From positions 1 to 64,000 of the forward strand of contig NZ_JOEE01000008.1 in assembly GCF_000720925.1 (NCBI RefSeq): DNA of 64,000 nucleotides. The letters run 5' to 3'. Both the position numbers and the translations under genes were made by a program. A model generated the notes under the pieces. That model ran no database searches, was not told the DNA's origin, and saw nothing but the letters and a program-made list of their open reading frames with translations. Shown piece after piece: positions 1-64,000 of the stretch. Origin of the DNA: Phycicoccus jejuensis (GTDB lineage: Bacteria; Actinomycetota; Actinomycetes; Actinomycetales; Dermatophilaceae). Positions within the stretch are counted from its first letter, which is position 1. The number at the start of each line of letters is the position of its first letter.

Positions 1-1
1 C

Positions 2-3000
2 GTGCGGGTCGTCGGCGACGAGGTCAACTCCGCGCCGACCCTGCGGCCCGGTGGCGCCCAGCTCACCCAGCGGCGCTACCCGGTCATCGCGGGCAAGCGG
101 CTGTCGGTGCCGGTCCTCGCCGACTGGCGCGACCCCGAGAACGACACGCTGGCCGCCCGCGCGGACGCCGAGGGAGCCGTCGTCGACGGCGCGGGGCGGG
201 TGACGCTCACCGCTCCGGTGGAGGAGGGGCGCCAGCCGATCGGCTACGTCGTCACCGACGGCCGCGGCGGGTCCACGAAGGGCACCGTCGAGGCCCAGGT
301 GCTCGGCACCGGGCCTGAGGTGCGCTTCGAGCCCCCCACCACGCAGCCGGATGCCGTGCGCGGTGTCGTCGGCAAGCCGCTGCAGGTCGAGCCGCTGGGC
401 AACGACATCGCCGGCGCCGACCCGGGGGAGCCGGACGCGTCGCTGCGGCTGCGCTCCGAGGTCCGGCCGGCGTGGGGACGTGCTGGTCACCGCGGCCGCG
501 TCGCCCGCGGACGGCTCCGGCTGGCTGCGCGCCTCCATCTACCAGGGTCGCTGGCTGCGCCTGGAGGCCGCGGAGCCCGCACCCCTCGACGCGGGGACCG
601 GGCGTCGCGGCACCATCCGCTACACCGTGAGCGACGGCACGCAGCGCACCAGCGGAGAGGTGTCGGTGCTCCAGCAGCCCCCCGCCGACGACGCCGTCCC
701 GCTCGTCGAGGACGACACCGCGACGGTGCGCGAGGGCGACACGGTGAGCATCCCGGTGCTGGACAACGACACGATGGCCGACGGCATCCCGCTGCGCCTG
801 GACCCCGAGTCGGTGAAGGTCGTGAGCAAGGGGGACGCCCAGCGCGCCTTCGCCTCCGGCAACGTCGTGCGCTACGTGCCCGAGGCCCGCGGCCTGCGGG
901 CGCCGAAGTTCGTGACGATCGAGTACGCCGCGTACGCCGAGGGTGCGAAGGGTCGGGCGCAGACCGCACGAGCGCGCGTGCAGGTCAACCCTCTTCCCAC
1001 CAAGCAGCAGGTCAACCAGTCGCCCGTGGCTCGCAGCTTCACCGCGACCGTGACGGCGGGCGACCCGCTGACGATGACCATCCCGACCTTCGGCGTCGAC
1101 CCCGACGGCGACAGCGTCACCCTGACCGGGGTCGTGGGCGCCGACGACGGCCCGGTCGACCTCGCGCTGGGCCGGGTCGTGGGGGTCGGGCCGACGACGA
1201 TCCGGTACGAGTCCTTCCCGCTCGCGGCAGGGACCGAGGTCATCACGTACGAGGTGCGCGACCGCTTCGGCGCGACGAGCCGCGCGTTCGTGAGGGTCGG
1301 CGTGGTGCAGCCGGGCGACCCGCAGCCGCCCGTCGCCGTCGACGACGAGGTGTTCGCCGCGCCGGGCAAGACGGTCACCGTCAAGCCGCTCGTCAACGAC
1401 CTCATCGCCCGCGGCGACGTCGTCGAGGTCGACACCGAGTCGCTCAACCCGGCGGATGCCCTGCGCGCCTGGCGCGTCGACGAGGACCACACGGTGCGGA
1501 CCAAGGTCCCGGACGACACCGCCCGCGTGCACCAGCTGGCGTACGGCATCAGCGACGGCCTGTACGACCCGTCCCGCGCGAGCATCCTCGTCCGGCCCGT
1601 CGCGGGGTACAAGAACCCGCCGGTGGCCAACGACGACGTCGCCGCGCCGAAGCCGGGGGAGACCTCGACGGTGGTCGACGCGCTGGCCAACGACACCGAC
1701 GTCGACTCCGACCCCGCGACGCTGCGGGTCAAGGAGGTCCTCTCCCCGGACGCGCAGGTCACGCCCGACGGTCGGGTCAGCGTCAAGATCCTCGACCACG
1801 CCTACTCGGTGCCCTACGTCATCGTCGACGAGGACAACGAGGAGGCGATGGCGCTCATCCACGTCCCGACCGGCGCCAACGGGCAGCCGTTCGTCGTGGC
1901 CGGCTCGCTCATCACGATGGACCCCGACTCGTCCAAGACCGTCAACCTGGGCGACCACGTGCGCTCCCCGCGCGGTCGGGTGGTGTCGGTGACGACGGCC
2001 TCGACGGTCTCGGCCTCCCCGGCGGAGAACCTCTCGGTCAGCCTGGGCGACAACCGGACCCTGCAGCTGACCTCCTCCAACGGGTACGTGGGCCCGGCCG
2101 CGGTGATGCTCGAGGTCACCGACCAGAGCGCGGTGGACCAGAAGGACTTCGGCACGGCGTACGTGTCGGTGCCGGTGCAGGTCGGGCCGCTGGTGCCGCT
2201 GCTGCGCTGCCCCGACGGCGCCGTCTCGGTCACCGCGGGCGGCCTGGACCGCACGGTCGACATCCCGACGGTCTGCCACGCCTGGCTCCCGGTCGGCATG
2301 ACCCTCGACGACATCGAGTTCTCCGCTCGCTGGCGGGAGGAGCCGGACGCGGACCTGCGCGTCGACGGTGCGGGCAACCGCCGCCTGACGCTCCACGCGG
2401 ACGGGGACGCCCGCAGCAGCAACGGCACCATCGAGGTCTCGGCGCCCGGTCTGCGCGAGCCCTCGACGATCGCCGTGCGGGTCATCGGCCGTGCCGACAC
2501 CGCGGGGGCCGACGGCACCGACAGCACCTCGCCCGAGGACCCGCTGCCGCCGGCACGCGTGCGACCGGTGACGGTCGACGGCCTCGAGGCCGGCCAGTCC
2601 CGCACCGTCGACCTGCGTCCCTACCTGGACTCGCCGCTGCCGCAGCCCGAGTGCACCGTCACCGCCGCGTCCGTCGAGCAGGGGAGCGGCCTGACCGTGG
2701 CCCGCTCCGGATGCTCCGTCACGCTGACCGCCGGCGACCGGCCCTCGCAGAAGGCCGCGGTCGCCGTGACCCTCAGCGACGGCCCGAAGCGCAGCGCGCG
2801 CGGGCGCATCACGGTGACCCTCCTCGGCCGTCCCGACCCGCCGCGTCGCGTGCAGGCGGTCGCCGACCGCGACGCCGGCGGCCAGGCCCGCGTCGCGTGG
2901 CTGCCCCCCACCTACGACGGCGGAGCCACCATCACCTCGTACGTCGTCCGCTGGACCGGCGGCTCGTCCGGCAGCACGACGTGTACCGCCTCGCCCTGCA

Positions 3001-4544
3001 CCGTCCAGGGACTGACCAACGGCAAGGACTACAGGTTCACCGTCGCGGCGGTCAACGGTGTGGGAGAGGGCGACCCGTCCGAAGCGAGCGCCGCGGTCCG
3101 CCCCGACACGCTGCCGCGGGCGGTGACCGGCGTGCGGATGGTCGACCGCGGCGACGGTCGCCTCACCATCGCGTGGGACCAGCCGGTCAACGAGGGCAGC
3201 GCCCTGCGCAAGTACGTCGTCCGCCTGATCTCCTCGACCGGCCAGACCACGACGCAGAACGTCGTCGCGCCGCGGCGGCAGGCCACCGTCACGGGCCTGG
3301 ACAACATGGCGGAGCAGGACGTCCAGGTCCAGGCGTGGAACGAGCTCGGCGCGGGTCCGTTCGGACCCGCCGTCTCGATGCAGTCCGCCGGCACCCCGCC
3401 CGCGCTGCCGGCCCCGAAGATCGCGGCGAGCGGCCCCGGCCCGGCGAAGGACTCGGCGACGCTGACCGTCTCGTGGGAGCAGGGCAGCCCCAACGGGCCG
3501 CCGACGACCGGCTACACGCTCTACCAGTCCGTCGACGGCGGCGGGTGGACCGTCGCCGCGCGCACCGGGGCCGGTGACCGCAGCGCGAGCGTCGTCATCC
3601 CCTACGACGGGCGCCAGTACCGGTACACGGCGACCCTGACCAACGGTGCCGACCTCGAGGGGCCCAAGTCCAACGCGTCGTCGTTCACGTCGGTCGGACA
3701 GCCGTCGACCCCGACCGTCACCGCGTCGACGCCGTCGGCGAACCGCCAGATCCAGCTGACCGTCGGGGTCGGCCAGCCGCGCGCCGGGTCCTTCAGCGCG
3801 ATCCGGTGGTCCGGCGGCGGCAAGAGCGGGTCGGTCGCCTGTGGCTGCGCGCCCGGCTCGCAGAAGACGTTCTCCGTCGGCCCGTTCGACACCAACCCGA
3901 CCCGCCAGTACGCGATCACGGTGTGGACGGTGAACTCCGGGGCCCAGGAGTCGGTCCGCAGCTCCGCGGCCGCGACCCCCTACGGCGACACCCTGACCCC
4001 CACCGGCCTGCGCAGCTCGCGCAACGGCGACACCATCACGTGGACGTGGAACCTGCCGGAGAACGGCCGGCCGATCACGGACGTCCAGGTCCGCGGCGCC
4101 GTCGACCAGACCTTCGGCGGCAAGCGGACGCAGGTGAGCCACACCGGGTCGCCGGGGAACACCTACCGGCTCGAGGTGCGGTCGAAGTCGGCCGCCGGGT
4201 GGTCGGCGTGGGCCGGTCCGCGGGCCGAGACGATCCCCGATCCCAAGGCGATCTCGCTGAGCAGCCGTCAGGGCGCTGCCGAGCGGGGCGTCTGCGCGAA
4301 CTGCTACCGCCTGGTCTGGACCCCGTCGGGGGTCGCGAACGGCACCTACGACTTCGCCTGCTACCGGACGGGCGGGGTGCGGTTCTACCCGCCCTCCGGG
4401 ACGAGGACCGTCACGGTGAGCGGGTCATCGCACTCGGGGGCATGGTGCGCCGTCGACCCGAACTACGGGTATGACCTGTGGATCGTGCTGACGAACGGCC
4501 CCTCGGGGAGAGTCGAGTCCAACCACGTGAAGATGCAGCGCTGA
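2..4544 (+). pseudogene. Giant Ig-like / fibronectin III surface protein, 5' truncated by window, frameshifted
   Basis: C-terminal part (about 1,510 residues) of a very large secreted or surface protein; its start is left of the window. The first part is a chain of bacterial Ig-like/cadherin-like modules with recurring VANDD and NDTDVD motifs (about 1620-1710). From about 2830 there are at least three fibronectin type III modules, the first ending in the GLTNGKDYRFTVAAVNG hallmark (near 3010-3060). No LPxTG, membrane segment or catalytic motif is seen before the stop at 4542-4544. The reading frame shifts at GGGG (474-477): codons are in one frame from 2 to about 473 and one base later afterwards. 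Removing one G restores EVRPAWDVLVTAAAS. This is either a real one-base insertion or a homopolymer sequencing error. Such proteins often adjoin MoxR/DUF58/transglutaminase genes in actinobacteria, which would lie outside the window. The role is probably adhesion or envelope structure, by inference only. Confidence 0.8.
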
Positions 4545-4601
4545 CCCCTGTCGGTGGTCACCCCTAGCGTCGTTCACGACAACGAGGACGAGGTGAGACG
4601 C

Positions 4602-4850
4602 ATGACCCGTGACGACGTGATGACCATCGACTGCCGCACCTGCCCGGTGCGCGAGCTGCACTGCGACGACTGCATGGTGCCCGTGCTCCTGAGCATCACC
4701 GGCACGCGCACCGACGGCGCCCTCGACGCCGAGGAGCGGGCCGTCGTGACCCGGCTCGTCCGCGCCGGCCTCGTCGACGCCGAGACCGCCGCCACCGTGC
4801 GGGCCACGGTCGAGCCCGGGGCCGCCCACGGGAGCCGCGCCGTCGGCTGA
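4602..4850 (+). CDS. Small Cys-rich conserved actinobacterial protein
   Basis: An 82-residue soluble protein. Near the N-terminus it has CRTCPVRELHCDDC, a four-cysteine pattern (CxxC-x6-CxxC) that looks like a small metal-binding knuckle; the rest is a short helical domain (EERAVVTRLVRAGLV). I chose ATG 4602 because GAGGACGAGG precedes it at about 8 nt; a second ATG at 4620 would still keep all four cysteines. It lies 57 bp after the surface-protein gene and 23 bp before a lipoprotein gene on the same strand. I recognise the pattern as recurrent in actinobacteria but cannot assign a function. Zinc binding is inferred from cysteine spacing only. Confidence 0.75.
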   Translation: MTRDDVMTIDCRTCPVRELHCDDCMVPVLLSITGTRTDGALDAEERAVVTRLVRAGLVDAETAATVRATVEPGAAHGSRAVG

Positions 4851-4861
4851 GCCGTTCTCCG

Positions 4862-4867
4862 TACGAT
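4862..4867 (+). promoter_or_regulatory. Candidate -10 (TACGAT) for leaderless metallopeptidase gene
   Basis: TACGAT fits TANNNT and ends 6 nt before GTG 4874. There is no Shine-Dalgarno in that gap, so transcription probably begins at or next to the start codon. Confidence 0.5.
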
Positions 4868-4873
4868 GACGCG

Positions 4874-6130
4874 GTGCCCGCCCACCGCCCGTCCCGCCCG
4901 CTGACGGCGGCGGTCGTCGGGCTGGTGCTCCTGGCCGGCTGCAGCGGGGGCGACGCGTCGCCACCCCGGGTCGCACCGCGGACCGCGACCCCGACCGGCT
5001 CTCCCGAGGTCGACACCGCCTCGGCCACCGCCACCGCCCTGGACGAGCTCCTCGCGCGCCGCGACGCCGCCGTCCTCGACGGTGACCGGGACGCGTTCCG
5101 CGCCACCGTCGCCGACCCCGACGGTGCCGCCGGCCGCGCCCAGCTGGCCGCCTTCGACGCCGCCCGCGCGCTGCGCCCGGACCGCCTCGCCCACGACGTC
5201 GTCGCACCCGTCGACGACCCCTCCGCCGTCGACGTCGGCGTCCGCTACCGCCTCGCGGGCCTCGACCGCGGTGACCGGACGGCACGCACCCGCTACCGCG
5301 TCGTGCGGGACGGCGACCGCTGGCTCGTCGCGTCCGAGGCCTCCGCGCCGGGGGCCCAGGCGCCGCCGTGGACGGCGATGCCGGGCCTCACCGTCCGCCG
5401 CACGACGCACGCCGTCGTCGCCGGCACCCTGCCGTCCGCCGACCTCGACGCCGCCGGCCGGACGGTCGACGACGCGCTGCCGGGTCTGGCCCGCCGCTGG
5501 TCACGCGCCCCGGGCCGAGTGCTCGTCCTCGCCCCGGCGACGGTGGCCGAGGGCGAGGCGCTCCTCGGTGCGGCCGCGGACGACGGGGTGGGCGCGAGCA
5601 CCGACGGCCCGACGGGCGAGGACGGTCGGGCCACGGGCGACCGCGTCGTGCTCGACCCCTCGGCGCACGCGCGCCTGACCCGGACCGGGCGCGTCGTCGT
5701 CCTCACCCACGAGCTGGCGCACGTCGCCGTCCGCGCCACGCTGCCGGGCGCCCTGCCCACGTGGCTCTCGGAGGGCTACGCCGACCACGTCGGGTACGCC
5801 GGGGCCGACGTCCCCGTCACGGACCTGCTCGCGCCGCTGACCGCCGCCGTCCGGGCCGGCGCCGCACCCCGGGACCTCCCGGACGCGGCCGCCTTCGCCG
5901 CCGGTGGGTCGCTCGAGGTCACCTACCTCGCCGCGTGGCAGGCCGTCGAGCTCCTCGCCGACCGGCGGGGCGAGGCCGGCCTGGACCGGCTGCTGCGGGC
6001 CTGTGCCTCCACCGGCGGTGAGCAGGCTGCCGAACGCATCTGCGACACCGCCCTGCCGGAGGTCGCAGGGCTCGACCGTCAGGCGCTCACGCGGCTGTGG
6101 CGTCAGCGCCTCGACGACCTCGCGCGCTGA
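4874..6130 (+). CDS. Lipoprotein zinc metallopeptidase (HELAH...E, gluzincin-like)
   Basis: A 418-residue exported lipoprotein. Residues 10-23 form a short hydrophobic signal ending in the lipobox LLAGC (Cys23), so it should be anchored to the outer face of the membrane. The middle (about 60-170) resembles a nuclear-transport-factor-like fold seen in secreted actinobacterial proteins, though this is uncertain. The C-terminal half carries HELAH (His279, Glu280, His283), followed 17 residues later by WLSEGYADHVG with Glu300 as the likely third zinc ligand; this spacing is typical of the peptidase-MA/gluzincin clan. GTG 4874 is supported by a -10 hexamer 6 nt upstream. The 3' end overlaps the converging glycosyltransferase gene by 44 bp. 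Substrate unknown. Confidence 0.8.
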   Translation: MPAHRPSRPLTAAVVGLVLLAGCSGGDASPPRVAPRTATPTGSPEVDTASATATALDELLARRDAAVLDGDRDAFRATVADPDGAAGRAQLAAFDAARALRPDRLAHDVVAPVDDPSAVDVGVRYRLAGLDRGDRTARTRYRVVRDGDRWLVASEASAPGAQAPPWTAMPGLTVRRTTHAVVAGTLPSADLDAAGRTVDDALPGLARRWSRAPGRVLVLAPATVAEGEALLGAAADDGVGASTDGPTGEDGRATGDRVVLDPSAHARLTRTGRVVVLTHELAHVAVRATLPGALPTWLSEGYADHVGYAGADVPVTDLLAPLTAAVRAGAAPRDLPDAAAFAAGGSLEVTYLAAWQAVELLADRRGEAGLDRLLRACASTGGEQAAERICDTALPEVAGLDRQALTRLWRQRLDDLAR

Positions 6131-7469
6131 GCGCGTCCGGGTCGCCGCGCCCGGCTGCGTCGTCGTCGGCCCCGGAGGGCACGAGGACCGACGCCAGCAC
6201 GAGCGCCGCCACCAGCCAGAACTGGTTGTAGAACGCCTGCTTGTTGACGAGGTTCGCGACGGCGAGCACGAGCGCGGCCCAGCGCAGCACCTCGCCGACC
6301 GGGGGCCGGCGCCGCCACACGGCCCACATCGCGCCGCCGACCGCGGCGAGCATCGCGAGCCCGGTGACGGCGAACGGCAGCGCCACGCCGTGGACGTTGA
6401 GGAAGTACAGGTACCAGGTGTTGGCGAACCGGATCGGGTGGAAGGTGAGCAGGGTCGTCACGGTGTCGTCGACGAACGCCGCCGGGTCGGCCACGAGCCA
6501 CGGCAGGAGGAGGACGCCCGCGAGGCCGCCGGTGGCGAGAGTGCGCCGCCAGCCGAACGGCTGCCACACGAGGAGCACCGGGGCGACGAGGGCGAGGTGC
6601 TGCTTGCTCGCACAGGCCAGGGCGAGCGGCACGACGGCCCACCAGGCGTGCCCGCGGCGGACGAGCGCGGCCCACCAGACGAGGAGGGCGGCGAGCACGG
6701 GCTCGGTCCAGGACTGGTCGACCTGGGTGATGGTGCCCGGCGCGACGACGAGCACCGCGGCCGCGGCCGCCGCCCGCGCCCGGCCCGAGGGCGTGCCGCC
6801 GGCGAGGTACCAGAGACCGGCCAGCAGCACGAGGGTCCAGACGAGCATCATCCAGCGCACGTCGCCGGCGACCCAGCGCCCCGGCGCGGTGAGGACCATC
6901 ATCCACGGCAGGTACGTGAAGTGGTCCTGCACACCGGGGGAGCCGCTCCACTGCGCCGTGTAGACGTTGCCGAGGCGGGCCGAGACGTCGGCGCCCTGCT
7001 GGAGGATGACCCACACGTCGATCTTCGGTGCACGGTCCCCGAGCACCGCGACCGAGGCGAGCACGGTGTGGGTCAGGGCGGCCCCGCCCAGCACCGCGGG
7101 CGGACCCCACGGCGCGCGGACGAGGAGCAGGCCGGCGAGCGCCACGCCGCCCACCGCGACGACGGCGAGCGCCGCCGTCAGCCACCCGCCGCGCAGGTAC
7201 GAGAACAGCGGGACGGTGAGCGTGAGCACGACCGAGCCCAGGACGAGCACCGGTGCGAGCCACCGGGGCAGGGGCACCTCGACCCGGCGGACGAGCCACC
7301 ACGCGAGCAGTGCCGTCCCCGCCGTGAGGACGAGGAGGATCGGTACCCGGAAGCGCACGACGCTCCACTGCGCGACCCCGAACCAGGCGAGCCAGGCGAC
7401 GGCGAGGACGACAGCGGGTGCCGCCGCCCGCACTCCCGGCGCGGGGCGCCCGGCCGCGGGCTCAGCCAC
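6087..7469 (-). CDS. Polytopic membrane glycosyltransferase (GT-C, GT87/mannosyltransferase-like)
   Basis: A 460-residue, very hydrophobic protein with roughly eleven to thirteen predicted membrane segments. The larger loop before mid-protein (DRAPKIDVWVILQQGADV, then YTAQWSGSPGVQDHFTYLP) resembles the acidic first extracytoplasmic loop of GT-C polyprenol-phosphate-sugar transferases such as the mannosyltransferase (GT87) group. Further motifs such as CASKQHLALVAPVL and FHPIRFANTWYLYF fit that family. It probably transfers a sugar to an envelope glycolipid or polymer at the outer face of the membrane; the sugar is unknown. GTG 7469 overlaps the stop of the upstream acyl-CoA ligase gene by 8 nt, so the two are probably translationally coupled. 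Its 3' end overlaps the converging metallopeptidase gene. Confidence 0.75.
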   Translation of the reverse strand: MAEPAAGRPAPGVRAAAPAVVLAVAWLAWFGVAQWSVVRFRVPILLVLTAGTALLAWWLVRRVEVPLPRWLAPVLVLGSVVLTLTVPLFSYLRGGWLTAALAVVAVGGVALAGLLLVRAPWGPPAVLGGAALTHTVLASVAVLGDRAPKIDVWVILQQGADVSARLGNVYTAQWSGSPGVQDHFTYLPWMMVLTAPGRWVAGDVRWMMLVWTLVLLAGLWYLAGGTPSGRARAAAAAAVLVVAPGTITQVDQSWTEPVLAALLVWWAALVRRGHAWWAVVPLALACASKQHLALVAPVLLVWQPFGWRRTLATGGLAGVLLLPWLVADPAAFVDDTVTTLLTFHPIRFANTWYLYFLNVHGVALPFAVTGLAMLAAVGGAMWAVWRRRPPVGEVLRWAALVLAVANLVNKQAFYNQFWLVAALVLASVLVPSGADDDAAGRGDPDALSARGRRGADATAA

Positions 7470-9252
7470 CGTAGAGCGCGTCGACCTCGTCGCCGAAGTC
7501 GCGCATCACCACGTTGCGCTTGAGCTTGAGCGACGGCGTAAGGTGGCCCGACTCCTCCGTGAAGTCGGCGTCGAGGACGACGAACTTGCGGATCGACTCC
7601 GCCTTGGAGACAGCGGTGTTCGCGTCGTCGACGGCCCGCTGGATCTCGGCCTGGATGCGCGGGTCGTCCTTCGCCTTCGAGAACGGCAGGTCGTCGAGCC
7701 CGTGGTTCGCGGCCCAGGCGGGGTACATCTCCTCGTCGAGCGTCACGAGCGCGCCGATGAACGGCTTGCCGTCGCCGACGACGATGCACTGGCTGACGAG
7801 CGGGTGTGACCGGAGGCGGTCCTCGAGGACGGCGGGCGCGACGTTCTTGCCGCCGGCCGTCACGAGGATCTCCTTCTTGCGGCCCGTGATCCGCAGGTAG
7901 CCCTTCTCGTCGAGCTCGCCGATGTCGCCGGTGTGGAACCACCCGTCGCGCACCGACTCCTTCGTCGCGTCGTCGTTCCCGCGGTAGGTGCGGAAGACGT
8001 TGACCCCCTTGATGCAGATCTCGCCGTCGTCGGCGATCTTGAGGTCGACGCCCGGCAGCGGCGGACCGACCGTGCCGATGCGCATCGCGTCGGGGAGGTT
8101 GACGCACGCCGGGGCGGTGGTCTCGGTCAGGCCGTAGCCCTCGAGGATCGAGACGCCGATGCCGCGGAAGAAGTGCCCCAGCCGCGTCCCGAGCGGCGCG
8201 CCGCCCGAGACGGCGTACTGCACCCGGCCGCCCATCGCGTCGCGCAGCTTGGCGTAGACGAGCTTGTCGAAGACGGCGTGCTTGACGCGCAGCCCGAGCG
8301 GGACCGAGCCGGTGTCGAGCGCCTCGGACCAGGCGATGGCGGTCGCGGCCGCTCCGGCGAAGATCTTGCCCTTGCCGCCGGCCTCCGCCTTGGCCTCGGC
8401 GCTGTTGTAGACCTTCTCGAACACCCGCGGCACCGCGAGGATGAAGGTGGGCCGGAACGACGCGAAGTCGTCCATCAGCGTCTTGAGGTCCGACGAGTGG
8501 CCCATCCGCACACCGGCGGTCACCGCGAGCACCTCGATGAAGCGCGCGAAGACGTGGGCGAGCGGGAGGAAGAGGAGGGTCGAGGCGCCGTCGGCCTTGA
8601 CGACCGCCGCGATCTGCTCGGCGGTGTTCTCGGCGAGGGTGAGGAAGTTGCCGTGCGTCAGCTCGACGCCCTTGGGGCGGCCGGTCGTGCCCGAGGTGTA
8701 GATGACGGTGGCGAGCGAGTCGCGGTCCATCCCCGCGCGGCGGTCGGTCAGCTCGTGGTCCTCGACGTCGGCCCCGTCGCGGCTCAGCGTGTCGACGTCG
8801 CCGTGGTCGAGCACCCAGACGTGCGCGAGGCCGGGCAGCCGCCCGCGGACCCGCTCGATCGCGGCGAGGTGGGACTCGGACTCGACGAGCACGCCGACCG
8901 CGCCGGAGTCGCCGAGGATCCACTCGACCTGGTCGGGGGAGGAGGTCTCGTAGATCGGCACGGGCACCGCGCCGGCCGCCCAGAGGGCGAAGTCGGCGAG
9001 GGTCCACTCGTACCGGGTGCGGCTCATGATCCCCACGACGTCGCCGACCCCGATGCCGGCGGCGAGGAACCCCTTGGCGAGCGCCGCGACCTCCGCGGCG
9101 AACGTCGCGCTCGTGACGTCGGTCCACCCCGCGCCGGAGCGGACCGAGAACGCCACCCGCCCGGGCCGGTCCGCGGCCAGACGGGCCGGGAGGTCTCCCA
9201 ACGTGCCCTCGTTCGTCGCGGGCAGGACGAGGGGCGTGAAGGTCTCGTGCAC
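7462..9252 (-). CDS. fadD15: Long-chain fatty-acid--CoA ligase (FadD15-like)
   Basis: A 596-residue AMP-forming acyl-CoA synthetase, which activates fatty acids to acyl-CoA through an acyl-adenylate. The phosphate-binding motif YTSGTTGRPKG is at residues 185-195. Further motifs are YGLTETTAPA and the C-terminal GWFHTGDIGELDEKGYLRI hinge, followed by GRKKEILVTAGGKNVAP with the catalytic-lysine region. Length and the full A3-A10 motif set indicate a complete enzyme. GTG 9252 is preceded by GAAGGAG at about 7 nt. It lies divergent from an SRPBCC gene, an arrangement that parallels fadD15 (Rv2187) next to Rv2185c in M. tuberculosis; that synteny is from memory. It shares an operon with the downstream glycosyltransferase gene. 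Confidence 0.9.
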   Translation of the reverse strand: MHETFTPLVLPATNEGTLGDLPARLAADRPGRVAFSVRSGAGWTDVTSATFAAEVAALAKGFLAAGIGVGDVVGIMSRTRYEWTLADFALWAAGAVPVPIYETSSPDQVEWILGDSGAVGVLVESESHLAAIERVRGRLPGLAHVWVLDHGDVDTLSRDGADVEDHELTDRRAGMDRDSLATVIYTSGTTGRPKGVELTHGNFLTLAENTAEQIAAVVKADGASTLLFLPLAHVFARFIEVLAVTAGVRMGHSSDLKTLMDDFASFRPTFILAVPRVFEKVYNSAEAKAEAGGKGKIFAGAAATAIAWSEALDTGSVPLGLRVKHAVFDKLVYAKLRDAMGGRVQYAVSGGAPLGTRLGHFFRGIGVSILEGYGLTETTAPACVNLPDAMRIGTVGPPLPGVDLKIADDGEICIKGVNVFRTYRGNDDATKESVRDGWFHTGDIGELDEKGYLRITGRKKEILVTAGGKNVAPAVLEDRLRSHPLVSQCIVVGDGKPFIGALVTLDEEMYPAWAANHGLDDLPFSKAKDDPRIQAEIQRAVDDANTAVSKAESIRKFVVLDADFTEESGHLTPSLKLKRNVVMRDFGDEVDALYGG

Positions 9253-9313
9253 CGTCGGACTCCTTCGGTCTCGGGTGGGGAAGCCCCCCCAACTCTAGGC
9301 CCCGGCCTACGGG

Positions 9314-9319
9314 TAGCCT
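9314..9319 (+). promoter_or_regulatory. Candidate -10 (TAGCCT) for leaderless SRPBCC gene
   Basis: TAGCCT ends 8 nt before ATG 9328, and no Shine-Dalgarno lies between them. This fits a leaderless transcript. Confidence 0.5.
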
Positions 9320-9327
9320 GCGGTGCC

Positions 9328-9771
9328 ATGGCCGACCGCACCCGTTCCTCCACCGAGATCGCCGCCTCCCCGGGCGAGGTGCTCGACGTCATCGCGGCGT
9401 TCGAGGACTACCCCGAGTGGGCCGAGCAGGTCAAGGCGTGCTCGGTCCTCACCGAGGACGGCGACGGCTGGGCCGACCAGGTCGAGTTCACCCTCGACGC
9501 GGGCGCGATCAAGGACCAGTACGTGCTCGAGTACGACTGGGCGGTCGCCGAGGACGGCACCGGCGTGATCTCGTGGCACCTCGTGCGCGCCTCGCTGCTC
9601 AAGGGCCTCACCGGCAGCTACACCCTCGAGGCCGTCGGCGCCGGCACCCGGGTCACCTACGACCTCGAGGTCGACCTCACCATCCCGATGATCGGGATGC
9701 TCAAGCGCAAGGCCGAGAAGCTCATCATCGACGCCGCGCTCAGCGAGCTGAAGAAGCGCGTCGAGGGCTGA
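9328..9771 (+). CDS. SRPBCC (START-like) family protein, TB16.3/Rv2185c type
   Basis: A 147-residue soluble protein with the polyketide-cyclase/START-like helix-grip layout. It begins with a strand and the motif IAASPGEVLDVIAAFEDYPEW (split across the first 40 residues), then a long beta meander, and ends in an amphipathic helix (KRKAEKLIIDAALSELKKRV). Such folds bind hydrophobic ligands in a cavity, and no catalytic residue is evident. It is the first gene of a rightward run (9328-11874), divergent from the FadD-like ligase, as TB16.3 is near fadD15 in mycobacteria. A lipid-handling role is inferred from that context only. Confidence 0.8.
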   Translation: MADRTRSSTEIAASPGEVLDVIAAFEDYPEWAEQVKACSVLTEDGDGWADQVEFTLDAGAIKDQYVLEYDWAVAEDGTGVISWHLVRASLLKGLTGSYTLEAVGAGTRVTYDLEVDLTIPMIGMLKRKAEKLIIDAALSELKKRVEG

Positions 9772-9779
9772 TCGCCACG

Positions 9780-10148
9780 ATGACCGCGCAGCGCTGGCAC
9801 GAGGACGTCGGGAGCGTCGCCGAGGAGGCCGGGCGCCTCCTCGAGAGCCTGCGCCGCGCCGGTCGCGACTCCGCGGCGGACGCCGGAGCCACCGGAGCGC
9901 CGGCCGCGGGCGACACCGGAGCGGACGACACCCGCACCGACCCGCCTGCCGCCGAGACGTTCTCGTGCGACGACCCGGTGTGCCAGTGGTGCCCGGTGTG
10001 CCGGGCCTCGGCCTTCGTCCGCCAGCTCAGCCCCGAGACGCTCGGAACGCTCGCCGAGCTCGCGGGCTTCGCCGCCGCCGTCCTCGGCGACCTCGCCTCC
10101 GCCCGCGGGCGGGCCCACAACGACCAGCAGGGAGGCGACCGTGGCTGA
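9780..10148 (+). CDS. Conserved actinobacterial small protein with zinc-ribbon-like Cys cluster
   Basis: A 122-residue protein in three parts: an N-terminal helix (residues 1-30), a low-complexity Ala/Gly/Asp/Thr linker (31-60), and a cysteine cluster CDDPVCQWCPVC followed by a helix-rich tail (RQLSPETLGTLAELAGFAAAVLGDL). The tight Cys spacing suggests a metal site. It begins 8 bp after the SRPBCC gene and its last 8 nt overlap the GTG of the ROK kinase gene, so the three are co-transcribed and the kinase is probably translationally coupled. Function unknown. Confidence 0.75.
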   Translation: MTAQRWHEDVGSVAEEAGRLLESLRRAGRDSAADAGATGAPAAGDTGADDTRTDPPAAETFSCDDPVCQWCPVCRASAFVRQLSPETLGTLAELAGFAAAVLGDLASARGRAHNDQQGGDRG

Positions 10149-11181
10149 AGGACCCCTCGCGGTCGGTGTCGACATCGGCGGCACCAAGGTGGCCGCCGGC
10201 CTCGTCGACGGCAGCGGCGCCGTGCTGCGGCGCACCCGCCGCGACACCCCGCACCGCTCGACGAGCCCGCGGGTCGTCGAGGACACCATCGTCTCCGCGG
10301 TCGAGGAGCTGCTCGGCGCGGGCAGCGAGGAGGTCGTGGCCGTCGGCATCGGCGCCGCGGGCTTCGTCGCCGCCGACCGCGCGACCGTCGTCTTCGCCCC
10401 GCACCTCTCGTGGCGCAACGAGCCGCTGCGCGCGGCCCTCGGCGAGCGGCTCGCGATGCCGATCTTCGTCGACAACGACGCCAACGCCTCGGTGTGGGCC
10501 GAGCACCGCTTCGGCGCCGGCCGCGGCGAGAGCCACCTCGTCATGGTCAACCTCGGCACCGGCATCGGCGGCGGCATCGTCCTCGACGGCCGGGTCGTGC
10601 GCGGCCGCTTCGGCATCGCGGGCGAGTTCGGGCACATGCAGGTCGTGCCGGACGGCATCCGCTGCGAGTGCGGCAACCGCGGGTGCTGGGAGCAGTACGC
10701 CTCCGGCAACGCGCTGGTCCGCGAGGCGCGCGCCCTGATGTCGGCCGGCAGCCCGGTCGTCTCGGACCTCTTCGAGCGCGTGGGCGGTGACCCCAGCGAG
10801 CTGACCGGTCCGCTCGTCACCGAGGCTGCGCGCGACGGCGACGCGCTGGCCCGTGAGCTGCTCGGCGAGATCGGCCGCTGGCTCGGGGTCGGGATGGCCG
10901 ACCTCGCCGCGGCGCTCGACCCGGGCACCTTCGTGATCGGCGGCGGCGTGAGCGCGGCCGGCGAGCTCCTCCTCGGCCCGGCGCGCGAGGCCTTCCGGCG
11001 CCAGCTGACCGGCCGCGGCTACCGCCCGGAGGCGACGATCGTCGCCGCGCAGCTCGGCAACGAGGCGGGCCTCGTCGGGGCCGCGGACCTCGCGCGGGTC
11101 GGGGCGGCGGACCTCGCCTGGGCCGACGCGGCCGACCACGCGTCCGGTCCGGCAGCCGGCGACGCGCCGCCCGCCGGCTGA
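10141..11181 (+). CDS. glk: ROK-family glucokinase
   Basis: A 346-residue ROK kinase, predicted to phosphorylate glucose to glucose-6-phosphate using ATP in the cytoplasm. The phosphate-1 motif DIGGTK is at residues 11-16, the sugar-binding FVDNDANAS motif is mid-protein, and GTGIGGGIV is the phosphate-2 loop. The ROK zinc motif CECGNRGCWEQ has Cys175, Cys177 and Cys182. The C-terminal ~30 residues (Ala/Asp-rich, after GLVGAADLARVG) are extra compared with typical enzymes and show a duplicated AADLA motif. There is no N-terminal helix-turn-helix, so this is an enzyme rather than a ROK repressor. GTG 10141 overlaps the preceding gene. Confidence 0.88.
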   Translation: MAEGPLAVGVDIGGTKVAAGLVDGSGAVLRRTRRDTPHRSTSPRVVEDTIVSAVEELLGAGSEEVVAVGIGAAGFVAADRATVVFAPHLSWRNEPLRAALGERLAMPIFVDNDANASVWAEHRFGAGRGESHLVMVNLGTGIGGGIVLDGRVVRGRFGIAGEFGHMQVVPDGIRCECGNRGCWEQYASGNALVREARALMSAGSPVVSDLFERVGGDPSELTGPLVTEAARDGDALARELLGEIGRWLGVGMADLAAALDPGTFVIGGGVSAAGELLLGPAREAFRRQLTGRGYRPEATIVAAQLGNEAGLVGAADLARVGAADLAWADAADHASGPAAGDAPPAG

Positions 11182-11190
11182 CCGGACGCC

Positions 11191-11874
11191 GTGCCGGTCG
11201 AGCGGTTCCGGGTCGCGACGTACAACACGCGCGACTTCCTCGACGACCACCGGCTCGCCGCCCGGCTCGTGCGTGCCGTCGACCCCGACGTGCTCTGCCT
11301 CCAGGAGGTGCCCCGGCGCCTGCTCGCGCCGTGGCGGCTGCGGCGCTTCGCCGACGCCTGCGGGATGCGCTGGAGCGGCCGGCAGCGGGGGAGCGGCGGG
11401 ACGACCGTGCTCACCGCCCCGCACGTCGAGCTGCTCGACGCGTCCCACCACCGCCTGCCGGTGCGCTGGCCCGACCGCACCCGGGGCTGGGCGCGGGCGA
11501 CCGTCCGCCTGCGGGGCGGGCACGAGGTGACGGCCGTGTCGCTGCACCTGTCCCTGCGCGCGGACGAGCGGGTGCGCCACGTCGAGGCGGTCCTCGCCGC
11601 GCTCGACGGGGTCGAGCCGCTCGTCGTCGCCGGCGACCTCAACGAGGGCGAGGACGGGGAGGCGTTCCGCCGGGTCGCGCAGCCGGACCGGCTCGGTGTC
11701 GCGGGCCCGCACGTCCCGACCTTCCCGGCGCGGTCACCGCGCAGCCGCCTCGACGTCCTCTTCGCATCTCCCGGGCTGCGGGTCCTGCCGTTCCGCGAGG
11801 TCGCGGTCCCGGAGGCGGTGTGGGCGCGGGCGAGCGACCACCGCCCCGCCTGGGTCGACCTCGAGGTCGGCTGA
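11191..11874 (+). CDS. Endonuclease/exonuclease/phosphatase (EEP) family hydrolase
   Basis: A 227-residue member of the EEP superfamily (DNase I/AP-endonuclease fold). Visible motifs in order: VATYNTRDF (first strand and catalytic Asn), CLQEVP (metal-binding Glu), VSLHLSLRADERVRHVEA (His), VVAGDLNEG (Asp/Asn) and SDHRPAWVDLEV (terminal Asp-His pair). The complete set suggests an active metal-dependent phosphodiesterase or nuclease. There is no signal peptide, so it is cytoplasmic. It starts at GTG 11191, 9 bp after the ROK gene. The substrate could be nucleic acid, a phosphoinositide-like headgroup or a small phosphodiester. Confidence 0.85.
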   Translation: MPVERFRVATYNTRDFLDDHRLAARLVRAVDPDVLCLQEVPRRLLAPWRLRRFADACGMRWSGRQRGSGGTTVLTAPHVELLDASHHRLPVRWPDRTRGWARATVRLRGGHEVTAVSLHLSLRADERVRHVEAVLAALDGVEPLVVAGDLNEGEDGEAFRRVAQPDRLGVAGPHVPTFPARSPRSRLDVLFASPGLRVLPFREVAVPEAVWARASDHRPAWVDLEVG

Positions 11875-11883
11875 GCCCGAGCG

Positions 11884-12432
11884 TCAGACGCGGGCGCCGT
11901 CGTCGCTGTCGTCGCGGTGGCGGGGTTGGCGCAGGACGAGGAGCGCGAAGCCGGCCAGCGAGAGCACGAGCCCGGCGACGAACCAGCGGGTGCTGTGGAA
12001 GGGCCGGGCCAGCGCGACGTAGAGCAGGCAGAGCGGCCCGGCGACGAGGCCGACGACCGCGCCCCAGAAGTGCAGGTCCTCCTGCGGGGGGAGCTCGACG
12101 GCGGGCGGGTCGTAGTGCTCGTCGTCGTCCGGATCCTCCGCGGCGGCCTCGGCGGCGGGCTCGGGCGCAGGCTCGGCGGCGCGCCACGCGGAGGCGGGGA
12201 CGACGACGTCGACCGGCGGGTTGACCCACGGCGGACGCGTCGCGGGCGGGGTCGGCGTCGACGCGGCGGGCTCGTCCGGGTCGTCCTGCGCGGGAGCGGT
12301 GTCCCGGGCCGTGGGGGTCTCGTCGACCTCGGGGTCGTCGGCCGAGGGGAGGGCCCCGTCCCACGCCGCCACGATGGACGCGAAGCGCTCGTCGACGTCG
12401 CGCTCGTCCATCTCGCCTGGCCGCTCGTTCAC
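11884..12432 (-). CDS. Conserved actinobacterial protein, acidic linker plus two C-terminal membrane helices
   Basis: A 182-residue protein. The N-terminus (NERPGEMDERDVDERFASIV) and a WDG motif form a short helical segment. A long acidic, Pro/Ala-rich linker follows (about 25-110), then two membrane helices (HFWGAVVGLVAGPLCLLYVAL and FVAGLVLSLAGFALLVL, each read as part of a hydrophobic run). I chose GTG 12432 because AGGAG (12442-12438 on the minus strand) sits 5 nt upstream; longer starts extend into the opposite promoter region. It converges on the EEP gene with 9 bp between stops and is divergent from the acyltransferase. Function unknown. Confidence 0.7.
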   Translation of the reverse strand: MNERPGEMDERDVDERFASIVAAWDGALPSADDPEVDETPTARDTAPAQDDPDEPAASTPTPPATRPPWVNPPVDVVVPASAWRAAEPAPEPAAEAAAEDPDDDEHYDPPAVELPPQEDLHFWGAVVGLVAGPLCLLYVALARPFHSTRWFVAGLVLSLAGFALLVLRQPRHRDDSDDGARV

Positions 12433-12576
12433 GGTCACTCCTGGGGGTCCGGGGCAGGGCATGATCTTCGCACGGCCTCCTGTGCGAGCGAAGGGGTCGC
12501 CCGTCGTCCGTGACGGGGGGAGCAACACCGCGGGGGTGCACTAGGCTTCCCGGCACAGACGCGGAAGGGTGGATCG

Positions 12577-13383
12577 GTGTTCTACTGGGTGCTGAAGACG
12601 GTCGTCCTGGGGCCGATCCTCCGCCTCCTGTTCCGGCCCTGGGTCGAGGGCGAGGAGAACATCCCCGAGGAGGGGGCCGCGATCTTCGCGAGCAACCACC
12701 TCTCCTTCAGCGACTCGATCTTCCTGCCGCTCGTCGTGCCGCGCCGGATGACCTTCCTCGCCAAGGCCGACTACTTCACCGGCGTCGGCCTCAAGGGCCG
12801 GCTCACGGCGGCGTTCTTCAAGGGCGTCGGCCAGCTGCCGATCGACCGCTCCGGCGGCCGGGCGAGCGAGGCCGCGCTCACCTCCGGCCTGCGCGTCCTG
12901 CACCGCGGCGAGATCCTCGGTCTTTACCCCGAGGGCACCCGCAGCCCCGACGGTCGCCTGTACAAGGGCCGCACCGGCGTCGCCCGGATGGCCCTCGAGG
13001 CCGGCGTCCCGGTCATCCCCGTCGCGATGATCGACACCGACAAGGCGCAGCCCACGGGCACGAAGGTCCCCAAGCTCGTGCGCATCGGCGTCCGGATCGG
13101 CGAGCCCCTCGACTTCTCGCGCTACGAGGGGATGGAGGGCGACCGCTTCGTCCTGCGCTCGGTCACCGACGAGATCATGTACGCGCTGATGGAGCTCTCC
13201 GGGCAGGAGTACGTCGACATGTACGCGACGGCGATGAAGGACCGCATCGCCCGCGAGAAGAAGAACAAGGCCAAGGAGGCCGCCGAGGCCGCCACCCCCG
13301 GGCGCGCCGCGACCGAGCTCGAGGCCGCGCTCGACGCCGAGGGGCTGGAGGGCGACGCCGGTCCGGAGCGTCGCGCGAGCTGA
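12577..13383 (+). CDS. Lysophospholipid/1-acylglycerol-3-phosphate acyltransferase
   Basis: A 268-residue PlsC-type acyltransferase, expected to transfer an acyl chain to lysophosphatidic acid or a related lysolipid at the inner membrane face. The catalytic NHLSFSD motif (His41, Asp46) and the substrate motif YPEGTRSPDG (Pro118-Arg122) are both intact. The N-terminus (about 1-20) is a hydrophobic anchor, and the C-terminal 50 residues are a charged, Lys/Glu-Ala-rich tail. A GAAGGG motif precedes GTG 12577. It lies immediately upstream of the MacS-like kinase gene. The position parallels Rv2182c near Rv2178c in M. tuberculosis, from memory. Confidence 0.88.
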   Translation: MFYWVLKTVVLGPILRLLFRPWVEGEENIPEEGAAIFASNHLSFSDSIFLPLVVPRRMTFLAKADYFTGVGLKGRLTAAFFKGVGQLPIDRSGGRASEAALTSGLRVLHRGEILGLYPEGTRSPDGRLYKGRTGVARMALEAGVPVIPVAMIDTDKAQPTGTKVPKLVRIGVRIGEPLDFSRYEGMEGDRFVLRSVTDEIMYALMELSGQEYVDMYATAMKDRIAREKKNKAKEAAEAATPGRAATELEAALDAEGLEGDAGPERRAS

Positions 13384-13390
13384 GGCGCAC

Positions 13391-14572
13391 GTGGGAGTCC
13401 TCGGACCGCGCTCACCCCGCACCGGCCGCCGCGAGCCGGTCGTCGTCGAGGCCTTCCTGCGCGGGCTCGACGTCTTCCGCCCGATCGGCACCGCCTACGC
13501 GGCCTTCCTCGCGTGGACCCGCCGCGACGACATGGTCCGGCCATGGGTCGCCGTCCTCGTCATCGGCGTCCTCGCGGCGTGGTCGCTCGGGCTGCTGCTC
13601 TACCGGCGGCGCAGCCGGGTCGTCGTCGGGGTCGAGGTCGTCATCGCCGTCCTCGCCATCCTCGCGACGCCGCTCGCGGACGGGATGGACGCGGTCAGCG
13701 CCGGCCAGTACACGCTGCCGACCGTGTGGGCGGCCGGGTCGGTCGCGGGCGGCGCGGTCGTCGCCGGGGCCCGGGGCGGGCTGCTGTCCGCCCTCGTCAT
13801 CGCCGCCGCCGACCTCGTCGAGATCGCCGGCCGTCCGACGCAGGCGACCGTGCACAACATCGTCATCCTCGTCCTCCTCGGCGGGCTCATCGGCCTCGCC
13901 GTCGACCTCGCCCGCTCCGGGCTGGCCCGGGAGGAGCAGGTGCTGCTCGAGCGCGAGCGGCTGCGCGAGCGCGAGCGCATCGCCCGCGTCGTGCACGACG
14001 GCGTGCTGCAGTCCCTCGCGTGGATCCACCGCCGGGGCGTCGAGCTCGGCGGTCCGGCGCAGGAGCTCGCCGACCTCGCCGCCGACCAGGAGCGGGCGCT
14101 GCGCCGCTTCGTCTCGGGGGCGGGCGCACCGGGCGAGGCGCCCGTCGACCTCCACGGCGTCGAGGGCGCCGAGGTCGACCTGCGCCTGCTCGTCACCGCC
14201 CACGAGCGCCCCGGCGTCGGGGTGGCCGTGCCCGGCGACCCGCTGCTCGTCGACCCGCAGGTCGCCCACGAGCTGGACGCCGCGCTCTCGGCGGTCCTCG
14301 ACAACGTCGAGCGGCACGCCGGTCCCGGGGCCCGCGCCTGGGTGCTCCTCGAGGGCGACGCGACCGGCGTCGAGCTGACCGTCCGTGACGACGGCGCGGG
14401 CGCCGAGCTCGCCGAGCTCGTGTCCGCCTCCTCCCGTGGCCGGCTCGGGGTCTCGTCGTCCATCCGCGGCCGGGTCGAGGACCTCGGCGGAACCGCCACG
14501 TGGACCACGCGTCCCGGGGCAGGATGCACCGTGCACCTCACCGTCCCGCGCCGAGCCCAGGAGCAGCCGTGA
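13391..14572 (+). CDS. macS: MacS-family sensor histidine kinase
   Basis: A 393-residue membrane histidine kinase. Residues about 45-180 hold roughly five or six membrane helices. They are followed by a coiled-coil helix (EEQVLLERERLRERERIARV) and the HisKA_3-type phosphoacceptor motif VVHDGVLQSL with His202. The C-terminal ATPase domain has an N box (SAVLDNVERHA) and a G-box DDGAG motif near LGVSSSIRGRVEDLGG. It should sense an envelope or membrane signal and phosphorylate the response regulator whose gene overlaps its stop by 4 nt (GTGA). The MacS name follows the actinobacterial family; the signal is unknown. Confidence 0.85.
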   Translation: MGVLGPRSPRTGRREPVVVEAFLRGLDVFRPIGTAYAAFLAWTRRDDMVRPWVAVLVIGVLAAWSLGLLLYRRRSRVVVGVEVVIAVLAILATPLADGMDAVSAGQYTLPTVWAAGSVAGGAVVAGARGGLLSALVIAAADLVEIAGRPTQATVHNIVILVLLGGLIGLAVDLARSGLAREEQVLLERERLRERERIARVVHDGVLQSLAWIHRRGVELGGPAQELADLAADQERALRRFVSGAGAPGEAPVDLHGVEGAEVDLRLLVTAHERPGVGVAVPGDPLLVDPQVAHELDAALSAVLDNVERHAGPGARAWVLLEGDATGVELTVRDDGAGAELAELVSASSRGRLGVSSSIRGRVEDLGGTATWTTRPGAGCTVHLTVPRRAQEQP

Positions 14573-15270
14573 CCGACGCCCCGACGACCGGGACGGACAC
14601 CGCCCCCCGGGTGCTCGTCGCCGACGACCACCCGCTCTGGCTCTCCGCGCTCGAGCGCGACCTCGTGGCCCGCGGCGTGCAGGTCGTCGGCACCGCCGCG
14701 GACGGACCGTCGGCCGTGCGGCGCACCCGCGCGACGACCCCCGACGTCCTCGTCCTCGACCTCAACCTGCCGGGGATGCGCGGCGACGAGGTGTGCCGGG
14801 CCCTCGGCGACCTGCCGACGCGCGTGCTCATCCTCTCCGCGAGCGGCGAGCAGCAGGACGTCCTCGCGGCGATCAAGGCCGGTGCCACCGGTTACCTCGT
14901 GAAGTCGGCCTCGCCCGGCGAGATCCTCGACGCCGTGCTCGCGACGGCCCGCGGCGAGGCGGTCTTCACGCCGGGGCTCGCCGGGCTCGTCCTCGGGGAG
15001 TTCCGTCGGCTCGGCGCGGCGGAGGAGCCGGCGGAGTCCGCGCCCGAGCGGCCCATCCCGCAGCTGACCGCCCGCGAGACCGAGATCCTGCGCCTCGTCG
15101 CGACGGGGATGACGAGCAAGGAGATCGCCGCGCAGCTCGTGCTGTCGCACCGGACGGTCCAGAACCACGTGCAGAACACCCTCGGCAAGCTGCACCTGCA
15201 CAACCGCGTCGAGCTCGTCCGGTTCGCGCTCGCGCACGGCCTCGAGGACGAGGACCCCGCGGCCACCTGA
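14569..15270 (+). CDS. NarL/LuxR-family response regulator (partner of MacS-like kinase)
   Basis: A 233-residue two-domain regulator. The receiver domain (about 14-130) has the acidic pair in VADDH, the phosphoacceptor Asp64 in LVLDLNLPG, the Ser/Thr switch in ILSASG and Lys in GYLVKSAS. A short acidic linker leads to a LuxR-type helix-turn-helix (about 166-210: LTARETEILRLVATGMTSKE then LSHRTVQNHVQNTLGKL). It probably binds DNA as a dimer when phosphorylated. The GTG start overlaps the kinase stop, giving a coupled two-gene system. A strong stem-loop follows the stop. Confidence 0.88.
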   Translation: MTDAPTTGTDTAPRVLVADDHPLWLSALERDLVARGVQVVGTAADGPSAVRRTRATTPDVLVLDLNLPGMRGDEVCRALGDLPTRVLILSASGEQQDVLAAIKAGATGYLVKSASPGEILDAVLATARGEAVFTPGLAGLVLGEFRRLGAAEEPAESAPERPIPQLTARETEILRLVATGMTSKEIAAQLVLSHRTVQNHVQNTLGKLHLHNRVELVRFALAHGLEDEDPAAT

Positions 15271-15284
15271 GGCGTCGGGGGCCA

Positions 15285-15318
15285 TCCGGCATCCGGGCCC
15301 CGTGTCCCGGATGCCGGA
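15285..15318 (+). terminator. 13-bp perfect stem-loop after the response regulator gene
   Basis: TCCGGCATCCGGG (15285-15297) pairs perfectly with CCCGGATGCCGGA (15306-15318) across an 8-nt loop. It lies 15 bp after the regulator stop and ends 8 bp before the -10 of the next gene, so it probably terminates the two-component operon. No T tract follows, as is usual in high-GC actinobacteria. Confidence 0.65.
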
Positions 15319-15326
15319 CGCGCACC

Positions 15327-15332
15327 TACCAT
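15327..15332 (+). promoter_or_regulatory. Candidate -10 (TACCAT) for leaderless DAHP synthase gene
   Basis: TACCAT ends 8 nt before GTG 15341. The region that would hold a -35 falls in the right arm of the preceding stem-loop. Confidence 0.5.
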
Positions 15333-15340
15333 TGACGCTC

Positions 15341-16693
15341 GTGAGCACGACCACCTCCTCCACGCCCCTCCAGCGGCTCGCCGCCGGTGCCGACCTCCCG
15401 GCTGCGCAGCAGCCGACCTGGCCCGACCGCGCCGCCCTCGACGAGGCCGTCGGGACGCTCGCGACCTATCCGCCGCTCGTGTTCGCGGGGGAGTGCGACG
15501 TCCTCAAGGCCCGGATGGGCGCCGTCTCGCGCGGCGAGGCGTTCGTGCTCCAGGGCGGCGACTGCGCCGAGACCTTCACCTCGGCGACGGCCGACAACAT
15601 CCGCGACCGGGTCAAGACGATCCTCCAGATGGCCGCCGTCCTCACCTACGGCGCGTCGGTGCCGGTCGTCAAGGTCGGGCGGATGGCCGGGCAGTACGCC
15701 AAGCCGCGCTCGAGCGACGAGGAGACCCGCGAGGGCGTGACCCTGCCGGCCTACCGCGGCGACATGGTCAACGACTACGAGTTCACCGCCGAGTCGCGCC
15801 GCCCGGACCCGATGCGTCTGGTCCGCGGGTACCACGCGAGCAGCGCGACCCTCAACCTCGTGCGCGCCTTCACGACCGGTGGCTTCGCCGACCTGCGCCA
15901 CGTCCACGACTGGAACAAGGGCTTCGTCGCCAACGCGGCCAACGCCCGCTACGAGCGCCTCGCCAAGGACATCGACAAGGCGATGCGCTTCATGTCGGCG
16001 TGCGGCGCCGACTTCGACGCGATGCGCACGACCGAGTTCTTCTCCGCGCACGAGGCGCTGCTGCTCGACTACGAGCGACCGATGACCCGCGTCGACTCGC
16101 GCACCGGTGAGCTCTACGACACCTCGGGCCACTTCATCTGGGTCGGCGAGCGCACCCGCGACCTCGGCGGCGCGCACATCGACTTCGTCTCGAAGGTCCG
16201 CAACCCGGTGGGCGTCAAGGTGTCCGCGGGCGCCGACGTCGACGACCTCCTGCGGATGATCGACGTCATCGACCCGCAGCGCGAGCCCGGCCGGCTGACC
16301 TTCATCACCCGGATGGGCGCCGGCCGCATCCGCGAGGCGCTGCCCTCCATCGTCGAGAAGATCACGGCGTCCGGCGCGCAGGTCTCGTGGGTCTGCGACC
16401 CGATGCACGGCAACACGTTCTCGTCGGCGTCCGGGTTCAAGACCCGCGACTTCGACGACGTCGTCGACGAGGTGCGCGGCTTCTTCGAGGTCCACCAGGG
16501 CCTCGGGACGCACCCGGGCGGCATCCACGTCGAGCTGACCGGCAACGACGTCACCGAGTGCATCGGCGGGTCGGAGAAGATCCTCGACGCCGACCTCGGG
16601 ACCCGGTACGAGTCGGTCTGCGACCCGCGCCTCAACCACCAGCAGAGCCTCGAACTGGCGTTCCTCGTCGCCGAGATGCTCTCGCAGGACTGA
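15341..16693 (+). CDS. aroG: Class II 3-deoxy-7-phosphoheptulonate (DAHP) synthase
   Basis: A 450-residue class II DAHP synthase, which condenses phosphoenolpyruvate and erythrose-4-phosphate in the first committed step of the shikimate pathway. Class II hallmarks are visible: FAGECDVLKARM, LQGGDCAETF, KVGRMAGQYAKPRS, RGDMVNDYEF, the metal-binding region CDPMHGNT, GGIHVELTGNDVTECIGG and a C-terminal CDPRLNHQQSLELAF. Length matches the M. tuberculosis AroG enzyme family. GTG 15341 is preferred over an upstream ATG/GTG extension because a -10 hexamer lies 8 nt before it and the extension overlaps that promoter. Threonine aldolase follows 8 bp after the stop. Confidence 0.93.
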   Translation: MSTTTSSTPLQRLAAGADLPAAQQPTWPDRAALDEAVGTLATYPPLVFAGECDVLKARMGAVSRGEAFVLQGGDCAETFTSATADNIRDRVKTILQMAAVLTYGASVPVVKVGRMAGQYAKPRSSDEETREGVTLPAYRGDMVNDYEFTAESRRPDPMRLVRGYHASSATLNLVRAFTTGGFADLRHVHDWNKGFVANAANARYERLAKDIDKAMRFMSACGADFDAMRTTEFFSAHEALLLDYERPMTRVDSRTGELYDTSGHFIWVGERTRDLGGAHIDFVSKVRNPVGVKVSAGADVDDLLRMIDVIDPQREPGRLTFITRMGAGRIREALPSIVEKITASGAQVSWVCDPMHGNTFSSASGFKTRDFDDVVDEVRGFFEVHQGLGTHPGGIHVELTGNDVTECIGGSEKILDADLGTRYESVCDPRLNHQQSLELAFLVAEMLSQD

Positions 16694-16701
16694 CCCGAGA
16701 G

Positions 16702-17748
16702 GTGGCCGCCATCCGCGCCGACCTGCTGTCCGACACCCTGACCCGACCGACCCCCGCCATGCGCGAGGCGATGGCCCGCGCCGACGTCGGCGACGACGTC
16801 TTCGGCGAGGACCCCACGGTCCGCGCCCTCGAGGAGAAGGTCGCCGGCCTGCTCGGCCACGAGGCGGGGCTGTACACCCCCACCGGGTCCATGGCCAACC
16901 AGCTCGGGCTGCGGCTGCACGTCGCACCCGGACGGGAGCTCGTCGCCGACCAGCAGGCGCACGTCGTGCGCGCGGAGCTCGGTGCGGCAGCGGTGTTCTC
17001 GGGCATCACGAGCCGCACCTGGGCGAGCGAGCGCGGCCTGCTCGACCCGGCCGGCCCGATGTCGCTCGTGACGACCGGGGTCGGTCCGTACCAGGTCGAG
17101 ACCTCGCTCGTCGTCGTCGAGAACACGCACAACTTCGGCGGCGGCACCGTCCAGCCGCTGTCGGCCATCCGCGAGGTGCGTTCTGCCACAACGGCTCTCG
17201 GCGTGGCGATGCACCTCGACGGCGCGCGCCTCTGGAACGCCCACGTGGCGTCCGGGGTGGCGCTGACCGACTACGGTCGCGAGTTCGACACCGTGTCGGT
17301 CTGCCTCTCCAAGGGCCTCGGCGCCCCCGTGGGCTCGGTCCTCGTCGGGTCCGTCGACGCGATGGCCGAGGCGCGCATCTGGCGCAAGCGCTACGGCGGC
17401 GGGATGCGCCAGGTGGGCATCCTCGCGGCCGCCGGCCTGCACGCCCTCGAGCACCACGTCGAGCGGCTCGCCGACGACCACGCCCGGGCGCGCCGCTTCG
17501 CCGACGCCTGCGCCGAGGCGGTGCCCGGGGTCATCGACCCCGCCACCGTCGAGACCAACATCGTCGTCCTCGACGTCGGGGCGGCCGGGCTCACCTCGGC
17601 CGCGTTCGTCGAGGCGCTGCTCGTCCACGGCGTGCGGACGTACTCGGTCGGGCCGCGGGCCGTCCGCCTGGTCTGGCACCTCGACGTCGACGACGCCGGC
17701 ACCGAGGCCGCCATCGCCGCGGCGCGCGAGGTGCTCACCGCGGCCTGA
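16702..17748 (+). CDS. ltaE: Low-specificity L-threonine aldolase
   Basis: A 348-residue fold-type I PLP enzyme, cleaving threonine (and allo-threonine) to glycine and acetaldehyde. The N-terminus DLLSDTLTRPTPAMREAM and GDDVFGEDPTV are diagnostic of the family; HLDGARLWNA carries the PLP-pyridine Asp and SVCLSKGLGAPVGSVLVG the Schiff-base lysine. GTG 16702 is chosen because the conserved LLSDTLTRPT begins within seven residues of it; no good Shine-Dalgarno is present, so coupling with the upstream DAHP synthase gene (8-bp gap) is likely. Confidence 0.9.
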   Translation: MAAIRADLLSDTLTRPTPAMREAMARADVGDDVFGEDPTVRALEEKVAGLLGHEAGLYTPTGSMANQLGLRLHVAPGRELVADQQAHVVRAELGAAAVFSGITSRTWASERGLLDPAGPMSLVTTGVGPYQVETSLVVVENTHNFGGGTVQPLSAIREVRSATTALGVAMHLDGARLWNAHVASGVALTDYGREFDTVSVCLSKGLGAPVGSVLVGSVDAMAEARIWRKRYGGGMRQVGILAAAGLHALEHHVERLADDHARARRFADACAEAVPGVIDPATVETNIVVLDVGAAGLTSAAFVEALLVHGVRTYSVGPRAVRLVWHLDVDDAGTEAAIAAAREVLTAA

Positions 17749-17811
17749 CGCCTCGCACCCGGCGGAGGAACCCGGTTGTCGGCGGGCCTGGCACGGTGCC
17801 ACCCTCGCAAC

Positions 17812-18144
17812 GTGCGACCCGTGCCGACCCACCCGCCCTACGACCAGTTCCTCGCGACCGCCGAGTGGGTGGCCGACGCCCGGCCGGGGGTCGACCGGGA
17901 GATGGCCCGGGAGGTCTTCGGCGAGGCTGCGACCCTGCTGTACGACGGGCTGGTGATCGACGACCTCGACGAGCACGACGCGGGGCTCGTCGTCACCGGG
18001 CTGTGCCTCGACCTCGTCTCGCCCGACCCGGGAGCGGCGCTGCGCGAGCGCGCGCGGCGCGTCGGTGAGTCTCCGGGGGAGCACCACGACCCGGAGTCGG
18101 TGGCGCGCTGCTACGCCGTCTGCGTGCGGCTCTTCCAGCTCTGA
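17812..18144 (+). CDS. Hypothetical small helical protein
   Basis: A 110-residue, acidic, mostly helical soluble protein (PYDQFLATAEWVADARPGVD, then FGEAATLLYDGLVIDDLDEH) with two Cys near the C-terminus. I do not recognise a family. GTG 17812 is chosen because a CACCCT hexamer ends 6 nt before it and upstream codons lose the strong G/C third-position bias. An alternative TTG at 17776 has a GGAGGAA ribosome-binding site, so the start is not settled. Its 3' end overlaps the broken minus-strand gene by 34 bp. Confidence 0.55.
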   Translation: MRPVPTHPPYDQFLATAEWVADARPGVDREMAREVFGEAATLLYDGLVIDDLDEHDAGLVVTGLCLDLVSPDPGAALRERARRVGESPGEHHDPESVARCYAVCVRLFQL

Positions 18145-18429
18145 CCGGGGTCCCAGGCGTCGACCCCCAACGGGCACACGCCGGTGAGGTCGAACGCGGC
18201 GTCGTCGAACGCACCCACCACGGAGCGCAGCCGATCCGAGACGTCGAACAGCTCGGGGAGCTCGGCCTGGCGTCCTGCGAGTGTCGAGGTCGTCCACGTA
18301 GCGACTGATCGCGGTCCGTACCTCCTCCGCGCGGGCCAGCAGGACCTGCCTGGCCTCGAGGCTCCACTGGTCCGGACCGTCGTCCACGGCACCCGTCTCG
18401 TCGTCCGTGCGACGACCGTACGTCGGCAC
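18111..18429 (-). pseudogene. Small conserved-looking gene interrupted by a frameshift
   Basis: Minus-strand GTG 18429 opens a helical reading frame (SLEARQVLLARAEEVRTAIS, then RYVDDLD). At about 18283 the coherent sequence jumps to the next frame and continues LAGRQAELPELFDVSDRLRS, then VVGAFDDAAFDLTGVCPLGV, to a stop at 18111. Joined, this is about 105 residues with no gap in helical character. One extra base or two missing bases near GACACTCGC (minus strand) explains it. There is no homopolymer at the site, so a real mutation is as likely as a sequence error. No family recognised. It overlaps the end of the plus-strand gene before it. Confidence 0.55.
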
Positions 18430-18457
18430 GTCGCGACACCTCGCCCCCCGGGTGGCG

Positions 18458-19387
18458 TCAGACGTCGTGGTGCAGCGCCTCGACGGGCGGGTCGTCCGCG
18501 GCGCTGGCTCCCCGGCGGCGGCGGCGCGCGAGCATCCCGCGCAGCTCGACGAGGTACATCGACGCCACGACGAGCCCGCCGCCGAGCAGCAGCCGGGGCG
18601 TGGCCGACTCGCCGCCGAGCAGCACCGCGAAGAACGCCGCGAACACCGGTTCCATCGCCATGACGATGGCGGCGCGTGTCGCCGTGAGGTGCGCCTGCGC
18701 CCAGGTCTGTGCCCAGAGGGCCGCCGCGCCGGCGACGAGGGCCATGTAGAGCACCGAGGCCCACTGGCCGCCGCCGGAGGGCAGGGTCAGTCCGCCCGGG
18801 ACCGCCCCCACCCCGCAGACGAGCGCGATGACGCCCGCCTGCACGGTCGCCAGCCCGACGGCGGCGGACGGGGTCGACCACCGGCCGAGGACGATGATGT
18901 GCCCGGCGTAGAGCACGGCCGACGCGAGCGTCACGCCCTCGCCGTACCCGACCGACAGCCCGCGCAGCGACAGCACGGCGAGGCCGACGGTCGTGAGGGC
19001 CACGGCGCCCCACGTGACGGCGTCGACGCGGTCGCGCAGGAGCAGCGCGCCGAGCACCGGCGTGAGCACGACGTAGGTGCCGGTGACGAACCCCGACACC
19101 GAGGCATCGGTGTGCGCGAGCCCGACGGTCTGCAGCACCTGGGCGAGCCCGTAGAGCACGCCGAGGGCGATCCCGAGGCGCAGGTCGGCGCGCGAGAGGG
19201 CCAGCGTCTGACGCCGGAAGACGGCGAACATCACGACGGCCGCGATCGCGAAGCGCACCGCGAGGAAGTCGCTCGGCGGCACCGTCTCGACGAGGTCGCG
19301 GATGAGGAAGAACGTCGAGCCCCAGACGGCCGTGACGAACAGCAGGAGCAGCGTCGCCGCGCGGGCGAGCCGGGGGGAGGTGGTCAC
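18458..19387 (-). CDS. EamA/DMT-family membrane transporter
   Basis: A 309-residue protein with about ten membrane helices arranged as two EamA repeats. The first begins with the family-typical AVWGSTFFLIRDL and PPSDFLAVRFAIAA; the second ends in ATRAAIVMAMEPVFAAFFAV with the conserved EP. A charged C-terminal tail (MLARRRRRG...) is cytoplasmic. Such proteins export or exchange metabolites and amino acids; substrate unknown. GTG 19387 lies 5 bp after the stop of the PASTA kinase gene with no separate ribosome-binding site, so it is probably coupled to that gene. Confidence 0.85.
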   Translation of the reverse strand: MTTSPRLARAATLLLLFVTAVWGSTFFLIRDLVETVPPSDFLAVRFAIAAVVMFAVFRRQTLALSRADLRLGIALGVLYGLAQVLQTVGLAHTDASVSGFVTGTYVVLTPVLGALLLRDRVDAVTWGAVALTTVGLAVLSLRGLSVGYGEGVTLASAVLYAGHIIVLGRWSTPSAAVGLATVQAGVIALVCGVGAVPGGLTLPSGGGQWASVLYMALVAGAAALWAQTWAQAHLTATRAAIVMAMEPVFAAFFAVLLGGESATPRLLLGGGLVVASMYLVELRGMLARRRRRGASAADDPPVEALHHDV

Positions 19388-19392
19388 CGTCG

Positions 19393-21324
19393 TCAGACGA
19401 TGGTGACCGTGACGGTCGAGCCCTTGCGGGCCTTGCCGTTCTCGGGGTCCTGGAAGCGGACGGTGCCGAAGATGCCGCCGAGGGCCCGCTCGACCTTGAC
19501 CTGGAAGCCGGCGCCCTCGAGGATGCGGCGGGCCTCCGGCAGCTGCTTGCCGATGACGTTCGGCACGTCGACGAGCACCGGCCCCTTGGACACGACGAGG
19601 GTGACCTGGTCGCCGCGGTACAGGGTGCCGTCGCGCGGCGACTGGCTGACGACGTCGCCCGCGGCGACGGTGTCGCTGTTCTCCTGGCGGGAGGCGTCGA
19701 CGTCGAGGCCGAGGTCCTCCAGCGTCTTCGTGGCCGCCGCGGCGTCCTTGCCCGTGACGTCCGGCACCGAGATCGGCTGGCGTCCCTTGGACACGACGAG
19801 CGCGACGGCGGCGTCCCGCTTGAGCTGCGTCCCGGCCTTGGGCGAGGTCGAGACCACCTGGCCGTCAGGCACCTTCTCGGAGAACGCCTCGGTGACCTTG
19901 CCGAGGGCGAGCGTGCCGGACTCCAGCTGCCGGCGGGCCTCGGCGAGCGAGGACCCGGCGAGGTCGGGCACGGCGTAGCGCTCCTTGCCCTTGGAGACGG
20001 TGAGGACGACGTCGCTGCCACGCCGGACGGTCGAGCCCACGCCGGGGCGCACGTCCATGACGGTGCCGCTCGCGACGTCCTCGGAGAACGCCTGCTGCAC
20101 GGTGGCGTCGAGCTCGGCCGAGCGCAGCGCCGCGACGGCCTGCGCCTGCGGGCGGTCGACGACGGACGGCACGGTGGCGGTCGCCCCGGGGCCGAGGAAG
20201 AAGAACCACGCGGTCGCGGCGGCGAGGAGCACCGACGCGGCGGCGGCCGGCCACCAGTTGCGCGGCCGGCCGCGCCGGTCGTCGACGACGACGCCCTCGA
20301 GCGGGCGCGCCCCGACGTCGATGGCGGTCGTGCGGGCGGTGTCGGAGGCGGGCGCGAGGGCCGTGCGGTCGCGCACCGGCAGGGCCGCGGTCGAGGTCGG
20401 CACGCTGGCAGCGGCGGCCGCGGCGACCCCGGCGGGGCGCGCGTCGAGGTCGGCGGCGCTGAGGCCGGAGCGGGTGCGGCGCAGCAGCGCGAGCAGCTCG
20501 GCGGCGTCGGCCGGCCGCTCGTCGGGGTCGCGGGCGGTCGCCTCGGCGACGAGCTCGTCGATCGACGCGGGCAGGCCGGGGACGCGCTCGGACGGAGCCG
20601 GCACGCCGCCGTGCACGTGCTGGTAGGCCACGTGGATGGGGGTCTCGCCGGTGAAGGCCTTGGTGCCGGTTAGCATCTCGAAGAGGACGAGGCCGGCGGC
20701 GTAGACGTCGGAGCGGGCGTCGGCCACCCCGCGCTCGACCTGCTCGGGGGAGAGGTAGGCGACGGTGCCGAGCAGGACGCCGGACGAGCTGGTCATCGTC
20801 TGGCTCGAGACCGCGCGGGCCAGGCCGAAGTCGGCGACCTTGACGGTGCCGTTGTCGTTGATGATGACGTTCTCGGGCTTGACGTCGCGGTGGATCAGGC
20901 CCTTGCCGTGGGCCTCGGCGAGCGCCATGAGGACCGGCTCGAGGAGGTCGAGCGCGGCGCGCGGCGAGAGCGAGCCCTCGGCGTGCAGCACCTCCCGGAG
21001 GGTCTGGCCGGGCACGTACTCCATCGCGAGGAAGGCGTGCCCGTCGTCCTGGCCCTGGTCGAAGACCGCGACGACGTTCGGGTGCGAGAGCGAGGCGGCC
21101 GAGCGGGCCTCGCGCCGGAAGCGGCTGACGAAGGTGTCGTCGTGGACGAGGTGCGGTCGCATCACCTTGAGCGCGACCTCGCGCTCGAGGCGCTCGTCGA
21201 GGGCGAGGTAGACGGTGGCCATCCCGCCGTCGGCGAGGCGCGACAGCACGCGGTAGCGGCCGTCGAGGGTGCGCCCGATGAGCGCGTCGCCGGTGGATGA
21301 CACCGTAGGAGTGTACGTAGTCAC
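19393..21324 (-). CDS. pknL: Transmembrane PASTA Ser/Thr protein kinase (Stk1/PknB family, PknL position)
   Basis: A 643-residue receptor kinase. The cytoplasmic kinase domain (about 24-285) has the glycine loop LADGGMATVYLA, Lys53 in VALKVM, HRDVKPEN with Asp147 and DFG at 165-167. A juxtamembrane linker leads to one membrane helix (about 354-376), followed by four extracytoplasmic PASTA repeats to the C-terminus, each starting with a VP(S/D)V/L-type motif and ending VSKG or similar. PASTA domains bind peptidoglycan fragments, so it likely couples wall state to phosphorylation. GTG 21324 is the only canonical start near the kinase N-terminus. Neighbours (Rv2175c-type substrate, polyprenyl synthetase, LysM hydrolase) match the pknL locus; mycobacterial PknL lacks PASTA repeats. 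Confidence 0.9.
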   Translation of the reverse strand: MTTYTPTVSSTGDALIGRTLDGRYRVLSRLADGGMATVYLALDERLEREVALKVMRPHLVHDDTFVSRFRREARSAASLSHPNVVAVFDQGQDDGHAFLAMEYVPGQTLREVLHAEGSLSPRAALDLLEPVLMALAEAHGKGLIHRDVKPENVIINDNGTVKVADFGLARAVSSQTMTSSSGVLLGTVAYLSPEQVERGVADARSDVYAAGLVLFEMLTGTKAFTGETPIHVAYQHVHGGVPAPSERVPGLPASIDELVAEATARDPDERPADAAELLALLRRTRSGLSAADLDARPAGVAAAAAASVPTSTAALPVRDRTALAPASDTARTTAIDVGARPLEGVVVDDRRGRPRNWWPAAAASVLLAAATAWFFFLGPGATATVPSVVDRPQAQAVAALRSAELDATVQQAFSEDVASGTVMDVRPGVGSTVRRGSDVVLTVSKGKERYAVPDLAGSSLAEARRQLESGTLALGKVTEAFSEKVPDGQVVSTSPKAGTQLKRDAAVALVVSKGRQPISVPDVTGKDAAAATKTLEDLGLDVDASRQENSDTVAAGDVVSQSPRDGTLYRGDQVTLVVSKGPVLVDVPNVIGKQLPEARRILEGAGFQVKVERALGGIFGTVRFQDPENGKARKGSTVTVTIV

Positions 21325-21353
21325 GACCCTGCCCCCGTCCCGCGACCGGCCGG

Positions 21354-22463
21354 TCACATGGTCGCGCGGAGGCGGTTGATCGAGCGCACGTAGGCCTTGG
21401 TGTCGGAGTACATCCCGTGGCGCTGGACCGACGCCAGGCCCTGGTAGTACCCGGCGATCGCCTGGTCGGTGCTGGAGGCCGCGCGGCCGAGCGCGCGCAG
21501 CATCACGACCCCCGCGGTGATGTTGTCGCGGGCGTCCAGCAGGTTGAGCTTCCTCCCGACGAGCGAGGAGGCCCACTCGCCACCGGAGGGGATGACCTGC
21601 ATGACGCCGACGGCGTTGGCGGGGGAGACGGCCCGCTGGTTCCAGCCCGACTCGTGGTAGCCGACGGCGAGCGCGAGGCGGGGGTCGACGCCGTGCCGGC
21701 GGGCGGTCTCGGTGATGATCCGCTTGGTCTCGGTGCGGCTCGGGACCGAGCGCTTCGCGAGGAGGTCGTGGTTGCGGCGGGCGGCCGCGACGACGCCGGA
21801 GGGGTACTTCACGCCGTTGAAGGTGTCGGAGACCGCGTGCGCCGCGGTCGTGGGCACCTTGAGGCGCTGGCCGACCCGCAGCAGCGAACCCGTGGAGATG
21901 CCGCTGGCGCGGGCGAGCGCGCCGACCGTCGTGTCGTACCGGGCGGCGATGCCGCTCAGGGTGTCGCCGGAGCGCACGGTGTAGGACCTGGTCGAGGGGG
22001 CCGTCGAGCGGGCCGCCGCCTTGGAGGTCGACGACGACGCGCTCTTCCCGCCCCGGACGACCAGGCGGTCGCCCGGGTGGATGAACGAGCTCGCGGAGCG
22101 GTGGTTGGCCTTGAGCAGGGACGCGAGCGAGACGCCGTAGCGCTGCGCGATGCCGCTGAGGGTGTCGCCGGAGCGCACGACGTGGACGGTGCTCTTGGTG
22201 GTCGCCGCCTTGGCCGACGAGGCGCCGCCCGAGGTGCGCGGGACCGAGATCCGGTCGCCGGGGTGGATCATGCCGGGGTTCTTCAGGTGGTTGTGCGCCG
22301 CGAGGACCCGCACGGTCGTGCGGTAGCGCTGCGCGATGCCGTCGAGCGTCTCACCGGGGCGCACGGTGTGCGCGGTCCAGCCGTGCGGGGCGACCCGGCC
22401 CGGGGCGGCGACGGCGTGCAGCGTGGCGGCGGGAGCGGCGGGCGGGGGAGCGGCGGTGACCAT
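21354..22463 (-). CDS. LysM-repeat lytic transglycosylase (SLT domain)
   Basis: A 369-residue wall-binding protein with three LysM modules (each with VRPGETL or VRSGDTLSGIAQRY-type starts and IHPGDR or VGQRL ends) joined by Ser/Thr/Ala/Lys linkers. They are followed by a soluble-transglycosylase-type domain with the catalytic Glu in VGYHESGWNQRAVSPANAVG and a later AIAGYYQGLASV. It should cleave glycan strands of peptidoglycan non-hydrolytically. ATG 22463 has only a distant GAAGGA; no clear signal peptide follows any available start, which is odd for a wall hydrolase. It lies just upstream of the PASTA kinase gene on the same strand and may be co-regulated with it. Confidence 0.85.
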   Translation of the reverse strand: MVTAAPPPAAPAATLHAVAAPGRVAPHGWTAHTVRPGETLDGIAQRYRTTVRVLAAHNHLKNPGMIHPGDRISVPRTSGGASSAKAATTKSTVHVVRSGDTLSGIAQRYGVSLASLLKANHRSASSFIHPGDRLVVRGGKSASSSTSKAAARSTAPSTRSYTVRSGDTLSGIAARYDTTVGALARASGISTGSLLRVGQRLKVPTTAAHAVSDTFNGVKYPSGVVAAARRNHDLLAKRSVPSRTETKRIITETARRHGVDPRLALAVGYHESGWNQRAVSPANAVGVMQVIPSGGEWASSLVGRKLNLLDARDNITAGVVMLRALGRAASSTDQAIAGYYQGLASVQRHGMYSDTKAYVRSINRLRATM

Positions 22464-22628
22464 GCGGAGGGGTCCTTCGTCGGGGGTGTCGGGCGCGCGA
22501 GGGCGTCTCGGCTGTGATATCCGGGACTCAAGGTACCGGAGTGACGGCTGGTGTGCGTGGTGTGGAAGGGATTCGGCGGCCCCGGGGCTGCTCCCGTCGC
22601 CGGCCCGGGCTGTGGCACGCTGGCCCGC

Positions 22629-23018
22629 GTGAGCGAGACCCCGACGAGCCCCGACGCCCGCGACGACCTCGAGGCCCTCGTCCCCGAGTGGCTGACCGTC
22701 CCCGACCTCGTCGAGCGGCTGGGCCGCCGGCTCTCGGACGTGCGCACCCTCCTCGAGGAGCGCGAGCTCATCGCGGTGCGCCGCGGCGAGCGCAACGTCG
22801 TCTCGGTCCCGGCGGGCTTCGTCGACGACGACGGGCCCCTGCCGGCGCTGCGTGGCACCTTCACCGTGCTCGCCGACGGCGGGATGGACGACGCCGAGAT
22901 CATCCGCTGGCTGCACACCCCGGACGACACGCTGCCGGTGCCCGGCACGCCGCTCGACGCCATCCGCGCCGGCTTCAAGACCGAGGTCCGCCGGCGGGCG
23001 ATGGAGGAGGCCTTCTAG
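22629..23018 (+). CDS. Rv2175c-family DNA-binding protein
   Basis: A 129-residue protein of the Rv2175c family. An N-terminal winged-helix-like DNA-binding region (LTVPDLVERLGRRLSDVRTL, then RRGERNVVSVPAGFV) is followed by a C-terminal helical domain (GGMDDAEIIRWLHTPDDTLP, ending RRRAMEEAF). In M. tuberculosis Rv2175c is phosphorylated by PknL and loses DNA binding, an established family fact; the kinase gene here is two genes away, so the same link is inferred. GTG 22629 has a CACGCT hexamer ending 7 nt upstream. It converges on the polyprenyl synthetase gene with 9 bp between stops. Confidence 0.88.
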   Translation: MSETPTSPDARDDLEALVPEWLTVPDLVERLGRRLSDVRTLLEERELIAVRRGERNVVSVPAGFVDDDGPLPALRGTFTVLADGGMDDAEIIRWLHTPDDTLPVPGTPLDAIRAGFKTEVRRRAMEEAF

Positions 23019-23027
23019 GCCCTCGCC

Positions 23028-24113
23028 TCAGGCGCGGCGGGCGGTCGCGGTCGCGACGAGCTCGAGGAGCACCTCGCGGGCCTGCGGGTCCAGCGCGGGC
23101 GCGGCGTCGAGCGCGGCCCGGGCGGAGTCCGCGAGCCGCCCGATCTCGTCCTCGAGGACGCCCACGGCGCCCGAGCCGGTGATGAGGCCGCGCAGCTCGT
23201 CGACGTCGCCGACCGCGAGGTCCGGGCGGCCGACGAGCTCCTCGACGCGGGCGCGCCCGCCGGCGTCGCTGCCGGCGAGGGCGTGCGCGAGGAGGACGGT
23301 GCGCTTGCCCTCGCGCAGGTCGTCGCCGGCGGGCTTGCCGGTCTCGTCGGGGTCGCCGAAGACGCCGAGCAGGTCGTCGCGCAGCTGGAACGCCCGCCCG
23401 ACGTCGAGGCCGTAGCGCGAGAGCGCGTCGAGCCCGGCGGCGTCCATCCCGCCGACCGTCGCGCCGATGAGGAGGGGGTGCTCGACCGTGTACTTGGCGC
23501 TCTTGTAGCGGATGACCCGGCCGGCGCGGGCGACGCGCTCGTCGTCGGGCAGGCCGGCCCAGGGGCGCACCGACTCGACGACGTCGAGGAACTGGCCGGC
23601 CATCAGCTGGGTGCGCATCCGGTCGAAGACGGGGCGGCCGCGGGCGACGTCGGCGTCCGGCAGCCCGCACGTCGCGTAGAGCTCGTCGGTCCACGTGAGG
23701 CAGAGGTTGCCGGCGAGCACGGCGCCCGCGAGGCCGAAGCGGGCGTCGTCGCCGGACCAGCCGCGGTCGGCGTGCCGGGTGGCGAGCGCGCGGTGGGCGG
23801 CGGGCATCCCGCGGCGGGTGTCGGAGTCGTCCATGACGTCGTCGTGGATGAGCGCCGCGGCCTGGAACAGCTCCATCGCGGCGGCGAGGCGCACGAGCGC
23901 CTCGGAGTCGGGGAGGCCTGCGGCGCGACCGCCCCAGTAGAGGAAGGCGGCGCGCAGCCGCTTGCCGCCCCGCAGGAGGTCGCCGATCGCCAGCAGCAGG
24001 TCCTCGACGTCCGGTCCGAGCTCGGCGAGGACGTGCGCCTGCGCGGCCAGCTCGTCGTCGAGGACGCGCTGGACCCGTCCGCGCAGGTCGGCGGTGTCGA
24101 GCACGCTGGTCAC
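23028..24113 (-). CDS. idsA2: Polyprenyl (geranylgeranyl-type) diphosphate synthase
   Basis: A 361-residue trans-isoprenyl diphosphate synthase, extending allylic diphosphates with isopentenyl diphosphate. The first aspartate-rich motif is DDVMDDSDTRRG (Asp91, Asp92, Asp95), with the second in FQLRDDLLGVFGD and basic residues at GGKRLRAAF. The residues before the first motif (AAALIH) are compatible with C20-length products, but chain length cannot be fixed by eye. GTG 24113 is preceded by GAGGAG at about 8 nt. It is divergent from metF and matches the place of idsA2 (Rv2173) beside the Rv2175c/pknL genes. Probable role in quinone, carotenoid or wall lipid precursors. Confidence 0.88.
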   Translation of the reverse strand: MTSVLDTADLRGRVQRVLDDELAAQAHVLAELGPDVEDLLLAIGDLLRGGKRLRAAFLYWGGRAAGLPDSEALVRLAAAMELFQAAALIHDDVMDDSDTRRGMPAAHRALATRHADRGWSGDDARFGLAGAVLAGNLCLTWTDELYATCGLPDADVARGRPVFDRMRTQLMAGQFLDVVESVRPWAGLPDDERVARAGRVIRYKSAKYTVEHPLLIGATVGGMDAAGLDALSRYGLDVGRAFQLRDDLLGVFGDPDETGKPAGDDLREGKRTVLLAHALAGSDAGGRARVEELVGRPDLAVGDVDELRGLITGSGAVGVLEDEIGRLADSARAALDAAPALDPQAREVLLELVATATARRA

Positions 24114-24205
24114 GCGGTGGCTCCTCGGCGGTTCGGGCGGGGTCGGCGCCGGACGGGCGACGGTCGGATGCTGGCGCCCCCGAGCCTACGGTGTCGCGCC
24201 TCGCG

Positions 24206-24211
24206 TACCCT
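24206..24211 (+). promoter_or_regulatory. Candidate -10 (TACCCT) for leaderless metF
   Basis: TACCCT ends 7 nt before ATG 24219; no ribosome-binding site lies between. This also means no 5' riboswitch is possible if the start site is as predicted. Confidence 0.5.
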
Positions 24212-24218
24212 CGCCGCC

Positions 24219-25124
24219 ATGGCCCACTTCGGCGGGGGCGGCCGCCCCGAGCACCTCGTCGCGTCGATCCCGGCGCGCCTGCGGGATGCCCGCCCGGCCG
24301 TCAGCTTCGAGTTCTTCCCCCCGAAGGACGACGCCGCGGAGGTGCTCCTCTGGGACGCGATCCGTCGTCTGGAGCGGGTCCGCCCGGCGTTCGTGTCGGT
24401 CACCTACGGCGCCGGCGGCACGAGCCAGGACCGCACCGTCCGGGTCACGGGCCGGATCGCCGACGAGACCTCGCTCACCCCGCTCGCGCACCTCACGTGC
24501 GTCGACCAGTCGGTCGCCGACCTGCGCCGGGTCGTCGGCCAGTACGCCGACTCCGGCGTCCGCAACGTCCTCGCGCTGCGCGGCGACCCGCCGGGCGACG
24601 TCCGCGGCACGTGGCGCAACCACCCGGACGGCCTCGACCACGCCGAGGACCTCGTCCGGCTCGTCCGCGGGCTCGGCGACTTCACGCTCGGCGTCGCGGC
24701 CTTCCCCGACGTCCACCCCGACAGCCCCGACCTCGACCACGACGTCGAGGTGCTCGTGCGCAAGGCCGACGCCGGCGCCGAGTTCGCCATCACCCAGATG
24801 GTCTTCGACCCCGCCACGTGGCTGCGTCTGCGCGACCGGGTCGCCGCCCGCCGCGACCTGCCGGTGACTCCCGGGCTCATGCCGGTCACGAGCTACCGGC
24901 AGATCCAGCGGATGAGCGAGCTCATGGGCACGCCCCTGCCGCCCGGCGTCGTCGAGCGCCTCGAGGTCGTCAAGGACGACCCCGCGGCGGTGCGCGCGGT
25001 CGGCGTCGAGATCGCCGTCGAGATCGGCCGCCGCCTCCTCGACGAGGGCGCGCCGGGGCTGCACTTCATCACGATGAACCGCTCGACCGCCACGCTCGAG
25101 GTGCACGAGGCCCTCGGCCTCTGA
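24219..25124 (+). CDS. metF: Methylenetetrahydrofolate reductase
   Basis: A 301-residue flavoprotein reducing 5,10-methylene-THF to 5-methyl-THF for methionine synthesis. The motifs follow family order: VSFEFFPPKDD with the catalytic Glu, FVSVTYGAGGTS, LTPLAHLTCVDQS, NVLALRGDPPGD (folate loop), and FAITQMVFDP near the flavin. It ends in GLHFITMNRSTATLEV. The length matches bacterial MetF. There is no cobalamin or SAM riboswitch-like leader; a -10 lies directly before the start. It lies divergent from idsA2, as Rv2172c does in mycobacteria. Confidence 0.93.
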   Translation: MAHFGGGGRPEHLVASIPARLRDARPAVSFEFFPPKDDAAEVLLWDAIRRLERVRPAFVSVTYGAGGTSQDRTVRVTGRIADETSLTPLAHLTCVDQSVADLRRVVGQYADSGVRNVLALRGDPPGDVRGTWRNHPDGLDHAEDLVRLVRGLGDFTLGVAAFPDVHPDSPDLDHDVEVLVRKADAGAEFAITQMVFDPATWLRLRDRVAARRDLPVTPGLMPVTSYRQIQRMSELMGTPLPPGVVERLEVVKDDPAAVRAVGVEIAVEIGRRLLDEGAPGLHFITMNRSTATLEVHEALGL

Positions 25125-25398
25125 CTCCGGCGCCGCGTGTCCCCGCCGGCCGAGAAGCCGGGGGAGTGACAGGGCCGGCTTTCGCGTCGTCACGGTGATG
25201 GCGCAGAAACTCATGGAGGACCCGGATGCATCCGCGTCCCGCGCCGACTTCCGCGTCACGCCCGTGACGGCAGCGTTGCACGGCCGCCGCTCTGGCCCCT
25301 GGTGATGCGTCCGTCGGACTGGCCCCACGGTCGCTGGAGAACCCCGCGGTGCATCACCGGTTCGGGGAGCTGTCGGAGGGCGCTGGGAAACTCGACGG

Positions 25399-25809
25399 GT
25401 GGCCAGGGAACCGCGTATCGAGCCCTCCGGGGACGTCGTCGACCGGGTCGCGTCCACGGCTCTGGCGCTCCCCGACGCGTACGAGGAGGACGCCTGGACG
25501 GGTGTGAGGTGGCGGGTGCGGAGCAGAACCTTCGCCCACGTCCTGGTCTCCCAGGAGGGTTTTGCGTCGTCCTACCGGGACGTGACCGGCGTGGCCGCAC
25601 CCATCACGGTCCTGACCTTCCGGTCGACCGGGGAAGAGCTGCAGGCACTGACACACGTGGGCCCGCCCTTCTACCGACCGTCCTGGTCGCCCACCGTCGT
25701 CGGCATGGTGCTCGACGACGAGACCGACTGGCAGGAGGTCGTCGAGCTGGTGACGGAGAGCTACCGGTTCTGCGCACCCAGGAAGCTCGGGCGGCGGCTG
25801 GACGGATGA
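25399..25809 (+). CDS. MmcQ/YjbR-family protein
   Basis: A 136-residue protein of the MmcQ/YjbR (CyaY-like fold) group. Typical features are the early LALPDAYEEDAW segment, WRVRSRTFAHVLV, and the late WQEVVELVTESYRFCAPRKL helix. Some members are annotated as DNA-binding, but the biochemical role is not established. GTG 25399 is the most plausible start; the Shine-Dalgarno is poor (AGGGCGCTGGG further upstream). It stands alone, with 274 bp of non-coding DNA before it and 422 bp after, and its codon bias is weaker than that of its neighbours. Confidence 0.75.
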   Translation: MAREPRIEPSGDVVDRVASTALALPDAYEEDAWTGVRWRVRSRTFAHVLVSQEGFASSYRDVTGVAAPITVLTFRSTGEELQALTHVGPPFYRPSWSPTVVGMVLDDETDWQEVVELVTESYRFCAPRKLGRRLDG

Positions 25810-26231
25810 CGACTGGCCATCATGCGGCGAACGCACCGCGGCAGGTGGGTACGTACGACGGAACCGCCGCGTCATCACTGGGACGGCGCGGAAACCGGTG
25901 CTCAGCGGCAGATGCGGACGGAACTGCGCCGTCTCGACCCGTGTCTCGTCGCCGGTAGGCGACGGTCGCGTGGTGGTGCGACCCTGACGATGGTCGAGGT
26001 CGCGCAGGGCCGACGAGCGGCGTCGAGGCGGGCCACGACGACCACGTCGTCGATCCGAGCAGTGCGGATCCGCATCCGCTGCGCGCGGGCCAGCGCTCGC
26101 AGCTCGGCCCGCAGCCCGTTCGCCTCGGTGTCGGCCACGCGCCGGGCCGACTCCCTCCTCGCGTCGTCGAGCCCGGTGACCGATAGTCGCCCAGGGGGGC
26201 GGCGACGCGAAGCCTTCCCTCGAGGGGAACC
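25810..26231 (+). other. 422-bp stretch without an intact gene; possible minus-strand gene remnant
   Basis: No complete gene is supportable. On the minus strand, about 26183-26010 reads coherently (DDARRESARRVADTEANGLR, then AELRALARAQRMRIRTARID, then DVVVVARLDA) with good third-position G/C, and then degenerates. There is no start codon at its front. It could be a decayed gene or chance. GAGGGG at 26222-26227 is the ribosome-binding site of the next gene. Confidence 0.4.
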
Positions 26232-26825
26232 GTGCAGGACACTCCCGAGATGAGCACGGACGCTTCGATCGTCGCCGCATGGATCGCCGCAGGGGCTGCA
26301 CTCGCCGCTGCCGGGGTGGCCTACTGGTCGTCGCGCGAGCAGGTCTCTCGCCAGAACGCCTTCGAGAGGGAGCAGTCTCGGCTCCTCGACCTGCGGACGA
26401 CCTACCGCTCGTTCATGGCACCTGCCGAAAAGCTCGTCGACCTCCTCGACCAGTACATCCACGTGGGGGAGATCAGCAGGTACGAGATCGCGCTGGAGCT
26501 GACCAGCGCAGTCGCGGAGCTGGTTCCGGAGTCGGCCCCCGGGATGGTGCCGCCCAACCCGATCCCCGAGCTGGATCCCCAGAGTCACGAGGCCGTGACG
26601 CTGAGGCAGCTCACCGGGGCCATGCGGACGCAGAGGGTGATGGTCGACCTCGTCGGGCCGGATGACGTCGCGAGCGCCGCACTCGCGTTCGAGCGTTCGA
26701 TGCGACGAGCGGCCGGTGCGGTGCTCAGCCGGGACGCCGCCGGCGCTGCGGACAGCTTCATGGAGATGGTCGGTGACCGAGAGAAGTTTCTTGCCGCGGC
26801 CAAGGACGTCACGCGACACGGGTGA
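26232..26825 (+). CDS. Hypothetical protein with one N-terminal membrane helix
   Basis: A 197-residue protein. Residues about 12-33 (ASIVAAWIAAGAALAAAGVA) are a single membrane helix, followed by a coiled, charged segment (SSREQVSRQNAFEREQSRLL) and a mostly helical cytoplasmic domain of about 140 residues. This layout resembles small membrane-anchored accessory proteins of unknown role. GTG 26232 is supported by GAGGGG 4 nt upstream; ATG 26250 is the alternative. Codon bias is weaker than in flanking conserved genes, and it sits in a loose region with other small orphan genes, suggesting later acquisition. Confidence 0.65.
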   Translation: MQDTPEMSTDASIVAAWIAAGAALAAAGVAYWSSREQVSRQNAFEREQSRLLDLRTTYRSFMAPAEKLVDLLDQYIHVGEISRYEIALELTSAVAELVPESAPGMVPPNPIPELDPQSHEAVTLRQLTGAMRTQRVMVDLVGPDDVASAALAFERSMRRAAGAVLSRDAAGAADSFMEMVGDREKFLAAAKDVTRHG

Positions 26826-26846
26826 CCTCGGAGAGGCCGAGACGGC

Positions 26847-26869
26847 CCCGCTCCGGAGGCAGGAGCGGG
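26847..26869 (+). terminator. Bidirectional stem-loop between converging genes
   Basis: CCCGCTCC (26847-26854) pairs perfectly with GGAGCGGG (26862-26869) across a 7-nt loop. It lies between the stop at 26825 (plus) and the stop at 26902 (minus), so it can serve both. Confidence 0.6.
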
Positions 26870-26901
26870 CACTCGCCCCTGCGTCACGTCGCCGCTGGCC
26901 G

Positions 26902-27390
26902 TTAGCGCTCGCCGAGGTGCTCGCGCAGGATCCTCATGACGAACCGGTGGTCCTCGAGCTGCGGCAGCCCGGAGACCCCCATCCACCCAACGACACCGGC
27001 CCCCCGGACGTGCAGCGGGACGGCGCCGCCGGCGGCGGCGAACCGCGACGAGGGCAACGCGAACTTGTCTGCAAGAGTAGTCCCTTGGTCCTTGCACAGT
27101 CGGGCGACGTACAGCGAGGAGCGTTCGAACCGCATGACCACGCGCCCCTTGCGGCGCAGCCACTCGTTGTTGTCGCGCGTCGAGCCGGGGAGCGCGCAGT
27201 GGAACAGCTGGCGCTCTCCTCGCCAGACCCCGACCGCGATCGGCAGCCCCTGCTCCAGGCCCGCCTCCACGGCCCGGCAGCCGAGGGCGTAGGCGGTCTG
27301 CTCGGTGAGCTCGGGCAGGACGACCTCGTCCTCCGCCCGCGCGATGTCCTCCGTCGTCGGCCACTGGTCCACAGCGCCATCATGGGGCAC
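26902..27390 (-). CDS. Haem-degrading-domain (HbpS/DUF336, UPF0303) protein
   Basis: A 162-residue protein of the GlcG/HbpS-like fold group, often annotated UPF0303 or haem-degrading domain. Typical features: LGCRAVEAGLEQGLPIAVGV, LFHCALPGSTRDNNEWLRRK, FALPSSRFAAAGGAVPLHVR and a final VVGWMGVSGLPQLEDHRFVM. Some relatives bind haem, but no haem ligand can be assigned here. GTG 27390 is the longest start; GTG 27372 would remove six residues outside the conserved core. It converges with the preceding gene around a stem-loop. Confidence 0.8.
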   Translation of the reverse strand: MPHDGAVDQWPTTEDIARAEDEVVLPELTEQTAYALGCRAVEAGLEQGLPIAVGVWRGERQLFHCALPGSTRDNNEWLRRKGRVVMRFERSSLYVARLCKDQGTTLADKFALPSSRFAAAGGAVPLHVRGAGVVGWMGVSGLPQLEDHRFVMRILREHLGER

Positions 27391-27425
27391 CTGTCAACCG
27401 ATCCGTGCGCCGGTCGGGTCCCGGG

Positions 27426-27962
27426 TCAGGCGACGTCCATCGCCTGGCCGCCGGTGATGCGGATCAGCTCGTCGTAGGTCGTCGCGAAGACGGCGTGGCT
27501 GTGGCCGGCGGCCGCCCAGACGCGGTCGTAGCGCCCGAGGGTGACGTCGACGACCGTCCGCAGCCGCTGCGGGTGCCCGACGGGCGCGACGCCGCCGATG
27601 GCCATCCCGGTGTGCTCGCGGACGAAGTCGGGGTCGGCCCGCTCGAGCGCGTCGACCTCGAGGAGGCTCCCGACCTTCGCGGTGTCGACGCGGTGCCCGC
27701 CCGAGGCGAGGACGAGCAGGGGCGTGCGAGAGCCGTCGGCGCCGACGGCGACGAAGACGAGGCTGTTGGCGATCTCGGCGGGGGAGACCCCGAGCGCGTC
27801 CGCGGCGGCCTGCGCGGTGCGGACCGCCCCGGGCAGCTGGCGCAGCTCGGGGCGGACGTGGTGCAGGGCGAGGGTCTCGAGGACCCCGGCGACGCGCCGG
27901 TGGGTCGTGAGGTCGCGCTCCGGAGGGGGTGCGGCGGCCACGCCGGCGGGGTCGGTCGACAT
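27426..27962 (-). CDS. ybaK: YbaK/EbsC-family aminoacyl-tRNA deacylase
   Basis: A 178-residue YbaK/prolyl-tRNA-editing domain protein, which removes mischarged amino acids (for example Cys-tRNA(Pro)) in trans. The motifs VRTAQAAADALGVSPAEIAN, SLVFVAVGADG, LVLASGGHRVD and GGVAPVGHPQRLRTVVDVTL fit the family; the G-[GA]-x-PxG-type loop near the active site is intact. ATG 27962 has TACGCT ending 6 nt upstream, so it is probably leaderless. It is divergent from the gene at 28032, with back-to-back hexamers in a 69-bp gap. Confidence 0.88.
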   Translation of the reverse strand: MSTDPAGVAAAPPPERDLTTHRRVAGVLETLALHHVRPELRQLPGAVRTAQAAADALGVSPAEIANSLVFVAVGADGSRTPLLVLASGGHRVDTAKVGSLLEVDALERADPDFVREHTGMAIGGVAPVGHPQRLRTVVDVTLGRYDRVWAAAGHSHAVFATTYDELIRITGGQAMDVA

Positions 27963-27968
27963 GACCGC

Positions 27969-27974
27969 AGCGTA
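27969..27974 (-). promoter_or_regulatory. Candidate -10 (TACGCT) for leaderless ybaK
   Basis: On the minus strand TACGCT ends 6 nt before ATG 27962. Confidence 0.45.
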
Positions 27975-28018
27975 GTGGCAGCCGGACGTCCGCCGGCGGG
28001 GGTGACGGCGCCCGGCGG

Positions 28019-28024
28019 TAGGGT
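28019..28024 (+). promoter_or_regulatory. Candidate -10 (TAGGGT) for leaderless gene at 28032
   Basis: TAGGGT ends 7 nt before ATG 28032. Confidence 0.45.
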
Positions 28025-28031
28025 CCCGGCG

Positions 28032-28517
28032 ATGCGCGCGCCCTCCACGGTCCTGGTCCGTCACGACCCGTGCCACTGGCTGCCCGAGGGGGGTGTGGCG
28101 GAGGTGGTCCTCGCGGGGTCGGCGACGCCTCCCGACCCTGTGGCCCTCGTGCGCCTGGCCGTGACCTCCCCGGGGCCCGACGGGCCGGCCCTGCTCGTCA
28201 CCGAGCGGGCAGACGGGCGCGGACCGGACCTGCCGACCGCGGTGGTGGGCGACACCGTGGGGGCGACGGTCCGACGCCTGGCCGGGGAGGTGCTCACCGG
28301 TCACGACCCGACACGGTTGGTCGGCTGGGTCCGCAACACCGTGCCGGTCGACGCGGCTCCCTACCCCTGGCCCACCCCGGTGGCGCACTTCGCCGTGTGG
28401 CACGTCGTGGCCGCCCGCGACCAGCTGCGGACCGGGCGCTGGCTCCCACTCGTGGAGACGGGATCGGTTCTGGGAGAACGGCACTGGTGGCCGTTGCTGC
28501 CCCACGTCCGGACCTGA
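28032..28517 (+). CDS. Hypothetical protein, possibly degenerate NUDIX-like fold
   Basis: A 161-residue soluble protein. The segments VALVRLAVTSPGPDGPALLV, TVGATVRRLAGEVLTGHDPT, LVGWVRNTVP and PTPVAHFAVWHVVA follow the strand-helix-strand order of a NUDIX fold, but the REUXEE catalytic box is missing, so it would not be a normal NUDIX hydrolase. An alternative is an unrelated alpha/beta protein. A leaderless start at ATG 28032 is supported by TAGGGT. The next gene begins after a 190-bp promoter region carrying a LexA box. Confidence 0.55.
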   Translation: MRAPSTVLVRHDPCHWLPEGGVAEVVLAGSATPPDPVALVRLAVTSPGPDGPALLVTERADGRGPDLPTAVVGDTVGATVRRLAGEVLTGHDPTRLVGWVRNTVPVDAAPYPWPTPVAHFAVWHVVAARDQLRTGRWLPLVETGSVLGERHWWPLLPHVRT

Positions 28518-28580
28518 CGGGTCGCTGGTGGCCCGGGTGCGCCGGGGGCTGCGGCGATCCTCCCGGATGTCCCGTACCGC

Positions 28581-28611
28581 TTGACGAGGTGTCGGGGGAG
28601 GGGTCTACAGT
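28581..28611 (+). promoter_or_regulatory. Promoter of the translesion-synthesis operon
   Basis: TTGACG (28581-28586) and TACAGT (28606-28611), separated by 19 bp. The predicted start, about 28618, is just before the LexA box at 28622. Confidence 0.5.
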
Positions 28612-28621
28612 GGTCATCAGG

Positions 28622-28637
28622 TCGAACACGCGTTCGA
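28622..28637 (+). promoter_or_regulatory. LexA (SOS) box
   Basis: TCGAACACGCGTTCGA is a perfect match to the actinobacterial/mycobacterial SOS box TCGAAC-N4-GTTCGA. Lying immediately after the predicted transcription start, it would block initiation or clearance until LexA is cleaved during DNA damage. Confidence 0.85.
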
Positions 28638-28707
28638 ACATCCCCCACCGGTCCACCGGCCCCGCGAGGTCGCCGGGCGATCGGTCCTGCCCGTCCGGAG
28701 GTGCCTC

Positions 28708-28983
28708 ATGGTGCGTCGTCACGACGACCCGCTCGAGGTGGCGGGGGCCGACCCGACTCCGCGCTCCTTCGTCTGGCGGGGGCGGCGCTACACCGTGTGC
28801 GCCGTCCTCGACGCCTGGCAGGAGCGGCGCGCCTGGTGGCGCGAGGTGGGGGAGGACGGTGCGGCCACCGCGACCGAGCGGCGGGTGTGGCGGGTCGAGG
28901 CCCGCCCGCCGTCCGGGCCGGTCGGGGTCTTCGACCTCGGCCGTGACGACGACCACTGGCTCCTCCTGCGGGCCCACGACTGA
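28708..28983 (+). CDS. DUF6504-family protein, first gene of SOS operon
   Basis: A 91-residue protein with RSFVWRGRRYTVCAVLDAWQ and a W-rich middle (ERRAWWREVGED), ending GVFDLGRDDDHWLLLRAHD. It resembles the DUF6504 proteins found beside error-prone polymerases in actinobacteria, so a role in translesion synthesis is inferred from position. CGGAGG precedes ATG 28708 at about 7 nt. It is the first gene after the LexA box, 14 bp ahead of the HEPN-like gene. Confidence 0.8.
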   Translation: MVRRHDDPLEVAGADPTPRSFVWRGRRYTVCAVLDAWQERRAWWREVGEDGAATATERRVWRVEARPPSGPVGVFDLGRDDDHWLLLRAHD

Positions 28984-28997
28984 GACGGACGAGACCG

Positions 28998-29411
28998 ATG
29001 CCCCACGCCGCCACCACCCTCGACCTCCTCGAGCGCTCCCGCGCCTCCCTCGCCGACGCCTGCGTCGCGGGCCGGGCCTCCACCCGCTACCTCGCGGCCT
29101 CGCTCGCCGCGCTGCGCGCCGCCGCCGCGCTCGTCGCCTCCCGGCCGGCGCCCGAGGCCCCCGGCGCCGGACCGCACGACGTCTGGGCGCTCGTCGCCCG
29201 CACCGCGCCCGAGCTCACCGAGTGGGCCGAGCGCTTCGCCGCGGTGACCGGGCACCGGGTCGGGGTCGAGACCGGCCTGGTCCGGGTCACCGCCCGCGAG
29301 GCCGACGACCTCCTGCGCGACGCCGAGGTCCTCCTCGACCTCGTCGCGGCCCGCCTCGGGGTCCCCGTCGCCCCCGCCGCCCGCCGGCTCGCGCCCGTCC
29401 GCTCCGCCTGA
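28998..29411 (+). CDS. SAV_6107-type HEPN-like helical protein in SOS operon
   Basis: A 137-residue all-helical protein (LDLLERSRASLADACVAGRA, then RYLAASLAALRAAAALVASR, and a C-terminal DDLLRDAEVLLDLVAARLGV). It matches my recollection of the SAV_6107 HEPN family that accompanies DnaE2-type polymerases in actinobacteria. The Rx4-6H RNase motif of toxin HEPN proteins is not evident; VTGHRVG contains a His but no matching Arg spacing. It starts 14 bp after DUF6504 and stops 8 bp before the polymerase gene, so it is in the LexA-regulated operon. It may be a polymerase accessory or regulator. Confidence 0.75.
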   Translation: MPHAATTLDLLERSRASLADACVAGRASTRYLAASLAALRAAAALVASRPAPEAPGAGPHDVWALVARTAPELTEWAERFAAVTGHRVGVETGLVRVTAREADDLLRDAEVLLDLVAARLGVPVAPAARRLAPVRSA

Positions 29412-29419
29412 GGCCCGCC

Positions 29420-32400
29420 ATGCCCACCGCCGACGGGTTCGCCCACCTCCACGTCGCCTCCGGCTACTCGATGCGCTACGGCGCCTCGCAACCCGAGGAC
29501 CTCGTCGCCCGCGCCGTCGACCTCGGCCAGGGCACGCTCGCGCTGACCGACCGCGACGGCCTCTACGGCGCGGTCCGCTTCGCGCAGGCGTGCGGCGCGG
29601 CGGGCGTCGACCCCGTCCTCGGGGTCGACCTCGCCGTCGAGGACCTCCTGCCCGCCCCGCCCGTGCGGCGGGCGCGCACCCCGGTGCGCGGCGGTGCGAT
29701 CGTCGACCCGCGTCGGCCCCGGGTCACCGTCCTCGGCCGGGGCGGCGGCGGGGGAGCGGCCGCGGGCGCCGGCTGGGCCTCCCTCTGCCGCCTCGTCACC
29801 GAGACCCACCTGCGCGGCGAGCGCGGCGTCCCGGTCACCACCCCCGCGCTCCTCGCCCGGTGGACCGCCCCGGCCGGTGACGACGCCGCGGCCCCTGCGC
29901 GCCTCGTCGTCCTCCTCGGCCCCGACTCCGACGTCGGGCGGGCCGTCCTCGCCGGGCAGCGCGAGCACGCCCGCGACCTCCTCGCCCGCTGGCGGGCGCT
30001 CCTGCCGCGTGACGGCCTCGCCGTCGAGGTCGTCCTCCACGGCGGCCCGGAGGGCACCCCCGGCTGCCGGTCACACGCCGGCCGGATGCTCGCCCTCGCC
30101 GACGCCGCCGGCGTGACGGCCGTCCTCAGCGCCGCCGTCCGGCACGCCGAGCCGGGACAGGTGCGCACCGTCGACGTCCTCGACGCCGCGCGCCGGCTCG
30201 TCGTCCTCGACTCCCGCCACCTCGACCGGGTCACCGACGCCGGCCACCTCGCGAGCACCGCCGACATGCACGCCCGGGCCCTCACCGTCACCGGCGGCGA
30301 CACCGCCCGCGCGCAGCGCCTCCTCGCGATGACCGCGCGGGTGGCCGCCGAGTGCGTCCAGCACGCCCGCGACGACCTCGGCATCGGCGCGGTCCACCTG
30401 CCCGAGCCCGAGATCCTCGGCATCGAGCCCGGCACCGACCCGATGGACGTCCTCGCGCAGCGCTGCCGCGCAGCGGTCGGCCGGCGCTACCCGGACGCCA
30501 CCGACACCGAGCGGCAGGTCGTCCTCGACCGCCTCGACGCCGAGCTCACCGTCGTCCGCTCGCTCGGCTACCCGACCTACTTCCTCACCGTCGCCGAGGT
30601 CACCGACCTCATCAGGGCCCGCGGCGTGCGGGTCGCGGCCCGCGGCTCGGGCGCCGGCAGCCTCGTCAACCACCTCCTCGGCATCAGCGGGGTCGACCCG
30701 ATCCGCCACCGGCTGCTCATGGAGCGGTTCTGCTCCCCGCTGCGCGCCGAGCTGCCGGACATCGACGTCGACGTCGAGTCCGCCCGCCGCACCGAGATCT
30801 ACGAGGCCGTCCTCGAGCGCTTCGGCGGCGAGCGCGTCACGTGCGTCTCGATGATGGACACCTACAAGGTCCGCCACGCCGTCCGCGACGTCGGGGCCGC
30901 CCTCGGGATGCCTCCGCTCGAGATCGACGAGATCGCCAAGGCCTTCCCGCACGTGCGCGCCAAGGACGCCCGGCACGCCATCGCCGACCTGCCCGAGCTG
31001 CGCAGCCGCGGCCTGGACTCCCCGCGGATGGCGCAGTTCTTCGACCTCGTCGAGTCCCTCGACGGCCTGCCCCGGCACATCGCCCTCCACCCGTGCGGGG
31101 TGGTGCTCTCCAACGCCGGGATGCTCGACCGCACGCCCGTCGAGGCGTCCTGGCTCGGCTTCCCGATGAGCCAGCTCGACAAGGACGACGTCGAGACCCT
31201 CGGCTTCCTCAAGCTCGACGTCCTCGGCATCCGGATGCAGTCCTCGATGGCGCACGCCGTCGCCGAGGTCGAGCGGGTCACCGGCGAGCGCATCGACCTC
31301 GACGACGAGGCGCAGGTGCCGCTCGACGACCCCGACACCTTCGAGCTGATCCGCACGACCCGCACCCTCGGGATGTTCCAGATCGAGAGCCCCGGCCAGC
31401 GCGAGCTCGTCGGCAAGCTCGGCCCGACCGCCTTCGACGACCTCATCGTCGACATCTCGCTCTTCCGGCCCGGCCCGGTCAAGTCCGACATGATCACGCC
31501 GTTCCTCGAGTCCCGGCACGGCTGGCGCGAGACGCGCTTCCTCCACCCGAGCCTGGTCCCCGCGCTCGCGGAGACCGAGGGCGTCGTCGTCTTCCACGAG
31601 CAGGTGCTCCTCATCGTCGCCGAGACGACCGGGGTGAGCCTGGCCCAGGCCGACGAGGTCCGCCGCTCGATGGGCACCCCGCACGGCCAGCAGGAGGTCG
31701 AGGCGTGGTGGCGCCCGGCGGCCGCGGCCCGCGGCTACGCGGCCGAGGACCGCGACCGGATCTGGGAGGTCCTCAAGTCCTTCGCGTCCTTCGGGTTCTG
31801 CAAGGCGCACGCCGCGGCCTTCGCGCTGCCGACCTACCACTCGGCGTGGCTGAAGACCCACCACCCGGCGGCCTTCCTCTCCGGCATCCTCACGCACGAC
31901 CCGGGGATGTACCCCAAGCGGCTGCTCCTCGACGACGCCCGCTCCTTCGGCATCCCCGTGCTCGGCCTCGACGTCAACGCCTCGCGCGAGGTCTACCGGA
32001 TCGAGCCGGTCGAGGAGGTCGCCCCGGACCCGCGCCCGGGGTGGAAGCAGGACCCCCAGCCCTACGGCATCCGGCTCTCGCTCGCCGACGTCAAGGGCAT
32101 CAGCGAGGCCGAGGTCGCCCGCGTCGTCGCCGGCCAGCCCTACGCCGACCTCGGCGACTTCTGGGCCCGCGCCCGGGTCAGCCGCCCGGTCGTCGAGCGG
32201 CTCGTCCTCGCCGGTGCCTTCGACTCCCTCCACGGCACGACGGCCGACGGCGGGCTCGGGCGGCGCGGCCGGGTCACCCGCCGCGACCTGCTCCTCCACG
32301 TCGCCGAGCTCGACCGCTGGGACCGGGGGAGCGGGCGCCCCCGCCCGAGCCGCCGCCGTGCGCTGCCCACCTCGGCCGCCCGGGAGGTCGAGGCGGGCGG

Positions 32401-33292
32401 GGTCGACGTCCGTCTCCGCGCGGCCGCCCAGAGCCGGGCCGCCCGCGAGGTCGTGCCCGCCGCGGAGCAGCCGACCCAGCTGACCCTCGACCTCGGCGAC
32501 CGCCCGCGCCTCGTCGCCGGGGCCGGGCTGCCCGAGATGACCGGGGCCGAACGGGTCCGGGCCGAGCTCGACGTGCTCGGCCTCGACGTCTCGAGCCACG
32601 TCGTCAGTTTCTACGAGCCGCTGCTCGAGGCCCTCGGGGTCACCCGCAGCCGCGACCTCGTCGGCTCCCGGAGCCGCTCGGAGGTCTGGGTCGCCGGGGT
32701 CAAGGTCGCGACCCAGACCCCGCCGGTGCGCTCCGGACGACGGGTGGTCTTCCTCACCCTCGACGACGGCACCGGCCCCTCGGACTGCACCTTCTTCGAG
32801 GACGTCCAGGGCCCGTACTCCGGCGTCGTCTTCCACTCGTGGCTGCTCCTCGTCCGCGGTGTGCTGCGCCGCACCGGCGACCGCGGCGTCTCCATCCGCG
32901 CCACCGGTGCGTGGGAGCTCGCGGCGCTCTGGGACGCCTGGCAGCTCGGCGGGCTCGAGGCCGTGCGGGCCGCCGTCGCGGCGGGGGAGGCCGAGGCGGT
33001 CGCCCGCGCCGAGGCCGCCGAGCACGCCGCCCGCGAGGCCGCCGAGCGCTCCGGGCGCCGGGTCCTCGTCCACGCCTCCGGCTTCCGCCAGTCGCCGTAC
33101 GCCGACATCAAGCCGGCGGGCGCCGACCCCCGCGCCGGCCGTGGGGCCCCGGTCCTCGACCACCCGGGCGGGATGCCGCGACCGGTCCCGGGCACGCCCC
33201 CGGGGCGGGTCGTCCCGGCCGCGGCGGCCGCGACCCCGGCGCTGCCGCCGCGCAAGCTGTGGCACGCGAGCCCCGGCAGCTCGGGACACTAG
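29420..33292 (+). CDS. dnaE2: Error-prone DNA polymerase III alpha-type subunit (DnaE2-like)
   Basis: A 1,290-residue C-family DNA polymerase. The N-terminal PHP domain starts with FAHLHVASGYSMRYGASQPE; the catalytic palm has PDIDVDVES with Asp447 and Asp449 and later LGMFQIESPGQRELVGKLGP; then fingers with FASFGFCKAHAAAFALPTYH. A helix-hairpin-helix region follows (SLADVKGISEAEVARVVAGQ), then an OB fold near the C-terminus (VWVAGVKVATQTPPVRSGRR, then VVFLTLDDGTGPSDCTFFED). It is longer than most DnaE2 proteins, with Ala/Gly-rich insertions. Its LexA-controlled operon and the downstream dinB point to damage-induced translesion synthesis rather than the main replicase. No ImuA/ImuB-like gene is nearby. 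Confidence 0.88.
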   Translation: MPTADGFAHLHVASGYSMRYGASQPEDLVARAVDLGQGTLALTDRDGLYGAVRFAQACGAAGVDPVLGVDLAVEDLLPAPPVRRARTPVRGGAIVDPRRPRVTVLGRGGGGGAAAGAGWASLCRLVTETHLRGERGVPVTTPALLARWTAPAGDDAAAPARLVVLLGPDSDVGRAVLAGQREHARDLLARWRALLPRDGLAVEVVLHGGPEGTPGCRSHAGRMLALADAAGVTAVLSAAVRHAEPGQVRTVDVLDAARRLVVLDSRHLDRVTDAGHLASTADMHARALTVTGGDTARAQRLLAMTARVAAECVQHARDDLGIGAVHLPEPEILGIEPGTDPMDVLAQRCRAAVGRRYPDATDTERQVVLDRLDAELTVVRSLGYPTYFLTVAEVTDLIRARGVRVAARGSGAGSLVNHLLGISGVDPIRHRLLMERFCSPLRAELPDIDVDVESARRTEIYEAVLERFGGERVTCVSMMDTYKVRHAVRDVGAALGMPPLEIDEIAKAFPHVRAKDARHAIADLPELRSRGLDSPRMAQFFDLVESLDGLPRHIALHPCGVVLSNAGMLDRTPVEASWLGFPMSQLDKDDVETLGFLKLDVLGIRMQSSMAHAVAEVERVTGERIDLDDEAQVPLDDPDTFELIRTTRTLGMFQIESPGQRELVGKLGPTAFDDLIVDISLFRPGPVKSDMITPFLESRHGWRETRFLHPSLVPALAETEGVVVFHEQVLLIVAETTGVSLAQADEVRRSMGTPHGQQEVEAWWRPAAAARGYAAEDRDRIWEVLKSFASFGFCKAHAAAFALPTYHSAWLKTHHPAAFLSGILTHDPGMYPKRLLLDDARSFGIPVLGLDVNASREVYRIEPVEEVAPDPRPGWKQDPQPYGIRLSLADVKGISEAEVARVVAGQPYADLGDFWARARVSRPVVERLVLAGAFDSLHGTTADGGLGRRGRVTRRDLLLHVAELDRWDRGSGRPRPSRRRALPTSAAREVEAGGVDVRLRAAAQSRAAREVVPAAEQPTQLTLDLGDRPRLVAGAGLPEMTGAERVRAELDVLGLDVSSHVVSFYEPLLEALGVTRSRDLVGSRSRSEVWVAGVKVATQTPPVRSGRRVVFLTLDDGTGPSDCTFFEDVQGPYSGVVFHSWLLLVRGVLRRTGDRGVSIRATGAWELAALWDAWQLGGLEAVRAAVAAGEAEAVARAEAAEHAAREAAERSGRRVLVHASGFRQSPYADIKPAGADPRAGRGAPVLDHPGGMPRPVPGTPPGRVVPAAAAATPALPPRKLWHASPGSSGH

Positions 33293-33337
33293 GGTGGGCA
33301 CCGCACCAGCGCCCCACCGTCCCGGAGGAGACTCACC

Positions 33338-34111
33338 GTGTCCGACGACCGCGGCCGGCGGCCCGGCCCCGCGAGCGGGTCGCGGACGACGGCGGTCCAG
33401 CGCGTCCTCGACGCCCACGCCGAGCAGCGCCGCACCGCGCTCGGCCGGCCGCTGCGGGTCCTCGACCTCGGCGGGGGCACCGGCGGCACCGCCGTGCCCC
33501 TCGCCGTCGCCGGCCACGAGCTCACCGTCGTCGACCCCAGCCCGGACGCCCTCTTCTCGCTGCGCCGGCGCGCGAGCGAGCGCGGTGTCGAGGCCCGGGT
33601 CCGGGCGCTGCAGGGCGACGCCGACACCGTCGCCTCCCTCGTCGGCGCCGACGAGCCCTTCGACCTCGTCTGCCTCCACGGCACCCTCGAGGTCGTCGAC
33701 GACCCCGCGGCCGCGGTCGGGGCGGCCGCCGGCCTCCTCGCCCCCGGGGGCACCTTCAGCCTCGTCGTCGCGCAGCGCCTGCACGCCGTCCTCACCCACG
33801 CCCTCGCCGGCCGGCTCGACCGGGCCCGCGCGGTCCTCGAGCGCCCCGACGGGCGCTGGGGCGAGGAGGACCCCGCGCCCCGGCGGTTCGACGAGGCCGC
33901 GGTCGTCGCGCTCGTCCAGGCGCAGGGCCTCACCCCGGTCCACGTCCAGGGTGTGCGGGTCTTCGCCGACCTCGTGCCCTCCGCGCTGCTCGACTCCGAG
34001 GCCGACCGCACCGCCCTCGCCGCCCTCGAGGAGGCCGCGGCGGCCGACACCGCCCACCCGGTGCTCGGCAGCCTCGGCAGCGCTCTGCACGTCCTCGCGA
34101 CCCGGGGCTGA
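33338..34111 (+). CDS. Class I SAM-dependent methyltransferase
   Basis: A 257-residue Rossmann-fold methyltransferase. Motif I is VLDLGGGTGGTAVPLA (SAM glycine loop), with an acidic motif II in TVVDPSPDAL, motif III near LQGDADTV and motif IV DLVCLHGTLEVVDDP. The substrate is not evident; its C-terminal half resembles methyltransferases commonly placed between dnaE2 and dinB in actinobacteria. GGAGGA precedes GTG 33338 at about 8 nt. It sits 45 bp after the polymerase gene and 18 bp before dinB, so it is probably in the SOS operon; why a methyltransferase is there is unknown. Confidence 0.82.
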   Translation: MSDDRGRRPGPASGSRTTAVQRVLDAHAEQRRTALGRPLRVLDLGGGTGGTAVPLAVAGHELTVVDPSPDALFSLRRRASERGVEARVRALQGDADTVASLVGADEPFDLVCLHGTLEVVDDPAAAVGAAAGLLAPGGTFSLVVAQRLHAVLTHALAGRLDRARAVLERPDGRWGEEDPAPRRFDEAAVVALVQAQGLTPVHVQGVRVFADLVPSALLDSEADRTALAALEEAAAADTAHPVLGSLGSALHVLATRG

Positions 34112-34129
34112 GCACCGGGGGAGCGCCCC

Positions 34130-35428
34130 GTGAGCCGGCGGCAGTTCGCGCTGCCCGAGCGGCTCGTCGACACCCCGCCCGACGACACCGGCTGCACCGT
34201 CCTCCACGTCGACATGGACGCCTTCTACGCGTCCGCGAGCCTGCTCGCCCACCCCGAGCTCGTCGGCACCCCGGTGATCATCGGCGGCGGCACCCGCGGC
34301 GTCGTCCTGTCGGCGACCTACGAGGCGCGCCGGTTCGGGGTCGCCTCCGCCATGCCGATGTCCCGGGCCCGTCGCCTCTGCCCGCAGGCCACCGTGCTGC
34401 GCCCCGACCACGACCTCTACGCGACGATCTCGGCCGGGGTGATGGAGACCTTCCGGTCGGTGACGCCGCACCTGGAGCCGCTCTCGCTCGACGAGGCCTT
34501 CCTCGACGTCTCCGGGGCGCTGCGCCGCCTCGGCAGCCCCGCGGCCATCGCCCAGATGCTCCGCGACACCGTCCACGACGAGCAGGGCATCACCTGCTCC
34601 GTCGGGGTCGGGCCGAGCAAGTTCGTCGCGAAGCTCGCCTCCGGGCTGGCCAAGCCGGACGGGATGGTCGTCGTCCCGCGCGACGAGGTCGTGCCGTTCG
34701 TCCAGCAGCTGCCCGTCGCGGCGCTGTGGGGGGTCGGGGACCGCACCGAGGAGGCCCTGACCCGGCTCGGCCTGCACACCGTCGCCGACATCGCCCACAC
34801 GCCGCTCGCGACGCTCGAGCGTGCGCTCGGCACGGCCACCGGGCGCCACCTCCACGAGCTCGCCTGGGGGCGCGACCCCCGGCCGGTCGAGCGCGAGCAG
34901 CGCGAGAAGAGCATCGGCAGCGACGAGACCTTCGAGGCCGACATCGACGACGCCACCGAGATCCGCCGGCGCCTCCTCGGGCTCGGTGACCGCACCGCGG
35001 CCCGGGCCCGCGCGGCCGGGCTCACCGGGCGGACCGTCACCCTCAAGGTGAGGTTCAGCGACTTCACGACGATCACCCGCTCCCGGACGCTGCGCGAACC
35101 GACCGACAGCGGACGCACGCTCCACGCGACGGCGGTCTCCCTCTTCGACGCCCTCGGCCTCCAGCGCGCCCGGATCCGCCTCGTCGGGGTCCGGCTCTCC
35201 GGTCTCGTCCCGGCGACGGAGGCCCCGCTGCAGGGGGTGCTCGGCGAGCCCGAGCACGGCTGGCGGGACGCCGACCGGGCGGTCGACCGGGCCCGCGCGC
35301 GGTTCGGCTCGGGGGTGGTCCGGCCGGCCAGCCTCGTCCGTCCCCGCCATGCGGACGTCGAACCTCGTCCGTCTGGTGTGCAACCTCGTCCATCCGCTTC
35401 CGTGGGAGGACGACGCGACATATCCTGA
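34130..35428 (+). CDS. dinB: DNA polymerase IV (Y family)
   Basis: A 432-residue Y-family translesion polymerase. Catalytic residues are in LHVDMDAFYAS (Asp28, Asp30) and SLDEAFLDVS (Asp121, Glu122); helix-hairpin-helix motifs are in LWGVGDRTEEALTRLGLHTV; the little-finger domain is about 240-355. The C-terminal ~40 residues (VRPASLVRPRHADVEPRPSG, then VQPRPSASVGG) are encoded by a short DNA repeat and look like a non-conserved extension. GTG 34130 follows GGGGGAG. It is the last catalytic gene of the LexA-linked run, so it probably acts with the DnaE2-type enzyme. Confidence 0.9.
   Translation: MSRRQFALPERLVDTPPDDTGCTVLHVDMDAFYASASLLAHPELVGTPVIIGGGTRGVVLSATYEARRFGVASAMPMSRARRLCPQATVLRPDHDLYATISAGVMETFRSVTPHLEPLSLDEAFLDVSGALRRLGSPAAIAQMLRDTVHDEQGITCSVGVGPSKFVAKLASGLAKPDGMVVVPRDEVVPFVQQLPVAALWGVGDRTEEALTRLGLHTVADIAHTPLATLERALGTATGRHLHELAWGRDPRPVEREQREKSIGSDETFEADIDDATEIRRRLLGLGDRTAARARAAGLTGRTVTLKVRFSDFTTITRSRTLREPTDSGRTLHATAVSLFDALGLQRARIRLVGVRLSGLVPATEAPLQGVLGEPEHGWRDADRAVDRARARFGSGVVRPASLVRPRHADVEPRPSGVQPRPSASVGGRRDIS
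35332..35390 (+). repeat. Degenerate CCTCGTCC repeat in the 3' end of dinB
   Basis: CCTCGTCC occurs at 35332-35339, 35363-35370 and 35383-35390; the last two sit in the longer shared frame AACCTCGTCCRTC. It encodes the recurring RPxxRP-like tail of DinB and may be an intergenic-type repeat that has extended the coding sequence. Confidence 0.5.
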
Positions 35429-35490
35429 CATTCCAGAGCTACACCCCCGGGGGCGTCGTGAGGACGCCTTGGGCCGACCAGGGAGGATCT

Positions 35491-35871
35491 GTGCCCCTCT
35501 CCGACCACGAGCAGAAGATGCTCGAGCAGATGGAACAGGCGCTCGCCGCCGAGGACCCGAAGTTCGCCTCCAGCATGAAGGGCGGCGGGTCCCTCCAGCG
35601 ACGACGGTGGATCATCGGCGTGCTCGGGCTGGTCGCGGGGCTCGGTCTCGTCCTCGTCGGGGTCAACACGACGATGTGGGTCGGGGCCATCGGCTTCGCC
35701 CTCATGGTCGCCTCGGTCGCCTATGCCGTCACCCCGCCCCGCAAGGCCCACCTCGGCGTCGTCAGCCCCGAGGGCGGCGTCCAGCCGGCCAAGGGCCGCC
35801 CCCGCCGCAAGAGCTCGCTCATCGACCGGCTCGACGAGCGCTGGGAGCGCCGCCAGGGCGGCAACTGGTGA
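35491..35871 (+). CDS. DUF3040-family membrane protein
   Basis: A 126-residue protein. The N-terminus PLSDHEQKMLEQMEQALAAE is the DUF3040 signature and is followed by two membrane helices (RRWIIGVLGLVAGLGLVLVG and MWVGAIGFALMVASVAYAVT) and a basic C-terminal tail. Function unknown; in many actinobacteria it is found just upstream of the mraZ/dcw division cluster or next to dinB. GTG 35491 has GGGAGGA 3 nt upstream, and TATCCT around 35417 could be its own -10. It converges on DUF456 around a stem-loop. Confidence 0.88.
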   Translation: MPLSDHEQKMLEQMEQALAAEDPKFASSMKGGGSLQRRRWIIGVLGLVAGLGLVLVGVNTTMWVGAIGFALMVASVAYAVTPPRKAHLGVVSPEGGVQPAKGRPRRKSSLIDRLDERWERRQGGNW

Positions 35872-35876
35872 ATCCT

Positions 35877-35898
35877 GCCCGCCGCAGCAGCGGTGGGC
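35877..35898 (+). terminator. Bidirectional stem-loop between DUF3040 and DUF456 genes
   Basis: GCCCGCCGC (35877-35885) pairs with GCGGTGGGC (35890-35898) with one G-T wobble and a 4-nt AGCA loop. It lies exactly between two converging stops. Confidence 0.6.
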
Positions 35899-35905
35899 GG
35901 ACCCG

Positions 35906-36400
35906 TCAGGTGAGCAGCAGACCGAGCACATAGAGCCCGGCGACGACGAGCGCCGCCGCGAGCTCGATGCCCATGCTCTGGGCGACGGCCACGACGGCGT
36001 GCTTCGTGCGCGTCCACGCCTCCGCACGGGAGGCGCCCCGGCCGGTCTCGACGAGCCAGATACCGAGCACGAACCCGATGAGCGCCCCGATGACCGGGAC
36101 GACGAAGAACCCGACGACCGCGAGGACGAGGGCCAGCGCCAGGGTCGAGGTGCGCACGCCCTGCGCCTTCATCCGCCGCCCGGGGACGAGGTACTGCAGC
36201 ACGCGGCCGGCGACGGCGACGAGGACGGCGAGGGTCAGCAGGACCCATGCGGTGGGGGTGTGCGTGACGACGGCCCAGACGGCCACGCCCGCCACGACGA
36301 GGAGGGTGCCGGGCAGCGCCGGGACGACGATCCCGACGAGCCCGAGCAGGATGAGGAGCGGGGGCAGGACGAGCCAGATGTCATCCACCGGCGCGTCCAC
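35906..36400 (-). CDS. DUF456-family membrane protein
   Basis: A 164-residue protein of the DUF456 family with about four to five membrane helices and two Gly-zipper-like repeats (LGLVGIVVPALPGTLLVVAG and GALIGFVLGIWLVETGRG). The central basic loop (YLVPGRRMKAQGVRTST) is cytoplasmic. Function unknown. GTG 36400 has no strong Shine-Dalgarno; DUF7455 lies 23 bp upstream on the same strand, so they may form an operon. Confidence 0.85.
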   Translation of the reverse strand: MDAPVDDIWLVLPPLLILLGLVGIVVPALPGTLLVVAGVAVWAVVTHTPTAWVLLTLAVLVAVAGRVLQYLVPGRRMKAQGVRTSTLALALVLAVVGFFVVPVIGALIGFVLGIWLVETGRGASRAEAWTRTKHAVVAVAQSMGIELAAALVVAGLYVLGLLLT

Positions 36401-36423
36401 GGTGAGGGGTGCTGCGGGTGGGG

Positions 36424-36636
36424 TCAGTCGCCGACGACGGGCTGGCGCTCGGTCAGCCGCTCGCTCTCGTCGATGATGTCGGCCTTGTCCACGAGGGCCG
36501 GCACGTGCTCACGGCCGTGGTGGGCGCAGAACAGGAGCTCTCCGCCGGCGTGGAGGCGGGCGCGGATGTACGCCTGGGCCCCGCAGCGGTCGCACCGGTC
36601 CGCGGCGGTCAGGGTGGGTGCCAGTGCGGCGTTCAC
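36424..36636 (-). CDS. DUF7455-type zinc-ribbon small protein
   Basis: A 70-residue protein with a CDRCGAQAYIRA pair and a second FCAHHGREH site, i.e. CxxC plus CxxH-type zinc ligands. It is a short conserved actinobacterial family often located beside topoisomerase or sigma-factor genes; function unknown. GTG 36636 is preceded by GAGGAGG at a short spacing. It is divergent from parE across 236 bp. Confidence 0.85.
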   Translation of the reverse strand: MNAALAPTLTAADRCDRCGAQAYIRARLHAGGELLFCAHHGREHVPALVDKADIIDESERLTERQPVVGD

Positions 36637-36860
36637 GTCGGCCTCCTCGGCTCGTCCGGGTCAGTGCTAGGTGTTCGGTCCACCGACCCTGTGTGGATCG
36701 GCAGGCGTTGCAACAGTCAAGCACGCCGTTTGCTTCCCGGGGCGGAGGGGGTGTCGAACTGACCGGGCGGTGTCGAGATCGTGACCTTTCGACCGACCCC
36801 CCGGACGCGTCGGCACCGGGCCCTGCGGTGCGCCTGTCGGGGGCCGTCGGGGCCGCCGGA

Positions 36861-36866
36861 TACCCT
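36861..36866 (+). promoter_or_regulatory. Candidate -10 (TACCCT) for leaderless parE
   Basis: TACCCT ends 6 nt before GTG 36873 and helps fix that start over longer upstream readings. Confidence 0.5.
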
Positions 36867-36872
36867 GCGGAC

Positions 36873-38999
36873 GTGCCTGCGACCGCTGCCAAGAAGACCG
36901 CGACGAGCAAGTCCGCGACCGAGTACACCGCCCACCACCTCCAGGTCCTCGAGGGCCTCGAGGCGGTGCGCAAGCGTCCCGGCATGTACATCGGGTCCAC
37001 CGACTCCCGCGGCCTCATGCACTGCCTGTGGGAGATCATCGACAACGCGGTCGACGAGGCCCTCGGCGGCTTCTGCGACCGGGTCGAGGTCATCCTCCAC
37101 GGCGACGGCTCGGTCGAGGTCCGCGACAACGGCCGCGGCGTCCCCGTCGACATCGAGCCGCGCACCGGCCTGACCGGCGTCGAGCTCGTCTACACGCGCC
37201 TGCACGCGGGCGGCAAGTTCGGCGGCGGCTCGTACACGGCCTCAGGAGGCCTCCACGGCGTCGGCGCCTCCGTCGTCAACGCCCTCTCCTCCCGGCTCGA
37301 CGTCGAGGTCGACCGCGCCGGCAAGACCTACGCGATGAGCTTCCGCCGCGGCGAGCCGGGTGTCTTCTCCGACGTCGCCGGCGCCCAGGGCCGCAAGGAC
37401 CCCGAGCACGGGTTCACCCCCTACACCGCCACGAGCGACCTCGAGGTCGTCGGCAAGCCGAAGCGCGGGGTCACCGGCACGCGGGTGCGCTACTGGGCCG
37501 ACCGGCAGATCTTCCTCAAGGACGCCGGGCTCGACCTCGAGGGCCTGCTGGGGCGCGCCCGGCAGACCTCCTTCCTCGTCCCCGGCCTGACCATCGTCGT
37601 CCGCGACGAGCGGGGCGAGGAGCCGACGGAGGAGGTCTTCCTCCACGACGGCGGCATCTCCGAGTTCTGCGAGTACCTCGCCGCCGACGCCCCGGTCACC
37701 GACGTCTGGCGCCTCCAGGGCACCGGCACCTTCACCGAGACCGTGCCCGTCCTCGACGCCGCCGGCCACATGACCCCGACCGACGTCGAGCGCGAGTGCG
37801 TCGTCGACGTCGCGGTGCGCTGGGGCAGCGGCTACGACACGACGCTGCGCTCCTTCGTCAACATCATCGCCACGCCGAAGGGCGGCACCCACGTCGCGGG
37901 CTTCGAGCAGTCGCTGCTCAAGGTGCTGCGCAAGCAGGTGGAGGCCAACGCCCGCCGGCTCAAGGCGGGCACCGACAAGCTCGAGAAGGACGACGCGCTC
38001 GCCGGCCTCACCGCCGTCGTCACCGTCCGCCTCGCCGAGCCGCAGTTCGAGGGCCAGACCAAGGAGGTCCTCGGCACGGCCGCGGTCCGCCAGATCGTCT
38101 CGCGCGTCGTCGAGCGCGAGCTCACCGCGCTGCTCACCGAGACCAAGCGCCCCACCAAGCAGCAGGCCGCGACCCTCCTCGAGAAGGTCGTCGCCGAGAT
38201 GAAGTCGCGGATCAGCGCGCGGATGCACAAGGAGACCCAGCGCCGGAAGACCGCGCTGGAGTCGTCCTCGCTCCCGGCCAAGCTCGCCGACTGCCGCAGC
38301 AGCGACCCCGAGCACACCGAGCTGTTCATCGTCGAGGGCGACAGCGCGCTCGGCACCGCGAAGCTCGCCCGCAGCAGCGACCACCAGGCCCTCCTGCCGA
38401 TCCGCGGCAAGATCCTCAACGTCCAGAAGGCCTCGGTCACCGACATGCTCGGCAACGCCGAGTGCGCCTCGATCATCCAGGTCATCGGCGCCGGCTCCGG
38501 GCGCACCTTCGACCTCGAGTCGGCGCGCTACGGCAAGGTCATCATCATGACCGACGCCGACGTCGACGGCGCCCACATCCGGACCCTCCTGCTCACCCTC
38601 TTCTTCCGCTACATGCGGCCGCTCGTCGAGGCCGGCCGGGTCTTCGCCGCGGTGCCGCCGCTGCACCGCATCGAGGTCGTCAACCCCGGCAGCAAGGCCA
38701 ACGAGGTCATCTACACCTACTCCGAGGCCGAGATGCGCCGGACGATGGCCTCGCTCGCCAAGCGCGGCAGGAAGACCAAGCCGCTCCAGCGCTACAAGGG
38801 CCTCGGCGAGATGGACGCCGACCAGCTCGCGGAGACGACGATGGACCCCGCCCACCGCACGCTGCGCAAGGTGACCCTCGGCGACCTCGACACCGCTGGC
38901 AAGGTCTTCGAGCTGCTCATGGGTGGCGAGGTCGGGCCGCGCAAGGACTTCATCATCGAGAGCGCCGGCGCGCTCGACCGCGAGCGCATCGACGCCTGA
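36873..38999 (+). CDS. parE: DNA topoisomerase IV subunit B (GyrB/ParE family)
   Basis: A 708-residue type IIA topoisomerase ATPase subunit. The GHKL ATPase has RKRPGMYIGS, EIIDNAVDEALGG, VRDNGRGVPVD and the GGLHGVGASVVNAL loop. A transducer domain follows, then the TOPRIM domain with FIVEGDSALG, RGKILNV and IIMTDADVDGAHIRTLLLT, and the C-terminal QRYKGLGEMDADQL. It works with ParC (minus strand, 45338-47782) to decatenate chromosomes. Assignment as topo IV rather than gyrase rests on its separate location from any gyrA/dnaA context and on the paired parC-like gene; the ParE/GyrB distinction is inference. GTG 36873 fits the leaderless promoter. Confidence 0.88.
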   Translation: MPATAAKKTATSKSATEYTAHHLQVLEGLEAVRKRPGMYIGSTDSRGLMHCLWEIIDNAVDEALGGFCDRVEVILHGDGSVEVRDNGRGVPVDIEPRTGLTGVELVYTRLHAGGKFGGGSYTASGGLHGVGASVVNALSSRLDVEVDRAGKTYAMSFRRGEPGVFSDVAGAQGRKDPEHGFTPYTATSDLEVVGKPKRGVTGTRVRYWADRQIFLKDAGLDLEGLLGRARQTSFLVPGLTIVVRDERGEEPTEEVFLHDGGISEFCEYLAADAPVTDVWRLQGTGTFTETVPVLDAAGHMTPTDVERECVVDVAVRWGSGYDTTLRSFVNIIATPKGGTHVAGFEQSLLKVLRKQVEANARRLKAGTDKLEKDDALAGLTAVVTVRLAEPQFEGQTKEVLGTAAVRQIVSRVVERELTALLTETKRPTKQQAATLLEKVVAEMKSRISARMHKETQRRKTALESSSLPAKLADCRSSDPEHTELFIVEGDSALGTAKLARSSDHQALLPIRGKILNVQKASVTDMLGNAECASIIQVIGAGSGRTFDLESARYGKVIIMTDADVDGAHIRTLLLTLFFRYMRPLVEAGRVFAAVPPLHRIEVVNPGSKANEVIYTYSEAEMRRTMASLAKRGRKTKPLQRYKGLGEMDADQLAETTMDPAHRTLRKVTLGDLDTAGKVFELLMGGEVGPRKDFIIESAGALDRERIDA

Positions 39000-39134
39000 G
39001 CGGGGTCGCCACGCCCCGCGCCACCCTCGACGCGACCACGGCGCTCCCGCGCGCCCTGTTGCCGCTGCCCCGACGCTGGGCCATGGTGGGCGGACCGACG
39101 CCGGACCGGAGGCGTCCCGCAGAGGGGACCGACG

Positions 39135-40580
39135 ATGAACACCGAGGTGGAGCAGGGCCGGGTCGCGGGCGAGGAGCCCACGGAGCTCAAGCGGGTGATG
39201 GGGCCGAAGCTGCTCCTGCTGTTCATCGTCGGGGACATCCTCGGCACCGGCGTCTACGCGCTGACCGGCGAGGTCGCCGCGGAGGTCGGCGGCGCGGCGT
39301 GGGTGCCCTTCCTCGTCGCGTTCGTCATCGCGACGATCACCGCGTTCTCCTACCTCGAGCTCGTGACGAAGTACCCGCAGGCCGCGGGCGCCGCCCTGTA
39401 CACGCACAAGGCGTTCGGGCTGCACTTCGTCACCTTCATCGTCGCCTTCACCGTCATGTGCTCCGGCATCACGAGCGCGTCGACGGCCTCGCGGGCCTTC
39501 GCGGCGAACTTCGCCAAGGGCTTCGGTCTCGACAGCGGCAACGCGACGCTCGTCATGGCGATCGCGCTGCTGTTCATGGGCCTGGTCGCCCTCGTCAACT
39601 TCCGCGGCGTGGGGGAGTCGGTCAAGGCGAACATCGTCCTCACCTGCGTGGAGCTCTCCGGCCTCCTGCTCGTCATCATGGTCGGCTTCTACGCCCTGGT
39701 CGCCGGCCGCACCGACTTCAGCCGGACGGTCGTCTTCGACAGCCCCGGCGACAAGAACGCCTTCCTCGCCGTCACGGCCGCCACCTCGCTCGCGTTCTTC
39801 GCGATGGTGGGCTTCGAGGACTCGGTCAACATGGCCGAGGAGACCAAGGACCCGGTCCGCAACTTCCCGAAGATGATGCTCACCGGCCTCGGCATCACCG
39901 GCGCCATCTACGTCCTCGTCGCGCTCTTCGCCGTCGCGATCGTCCCGGTCGGTGAGCTGTCGAGCGGTGACACCCCGCTGGTCACCGTCGTCGAGACCGC
40001 GGCACCGGACATCCCCATCTCGACCCTGCTGCCGTTCATCTCGATGTTCGCCGTCGCCAACTCGGCCCTCATCAACATGCTCATGGCGAGCCGCCTGCTC
40101 TACGGCATGGCCCGCCAGGAGGTCCTGCCGCCGTTCCTCGGGAAGGTGCACCGCGGCCGGCAGACCCCGTGGGCGGCCATCCTCTTCACGACGGCCATCG
40201 CCGTCGGGCTCATCGTCGTCGTGACGCAGAACGCGGAGGGCCAGGTCATCTCGGCGCTCGGCGGCACCACGGCGCTGCTGCTGCTCGGCGTCTTCACGAT
40301 CGTCAACGTGTGCGTGCTCGTCCTGCGCCGGGACCGGATCGACCGGGAACACTTCGTCGCGCCGACCGTCCTGCCGGTGATCGGCGCGGCGCTCTGCGCG
40401 TTCTTCGTCGGCCCGTGGACCGGCCGCGACGGGCTGCAGTACCAGATCGCCGGGTGGCTGCTCGCGATCGGTGTCGTGCTCTGGGCGGTCACCTGGTTCG
40501 CCAACCGGGCCATCCGCGGCAAGAAGACCTACCTGCGCGACCCCGAGGACCTCGCGGAGTCCGAGGGCACCGTCAACTGA
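39135..40580 (+). CDS. APC-family amino acid permease
   Basis: A 481-residue transporter with twelve to thirteen membrane helices. The first helix has the substrate-binding GDILGTGVYALTG motif of APC-fold permeases; helix 6 has FFAMVGFEDSVNMAEETKDP, the conserved FxGFE-like signature, and a short loop MARQEVLPPFLGKVHRGRQT follows later. It probably imports an amino acid or polyamine by proton symport. GAGGGG lies about 9 nt before ATG 39135. It sits between parE and a converging LacI gene, overlapping the latter's 3' end by 8 bp. Confidence 0.87.
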   Translation: MNTEVEQGRVAGEEPTELKRVMGPKLLLLFIVGDILGTGVYALTGEVAAEVGGAAWVPFLVAFVIATITAFSYLELVTKYPQAAGAALYTHKAFGLHFVTFIVAFTVMCSGITSASTASRAFAANFAKGFGLDSGNATLVMAIALLFMGLVALVNFRGVGESVKANIVLTCVELSGLLLVIMVGFYALVAGRTDFSRTVVFDSPGDKNAFLAVTAATSLAFFAMVGFEDSVNMAEETKDPVRNFPKMMLTGLGITGAIYVLVALFAVAIVPVGELSSGDTPLVTVVETAAPDIPISTLLPFISMFAVANSALINMLMASRLLYGMARQEVLPPFLGKVHRGRQTPWAAILFTTAIAVGLIVVVTQNAEGQVISALGGTTALLLLGVFTIVNVCVLVLRRDRIDREHFVAPTVLPVIGAALCAFFVGPWTGRDGLQYQIAGWLLAIGVVLWAVTWFANRAIRGKKTYLRDPEDLAESEGTVN

Positions 40581-41583
40581 CGGGCACGGGTCCGGTCGAC
40601 TCGCGCACGACGAGCTCGGTCGGCATGACGACCTGCTCGAGGGCCGGCTCCTCGCCGGTCAGCGCACGCAGGAGCAGGACCGCGGCCTCGCGGCCCTGGG
40701 CGGCGACGTCCTGGCGGACGGTCGTCAGGCCGAGGACGCCGGAGAGCACGTAGTCGTCGATCCCGATGACCGAGAGGTCCTCCGGGACACGCAGGCCGCC
40801 CTTGCGGGCGCTCTCGCGCACACCGATGGCCATCTCGTCCGAGGCGGCGACGACGGCGGTCGGGCGCTCGGGGCGGGAGAGCAGGACCGCGCTGTCGCGG
40901 GCGGCGGCCTCGGCGGTCCAGTCCGAGCCGAGGATCCAGTCCTCGACGACCTCGAGGCCGGCCTCGGCCATCGTCGCGCGGAAGGCCGTCAGGCGGTCCT
41001 GCGGCGTCTGGACGTGCGCGACGTTGCGCGGGACGTCGCCGATGTAGCCGATCCGGCGGTGCCCGAGGGAGATGAGGTGCTCGACGGCGGTGCGCATCGT
41101 CGCGCCGTCGTCGATGCGCACGCAGGCGCGGCCGGGGACCGCGGAGCCGATGGCGACGAGGGGGAGGCCGAGCCGGTCGACGAGGTCGACCTCCTCCTGC
41201 TCCATCGGCACGTTGAGGGTGATGACGCCGTCGACCCGCTTCCAGAGCATGTTCTGGGTCAGCGGGAGGCGCTGGTCGTAGCTGTCGTCCTCGAGGTCGA
41301 AGAGGATCGCGTGGTGACCGTGCGAGCGCAGCTCCTTCTCGATGGCGCTCACGAGGGTCGCGAAGAACCAGCGGGTGAGGAACGGCGCGACGACGGCGAC
41401 GACCCTGGTCCGCCCGGAGGCGAGGGACGTCGCCGTCGGCGACGCGACGTAGTGCAGCTCCTCGGCGACCTCGAGGACCCGCTGCCGGGTCTCGGGGGAG
41501 ACCCGGTCCAGGCCCCGGAGCGCGCGGGAGACCGTGGCCACGGAGACCCCGGCCGCCCGCGCGACGTCCGTGATGGTGCTGAT
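40573..41583 (-). CDS. LacI-family repressor of the sugar ABC operon; no canonical start codon
   Basis: A 336-residue LacI/GalR regulator. The N-terminal helix-turn-helix and hinge (STITDVARAAGVSVATVSRA, then LRGLDRVSPETRQRV) bind DNA; the periplasmic-binding-protein-like core follows, with VDGVITLNVP, HRRIGYIGDV and DLSVIGIDDYVLS. It likely represses the adjacent sugar-uptake genes and is relieved by the sugar. The family-typical N-terminus MSTITDVARAAG would start at 41583, but the codon there is ATC, not ATG; GGAAGAGG lies 7 nt upstream. The only other candidate ahead of the DNA-binding domain is CTG 41619, overlapping the permease stop as CTGA. The next GTG would cut the helix-turn-helix. 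Confidence 0.85.
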   Translation of the reverse strand: MSTITDVARAAGVSVATVSRALRGLDRVSPETRQRVLEVAEELHYVASPTATSLASGRTRVVAVVAPFLTRWFFATLVSAIEKELRSHGHHAILFDLEDDSYDQRLPLTQNMLWKRVDGVITLNVPMEQEEVDLVDRLGLPLVAIGSAVPGRACVRIDDGATMRTAVEHLISLGHRRIGYIGDVPRNVAHVQTPQDRLTAFRATMAEAGLEVVEDWILGSDWTAEAAARDSAVLLSRPERPTAVVAASDEMAIGVRESARKGGLRVPEDLSVIGIDDYVLSGVLGLTTVRQDVAAQGREAAVLLLRALTGEEPALEQVVMPTELVVRESTGPVPVS

Positions 41584-41615
41584 GACGAGACCTCTTCCCG
41601 GTGGTCCGGCCGCGC

Positions 41616-42566
41616 TCAGCCCTTGAGCCCGCCCGCGAGCAGGCCGCGGACGAAGAAGCGCTGGAGGGCGAGGAACACCGCGACGGGGACGACCATCGAG
41701 ATGAACGCACCGGCCGAGAGGATGTACCAGGCGCTGCCGCGTGACCCGGACAGCTCCGCGACGCGCACGGTGACCGGCGCGACGTCCGGTGTGCCGCCGA
41801 GGAACACGAGCGAGACGAGCAGGTCGTTCCAGACCCAGAGGAACTGGAAGATGCCGAACGCCGCGAGGGCCGGGGTGAGGAGCGGCAGGAGGATCTTGAA
41901 GAAGATCGTCACGTGCCCCGCGCCGTCGACCCGGGCGGCCTCCATGAGCTCGCCGGGCAGCTCCTTCATGAAGTTGTGGATGAGGAACGTCGCCAGAGGT
42001 AGCGCGAAGATCGTGTGCGACAACCAGACGCTCCAGTAGGACGCGCCGAACCCGAGCTTGTTGACGTAGATGTCGAGCAGCGGGATGAGCGCGACCTGCA
42101 GCGGCACGATCTGCAGCGCGAAGACGGCGACGAAGAGCCAGTCCCGCCCCGGGAACGGCATCCACGCGAAGGCGTAGGCCGCGAGCGAGGCGAGGAAGAT
42201 CGGCAGGAGCACCGCCGGGACGGTGATGACGATCGTGTTGATGAAGTACTGGCTGAAGCTCGAGGTGCTGCTCGGCGCGAGCGCCTGGCGGTAGTTCTCG
42301 AGCGTGAAGTCACCCGGGTTGCTGAAGGCCGTCCACCAGCCGGTGCGCTGGATGTCGATCTGCCGGCGGAACGAGGTGACGAGCAGGCCGATCGTCGGGA
42401 GGGTCCACAGGACCGCGATGACGACGGCGACGAGGGAGGCCCAGGGCGAGGAGATCGCCTTGGCCGCGTTGCCGGCGGCGGACTTCTTGCGGCGCTTGCC
42501 GGTGACGGTGACGCCGCTCTCGGTGGTGACGGACTCTGGCGTGGCGGCGGGCTGGAGAGTGCTCAC
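41616..42566 (-). CDS. Sugar ABC transporter permease (MalG/AglG type)
   Basis: A 316-residue inner-membrane permease with six helices. The cytoplasmic EAA loop is EAARVDGAGHVTIFFKILLP, which docks the ATPase. An N-terminal charged tail of about 40 residues (KRRKKS) precedes the first helix. It pairs with the MalF-type permease gene 3 bp upstream; no ATP-binding subunit is encoded nearby, so a shared MsiK-type ATPase elsewhere is inferred. Similarity of the whole system to alpha-glucoside (Agl) transporters is my impression from the solute-binding protein. Confidence 0.88.
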   Translation of the reverse strand: MSTLQPAATPESVTTESGVTVTGKRRKKSAAGNAAKAISSPWASLVAVVIAVLWTLPTIGLLVTSFRRQIDIQRTGWWTAFSNPGDFTLENYRQALAPSSTSSFSQYFINTIVITVPAVLLPIFLASLAAYAFAWMPFPGRDWLFVAVFALQIVPLQVALIPLLDIYVNKLGFGASYWSVWLSHTIFALPLATFLIHNFMKELPGELMEAARVDGAGHVTIFFKILLPLLTPALAAFGIFQFLWVWNDLLVSLVFLGGTPDVAPVTVRVAELSGSRGSAWYILSAGAFISMVVPVAVFLALQRFFVRGLLAGGLKG

Positions 42567-42569
42567 GGC

Positions 42570-43589
42570 TCAGGCCTCCTTCCGCATCTGCACGATGTTG
42601 TAGGTGACGATCGGGACGACGAGGATGAAGAGCAGGACCGCGAGCGCGGCGCCGAGACCCGGTGCGTTGTAGCGGAAGCTCTGGTTGTAGAACTCGTTGG
42701 CCACGACCGAGGTGTCGAACTGGCCGGCCGTCATGGTCCGGACGATGTCGAAGACCTTGAGCGTGCCGATGCCGATCGTCGTGAGGACGACGACGAGGGC
42801 GGAGCGGATGCTCGGCAGCGTGATGAACCGGAACATCCGGAAGCCGGAGACGCCGTCGAGGCGGGCGGCCTCGATGATGTCGTCGGGGATGGCCTTGATC
42901 GCGGCCGAGAGCACGGTCATCGCGAAGCCGGCCTGGATCCAGACCATGACGACGATGAGCATGAGGGTGTTGAGCGGGGCGTCGAGGAGGAACTGCTGGG
43001 TCTCGAAGCCCAGCGCCTTGAGGACGCCGTTGAGCAGTCCGATCTGCGGCCGCTCGGTCTGCTTGTACTGGTAGACGAACTTCCAGATGATGCCGGCGCC
43101 GACCATCGAGATGGCCATCGGCAGGAAGATCAGGGCCTTCGCGAACGCCTCGCCGCGGGCGCGGTCGATGAGGATCGCGTAGAGCAGGCCGATCGCCGTC
43201 GCGAGGAACGGGACGAGGACCACCCAGAGGGCGGTGTTGCGCAGCACCGTCAGCAGCTCGGGCTGGGTGAACATCTGCACGTAGTTGTCGAGCGAGAAGC
43301 CGGCCTCGCCGGAGCGTCCGCGCAGCGACTGGATGATCGTGAGGATCGCCGGGTAGAGCAGGCCGACGGCCAGGAGGAAGATCGCGGGGAGGGCGAAGAG
43401 GAAGCCCTGGACCTTCTCTCCCTCGCGGCCCTTGAACAGCGAGGCGAGGAAGAGGACGAGGCCGAAGATCGCGGCGAACAGCAGGACCGCGAAGGCCATG
43501 AGGAGGAACTTGCCGCCGGTGCTCTCGGCACGCAGCAGGGGTTCGGGGAGGATACCGACCGGGAGGGCCTGCACCACGCTGGACACCAT
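42570..43589 (-). CDS. Sugar ABC transporter permease (MalF/AglF type)
   Basis: A 339-residue inner-membrane permease with about eight helices, two of them (GGKFLLMAFAVLLFAAIFGL and VQGFLFALPAIFLLAVGLLY, parts) preceding the usual six-helix core. The EAA loop is EAARLDGVSGFRMFRFITLP. It should form the channel with the MalG-type partner. ATG 43589 is chosen because AAAGGCGG lies 5 nt upstream; GTG 43592 is too close to it. The gap to the upstream solute-binding-protein gene contains a strong stem-loop, so permease expression is probably set lower than that of the binding protein. Confidence 0.88.
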   Translation of the reverse strand: MVSSVVQALPVGILPEPLLRAESTGGKFLLMAFAVLLFAAIFGLVLFLASLFKGREGEKVQGFLFALPAIFLLAVGLLYPAILTIIQSLRGRSGEAGFSLDNYVQMFTQPELLTVLRNTALWVVLVPFLATAIGLLYAILIDRARGEAFAKALIFLPMAISMVGAGIIWKFVYQYKQTERPQIGLLNGVLKALGFETQQFLLDAPLNTLMLIVVMVWIQAGFAMTVLSAAIKAIPDDIIEAARLDGVSGFRMFRFITLPSIRSALVVVLTTIGIGTLKVFDIVRTMTAGQFDTSVVANEFYNQSFRYNAPGLGAALAVLLFILVVPIVTYNIVQMRKEA

Positions 43590-43622
43590 CACGACCGCCT
43601 TTCGGGGTGTCTCGGAAAGGGG

Positions 43623-43662
43623 GAGCCGGGGTGGGGCGGGAACGCCCACCCCACCCCGGCTC
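43623..43662 (-). promoter_or_regulatory. 18-bp intra-operon stem-loop between binding-protein and permease genes
   Basis: GAGCCGGGGTGGGGCGGG (43623-43640) pairs with the inverted copy at 43645-43662 with a single C-A mismatch and a 4-nt loop. It lies 17 bp past the binding-protein stop and 33 bp before the permease start, the classic place for partial termination or 3'-end protection of the binding-protein message. Confidence 0.65.
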
Positions 43663-43679
43663 GTGGACCTGTGGTCAGG

Positions 43680-45053
43680 TCAGGACTTCGGCCAGGACTG
43701 CTCGATGTAGTCCAGCGTGGACGCGTCGTCCTTGCCGGTGATCCAGTCGGTCATGCCCTTCCAGAAGGTGCCCGCACCCACGGCGCCCGGCATGAGGTCG
43801 GAGCCGTCGAAGCGGAAGGTGGCGTTCGCGTCGGTCAGCTGCTCGGCCGACAGCTTGTCGACCGGGTTCTTCAGCAGCGAGGCGTCGGCGTTCTTGTTGG
43901 CGGTGACACAGCCACCGGAGCCGCAGGTCTTGGCCCGCTCGTTGGCCCACTCGACCGAGGAGAGGTAGGTCTGGAAGGCCTTGACCTCGGGACGGTCGGC
44001 GAAGGCGGCGACGAACTCGCCACCACCGAGGACCGGGCGGTCCTCCGCGGTCTTCGACGGCAGGTAGAAGGCCCAGACGTCGCCGTCCTCGGCGACCTTG
44101 GTGCCCTCGGGCCAGTTGGCCGCGTAGAACGAGGCCTGGCGGTGCATGTAGCAGGAGCCGTCGAGGATCGGCTGGCCCGCGTCCTGGAAGGACGTCGAGG
44201 CGATCGTCTTGACGTCACCGAAGCCACCGTTGACGTAGGCCGGGTTCTTGAGGATCTTGCCGACCTCGGCGAGGGCCGTGGCGACCGACGGGTCGTTGAA
44301 GGGGATCTCGTGCTTGACCCACTTGTCGTAGGTCTCCGGGCCCGCCGTGCGGAGCATGACGTCCTCGACCCAGTCCGTCGCCGGCCAGCCGGTGGCGTCG
44401 CCGGACTCGATGCCCGCGCACCACGGCTTGGCGTCCGGGTTGTCCTTGGAGATCTTGTCGGTCAGGGCGAGGAGCTCGTCCCAGGTCTTCGGGATCTGGT
44501 AGCCCTTGTCGGCGAAGGCCGACGGGGAGTACCAGACGAAGGACTTGACGTTGGCGCCGAGGGCGGCGGCGTAGAACGTGCCGTCGACGGTGCCGTACTC
44601 CTTGAAGTCGGGCATGTTCTTGTCGACGTTGGCGACGACCTCGGCCGGGGCCGGCTTGACGGCGCCGGTGGCGACCATCGTCTTGAGCAGACCGGGCTGC
44701 GGCAGGTACGCGATGTCGGGGGCGTTGCCACCCTTGACGCGGACCGGGAGCTGGGCTTCGAACTCCTTGGAGCCTTCGTACTTGATGGTGACGCCGGTGC
44801 ACTCCTCGAACGGCTTGTAGGAGGCGATGTGCGGCCCATCCTCGGGCGCGGTGATCGAGGTGTAGACGGTGACCGTCTTGCCCTTGAGGTCGCCGAACGC
44901 CGTGTAGGGCGCGCAGTCGATGCTGCTGGTGCCACCGCTGCTCGCGGTGTCGCCGGAACCACCGTCGCTGCCGGAGCCGCAGGCCGTGGCGCTGAGGGCC
45001 ACCGCCAGGACTCCGGAGAACGCCAGGGCGCGGCGCGTCGAGATGAGGGCCAT
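43680..45053 (-). CDS. Sugar-binding lipoprotein of ABC transporter (AglE-like)
   Basis: A 457-residue extracytoplasmic solute-binding protein. The signal peptide ends in the lipobox LSATACGSGSDGG, so it is anchored to the outer membrane face by Cys. The mature part has a type-I binding-protein pattern (GKTVTVYTSITAPEDGPHIA, GVTIKYEGSKEFEAQLPVRV, GNAPDIAYLPQPGLL), resembling alpha-glucoside-binding AglE proteins; the sugar itself is inferred, not shown. ATG 45053 has GGAGGCGG about 5 nt upstream. It is the first gene of the minus-strand operon and is preceded by a promoter with an embedded LacI-type operator. Confidence 0.88.
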   Translation of the reverse strand: MALISTRRALAFSGVLAVALSATACGSGSDGGSGDTASSGGTSSIDCAPYTAFGDLKGKTVTVYTSITAPEDGPHIASYKPFEECTGVTIKYEGSKEFEAQLPVRVKGGNAPDIAYLPQPGLLKTMVATGAVKPAPAEVVANVDKNMPDFKEYGTVDGTFYAAALGANVKSFVWYSPSAFADKGYQIPKTWDELLALTDKISKDNPDAKPWCAGIESGDATGWPATDWVEDVMLRTAGPETYDKWVKHEIPFNDPSVATALAEVGKILKNPAYVNGGFGDVKTIASTSFQDAGQPILDGSCYMHRQASFYAANWPEGTKVAEDGDVWAFYLPSKTAEDRPVLGGGEFVAAFADRPEVKAFQTYLSSVEWANERAKTCGSGGCVTANKNADASLLKNPVDKLSAEQLTDANATFRFDGSDLMPGAVGAGTFWKGMTDWITGKDDASTLDYIEQSWPKS

Positions 45054-45080
45054 TGCCCGCCTCCATTTCACTGGGTCGCA

Positions 45081-45099
45081 CCGAGGCGGGATGCCTCGG
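45081..45099 (-). other. Small hairpin in 5' leader of the sugar operon
   Basis: CCGAGGC (45081-45087) pairs perfectly with GCCTCGG (45093-45099) across a 5-nt loop, about 28 nt upstream of the start codon and clear of the ribosome-binding site. It may stabilise the leader. Confidence 0.4.
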
Positions 45100-45119
45100 C
45101 GGTGAGGGGAACCGGGAGT

Positions 45120-45149
45120 AACGTAAAAGCGTTTACACATGCGGGTCAA
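45120..45149 (-). promoter_or_regulatory. Promoter of the sugar ABC operon
   Basis: On the minus strand TTGACC (45149-45144) and TACGTT (45125-45120) are separated by 18 bp. The operator at 45123-45136 lies in the spacer and overlaps the -10. Confidence 0.6.
45123..45136 (-). promoter_or_regulatory. LacI-family operator (GTAAACGCTTTTAC)
   Basis: A 14-bp near-perfect palindrome with the central-CG type core usual for LacI/GalR operators. It overlaps the -10 and spacer of the sugar promoter, so the repressor encoded at 40573-41583 would block polymerase. A second, weaker site (TTACGTAA, about 45178-45185) lies upstream of the -35. Confidence 0.65.
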
Positions 45150-45239
45150 CGCCCTGTCGAGCGTGTGCGGTAACGATTACGTAACACGGCCGTCGCCCGG
45201 GTGGCCATCCGGCCGCCCCCGCGGTCCCACCAGCCCCTG

Positions 45240-45300
45240 CATTTCGGGGTCACCCCGAAATGTCCACGGGACAAGGGAACCGAGCCGGGGTCCCGCGGAC
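45240..45300 (+). repeat. Two-hairpin repeat element, copy 1
   Basis: Hairpin 1: CATTTCGGGG (45240-45249), loop TCA, CCCCGAAATG (45253-45262). Hairpin 2: GTCCACGGGAC (45262-45272), 17-nt loop, GTCCCGCGGAC (45290-45300) with one A-C mismatch (G-U on the other strand). It lies 38-98 bp beyond the parC stop (minus strand) and may terminate parC. Copy 2 at 55421-55481 has the same lengths throughout. Confidence 0.8.
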
Positions 45301-45337
45301 GAAGCCTTGTGTCGGGCCGGCGCGGGGCCCGGATGCC

Positions 45338-47782
45338 TCAGCGGACGGGTGCGCCGATGCCCGCGACGACCGTCGGGTGCGGCGCGCCGGAGCCGTCGCG
45401 CTTCCCGCTCGCGGCGGGCAGCTCGAGCGCGACGCCGCCGGCACCCGACGCGCGGGCCGGCAGCGCGCCGACCCAGGCGAGCACGAGCGTGTCCTCGCCG
45501 CGCAGGAACCGGTGCGCGCGCACGCCGCCGGTCGCCCGACCCTTGGCCGGGTACTCGGTGTACGGCGCGACCTTGAGCGAGCCCGGCTGGGTGCCCGGCA
45601 GCGCGTCCGAGGAGCCGGACGAGGTGACGACGACGTTCTCGGCGGCCGGGTCGACCGCGCCGAAGAAGACCGCGGACGCCTTGGGGGAGAGGCGGATCCC
45701 TGCCATGCCTCCGGCGGCGCGACCCTGCGGCCGGACGGACGAGGCGGGGAAGCGCAGCAGCTGCGCGTCGCTCGAGACGAACACGAGGTCCTCGGCGCCG
45801 TCGCGCAGCTCGACCGCGCCGACGACCGCGTCGCCGTCCTTGAGGGAGACGACCTCCCAGTCGGGGCTCTTCGGGTACTCGGGCACGACGCGCTTGACGA
45901 CGCCCTGCGCCGTGCCGAGCGCGAGGCCCGGGCCGTCGGGGTCGAGCGAGACGATGGTCAGCGGCTCCTCGCCGCGCGGCAGGTCGACGTACACGGCGAG
46001 CGGCGCACCCCCGGAGAGGCTGGGGGAGCCGCCGAGCGGCGGCAGCGCCGGCAGCTCGAGCGCGGACATCCGCACCATCCGGCCACGGGAGGTGACGAGT
46101 GCGAACTCGCCTCTCGCGGTGGTGCGCACGGCCCCGATGATCGCGTCGTGCTTGGCGCGCGGACCGTCCGCCGGGATCGGCTCGGCGGAGGAGGTGCGGG
46201 CGAGCAGGCCGGTGGAGGAGAGGAGGACCCAGCACGGGTCGTCGCTCACCTCGAGCGGCGTGGTCTGCGTGAGCGGCGTGCCGGCCGACTCCAAGAGCAC
46301 GGTGCGGCGGGGTGTGCCGTGGGCCTTGGCGACGTCGGCGAGCTCGCCGGAGACGGTGCGGCGCAACAGCTTCTCGTCGGCGAGGATGGCCTCGAGCTCC
46401 TCGATGAGGCGCTTGAGCTCGTCGCGCTCGGCCTCGAGCTCGATGCGCGAGAACTTCGTGAGCCGGCGCAGCTGGAGCTCGAGGATGTACTCGGCCTGCA
46501 CCTCGGAGAGGTCGAAGACGTCGATGAGGCGGGTGCGCGCGGCGGCGGCGTCGTCGCTGCCGCGGATCAGCTGGATGACCTCGTCGATGTCGAGGATCGC
46601 CACGAGCAGGCCCTCGACGAGGTGGAGCCGGTCCTTGCGCTTGCCGAGCCGGAACTCGGTGCGCCGGCGCACGACGTCGGTGCGGAACTGCACGTAGACG
46701 CGCAGCAGCTCCTTGAGCCCGAGGGTCTGCGGCTGGCCGTCGACGAGCGCGACGTTGTTGATGCCGAAGGAGTCCTCCATCGGCGTGTGCTTGTAGAGCT
46801 GCTCGAGGACGGCCTCGGGGTTGAAGCCGTTCTTGACCTCGAAGACCAGCCTCAGGCCGTTCTTGCGGTCGGTGAGGTCCTTGACGTCGGAGATGCCCTG
46901 GAGCTTCTTGGCCTGGACGAGGACCTTGACCCGCTCGATGACCTTCTCGGGGCCGACGAGGTAGGGCAGCTCGGTGACGACGATGCCCATCCGGCGGGGG
47001 GTGAGCTTCTCGACGCGGGCGGTGGCGCGAGTGAGGAACTTGCCGCGGCCGGTGAGGTAGGCGTCGCGGATGCCGTCGAGGCCGACGATCCGGCCGCCGC
47101 CGGGCAGGTCGGGGCCGGGGACGAACTTCATGAGGTCGTCGAGCGAGCAGTCGGGGTGGTCCAGGAGGTGGCGCGCGGCGCCGATGACCTCGACGAGGTT
47201 GTGCGGCGCCATGTTCGTCGCCATGCCGACGGCGATGCCGCTGGTGCCGTTGACGAGGAGGTTCGGGTAGGCCGCGGGCAGGACGCCGGGCTGCTCGAGG
47301 GAGTCGTCGTAGTTGGGGACGAAGTCGACGGTCTGCTCGTCGAGGCCGGTGACCATGAGCCGCGCGGCGGGGGCCATCCGGGCCTCGGTGTACCGGGAGG
47401 CGGCCGGGCCGTCGTCGAGGGAGCCGAAGTTGCCGTGGCCGTCGACGAGCGGCAGCCGCATCGTCCACGGCTGGGCCTGGCGCACGAGGGCGTCGTAGAT
47501 CGCCTGGTCGCCGTGGGGGTGGTACTTGCCCATGACCTCGCCGACGACACGGGAGGACTTGACGTGCGGGCGCTCCGGGCGCAGGCCGAGCTCGGACATC
47601 CCGTAGAGGATGCGCCGCTGGACCGGCTTGAGCCCGTCGCGGGCGTCGGGCAGCGCGCGGGAGTAGATGACGCTGTAGGAGTACTCGAGGAACGCGGTGC
47701 GCATCTCCTCCTCGACGTCGATGTCGACGACGGTGCCGAGGGAGTCCTCGGGGGGAGGCGGGGGAGTCGTGCGCTTGGCCAT
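45338..47782 (-). CDS. parC: DNA topoisomerase IV subunit A (GyrA/ParC family)
   Basis: An 814-residue type IIA topoisomerase breakage-reunion subunit. The winged-helix region has ALPDARDGLKPVQRRILYGM and the quinolone-determining segment KSSRVVGEVMGKYHPHGDQA; the catalytic tyrosine is Tyr131 in AASRYTEARM. A coiled-coil domain (about 370-480, ELQLRRLTKFSRIELEAERD) and a C-terminal beta-pinwheel follow. The pinwheel lacks an obvious GyrA box (QRRGGxG), which favours topo IV over gyrase. It decatenates DNA with ParE. ATG 47782 is the start. The two-hairpin repeat lies beyond its stop. Confidence 0.88.
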   Translation of the reverse strand: MAKRTTPPPPPEDSLGTVVDIDVEEEMRTAFLEYSYSVIYSRALPDARDGLKPVQRRILYGMSELGLRPERPHVKSSRVVGEVMGKYHPHGDQAIYDALVRQAQPWTMRLPLVDGHGNFGSLDDGPAASRYTEARMAPAARLMVTGLDEQTVDFVPNYDDSLEQPGVLPAAYPNLLVNGTSGIAVGMATNMAPHNLVEVIGAARHLLDHPDCSLDDLMKFVPGPDLPGGGRIVGLDGIRDAYLTGRGKFLTRATARVEKLTPRRMGIVVTELPYLVGPEKVIERVKVLVQAKKLQGISDVKDLTDRKNGLRLVFEVKNGFNPEAVLEQLYKHTPMEDSFGINNVALVDGQPQTLGLKELLRVYVQFRTDVVRRRTEFRLGKRKDRLHLVEGLLVAILDIDEVIQLIRGSDDAAAARTRLIDVFDLSEVQAEYILELQLRRLTKFSRIELEAERDELKRLIEELEAILADEKLLRRTVSGELADVAKAHGTPRRTVLLESAGTPLTQTTPLEVSDDPCWVLLSSTGLLARTSSAEPIPADGPRAKHDAIIGAVRTTARGEFALVTSRGRMVRMSALELPALPPLGGSPSLSGGAPLAVYVDLPRGEEPLTIVSLDPDGPGLALGTAQGVVKRVVPEYPKSPDWEVVSLKDGDAVVGAVELRDGAEDLVFVSSDAQLLRFPASSVRPQGRAAGGMAGIRLSPKASAVFFGAVDPAAENVVVTSSGSSDALPGTQPGSLKVAPYTEYPAKGRATGGVRAHRFLRGEDTLVLAWVGALPARASGAGGVALELPAASGKRDGSGAPHPTVVAGIGAPVR

Positions 47783-47875
47783 GGGGTGGCGGCCGTCCTC
47801 GTGCTCGTGCGGTGCGCCGGGGTCAGGACCCGGCAGGGGGCGACCCCATCCTCACAAACGCCCCCGGCGGGGTCG

Positions 47876-48481
47876 TCACGACACTCCGAACCGGCCCCGG
47901 TGCAGCACCTCGTCGACCCCGCGGCGGCGGCGCGTGCGGGCCGACCCGGACACCCGCTCGGCCTCGTGGCCCAGGGCGACGACCCCGACGAGCCGGCGCC
48001 CGGCGGGCACGTCGAAGGCCGCCAGGACCTCGTCGTGGCGCTCGGCGGGCACGCCGAAGAACAGCGCCCCGAGCCCGCGGTCGACCGCGCCGAGCAGCAC
48101 GAGCATCACCGCCATCGCCGTGTCGGTGTCCCAGTAGGGGACGGGCCAGCGAGCCGGGTCGCGGTCGGTCCACCCCTTGTCGGGCTCGGCGTAGCGGTCG
48201 AGGTAGGCGTCGGGATCGGACAGGCACAGCAGCAGGACCGGCGCGGCCGAGACGCCTCTCAGCCAGGCGTCGGGCGCGCCCGGGCCGGACGCCGCGGCCC
48301 AGTAGCGCTCGCGGTCGGCCGCGTCGGTCAGCGCGACGAAGTCCCATCCCTGGCTGAAGCCCGCGCTCGGCGCCCGGACGGCGAGCGCCACGAGGTCGCG
48401 GACCACCGCCTCCGGCACCGGCGCGTCGGGGTCGAACCGTCGGACCATGCGCCGCCGTCGGACGGCCTCGTCGAGCTCCAC
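47876..48481 (-). CDS. Nitroreductase-family flavoprotein
   Basis: A 201-residue FMN-dependent nitroreductase-like protein. Typical motifs: RRMVRRFDPDAPVPEAVV at the N-terminus, RAPSAGFSQGWDFVAL for FMN binding, the helix TAMAVMLVLLGAVDRGLGAL, and GRRLVGVVALGHEA near the end. The substrate could be a nitro compound, flavin or enone. GTG 48481 has CACACT ending 6 nt upstream, a possible leaderless promoter. It is divergent from the acetyltransferase/acyl-CoA synthetase gene, with a 53-bp shared promoter region. Confidence 0.85.
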   Translation of the reverse strand: MELDEAVRRRRMVRRFDPDAPVPEAVVRDLVALAVRAPSAGFSQGWDFVALTDAADRERYWAAASGPGAPDAWLRGVSAAPVLLLCLSDPDAYLDRYAEPDKGWTDRDPARWPVPYWDTDTAMAVMLVLLGAVDRGLGALFFGVPAERHDEVLAAFDVPAGRRLVGVVALGHEAERVSGSARTRRRRGVDEVLHRGRFGVS

Positions 48482-48534
48482 CCGGACAGTGTGCCCGTCA
48501 CGCGCGGGCCGTCCGCGGGTGGCAGGATGGAGGC

Positions 48535-51198
48535 ATGGCGGAGGCGACGCTCCCCCCGGGCTACCCCATCGCGTGGGAGGCCGACGTGGTGCTCCGCGAC
48601 GGCACGGTGGCCAGCGTCCGGCCGATCCGCCCCGCCGACGGCGACGCCCTGCGGCGGTTCCACAACGCGCAGTCCGACGAGTCGATCTACCTGCGCTTCT
48701 TCGCGCCGCTGCGCCGCCTCTCGGACGCCGACGTCCACCGCTTCACGCACGTCGACTACACCGACCGCGTCGCGCTCGTCGTGACGATGCGCGAGGAGAT
48801 CATCGGCGTCGGGCGCTTCGACCGGCTCGACGCCCGCAGCGCCGAGGTCGCGTTCAACATCAGCGACCACTACCAGGGCAAGGGCATCGGGTCGGTGCTG
48901 CTCGAGCACCTCGCGGCCATCGCCCGCGACGTCGGCATCGCCCGGTTCACCGCCGAGGTGCTGCCGCAGAACCGCAAGATGCTCGCCGTCTTCTCCGACG
49001 CCGGCTACGAGGTGGCGCGTCGGGTCGAGGACGGCGTCGTCGAGGTCGGCTTCGACATCGAGCCCACCGACCGCTCGCGCGCCGTCGAGATGAGCCGCGA
49101 GCACCGGGCGGAGGCGCAGAGCCTGCACTCGGTGCTCACCCCGGACACCATCGCCGTCGTCGGCGCGAGCCGGCGCACCGACACCTTCGGCGGGCAGCTG
49201 CTCGACCGTCTCCTGGAGTCGGGGTTCGCCGGGCGCGTCGTGCCGGTCAACCCGAGCTCGAAGAAGGTGCGCCGGCTGACCTGCTACCCGACCGTGCGCG
49301 ACGTGCCCGGGACGGTCGACCTCGCCATCGTCGCGGTGCCCGCCGAGGCGGTGCTCGACGTCGTCGACGACTGCGCGGAGGTGGGCGTCAAGGCGCTGCT
49401 CGTCGTGTCCGCGGGCTTCGCCGAGGACGGCCCCGAGGGGGCCGCGCGGCAGGCCGAGCTCGTGCGGCGCGCCCGCGGCGCCGGGATGCGCGTCATCGGC
49501 CCGAACTCCTTCGGCATCATCAACAACGACCCCGAGGTCCGGCTCAACGCCACCCTCGCGCCGACGCTGCCGCCACCGGGTCGGCTGGGGCTCTTCGCGC
49601 AGTCGGGGGCGCTCGGGATCGCCGTGCTCGCGTCGGCCGCCCGGCGCAACCTCGGCATCTCGACCTTCGGCTCGGCCGGCAACCGGGCCGACGTGTCCGG
49701 CAACGACTTCATGCAGTACTGGATCGACGACGCGTCCACCGACGCGGTCGGCCTGTACCTGGAGTCGATGGGCAACCCGCGCAAGTTCTCGCGGATCGCG
49801 CGCAAGCTCGCGCTCATCAAGCCGGTCATCGTCGTCAAGTCCGGCGTCTCACGCTTCGGGGTGCCGCCGGGGCACGAGGTGCGCGAGACCAAGGCGCGCC
49901 CCGAGGTCTTCCGGGCGATGCTCAACCAGGCCGGCGTCATCCGCGTCGAGAACGTCCACCAGCTCTTCGACGTCGGGCAGCTCGTCGTGCACCAGCCGCT
50001 GCCGGCGGGCGACCGCGTGGCCGTCGTCGGCAACTCCGCCGCCCTCGGGGCGCTGACCGGCGACGCCTGCGCCAGCTGGGGGCTGACCGTGGCGCACGGG
50101 CCGGTCAGCCTGCCGAGTGAGGCCTCGGCCGAGGACTTCCACGCCGCCCTGCGCCGCGCCTTCGAGGACCCCGGGGTCGACTCGGTCGTCTCGTGCTTCA
50201 TCCCGCCGCTTGCGACCGGTGACGCCGACGTCGCCGCGGCCGTGCGCGCGGCGGCTGCCGACTCCGACAAGCCGTGCGTCGCCACCTTCCTCGGCCTGCG
50301 CGGCGTCGACGACCGCGGCTCGGTGACGGGCACCGGCGGTGAGGTGCGGGCCATTCCGGTCTACGCGATGCCGGAGGACGCCGTGCGCGCGCTCGCCGCC
50401 GCGACCCGGTACGGGCAGTGGCGGGCCCGCGACCACGGCACCCCGGTCGCGCCGGTCGGCATCAACCGACGCGTCGCGGAGGACGTCGTCGAGACGGTCC
50501 TGTCGGTGCACCCGAACGGCCGACGCCTGACCCACGACGAGGCCACCGCCCTGCTGTCGGCGTACGGGGTCGACCTCTGGGGGCAGCAGGAGGTCGCGAC
50601 CGTCGAGGACGCCGTCGCCGCCGCCGAACGCGTGGGCTACCCGGTCGTCCTCAAGTCCGTCGCCCCGATGGTGCGCCACCAGGGCGGCTCGGGCGGCGTG
50701 CGCGTCGACCTCGACGGCGAGCGCTCGCTGCGCGCCGCCTGGGCCTCGCTCAGCGAGCGGCTCGCCCCGCTCCAGGCCGACCGCTTCGTCGTCCAGCGGA
50801 TGGCCAGCCAGGGCGTCGCGTGCGTCGTCTCCTCCGACGAGGACCCGCTCTTCGGCCCGGTCATCGGCTTCTCGGTGGCCGGCCTGCCGACCGAGCTGCT
50901 CGGCGACGTCGCGTACCGCATCCCGCCGCTCACCGACGTGACCGTCTCCGAGCTCATCTCGTCGGTGAAGGCCGCGCCGGTGCTCCACGGCTACCGCGGG
51001 CAGACCCCCGTCCACCGCGCAGCGCTCGCGGACCTCATCGCCCGCATCTCCGTCCTCGCCGACGACATGCCCGAGATCGCCTCGCTCGTCCTCAACCCGG
51101 TCAACGCCCACCCCGGCGGGGTCGAGGTGCTGGGGGCCGAGATCTCCGTCGCGCCGGCGCCGCGCCGCATCGACCCGGGTCGCCGCTCGCTGACCTGA
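48535..51198 (+). CDS. GNAT acetyltransferase fused to ADP-forming acyl-CoA synthetase (protein lysine acetyltransferase type)
   Basis: An 887-residue fusion. Residues about 20-190 are a GNAT domain with the acetyl-CoA loop DHYQGKGIGSVLLEHLA; about 200-340 a CoA-binding Rossmann domain (IAVVGASRRTDTFGGQLLDR); about 345-640 a succinyl-CoA-synthetase-like region (LGLFAQSGALGIAVLASAA); and about 660-887 an ATP-grasp domain (GYPVVLKSVAPMVRHQGGSG). This architecture belongs to Pat/PatA-type protein acetyltransferases that modify acyl-CoA synthetases; whether the synthetase half is active here is unknown. In the flavodoxin-like region a conserved catalytic His is not obvious to me. ATG 48535 has GGAGG adjacent and CAGGAT 6 nt upstream. 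Confidence 0.87.
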   Translation: MAEATLPPGYPIAWEADVVLRDGTVASVRPIRPADGDALRRFHNAQSDESIYLRFFAPLRRLSDADVHRFTHVDYTDRVALVVTMREEIIGVGRFDRLDARSAEVAFNISDHYQGKGIGSVLLEHLAAIARDVGIARFTAEVLPQNRKMLAVFSDAGYEVARRVEDGVVEVGFDIEPTDRSRAVEMSREHRAEAQSLHSVLTPDTIAVVGASRRTDTFGGQLLDRLLESGFAGRVVPVNPSSKKVRRLTCYPTVRDVPGTVDLAIVAVPAEAVLDVVDDCAEVGVKALLVVSAGFAEDGPEGAARQAELVRRARGAGMRVIGPNSFGIINNDPEVRLNATLAPTLPPPGRLGLFAQSGALGIAVLASAARRNLGISTFGSAGNRADVSGNDFMQYWIDDASTDAVGLYLESMGNPRKFSRIARKLALIKPVIVVKSGVSRFGVPPGHEVRETKARPEVFRAMLNQAGVIRVENVHQLFDVGQLVVHQPLPAGDRVAVVGNSAALGALTGDACASWGLTVAHGPVSLPSEASAEDFHAALRRAFEDPGVDSVVSCFIPPLATGDADVAAAVRAAAADSDKPCVATFLGLRGVDDRGSVTGTGGEVRAIPVYAMPEDAVRALAAATRYGQWRARDHGTPVAPVGINRRVAEDVVETVLSVHPNGRRLTHDEATALLSAYGVDLWGQQEVATVEDAVAAAERVGYPVVLKSVAPMVRHQGGSGGVRVDLDGERSLRAAWASLSERLAPLQADRFVVQRMASQGVACVVSSDEDPLFGPVIGFSVAGLPTELLGDVAYRIPPLTDVTVSELISSVKAAPVLHGYRGQTPVHRAALADLIARISVLADDMPEIASLVLNPVNAHPGGVEVLGAEISVAPAPRRIDPGRRSLT

Positions 51199-51204
51199 GG
51201 CGCG

Positions 51205-52827
51205 TCAGCCCGCGCGGGCCTGCGCGACGAGGTCGCGCCAGGTGAGCGTGGCCGTGCTCGTGCTCGACGCGGTGCCCACCGGCGACCCCCAGCGCAGCCG
51301 CCAGTCGGCCCGGTCCCCCTTGGAGTCGAAGACGTTGACGTGGTGCGCACCGTTGGCCGCGGCGTAGGCGACGGCGTCGCGGAGCGCTCGCGACTTCCGC
51401 GCGGGGTCCCGGACGTCCTCGAGGTAGCCGAGCTCGCTGACCGACCAGGGCGTGCCGTGGCGGGCGGCGAAGTCGCGGACGAACGACATGAGGTACTCGG
51501 GGCGCCGCCAGTCGACGCCGTCTGTGTAGCCCGCTGGGCAGCACGCGGTCTGCGTCGCGTGCGGGAGGGCGTACACGTCGGCCGAGACGAGGTCGACGTG
51601 GCCGCCGTCGCGGGCGTCCGTGGGCCACCAGTCGTCCGGGGTGCTGCTCCACATCCCCTTGAACGTGATGTTCATGAGGACGAGGGCGACCATCCGCTGC
51701 CCGCCGTCGGCGGCGTCCTGCTCGTCGACGATCCGCTTGAGGGCGAGCAGGCCGGCGCGGTACTGCGCGGCGTCGAAGAGACCGGCGCCGTAGTTCTCGG
51801 GCTCGTGGTAGACGGTGAGGACGATGTCCTTCGGGGTCGTCGCCACGAACGAGCGGACCTGCTCGACCACGGGGTCGGAGGGTGTCGAGAGCCGCTGGGG
51901 GAGGACCCGGAACGAGTACTCGAACCGCGCCCCCGGATGGGCCCGGTGGGCCGGGGTGTCCTGCCAGCGCGCGTAGCCGAAGCCGGAGTCGAACTCGCGG
52001 TACATGTCGACCGGCCCGACGGCCGCGTCGAACCACGGCCAGCTGCTCGAGGCGGCGCCGAGGAGCAGGCGGTCGGTGGGCGGGCCGTCGCCCGGCCCGC
52101 CGTCGCCCGGCAGCAGCAGCAGGGTCCATGCCAAGGCGGTCGTGGCGGGCGTCGAGGTGGCCGACGCACCGGCCAGCGGCCCGCTCGGCACGTCCGCGCG
52201 GTCGACCAGCAGCGCCGAGAAGCGCCCGCTGCCGGTCCCGATGGCCGTGTCCCGGGTCGTCGCCGAGGCCGGTCCGTCCCACCCCGTCGTCGTCGAGGAC
52301 CGGTCGGCCCAGTACGAGACGGCCGTCTCGCCGCCGCCGGCCTGCACCGAGGGTGCGGGGTGCGAGGGTGACGCCGAGGTCTCGACGGAGCCGACCGCGG
52401 TGACCGTCCCGTCCGCAGCGACGCCGCGCCAGACGCCGAGGGTGAGGACCGCCTTGGCGTAGGTCGTGGTGTCGAACCGCACCCGGGCCCCGGCCTCGCC
52501 GCCCCCCGCCGTGCGCCGGTAGACCGTGGACGTGACGGAGGCGGTGCCGGTCGTCGCGACGGTCGTCCAGCCCGAGAGCCCCGTCGGCCCCGTCCACCGG
52601 ACGCTCGTGGCCCGCGTGAGGACGAGCAGCATCGTGTCGCCGGCCCGGGTGCCCGCGGGGACGACGACCTCCTTGGCGCGCTGGGCCTGCGGCGCCGAGT
52701 GCGACGCGCCGACGAACGTCACGCCGGTGGCGGCCTCCGCCCGCCCGGGGACGAGGAACGAGGCCAGGAGCGCGACGAGCACGCCGAGCACCGCCGGACC
52801 GCGACGAGCACCCTGTCGGAGCCCCAT
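51205..52827 (-). CDS. Secreted glycosidase-like protein (clan GH-A-type barrel with N-terminal beta domain)
   Basis: A 540-residue exported protein. The signal peptide (PAVLGVLVALLASFLVPGRA, then EA-AT) is clear. A beta-sandwich domain of about 190 residues starts at TGVTFVGASHSAPQAQRAKE, of a type common in secreted actinobacterial proteins. The C-terminal part (from about 220) reads as a TIM barrel: IVLTVYHEPENYG holds a candidate acid/base Glu in HEPE, and WSVSELGYLEDV a candidate nucleophile Glu, the usual clan GH-A spacing. The substrate may be a beta-mannan or other polysaccharide; this is inferred. ATG 52827 has GGGAGG 7 nt upstream. Its stop is 6 bp from the converging acyltransferase stop. 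Confidence 0.75.
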   Translation of the reverse strand: MGLRQGARRGPAVLGVLVALLASFLVPGRAEAATGVTFVGASHSAPQAQRAKEVVVPAGTRAGDTMLLVLTRATSVRWTGPTGLSGWTTVATTGTASVTSTVYRRTAGGGEAGARVRFDTTTYAKAVLTLGVWRGVAADGTVTAVGSVETSASPSHPAPSVQAGGGETAVSYWADRSSTTTGWDGPASATTRDTAIGTGSGRFSALLVDRADVPSGPLAGASATSTPATTALAWTLLLLPGDGGPGDGPPTDRLLLGAASSSWPWFDAAVGPVDMYREFDSGFGYARWQDTPAHRAHPGARFEYSFRVLPQRLSTPSDPVVEQVRSFVATTPKDIVLTVYHEPENYGAGLFDAAQYRAGLLALKRIVDEQDAADGGQRMVALVLMNITFKGMWSSTPDDWWPTDARDGGHVDLVSADVYALPHATQTACCPAGYTDGVDWRRPEYLMSFVRDFAARHGTPWSVSELGYLEDVRDPARKSRALRDAVAYAAANGAHHVNVFDSKGDRADWRLRWGSPVGTASSTSTATLTWRDLVAQARAG

Positions 52828-52971
52828 GGTCACACCTCCCACCCCTGGACCCGCCGGCCCGGCCGACGGTGGATGAGAGTGTGCCCGTCGGCGGGGTGCC
52901 TGTCACCCCCCGGACGGACGGGTGGGCCGAGCGGCGTCGCCTGCGCCGCACGTCACGGCACAATGGGCGCC

Positions 52972-53562
52972 ATGACCAGCGCCCACCACGCTCCCGCCCT
53001 CCCGGCGGACCTCATCGCCTCCATCGACCGGGCCGGCTACTTCCCGGCCCTCGTCGCGGACGTCGTCTCCGCGGCCCTCGGGAGCGAGCGCATCGACAAC
53101 CACCTCGTGCACCTCGAGACGACGTTCGACCGCGACGTCGTCCGGCGGCACATCACGGTGCTGGTCCTCACGCCGACCCGGCTGCTCATCGCGCACGCCG
53201 ACGACCACGCCGACGAGCCGCCGGCGCCGCAGGAGGTCGCGACGGCCACGACGGAGTCCATCCCGCTGTCGGCGGTCAAGGGCGTCATGCTCACCCACGT
53301 CGTCGAGAAGCCCGAGTCGTACGTGCCCGGCACGCTCGGCCGCGAGGTGACGCTGACCCTCGGCTGGGGCACCGTGGCCCGCATCGACATGGTGCCGGCC
53401 GCGTGCAGCGACCCCGACTGCGACGCCGACCACGGCTACGAGGGGACCATCACCGGCGACGACATCGCGCTGCGCATCTCGGCCGCGGCCGACGGCGACG
53501 ACAAGCTGCAGCGGGCGCTGGCCTTCGCCCGCGACCTGTCCGGCGCCATCGGGCAGCGCTGA
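52972..53562 (+). CDS. DUF5998-family protein
   Basis: A 196-residue soluble protein of the DUF5998 family, conserved in actinobacteria. It starts LPADLIASIDRAGYFPALVA, has VLVLTPTRLLIAHADDHADE and a late CSDPDCDADHGYEGTITGDD segment with paired Cys and acidic residues that could bind metal. Function unknown. ATG 52972 has CACAAT ending 7 nt upstream. It is followed after 2 bp by the phosphatase-like gene and then tdk, an arrangement seen in other actinomycetes. Confidence 0.82.
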   Translation: MTSAHHAPALPADLIASIDRAGYFPALVADVVSAALGSERIDNHLVHLETTFDRDVVRRHITVLVLTPTRLLIAHADDHADEPPAPQEVATATTESIPLSAVKGVMLTHVVEKPESYVPGTLGREVTLTLGWGTVARIDMVPAACSDPDCDADHGYEGTITGDDIALRISAAADGDDKLQRALAFARDLSGAIGQR

Positions 53563-53564
53563 GC

Positions 53565-54698
53565 GTGCTGCTCCCCGCCGCGCCCGACTACGCCTCCGGC
53601 AGCCTCGCCGACGTCCTCCCGAGCGTGTGCGCGTCGCTCGGCGTGCCGGGAGCGGTCGGCGGGCTGGGGCTGGCCCCGGCGCGGCGGGCCGTCGTCGTCC
53701 TCGTCGACGGGCTCGGGGCGGCGCAGCTCGCGCGGCGGCTCGGGCACGCCCCGTGGTTCCGGTCGCTCGCGGGCTCGACGCGGCGGGTGCCGGCCGGCTT
53801 CCCGTCGACCACCGCGACCTCGATGGGCACGTTCGGCACCGGCGCGACGTCGGGCGCGCACGGGATGCTCGGGTACGAGGTGATGGTGCCGGGGGAGGAC
53901 CGCGTCTTCAACGAGCTGTCGTGGGAGGACGGCCCGGTACCGGAGCGCTGGCAGAGCCTGCCCACGTGGTTCGAGCGGGCCGAGGCCGACGGGGTCGCGG
54001 TGACCCGCATCGGCCCGGCGTTCTTCGACGGCTCGGGCCTCACGCAGGCCGCGCTGCGCGGCGGCCGGTTCCGGGCCGCCGACGCGCTCCCTGCCCGGGT
54101 CGACGCCGCCCTGGCCGCCGTGCGCTCGGCACCCCGCTCGCTCGTCTACCTCTACTGGGGCGAGGTCGACAAGCTCGGCCACGTCCACGGGCCCGAGTCC
54201 TTCGAGTGGACGACCGAGCTCGAGGCCGTCGACCGCGAGCTCTCGCGCCTCGCGGCCCGGCTGCCCGACGACACCTCCCTCACCGTCACCGCGGACCACG
54301 GGATGGTCCTCTGCCCGCAGGAGACCCGCCTCGACGTCGCCCGCGAGCCCGGGATGCTCGACGGCGTGCACCTGCTGGGCGGGGAGCCGCGCGCGACCCA
54401 CGTCTACTGCCGCCCCGGGGCCGCCGTCGACGTCGCCGCCGCGTGGTCGGCGTGGCTGGGGGAGCGCGCGAGCGTCGTCCACCGCGCTGACGCCGTGGCC
54501 GCGGGGTGGTTCGGGACGGTCGACCCGGCGCACCTGCCCCGCATCGGCGACCTCGTCGTCGTCGCGCACGACGACTTCTGCCTCGTCGACTCCGCGCGGA
54601 TGCGCCCGCAGCTGCTCGCGCTCGCGGGGATGCACGGGGCGCTGACCGCCGAGGAGCTCGACGTGCCGGTGGTCCACGCGCCGGCCCGCGTCGCCTAG
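53565..54698 (+). CDS. Alkaline-phosphatase-superfamily phosphodiesterase/nucleotide pyrophosphatase
   Basis: A 377-residue member of the alkaline phosphatase superfamily. The metal/nucleophile region is AVVVLVDGLGAAQL followed by FPSTTATSMGTFGTGATSGA, with Thr as the likely nucleophile. Later metal ligands are in YLYWGEVDKLGHVHGP (Asp, His) and TVTADHGMVLCPQ (Asp-His). It resembles nucleotide pyrophosphatase/phosphodiesterases; the substrate is unknown. GTG 53565 starts 2 bp after DUF5998. There is no signal peptide, so it is probably cytoplasmic. Its stop lies 11 bp before tdk, and the tdk -10 overlaps the stop codon. Confidence 0.85.
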   Translation: MLLPAAPDYASGSLADVLPSVCASLGVPGAVGGLGLAPARRAVVVLVDGLGAAQLARRLGHAPWFRSLAGSTRRVPAGFPSTTATSMGTFGTGATSGAHGMLGYEVMVPGEDRVFNELSWEDGPVPERWQSLPTWFERAEADGVAVTRIGPAFFDGSGLTQAALRGGRFRAADALPARVDAALAAVRSAPRSLVYLYWGEVDKLGHVHGPESFEWTTELEAVDRELSRLAARLPDDTSLTVTADHGMVLCPQETRLDVAREPGMLDGVHLLGGEPRATHVYCRPGAAVDVAAAWSAWLGERASVVHRADAVAAGWFGTVDPAHLPRIGDLVVVAHDDFCLVDSARMRPQLLALAGMHGALTAEELDVPVVHAPARVA

Positions 54699-54701
54699 GG
54701 T
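54696..54701 (+). promoter_or_regulatory. Candidate -10 (TAGGGT) for leaderless tdk
   Basis: TAGGGT ends 8 nt before GTG 54710; its TAG is also the stop codon of the preceding gene. Confidence 0.45.
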
Positions 54702-54709
54702 GTTCGCCC

Positions 54710-55387
54710 GTGGCGGATCTGGTGTTCTTCTCGGGGACGATGGACTGCGGCAAGTCGACGCTTGCCCTGCAGATCGACCACAACCAGCGCGCCCGCGACC
54801 GGCAGGGCATCATCTTCACGAAGCTGGACCGGGCGGGGGAGTCGGTGCTGTCCTCGCGCCTCGGGCTCGAGACGAGCGCCGTCGAGGTCGGTGACGACCT
54901 CGACTTCTGGGACGTCGTCGTCGAGCGGCTGACGGCCGGTGGGCGGGTCGACTACGTCATCTGCGACGAGGCGCAGTTCTACACCCCGCGCCAGGTCGAG
55001 CAGCTGGCCCGGCTCGTCGACGAGCTCGGGATCGCGGTGACGGCGTTCGGCATCACCGCCGACTTCCGGACCGAGCTCTTCCCGGGCTCGCGCCGCTTCA
55101 TCGAGCTCGCGGACCGGGTCGAGGTGCTCCAGGTCGAGGCGCTCTGCTGGTGCGGGCGCCGGGCCACGCACAACGCGCGCATCGTCGACGGCGTCATGGT
55201 CGTCGAGGGCGCGCAGGTCGTCGTCGGCGACACCGCGGCCGCGAGCGAGGGGCTCGTCGAGTACGAGGTGCTGTGCCGCCGCCACCACATGCGCCGGATG
55301 AACAGCCACGCGGCCCGGCAGGCGTCGCCCACCCCCGACACGCTCCCGTTCGACCTCGACGCCTGCCCGGTCCCGCCACCCGCCTGA
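54710..55387 (+). CDS. tdk: Thymidine kinase
   Basis: A 225-residue type II thymidine kinase, phosphorylating thymidine in the salvage pathway. The P-loop is FFSGTMDCGKST; the Mg-binding/Walker B region is VICDEAQFYTPRQVEQLARL, with Glu as the likely catalytic base; the lasso-domain zinc site is CWCGRRATHNAR, with a later CRRHH pair. GTG 54710 matches the family start (MADLVFFSG). The C-terminal 30 residues are extra and Pro-rich. A 419-bp repeat-filled region follows. Confidence 0.9.
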   Translation: MADLVFFSGTMDCGKSTLALQIDHNQRARDRQGIIFTKLDRAGESVLSSRLGLETSAVEVGDDLDFWDVVVERLTAGGRVDYVICDEAQFYTPRQVEQLARLVDELGIAVTAFGITADFRTELFPGSRRFIELADRVEVLQVEALCWCGRRATHNARIVDGVMVVEGAQVVVGDTAAASEGLVEYEVLCRRHHMRRMNSHAARQASPTPDTLPFDLDACPVPPPA

Positions 55388-55420
55388 CCGCGCCGGCCCC
55401 ACCTGCCCCTCGCGCCTCAA

Positions 55421-55481
55421 CATTTCGGGGTCACCCCGAAATGTCCACGAGACACGAGCTCGGAGCCGGGGTCTCGCGGAC
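55421..55481 (+). repeat. Two-hairpin repeat element, copy 2
   Basis: Hairpin 1 CATTTCGGGG (55421-55430), TCA, CCCCGAAATG (55434-55443) is identical to copy 1. Hairpin 2 is GTCCACGAGAC (55443-55453), a 17-nt loop ending GAGCCGGG, and GTCTCGCGGAC (55471-55481). Relative to copy 1 at 45240, one G-C pair in stem 2 is an A-T pair, i.e. a compensated change. It lies 33 bp after the tdk stop. Confidence 0.8.
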
Positions 55482-55564
55482 GAACCGGGGTCTCGCCGTG
55501 CCGGGTAGGTCTCGCAATGCCGAGGTGGACTTGCCGTGTCGGCGTGGTCTCGCGGTGCCGGGGT
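55470..55564 (+). repeat. 19-bp tandem repeat, five units
   Basis: Exact 19-bp period: units start at 55470, 55489, 55508, 55527 and 55546, with a consensus close to GGTCTCGCxGTGCCGgggT. The first unit begins inside the right arm of the hairpin element; a decayed sixth unit may run to about 55583. Confidence 0.75.
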
Positions 55565-55628
55565 GTCATGGCGGGTCGGCGAGGCGAGGCAGGGGCGACA
55601 GAGCGAGGTCAAGTGGTCCAGCTGGGTG

Positions 55629-55796
55629 GAGGTATTCCGTTGATGCTGGAGAGCGGCCGGATACCTCGAACCGTTGGAGCGTCGTTGCATCGAGGTGAAA
55701 CGCGACCGCGAGAGGGTCCGGTTTCACCTCGAACCGCCGGGAGCCGTGCTGGGTCGAGGTGAAACCCGACCGCGAGAGGGTCCTCTTTCACCTCGA
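55629..55796 (+). repeat. Three ~64-bp tandem hairpin units
   Basis: Unit A: GAGGTAT (55629-55635) with ATACCTC (55661-55667). Unit B: TCGAGGTGAAAC (55690-55701) with GTTTCACCTCGA (55721-55732), a perfect 12 bp. Unit C: TCGAGGTGAAA (55754-55764) with TTTCACCTCGA (55786-55796). The loops of B and C share GACCGCGAGAGGGTCC with an inner GACC/GGTC pairing. Each unit is followed by CGAACCG. Unit C ends 11 bp from the sepH stop and could terminate it. Confidence 0.8.
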
Positions 55797-55806
55797 ACCG
55801 CCGGGG

Positions 55807-56949
55807 TCAGGAGGGGCCGGAGCCCTTCGTGCCGAAGACGATGTCGTCCCAGCTCGGGACGCTCGGACGGCCCTTGCGGCCGGCCGACGGACGCGCCGAG
55901 GCGGCCGGCGACTCCGCGGGATCGGGCTGCGGCGTCGCGGGCTCGGGAGCGGGGGAGACCGGTGCCTCGCGGACGGCGCGCTCGGCCTCGGCCTCCTCGC
56001 GGGCGTCGTCCTCGGGCCAGCCGCCGACGAGCGCGGTCGACGTCGTCGGCTCCTCGAGGTGCTCCTGGACCGGCTTGCGGGCGCGGGCGGCGGGCGGCGG
56101 CGGCGCGAGGACCGGGTCCTGGGTCAGCTCCTCGATGGGCAGCGCGTCGGGGCGGCCGTCGTCCTCGCCGGGCGTGTGCGTCGGGGAGGTGCGCCGCTTC
56201 GAGCGCCGGCCCCGCGCGCTGTGCTCGCGCATCGCGGCCATGAGGTCGATCGGCTCGTGCGGCTCGCGGGCCCGCGGTGCGGATGACCCGCCCGCGCGCT
56301 CGATGCCGCCGTCGGCGTCGACGTCGTAGACATCGAGGTCGCCCGGGGTGGGCGCGCGGTGAGGGGCGGGCAGCAGGCCGGACGTCGTGTCCTCGCTCAG
56401 CCAGCGCGCCTCGTCGTTGGTCGGGGTGACGGAGCCGCCGAGCGGCTCGTACAGCCAGGTGGCGGTGCGGCGGCGCCCACCGGCGGCGAAGACCATCGAG
56501 ACCTGCCAGACGCCCTCGTCGTCACGGGCGGAGTCCCACTCGACGTCGTCGCGGTCGACGTCGCGGTCGCGCAGGCGCTCGGCGACGCGCTCCTCGAGGG
56601 TCACCGGGGCCGGGCCACGGGTGCCGACGGCGCAGCGGCGGGCGACGCGGGCGACGTGCTCGCGCTCGGCGAGGATCGGGCCCTCGAAGCGGTGCACCTT
56701 CTCGACCGGCCAGCCCGAGCGCTCGGCGACCTCCTCGGCGGACAGGCCGCGCCGGATGAGCGCCTGCACCTCGCGCGGGCGCATCCCGCCGGACATCTCG
56801 ATCTGGAGCTGCCCGAGCCGGGGCCGGTCGCGCCGGGCGGCGGCACGCAGCGGCTCGTCGAGCGGCAGCCGGTAGCGACCACCGTCGGCGTCCGCGAGCA
56901 GGAGGTGCTGACCGTCCTCGTGGACGCCGATGAGGCGAAGGTCCTGCAT
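55807..56949 (-). CDS. sepH: Septation protein SepH
   Basis: A 380-residue SepH (DUF3071) protein, which in Streptomyces and mycobacteria binds FtsZ and promotes Z-ring assembly (established for the family). The conserved N-terminal domain (about 1-170) starts MQDLRLIGVHEDGQHLLLAD and contains a helix-turn-helix-like region (SGGMRPREVQALIRRGLSAE, then EVAERSGWPVEKVHRFEGPI). A long disordered, Pro/Glu/Arg-rich linker (about 180-365) leads to the short conserved C-terminus RPSVPSWDDIVFGTK. ATG 56949 has GGGAG 7 nt upstream. It is divergent from hemH. Confidence 0.9.
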   Translation of the reverse strand: MQDLRLIGVHEDGQHLLLADADGGRYRLPLDEPLRAAARRDRPRLGQLQIEMSGGMRPREVQALIRRGLSAEEVAERSGWPVEKVHRFEGPILAEREHVARVARRCAVGTRGPAPVTLEERVAERLRDRDVDRDDVEWDSARDDEGVWQVSMVFAAGGRRRTATWLYEPLGGSVTPTNDEARWLSEDTTSGLLPAPHRAPTPGDLDVYDVDADGGIERAGGSSAPRAREPHEPIDLMAAMREHSARGRRSKRRTSPTHTPGEDDGRPDALPIEELTQDPVLAPPPPAARARKPVQEHLEEPTTSTALVGGWPEDDAREEAEAERAVREAPVSPAPEPATPQPDPAESPAASARPSAGRKGRPSVPSWDDIVFGTKGSGPS

Positions 56950-57045
56950 GTCCGTACTCCCGGGTCGCTGGTCGTCAGGATGACGATGCCACCCTCGCGC
57001 ATGTCGAGGGTGGAGCCCACGCCGGGTGTCCGTCGATTGCCCCGA

Positions 57046-57051
57046 TAACCT
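57046..57051 (+). promoter_or_regulatory. Candidate -10 (TAACCT) for leaderless hemH
   Basis: TAACCT ends 6 nt before ATG 57058. Confidence 0.45.
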
Positions 57052-57057
57052 CGTGCC

Positions 57058-58164
57058 ATGACCGCTGCGACCGGCGACCTCGCCCCCTACGACGTCGTCC
57101 TGCTGGGCTCCTTCGGCGGCCCCGAGTCCGAGGACGAGGTGATGCCGTTCCTCCGCCGGGTGACCGCCGGCCGCAACATCCCCGACGAGCGCCTCGTCGC
57201 CGTCGGCGAGCACTACTACGCGCGGGGCGGCCGCAGCCCGATCAACGACCTCAACCGCGACCTCCTCGCCCGGCTGCGCGCCGAGCTCGAGCGCCGCGGC
57301 CTCGACGTCCCCGTCGTCTGGGGCAACCGCAACTCCGAGCCGTTCTTCGCCGACGCCCTCCACGAGGCCCTCGACGGCGGCGCGACCCGGGTCGTCTCGC
57401 TCTTCACGAGCGCCTACTCCTGCTACTCCTCGTGCCGGCAGTACCGCGAGGACCTCGCGAGCGCGATGGAGCAGGTCGGCCCGGCCGGTGACGGGCTCGC
57501 CGTCGACAAGGTGCGCCAGTACGTCCACCACCCGCGGCTCGGCGCCGCGTGGGCGCGGGCGCTCGCCACGGCGCTGCGCGGCCTCGACGACCCGTCCGCC
57601 GCGCGCATCCTCTACGTGACGCACTCGATCCCGCTCGCGATGGACGACACCTCCGGGCCGGGCGACGGCGAGGGCAACCTCTACACCGACCAGCACCTGC
57701 GCCTCGGCCGGCGCCTCGACGAGGTCGTCGGCGCCGAGCTCGGCGTGGAGCTGCGTGGCGAGCTCGTCTTCTGCTCGCGCTCCGGGCCGCCGAGCCAGCC
57801 GTGGCTCGAGCCCGACGTCAACGACCGCATCGAGGAGCTCGCCGCCGAGTCGAGCGCCCCGGTCGTCTGCGTCCCCATCGGCTTCGTCTCCGACCACATG
57901 GAGGTCGTCCACGACCTCGACACCGAGGCCGCCGAGACCGCCGAGCGAGTTGGGGTGCCCTTCGTGCGGGTGCCCACGCCGCACGCCGACGACGAGTTCG
58001 TCGAGGGCCTCGTCGACCTCCTCCTCGAGCGCGCGGCCGAGGCGCGCGGCGAGGTCGTCGTCCCCGAGTCCTGGCTGCCCGGTGACGTCCGGCCGTCGAC
58101 GTGCGCGCCCGGCTGCTGCCCGAACCTGCGGATGGCCAAGCCGGCCCTGTGCGGCAGCGACTGA
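57058..58164 (+). CDS. hemH: Ferrochelatase (coproporphyrin III type, CpfC)
   Basis: A 368-residue ferrochelatase. Motifs include VLLGSFGGPESEDEVMPFLR, HYYARGGRSPIN, SLFTSAYSCYSSCRQYRED, ILYVTHSIPLAMDD, and VCVPIGFVSDHMEVVHDLDT with the catalytic Glu region. The C-terminal CAPGCCPN and a later ALCG supply cysteines matching the [2Fe-2S] cluster seen in actinobacterial enzymes. In actinobacteria this enzyme inserts iron into coproporphyrin III in the coproporphyrin-dependent haem pathway (established for the class). Its stop overlaps the suhB start by one base (TGATG), so the genes are coupled. Confidence 0.9.
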   Translation: MTAATGDLAPYDVVLLGSFGGPESEDEVMPFLRRVTAGRNIPDERLVAVGEHYYARGGRSPINDLNRDLLARLRAELERRGLDVPVVWGNRNSEPFFADALHEALDGGATRVVSLFTSAYSCYSSCRQYREDLASAMEQVGPAGDGLAVDKVRQYVHHPRLGAAWARALATALRGLDDPSAARILYVTHSIPLAMDDTSGPGDGEGNLYTDQHLRLGRRLDEVVGAELGVELRGELVFCSRSGPPSQPWLEPDVNDRIEELAAESSAPVVCVPIGFVSDHMEVVHDLDTEAAETAERVGVPFVRVPTPHADDEFVEGLVDLLLERAAEARGEVVVPESWLPGDVRPSTCAPGCCPNLRMAKPALCGSD

Positions 58165-59030
58165 TGCTCCCCGACGTCCCCGCCGGGCTCGACCTCGCGC
58201 AGCTCGAGGACGTCGCCTGCCGCGTGGCCCGCGAGGCCGGGCGGCTCGTGCGCGACGAGCGCCCCGACGACCTCGGCTTCAGCACGAAGTCGACGGGCAC
58301 CGACGTCGTGACCGAGATGGACCAGCGCAGCCAGGAGCTGTTGCTGCACCGGCTCGGCGCGCTGCGCCCGGACGACGCCGTGCTCGGCGAGGAGGAGGGC
58401 GGCCGCGAGGGGACGAGCGGGGTCACGTGGGTCGTCGACCCCATCGACGGGACGACGAACTACCTCTACGGGGTGCCGGCGTACGCGGTGTCGGTCGCGG
58501 CCGTCGTCGGCGACCCGACCCGGCCCGGGCACTGGCGCAGCGTCGCGGGCGCGGTGCTCGACCCCGAGCGCGCCGAGCTGCACCACGCCCGCCTCGGTGG
58601 CGGCGCCTGGCTGACGACGGCCGCCGGCACCCGCCGCCTGCGCGCCCGTGGCACGACCGACCTCGCGCTCGCGCTCGTCGGCACCGGCTTCGGGTACGAC
58701 GCCGCCGTGCGCGCCCGGCAGGCGGCCGTCCTGGCCGAGGTCCTCCCGCGGGTGCGCGACGTCCGCCGGCACGGCAGCGCGGCCCTCGACCTGTGCGCCG
58801 TCGCGACCGGTCGGCTCGACGGCTACTACGAGAGCGGGCTCAACGCCTGGGACCGCGCCGCCGGCGAGCTCGTCGCCCGCGAGGCCGGCGCGGTCGTCGG
58901 CGGGAGCGTCGACGACGTCGCCTCGCGCGACCTCACGTGGGCCGCGGCGCCGGGCCTCGCGGACGCCCTCGCGGCCCTCGTCCGGCCCCTCACGACCGAG
59001 CACGTCGGGAGCCTCGGGCAGCCCGGCTGA
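58164..59030 (+). CDS. suhB: Inositol monophosphatase family protein (SuhB-like)
   Basis: A 288-residue Li-sensitive phosphatase-fold enzyme. Metal-binding motifs: STGTDVVTEMDQRS, VLGEEEGG, the signature WVVDPIDGTTNYLYG, and the C-terminal NAWDRAAGELVAREAGAVVG. It probably dephosphorylates inositol-1-phosphate for phosphatidylinositol lipids or a related substrate. ATG 58164 overlaps the hemH stop. A 6-bp stem-loop follows the stop. Its place beside DUF4193 and dut matches Rv2701c in mycobacteria, from memory. Confidence 0.88.
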   Translation: MLPDVPAGLDLAQLEDVACRVAREAGRLVRDERPDDLGFSTKSTGTDVVTEMDQRSQELLLHRLGALRPDDAVLGEEEGGREGTSGVTWVVDPIDGTTNYLYGVPAYAVSVAAVVGDPTRPGHWRSVAGAVLDPERAELHHARLGGGAWLTTAAGTRRLRARGTTDLALALVGTGFGYDAAVRARQAAVLAEVLPRVRDVRRHGSAALDLCAVATGRLDGYYESGLNAWDRAAGELVAREAGAVVGGSVDDVASRDLTWAAAPGLADALAALVRPLTTEHVGSLGQPG

Positions 59031-59036
59031 CCGGGC

Positions 59037-59052
59037 GCAGGGACGACCCTGC
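59037..59052 (+). terminator. Short stem-loop after suhB
   Basis: GCAGGG (59037-59042) and CCCTGC (59047-59052) with an ACGA loop, flanked by outer CCGGG/ACCGGG segments that could extend it. There is no T tract. Confidence 0.45.
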
Positions 59053-59190
59053 ACCGGGGGATGGACCCGCGTGGCGGGGGTATCCGGCGATGGTGCACAA
59101 TCTGGCGCGCACGATCGTCCCACCGGGCACAAAGACGCCTCTCCGTGCGTTGTCCGGGCCGATCGGCACGACGAAGGGTGGAACACCAGC

Positions 59191-59490
59191 ATGGCAACCG
59201 ACTACGACGCACCTCGCAAGACCGAGGAGGACGTCTCCGAGGACTCGATCGAAGAGCTGAAGAACCGGCGCGTCGACTCCCGGTCCTCGAGCGTGGACGT
59301 CGACGAGACCGAGCAGGCCGAGGGCTTCGAGCTGCCCGGCGCCGACCTCTCCGGCGAGGAGCTCTCGGTGCGGGTCCTCCCGCGCCAGGCGGACGAGTTC
59401 ACCTGCTCGCAGTGCTTCCTCGTCCACCACCGCAGCCAGCTTGCGAGCGACGCGAAGGGCGTCCTCGTCTGCCGCGACTGCGCGGCCTGA
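59191..59490 (+). CDS. DUF4193-family zinc-ribbon protein
   Basis: A 99-residue DUF4193 protein. The N-terminus MATDYDAPRKTEEDVSEDSI is the family signature; an acidic linker leads to a C-terminal ribbon EFTCSQCFLVHHRSQLASDA ending VCRDCAA, i.e. two CxxC pairs. Widely conserved in actinobacteria, function unknown; zinc binding is inferred. ATG 59191 has GAAGGG about 10 nt upstream and its own promoter region of 160 bp (a CACAAT hexamer lies near 59096). Confidence 0.88.
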   Translation: MATDYDAPRKTEEDVSEDSIEELKNRRVDSRSSSVDVDETEQAEGFELPGADLSGEELSVRVLPRQADEFTCSQCFLVHHRSQLASDAKGVLVCRDCAA

Positions 59491-59522
59491 GCACCGCCGC
59501 ACCCGTGGGAGGCCCGACCCGC

Positions 59523-59975
59523 GTGCCCGTCGCCGTCCGGCGGCTGCACGAGGACGCCGTCCTCCCGCGCTACAGCACCGACGGGGATGCCGGGGCCGAC
59601 CTCAGCAGCGTCGCCGAGGTGACCCTGGCACCCGGGGAGCGGGCGCTGGTCCCGACCGGGATCGCGCTCGCGCTGCCGCCGGGGACCGTGGGGCTGGTGC
59701 ACCCCCGCTCGGGCCTCGCGGCCCGGCACGGCGTGAGCATCGTCAACGCCCCGGGCACCGTCGACTCCGGCTACCGCGGCGAGGTGCTGGTCAACCTGGT
59801 CAACCTCGACCCGACCGAGAGCTTCACGGTGCGGGTCGGCGACCGGATCGCCCAGCTCGTCGTCCAGGAGTACCTCCACGCCGACTTCTCGGCCACCGAT
59901 TCGCTTCCCGGCAGCGCCCGGGGAGAGACTGGACACGGGTCCACCGGGGGCTTCGGCTCCACCGACACCCCCTGA
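59523..59975 (+). CDS. dut: dUTP diphosphatase
   Basis: A 150-residue trimeric dUTPase, hydrolysing dUTP to dUMP and so limiting uracil in DNA. All five motifs are present: GDAGADLSS, HPRSGLAARHG, GTVDSGYRGEVLVNLVNLD with the catalytic Asp, GDRIAQLVV, and the C-terminal RGETGHGSTGGFGST arm. GTG 59523 is used because the conserved domain begins a few residues later; GGGAGG lies 11-12 nt upstream. The gene lies 32 bp after DUF4193 with no DUF3093 gene between them, unlike the arrangement I recall in mycobacteria. Confidence 0.92.
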   Translation: MPVAVRRLHEDAVLPRYSTDGDAGADLSSVAEVTLAPGERALVPTGIALALPPGTVGLVHPRSGLAARHGVSIVNAPGTVDSGYRGEVLVNLVNLDPTESFTVRVGDRIAQLVVQEYLHADFSATDSLPGSARGETGHGSTGGFGSTDTP

Positions 59976-60010
59976 CCCACCGACCACCACACGTTTCGAG
60001 GACCACCGCC

Positions 60011-60754
60011 GTGAGCATCTTCCGCAGGAGCAAGCGCACCGAGACCGAGCCGGCGTCCGCGCCGGAGGTCGAGGACGCCACCGCCGTCGAGGACGAGGGC
60101 ACCGAGGCCGCGCCGGAGGACGACGCGGCCGACCGCACGAGCGGCCCCTACGACGTCAGCGAGGTCGACGGGCGCGACGGTCGCCTCGACCTCGGCGCCC
60201 TCTGGGTGCGCGGCGTCCCCGGGATGGAGCTGCGCCTCGAGGTCGACCAGGAGACGCAGGTCGTCAACGCGGCGACCGCGGTGTTCGGCGAGTCCGCCCT
60301 CCAGGTCCAGGCCTTCGCGGCGCCGCGCACCGAGGGCCTGTGGGCCGACATCCGCCGCGAGATCGCGATGTCCGTCGAGCGGCAGGGCGGCACCGTCGAG
60401 GAGGTCCCGAGCGAGCTCGGCACGCGGCTGCGGACGCGGCTGCCCTCGGCCGGCCCGGACGGGCGCACCGTCTTCGCGCCGGCGACCTTCGTCGGCGTCG
60501 ACGGCCCCCGCTGGTTCCTGCGCGGCGTCCTCTCCGGGCGCGCGGCCATCGACGACGAGGCGGCCGAGCCGCTGCTCGAGGTGCTCCGCGAGCTCGTCGT
60601 CGTCCGTGGCACCGACCCGATGGCCCCGCGCGAGCTGCTGCCCCTGCGCCTGCCGCAGGACGAGCAGGCGGCGGCCGCCGACGAGACCGACGACGACGCG
60701 CCCGCGACGCTCGACCCCTTCGAGCGCGGGCCCGAGATCACCGAGGTGCGCTGA
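60011..60754 (+). CDS. DUF3710-family protein
   Basis: A 247-residue DUF3710 protein. It starts SIFRRSKRTE, has an acidic Asp/Glu/Ala linker (to about 45), then the conserved RTSGPYDVSEVDGRDGRLDL and GALWVRGVPGMELRLEVDQE, and ends in an acidic tail. Function unknown; conserved beside dut and the OB-fold protein. GTG 60011 follows ACGTTTCGAGGACCACCGCC with GAGG at about 10 nt. Its stop overlaps the next start by one base (TGATG). Confidence 0.87.
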   Translation: MSIFRRSKRTETEPASAPEVEDATAVEDEGTEAAPEDDAADRTSGPYDVSEVDGRDGRLDLGALWVRGVPGMELRLEVDQETQVVNAATAVFGESALQVQAFAAPRTEGLWADIRREIAMSVERQGGTVEEVPSELGTRLRTRLPSAGPDGRTVFAPATFVGVDGPRWFLRGVLSGRAAIDDEAAEPLLEVLRELVVVRGTDPMAPRELLPLRLPQDEQAAAADETDDDAPATLDPFERGPEITEVR

Positions 60755-61113
60755 TGACCCTTCGTGAGCGCCTGCGCGACCTCTCGCGCACGCCGCTGGA
60801 GCAGGACGCCGACGAGCTGCAGCAGCAGTCGGCCTCCGAGGGCGGCGACGACCTGTCGGCCCTGGCCCCCCGCTTCTCCGCGTGCGTGTGCGGCTCGGTC
60901 CGCGCCGTGACGCTGCCCCCGCGCCGCAGCGTGCCCGCCCTCGTCGCCGAGGTGTGGGACGGCAAGGGCGCGGTCAACCTCGTGTGGGTGGGCCGGCGCT
61001 CCATCGGCGGCATCGAGCCCGGGACGTTCGTGCGGGCCCGCGGTCGGGTCACGACGGTCCGCGGGGTGCAGACGATCTTCAACCCCGCCTACGAGATCCT
61101 CCCGAAGCAGTGA
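60754..61113 (+). CDS. OB-fold nucleic-acid-binding-type protein
   Basis: A 119-residue protein with an N-terminal helix (LRERLRDLSRTPLEQDADEL) and a C-terminal OB fold (ACVCGSVRAVTLPPRRSVPA, then LVAEVWDGKGAVNLVWVGRR, ending RGRVTTVRGVQTIFNPAYEI). This matches the small OB-fold proteins placed between DUF3710 and DUF3159 in actinobacteria (Rv2694c type). Ligand unknown. Start and stop overlap both neighbours, so translation is coupled through the four-gene run. Confidence 0.85.
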   Translation: MTLRERLRDLSRTPLEQDADELQQQSASEGGDDLSALAPRFSACVCGSVRAVTLPPRRSVPALVAEVWDGKGAVNLVWVGRRSIGGIEPGTFVRARGRVTTVRGVQTIFNPAYEILPKQ

Positions 61114-61841
61114 GCGCGGCCCACCCGGCGCCCGCGGCCGAGACCGTCGAGGCGCTGATCCGCCACCGCCTCTCGGTGGCGCTCGGCGGGTGGCGCGGGT
61201 CGGTCGAGACGGCGCTGCCGACCCTCGTCTTCGTCGTCGCGTGGTCGGTGAGCGACCACGACGTCACGGTCGCGGCCGTCGCCGCCGTCGCGGTGGCCCT
61301 CGTGCTCGCGGTGCTCCGGCTCGTCCAGCGCTCGTCCCTGCAGCACGTCGGCGGGGCGGTGTTCGCCACGGCGATCGCCGCGTTCTTCGCGCTGCGCTCC
61401 GGGGAGGCGCAGGACGCGTTCCTGCCCGGCATCCTCACGAGCGTCGGCTTCCTCGTCGCGACGCTGGTCTCCATCGTCACCCGCTGGCCCGCGGTCGGCT
61501 TCATCGTCGGCGCCGGCGACCCGCGGGCCGCCGAGGACCCGTTCGGCTGGCGCCGCGACGCCGGGATGGTCCGCGTCTGCATCCGGCTCACGTGGGTGCT
61601 CGTCGCGATGTACGTCGTCCGGGTCGCCGTCATGGTGCCGCTCTACCTCGACGAGCGGGTCACGCTGCTCGGCGTCGCCAAGGTCGCGCTCGGCTGGCCG
61701 CTCTGGGTGGCCGGCATCGCCGTGATGGGCTGGCTGCTCGTCTCCGGCCACACCCCGCTCGAGCCCGGCCGCGGGCCCGCCGCCGACGACGCCGACGCGA
61801 GCGACGACGCGGACGAGCCGCTGACCGGCCGCGACGCCTGA
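61110..61841 (+). CDS. DUF3159-family membrane protein
   Basis: A 243-residue protein with about six membrane helices. Family motifs include LGGWRGSVETALPTLVFVVA, WPAVGFIVGAGDPRAAEDPF and GWPLWVAGIAVMGWLLV. The C-terminal tail is acidic and disordered. Function unknown. GTG 61110 overlaps the OB-fold stop by 4 nt. It converges on the TrkA pair with 28 bp between stops. Confidence 0.86.
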   Translation: MSAAHPAPAAETVEALIRHRLSVALGGWRGSVETALPTLVFVVAWSVSDHDVTVAAVAAVAVALVLAVLRLVQRSSLQHVGGAVFATAIAAFFALRSGEAQDAFLPGILTSVGFLVATLVSIVTRWPAVGFIVGAGDPRAAEDPFGWRRDAGMVRVCIRLTWVLVAMYVVRVAVMVPLYLDERVTLLGVAKVALGWPLWVAGIAVMGWLLVSGHTPLEPGRGPAADDADASDDADEPLTGRDA

Positions 61842-61869
61842 CGTCGCGTCGCCCGAACCGGCTTGCGGC

Positions 61870-62562
61870 TCAGCCCTCCTCGTCGTCCTCGCGCTTCTGG
61901 CGACGGCCGGGGGAGAGCAGCGACTCGAGGTCGGACTCGGCCTCCGGGGTCGTGACGAAGAGGAGCTCGTCGAGCGGCTCGAGGGCGTCGTCGCGGCTCG
62001 GGGCGATGGGGTGCCCGTCGCGGATGATGCCGGTGAGGACGGTGTCGGCGGGGAAGGGCACGTCGCCGACCCGGGCGCCGGCGTAGGGGCTGCCGAGCGG
62101 CAGGGTCATCTCGACCATCATCGCGCGGCCCTGCTGGAACTCGAAGATGCGCACGAGGTCGCCGACGCTCACGGCCTCCTCGACGAGCGCGGTCATCAGG
62201 CGCGGGGTGGAGACGGCGACGTCGACGCCCCAGGCCTCGTCGAACATCCACTCGTTCTTCGGGTTGTTGACGCGGGCGACGGTGCGGGGGACGCCGAACT
62301 CGGACTTGGCGAGCAGCGACAGCACGAGGTTGACCTTGTCGTCACCGGTCGCGGCGACGACGACGTCGCACTCGGCGAGGCCGGCCTCGGAGAGGGTGTC
62401 GATCTCGCAGGCGTCGGCCTGCAGCCAGCTGGCGTCCGGGACCTTGGACACCCGCTCGCCGTCGGCCTCACGGTCGACGAGGAGCACCGAGTGTCCGTTG
62501 CGGATGAGCTCGCGGGCGATGGACCGCCCGACGGAGCCCGCCCCGGCGATGACGACGCGCAT
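61870..62562 (-). CDS. TrkA-family K+ uptake regulatory protein (CeoC-like)
   Basis: A 230-residue cytoplasmic TrkA protein. The N-terminal RCK/Rossmann domain starts MRVVIAGAGSVGRSIARELI and has LLVDRE and VVVAATGDDKVN; the C-terminal RCK_C domain is about 145-215. It binds NAD(H) or nucleotides and gates a Trk/Ktr-type potassium channel. It ends in a short charged tail. ATG 62562 has AAGG about 8 nt upstream. It follows the second TrkA gene by 17 bp; the pair resembles ceoB/ceoC in mycobacteria. Confidence 0.88.
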   Translation of the reverse strand: MRVVIAGAGSVGRSIARELIRNGHSVLLVDREADGERVSKVPDASWLQADACEIDTLSEAGLAECDVVVAATGDDKVNLVLSLLAKSEFGVPRTVARVNNPKNEWMFDEAWGVDVAVSTPRLMTALVEEAVSVGDLVRIFEFQQGRAMMVEMTLPLGSPYAGARVGDVPFPADTVLTGIIRDGHPIAPSRDDALEPLDELLFVTTPEAESDLESLLSPGRRQKREDDEEG

Positions 62563-62579
62563 GGAGGAGCCTTTCGGGG

Positions 62580-63242
62580 TCAGTGGGAGGGGGGCGGCGC
62601 GTCGAGGACGCGCTCGGCGGTCGCGAGGTGCTCGCGCAGCAGGGCGAGGTGCACGAGGTCGCCCTCCTGGTACACGGTGTCGGCGCCGGGGATGAACCCG
62701 TCGCCGAGCCGGGTCACGTAGGCCAGCCGGCCCTCGGTGGCCGTCTCGACCTCGGTGTAGCGGCGGCCGATCCACGACGCCGCCACCGGGATCTCGGCGA
62801 TGACGACGTGCCCCGACGGGTCGGTGAACTCGGGGACGTGACCCTGGGGGAGCAGGCGGCGGAGCATCTGGTCGCTCGTCCACTTGACGGTGGCGACGGT
62901 GGGGATGCCCAGGCGCTGGTAGATCTCGGCGCGACCGGGGTCGTAGATGCGGGCGACGACGTTCTCGACGCCGAACTTCTCGCGGGCCACGCGCGCGGCG
63001 AGGATGTTCGAGTTGTCACCGCTGGAGACCGCGGCGAACGCGTAGGCGTTGTCGATGCCGGCGGCCCGCAGGGTGTCGCGGTCGAAGCCGACGCCGGTGA
63101 CCGTGCGCCCCTCGAAGGAGGTCCCGAGGCGCCGGAAGGCGCTCTCGTCCTGGTCGACGACGGCGACCTCGTGGCCGGCGCGTTCGAGGGCCCGGGCGAG
63201 GGAGGCGCCGACACGGCCGCAGCCCATGATCACGAAGTGCAC
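62580..63242 (-). CDS. TrkA-family K+ uptake regulatory protein (CeoB-like)
   Basis: A 220-residue TrkA protein with Rossmann motif VIMGCGRVGASLARALERAG, the acidic ribose-binding VVDQDES, AVSSGDNSNILAARVAREKF and a C-terminal RCK_C domain (about 135-210). It probably pairs with CeoC-like TrkA to control potassium uptake. GTG 63242 has TAGCGT ending 7 nt upstream on the minus strand, so it is probably leaderless and starts the two-gene operon. It is divergent from the permease at 63331. No TrkH/Ktr channel gene is visible here. Confidence 0.88.
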   Translation of the reverse strand: MHFVIMGCGRVGASLARALERAGHEVAVVDQDESAFRRLGTSFEGRTVTGVGFDRDTLRAAGIDNAYAFAAVSSGDNSNILAARVAREKFGVENVVARIYDPGRAEIYQRLGIPTVATVKWTSDQMLRRLLPQGHVPEFTDPSGHVVIAEIPVAASWIGRRYTEVETATEGRLAYVTRLGDGFIPGADTVYQEGDLVHLALLREHLATAERVLDAPPPSH

Positions 63243-63249
63243 GACAGGG

Positions 63250-63255
63250 ACGCTA
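63250..63255 (-). promoter_or_regulatory. Candidate -10 (TAGCGT) for leaderless trkA pair
   Basis: On the minus strand TAGCGT ends 7 nt before GTG 63242. Confidence 0.45.
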
Positions 63256-63317
63256 CTACGCGCCCGCAGCGGACGGACCGCAGTCCGGGACGTGCACGCG
63301 CCGTGCGCGCTTCTGCC

Positions 63318-63323
63318 TACAGT
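63318..63323 (+). promoter_or_regulatory. Candidate -10 (TACAGT) for leaderless permease gene
   Basis: TACAGT ends 7 nt before GTG 63331. Confidence 0.5.
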
Positions 63324-63330
63324 TGTCCTC

Positions 63331-64000
63331 GTGTCAACACCCGGACGTCTCGTCAAGCGCGTCATCCTCGGGCGGGCGATGCGCAGTGACCGTCTCGGCG
63401 AGACGCTCCTGCCGAAGAAGCTCGCTCTGCCGGTCTTCGCGAGCGACGCACTGTCGTCGGTGGCCTACGCCCCCGACGAGATCCTGCTCACCCTCGGGCT
63501 CGCGGGCGGCACGCTCGCGCTGACCCAGTCGTGGAAGATCGCGCTCGTCGTCGTCTTCGTCATGGCGATCGTCATCATGAGCTACCGGCAGAACGTCCAC
63601 GCCTACCCCAGCGGCGGCGGCGACTACGAGGTGGCGAGCGTCAACCTCGGGCCGCGGGCCGGCCTGACGGTGGCGAGCGCGCTGCTCGTCGACTACGTGC
63701 TGACCGTGGCGGTGTCGGTCTCGTCGGGCGTCCAGAACGCCGCAGCGGCCTTCGGCTTCGTCCGCGGGCACGAGGCGGTCGTCGCGGTGCTCATCATCGT
63801 CGCGCTCACCGCGATGAACCTCCGGGGTGTGCGCGAGTCCGGGACGGCGTTCGCCATCCCCACCTACCTCTTCATGGCCAGCGTGCTCGGCATGGCCGCG
63901 TTCGGTTTCTTCCGCAAGGTCTCCGGCGACCTGCCGCTGGCCGAGAGCGCGTCGCTGACGCTGCGTGCCGAGAGCGGTTTCGAGGAGCTCGGCACCGTCG
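63331..64000 (+). CDS. APC-family permease, truncated by window end
   Basis: The first 223 residues of an amino-acid-type permease running off the right edge. After a basic N-terminus (RLVKRVILGRAMRSDRLGET) come the family-typical FASDALSSVAYAPDEILLTL, membrane helices and YPSGGGDYEVASVNLGPRAG, then LVDYVLTVAVSVSSGVQNAA. This FASDALSSVAYA/GGGDYEVA subgroup is usually found next to TrkA genes in actinobacteria (Rv2690c type), and may serve amino acid or potassium transport. GTG 63331 is supported by TACAGT 7 nt upstream. The gene is intact as far as it can be read. Confidence 0.85.
   Translation, partial: MSTPGRLVKRVILGRAMRSDRLGETLLPKKLALPVFASDALSSVAYAPDEILLTLGLAGGTLALTQSWKIALVVVFVMAIVIMSYRQNVHAYPSGGGDYEVASVNLGPRAGLTVASALLVDYVLTVAVSVSSGVQNAAAAFGFVRGHEAVVAVLIIVALTAMNLRGVRESGTAFAIPTYLFMASVLGMAAFGFFRKVSGDLPLAESASLTLRAESGFEELGTV

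What the first reader, a model, noticed from the sequence alone, without database searches (positions are those of the whole stretch)
45240..55481. Dispersed two-hairpin element with a compensatory base-pair change
Copies at 45240-45300 and 55421-55481 share an identical 10-bp hairpin with a TCA loop, and then a second 11-bp hairpin with equal 17-nt loops. In stem 2 copy 1 has GTCCACGGGAC/GTCCCGCGGAC and copy 2 has GTCCACGAGAC/GTCTCGCGGAC. A G-C pair is replaced by an A-T pair, while a single A-C mismatch (G-U if read on the other strand) stays in the same place. Keeping the pairing while sequence changes argues that the structure, as RNA or as a DNA cruciform, is selected. Both copies are downstream of genes (parC, tdk). 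With two copies in 64 kb, many are likely genome-wide.
Basis: partly seen in the sequence, partly recalled or inferred. Interest (0 to 1): 0.75.

Follow-up and report, generated by a model that had tools for sequence, protein, structure and literature searches.

The report
Dispersed hairpins paired with nuclease gene
The two matching hairpins belong to a family of about 46 copies in this actinobacterium, and the same hairpins form both ends of small units that carry a DNA-cutting enzyme gene, which suggests a self-spreading kind of DNA that uses an enzyme not known for this job.

Summary
In detail: the two copies are among 46 places in the 3.99 Mb genome (reversed-pattern control 0). Relatives are Phycicoccus and kin. 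Hairpin 1 is nearly invariant. Hairpin 2 covaries: 16 of 18 pairs change on both sides among 106 copies. Copies lie between genes, enriched between convergent ones. Rfam has no match, and a function as RNA is not shown.

My reading: a REP/RAYT-like system built on a Vsr-fold nuclease. That the nuclease spreads the hairpins is inferred, not shown.

The parts
45216..45239 (+). copy 1: C-rich outer flank
   Evidence: left flanks of the 46 own copies are C 0.59, G 0.18, against C 0.43, G 0.37 after 84 element-free stop codons
45240..45262 (+). copy 1: hairpin 1 (hp1)
   Evidence: sequence; genome-wide pattern
45262..45300 (+). copy 1: hairpin 2 (hp2)
   Evidence: alignment and pair counts
45301..45315 (+). 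copy 1: third module, GAAGCCTTGTGTCGG variant
   Evidence: alignment
55397..55420 (+). copy 2: C-rich outer flank
   Evidence: as for copy 1
55421..55443 (+). copy 2: hairpin 1 (hp1)
   Evidence: sequence; genome-wide pattern
55443..55481 (+). copy 2: hairpin 2 (hp2)
   Evidence: alignment and pair counts
55482..55496 (+). copy 2: third module, GAACCGGGGTCTCGC, a repeat of the right arm of hairpin 2
   Evidence: alignment

Best explanation
The two sites are non-autonomous copies (solo ends) of a family of small elements. The full element is: an end made of hairpin 1 - hairpin 2 - third module, one gene of about 300 codons, and the same end inverted. The gene encodes an AbiEi-like winged-helix domain followed by a Vsr-fold, homing-endonuclease-like nuclease. 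Proposed mechanism: the winged helix binds the palindromic hairpin 1, which is therefore kept nearly invariant; the nuclease nicks or cuts there or at a target, and repair copies the hairpin unit to new places, also in trans for copies without the gene. Copies survive between genes, mostly away from divergent promoters. Hairpin 2 has to fold but not to keep one sequence, and is rewritten by template switching and exchange between copies. Shown by calls: anatomy, dispersal, presence/absence between species, physical linkage of the gene to the hairpins, match of nuclease clade and hairpin type, predicted fold. Inferred: DNA binding, cutting, and that this nuclease spreads the copies.
Against: No insertion or excision event, target duplication or binding was seen. 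The own type I gene is frameshifted, although type I copies are the most uniform there. G008 has about 24 type I copies but lacks the type I gene at the site where other species have it. For G005 and G006 the unit ends are not clearly closest to their own dispersed copies. A type II sister protein in G017 (L365) has another inverted repeat. For more distant clades the repeats were not seen elsewhere in the sequence held. Empty sites can be losses: at least a dozen own sites are occupied in relatives, nearly always in the same orientation. Random windows are not matched for intergenic flanks.
Confidence: 0.66

Rival explanations
1. The nuclease gene is a passenger, such as a defence or toxin-antitoxin-like gene between two copies of a repeat that something else moves.
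For: The N-terminal domain matches AbiEi models of defence libraries. No mobility by this enzyme has been shown. Own type I copies persist although the type I gene is broken.
Against: Same gene family inside the pairs of two hairpin types, at different loci and in three genera, and clade-to-hairpin match; no other gene was seen inside a pair of 0.99-1.26 kb.
Confidence: 0.17
2. The units are functional 3'-end structures (bidirectional terminators or mRNA protectors) that are kept where they are useful.
For: 178 of 179 classified copies are intergenic, convergent 58 against divergent 28, element-free gaps 42 against 148; strong hairpins on both strands; the orthologous places can stay occupied in the same orientation over 72-96% flank identity.
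Against: No U-run behind either hairpin in the aligned copies; empty orthologous sites in a close relative; no strand preference across species; does not explain the gene-carrying units.
Confidence: 0.12
3. Ordinary REP/BIME elements moved by a RAYT-type Y1 transposase.
For: Short, extragenic, palindromic, dispersed, partly as inverted doublets.
Against: Y1_Tnp in 0 of 12 genus genomes while it rings in 5 of 14 control genomes; no GTAG tag at hairpin 1 in the aligned copies.
Confidence: 0.02
4. Hairpin 1 is a binding site of a host chromosome-organising protein, like the sites of nucleoid-occlusion factors (recalled, not searched).
For: Nearly invariant 19-21 bp palindrome with tens of copies per genome.
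Against: Copy number 0 to 55 within one genus, another palindrome in sister species; does not explain hairpin 2 or the gene-carrying units.
Confidence: 0.03

Closest known systems
REPIN / RAYT systems (PMC3116915 and PMC3733652, passages read)
   Same: Short extragenic palindromes in tens of copies, as singlets and inverted doublets; a nuclease-type gene flanked by the same palindromes; different enzyme clades with different palindromes; copies absent from relatives.
   Different: The enzyme is not a Y1 tyrosine transposase but an AbiEi-like winged helix fused to a Vsr-fold nuclease; no GTAG tag at hairpin 1; the end has two hairpins and a third module; mobility not shown.
CGTC-tagged REPs (PMC3733652, passages read)
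   Same: Dispersed palindromes reported without a dedicated transposase.
   Different: Stems there are 8-9 bp with loops of 4-5 nt (Table 1 of that paper); here 9-10 bp with a 3-nt loop, and up to 18 bp; CGTC occurs only across the right edge of hairpin 2 on the other strand, inside the stem (read by eye).
Vsr-type (EDxHD) homing endonucleases, I-Bth0305I
   Different: Not in an intron or intein in the loci read; N-terminal AbiEi-like domain; flanked by structured inverted ends.
AbiEi antitoxin of type IV toxin-antitoxin systems
   Same: N-terminal domain matches AbiEi_4 over the cut-off in 4 of 5 scanned proteins and AbiEi models of PADLOC.
   Different: Fused to a nuclease; at the own type I place the neighbours are a Rieske protein and a UvrC-like ORF (named by eye), not a toxin gene that I could recognise.
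MITEs
   Same: Short non-coding units that share the ends of a gene-carrying unit.
   Different: No target duplication seen at the four empty sites read; ends are multi-hairpin.

Membership tests
REP/REPIN with RAYT | dispersed extragenic palindromes in many copies | tested here: met
   46 places in own; 178 of 179 classified copies intergenic
REP/REPIN with RAYT | Y1 tyrosine transposase (PF01797) in the genome, flanked by the palindrome | tested here: not met
   0 of 12 genus genomes, 5 of 14 control genomes ring
REP/REPIN with RAYT | GTAG tag at one end of the stem | tested here: not met
   no GTAG next to hairpin 1 in the 46 aligned own copies
Rfam RNA families | match at the gathering score | tested here: not met
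   0 matches in the window
intrinsic terminator | stable hairpin followed by a run of U | tested here: not met
   hairpins yes, U-run no, by reading; termination without U-run is not excluded
MITE | terminal inverted repeats shared with a gene-carrying element | tested here: met
   solo copies carry one end only
MITE | target site duplication | tested here: inconclusive
   none seen at four empty sites, but these may be old or deletions
Vsr-type homing endonuclease | Vsr fold | tested here: met
Vsr-type homing endonuclease | catalytic motif and cleavage | tested here: inconclusive
   E197, E201, D232, E243, D245, K249 and others invariant in 75 sequences; the EDxHD motif was not mapped, cleavage not testable here
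Vsr-type homing endonuclease | homing into the empty allele | not testable with these tools
   -
AbiEi antitoxin | AbiEi winged-helix domain | tested here: met
AbiEi antitoxin | cognate AbiEii toxin gene next to it | not tested
   no search for AbiEii was run

The most novel reading that the evidence does not exclude
A new class of self-spreading DNA in Actinobacteria: Vsr-fold nucleases with an AbiEi-like DNA-binding domain, now filed as type IV antitoxins or very-short-patch-repair endonucleases, are the engines of their own palindromic ends, and several clades have each seeded their genomes with tens of non-coding hairpin copies. It would be a second, independently evolved answer to REP/RAYT.
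Probability: 0.43. Interest if true: 0.92.

Novelty: new variant of a known kind. Interest (0 to 1): 0.76.

Why it matters
Some dispersed palindromes (CGTC-type REPs) are reported without a dedicated transposase (PMC3733652, passages). Here a palindrome family without a Y1 enzyme is tied by position, by genome distribution and by clade to one gene family; 495 homologues at E 0.001 came out of 7994 scored candidates, a capped list, and databases label them antitoxin or very-short-patch-repair endonuclease. If right, these proteins get a role, the repeats get an engine, and a direct test exists: does the protein bind and cut its own hairpin? It also warns that strong base-pair covariation in dispersed hairpins need not mean a functional RNA.

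Tried and rejected
Rfam (none). Y1 transposase in own and genus genomes (none). Viral contigs and phages for the repeat (none), plasmids (one match at E 0.9, 42% of the query). The nuclease in plasmids (none). PF04480 as a proxy for the nuclease: its four own-genome matches are not beside the type I copies I had, and I first dropped the gene; it came back when type II pairs in other genera enclosed it. Hairpin-1 pattern as a census: it undercounts, since G008 has 24 model matches above 54 bits with a changed hairpin 1. The raw number of model matches (131 in own) is inflated by both strands and partial matches, and only 150 candidates per genome were scored. PDB by sequence (none). 'Hairpin 1 becomes diverse when the nuclease is lost': pairwise identity 0.85 in G008 (17 rows) against 0.95 in own (43 rows) and 0.93-0.98 in four others, but the four were picked by the hairpin-1 pattern, so this is only a hint.

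Rows left out: A2 holds 43 of 46 own copies (L048 twice and L056 left out); A5 holds 17 of 24 G008 copies (7 with indels left out) and 18 of 46 own copies; A1 holds 46 own copies and 60 relatives chosen by hand from the 125 for a foldable stem 2 or third module, which favours pairing. Of 87 protein matches, 50 were examined for flanks (all 43 above 150 bits, 7 of 44 below).

Papers: PMC3733652 and PMC3116915 passages; PMC3710099 passages; PMC8794818 outline with abstract; PMC8604942 start of abstract in a listing. I found no paper linking these nucleases to dispersed palindromes; the library is open access only.
Full report
WHAT IS THERE. Both copies are as described and are the only two clear ones in the window; a weak model match lies at 43598-43680. 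The genome in which the window lies (G000, 3,985,545 bases, 97 contigs) has 46 places matching ATTTCGGGGTSACCCCGAAAT with up to 3 mismatches, none for the reversed pattern. All 46 were fetched. In one orientation they share a C-rich flank, hairpin 1, hairpin 2 (an odd palindrome of up to 18 pairs) and a third module of about 14 nt that often repeats the right arm of hairpin 2. The own genome is in the same genus by the genome search kinship; its name is not given.

DISTRIBUTION. Hairpin 1 with up to 1 mismatch: 8 of 12 genus genomes, 0 of 46 others of the family and order. A covariance model from 106 copies showed that this undercounts: 24 matches above 54 bits in G008, 15 of them with TCTCGGG in place of TTTCGGG. 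It also led to a sister family, type II: hairpin 1 CGTATCGGGTSACCCGATACG, its own hairpin 2, and often a second hairpin 1 at 62 bp. Type II hairpin 1, up to 1 mismatch: 39 places in own, 42 in G008, 33 in G002, 24 in G004, 12 in G011, and 15 and 17 in two other genera (G017, G027); 7 of 58 genomes (sites, not elements).

STRUCTURE. On 43 own copies 91.0% of cells are paired, covariation score 0.067 against 0.043 +/- 0.004 in shuffles. On 106 copies of several species: 90.2% paired, 248 cells changed on both sides against 79.7 +/- 11.7, score 0.245 against 0.088 +/- 0.006, at most 0.062 when slid; 16 of 18 pairs of hairpin 2 have changes on both sides, 5 of 9 pairs of hairpin 1 never vary (the relatives were hand-picked). 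With G008 added, hairpin 1 covaries too: pair 4-20 is T-A in 17 and C-G in 13 of 35. On the other side, inner pairs are often open (13, 12, 10, 10, 10 of 43 at five of seven), hairpin centres are inverted in part of the copies, arms change in blocks, and across species neither strand is favoured by its wobble pairs (35 G.T against 24 A.C outer, 21 against 20 inner), although own copies have more A.C (34 against 13). Template switching between arms gives compensatory blocks and loop inversions without selection on RNA (PMC8794818; PMC8604942).

PLACEMENT. By a simple codon-model gene caller, 178 of 179 classified copies (own, G005, named relatives, G008) are intergenic: 92 codirectional, 58 convergent, 28 divergent; element-free gaps of 60 bases or more in the same loci: 248, 42, 148 (Fisher 1e-12, convergent against divergent). 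Between codirectional genes the orientation is mixed (51 same, 41 opposite).

PRESENCE AND ABSENCE. By eye, the parC site is occupied in G000, G005 and G006 in the same orientation, G011 has a remnant-like stretch, the other eight genus genomes look empty; the tdk site is occupied in own only of 10 seen. In 400 kb of G008, 4 own sites with 5 copies fall, all empty. Yet at least a dozen own sites are occupied in relatives at 72-96% flank identity, nearly always in the same orientation, while the arms often resemble other copies of that species as much as the orthologue (the loci in hand were fetched for having the element). So sites are old, are gained and lost, and copies within a species become alike.

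THE GENE. At one empty G008 site the missing 1071 bp hold two inward-facing copies and a gene between a Rieske gene and a UvrC-like ORF. Type II pairs in two other genera, picked for their spacing, enclose the same kind of gene. A systematic look at the loci in hand gave 8 of 8 distinct pairs at 0.99-1.26 kb with the gene, and 3 pairs at 542, 684 and 2427 bp without. A profile of 7 such proteins then found, in 14 genomes, one hairpin-flanked member in each of G001-G006, G008, G009, G011, G017, G027 and two in own (type II open; type I frameshifted), none in G007 and G010 (three of the 13 have a less perfect hairpin on one side or a wider spacing, up to 1465 bp). G007 and G010 are the two genus genomes without type I or II hairpins; for 12 genus genomes taken as independent, which they are not, this agreement has a chance of 1 in 66. 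The unit ends are inward-facing hp1-hp2-third modules. Mean identity outside hairpin 1 to dispersed copies is highest in the same genome for G000 (0.84, 0.76) and G001 (0.73, 0.75), not clearly so for G005 and G006.

GENERALISATION. Of 50 loci examined (of 87 matches), 27 have an inverted repeat of 15 bp or more in their 400-nt flanks and 33 of 13 or more; 300 random windows of G008 have 1 and 16. Without the 13 hp1 loci it is 19 of 37. In the tree, type I is one clade (6 rows, 100/99) and genus type II another (5 rows, 100/99); G017 and G027 branch nearby in a less certain part; a third clade of 9 rows has members flanked by an ACTTTCCCGCCCCATSCGGGAAAG-like palindrome (clear in L349-L352, less so in others), which also occurs in loci fetched for other reasons (L107, L116, L119, L135, L178, L179, L184).

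READING. The window's two hairpin pairs are solo ends of a nuclease-gene element. It works like REP/RAYT but is not a member, since the Y1 enzyme and the tag are absent. That the nuclease spreads the hairpins is the simplest reading of linkage, matched types and matched distribution; it is not shown. Copying by cutting and repair is my preferred route because of the fold, and is a guess.

Noticed in passing
window 55689-55795: Another repeat right behind copy 2: two tandem units TCGAGGTGAAAC..GTTTCACCTCGA with a conserved inner part; also behind tdk in G008 and G004, and elsewhere in own (L020, L037).
   Followed up: partly
window 55482-55580: Loose tandem-like repeats of about 19 bp (GGTCTCGC.. 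words) between copy 2 and the next repeat.
   Followed up: no
window 43598-43680: Weak covariance-model match (27 bits, E 1.7e-5), possibly a decayed copy between two genes read in the same direction.
   Followed up: no
L016 2615-3157 (G000 C1): A type II doublet and a type I copy within 0.6 kb, without a nuclease gene between them.
   Followed up: no
L329 2930-3071 (G000 C6): Three type II hairpin 1 copies in a row at 62-bp steps, a tandem array.
   Followed up: no
L098 94-410: A Dysgonamonadaceae contig has an array of the same 19-bp palindrome at steps of about 42 bp, in unrelated A+T-rich sequence; probably convergent.
   Followed up: no
L375, L376, L377, L371: More distant nuclease genes flanked by 16-25 bp inverted repeats of other sequence, some of them palindromic; those of own, G005 and G006 were not seen elsewhere in the sequence held.
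   Followed up: partly
L082, L085, L113, L131, L162 (Tetrasphaera MAG): Hairpin 1 in inverted doublets at 60 bp with a quite different spacer (CCCAGTTCTGCGCACTTTC.. words), a further variant of the family.
   Followed up: no
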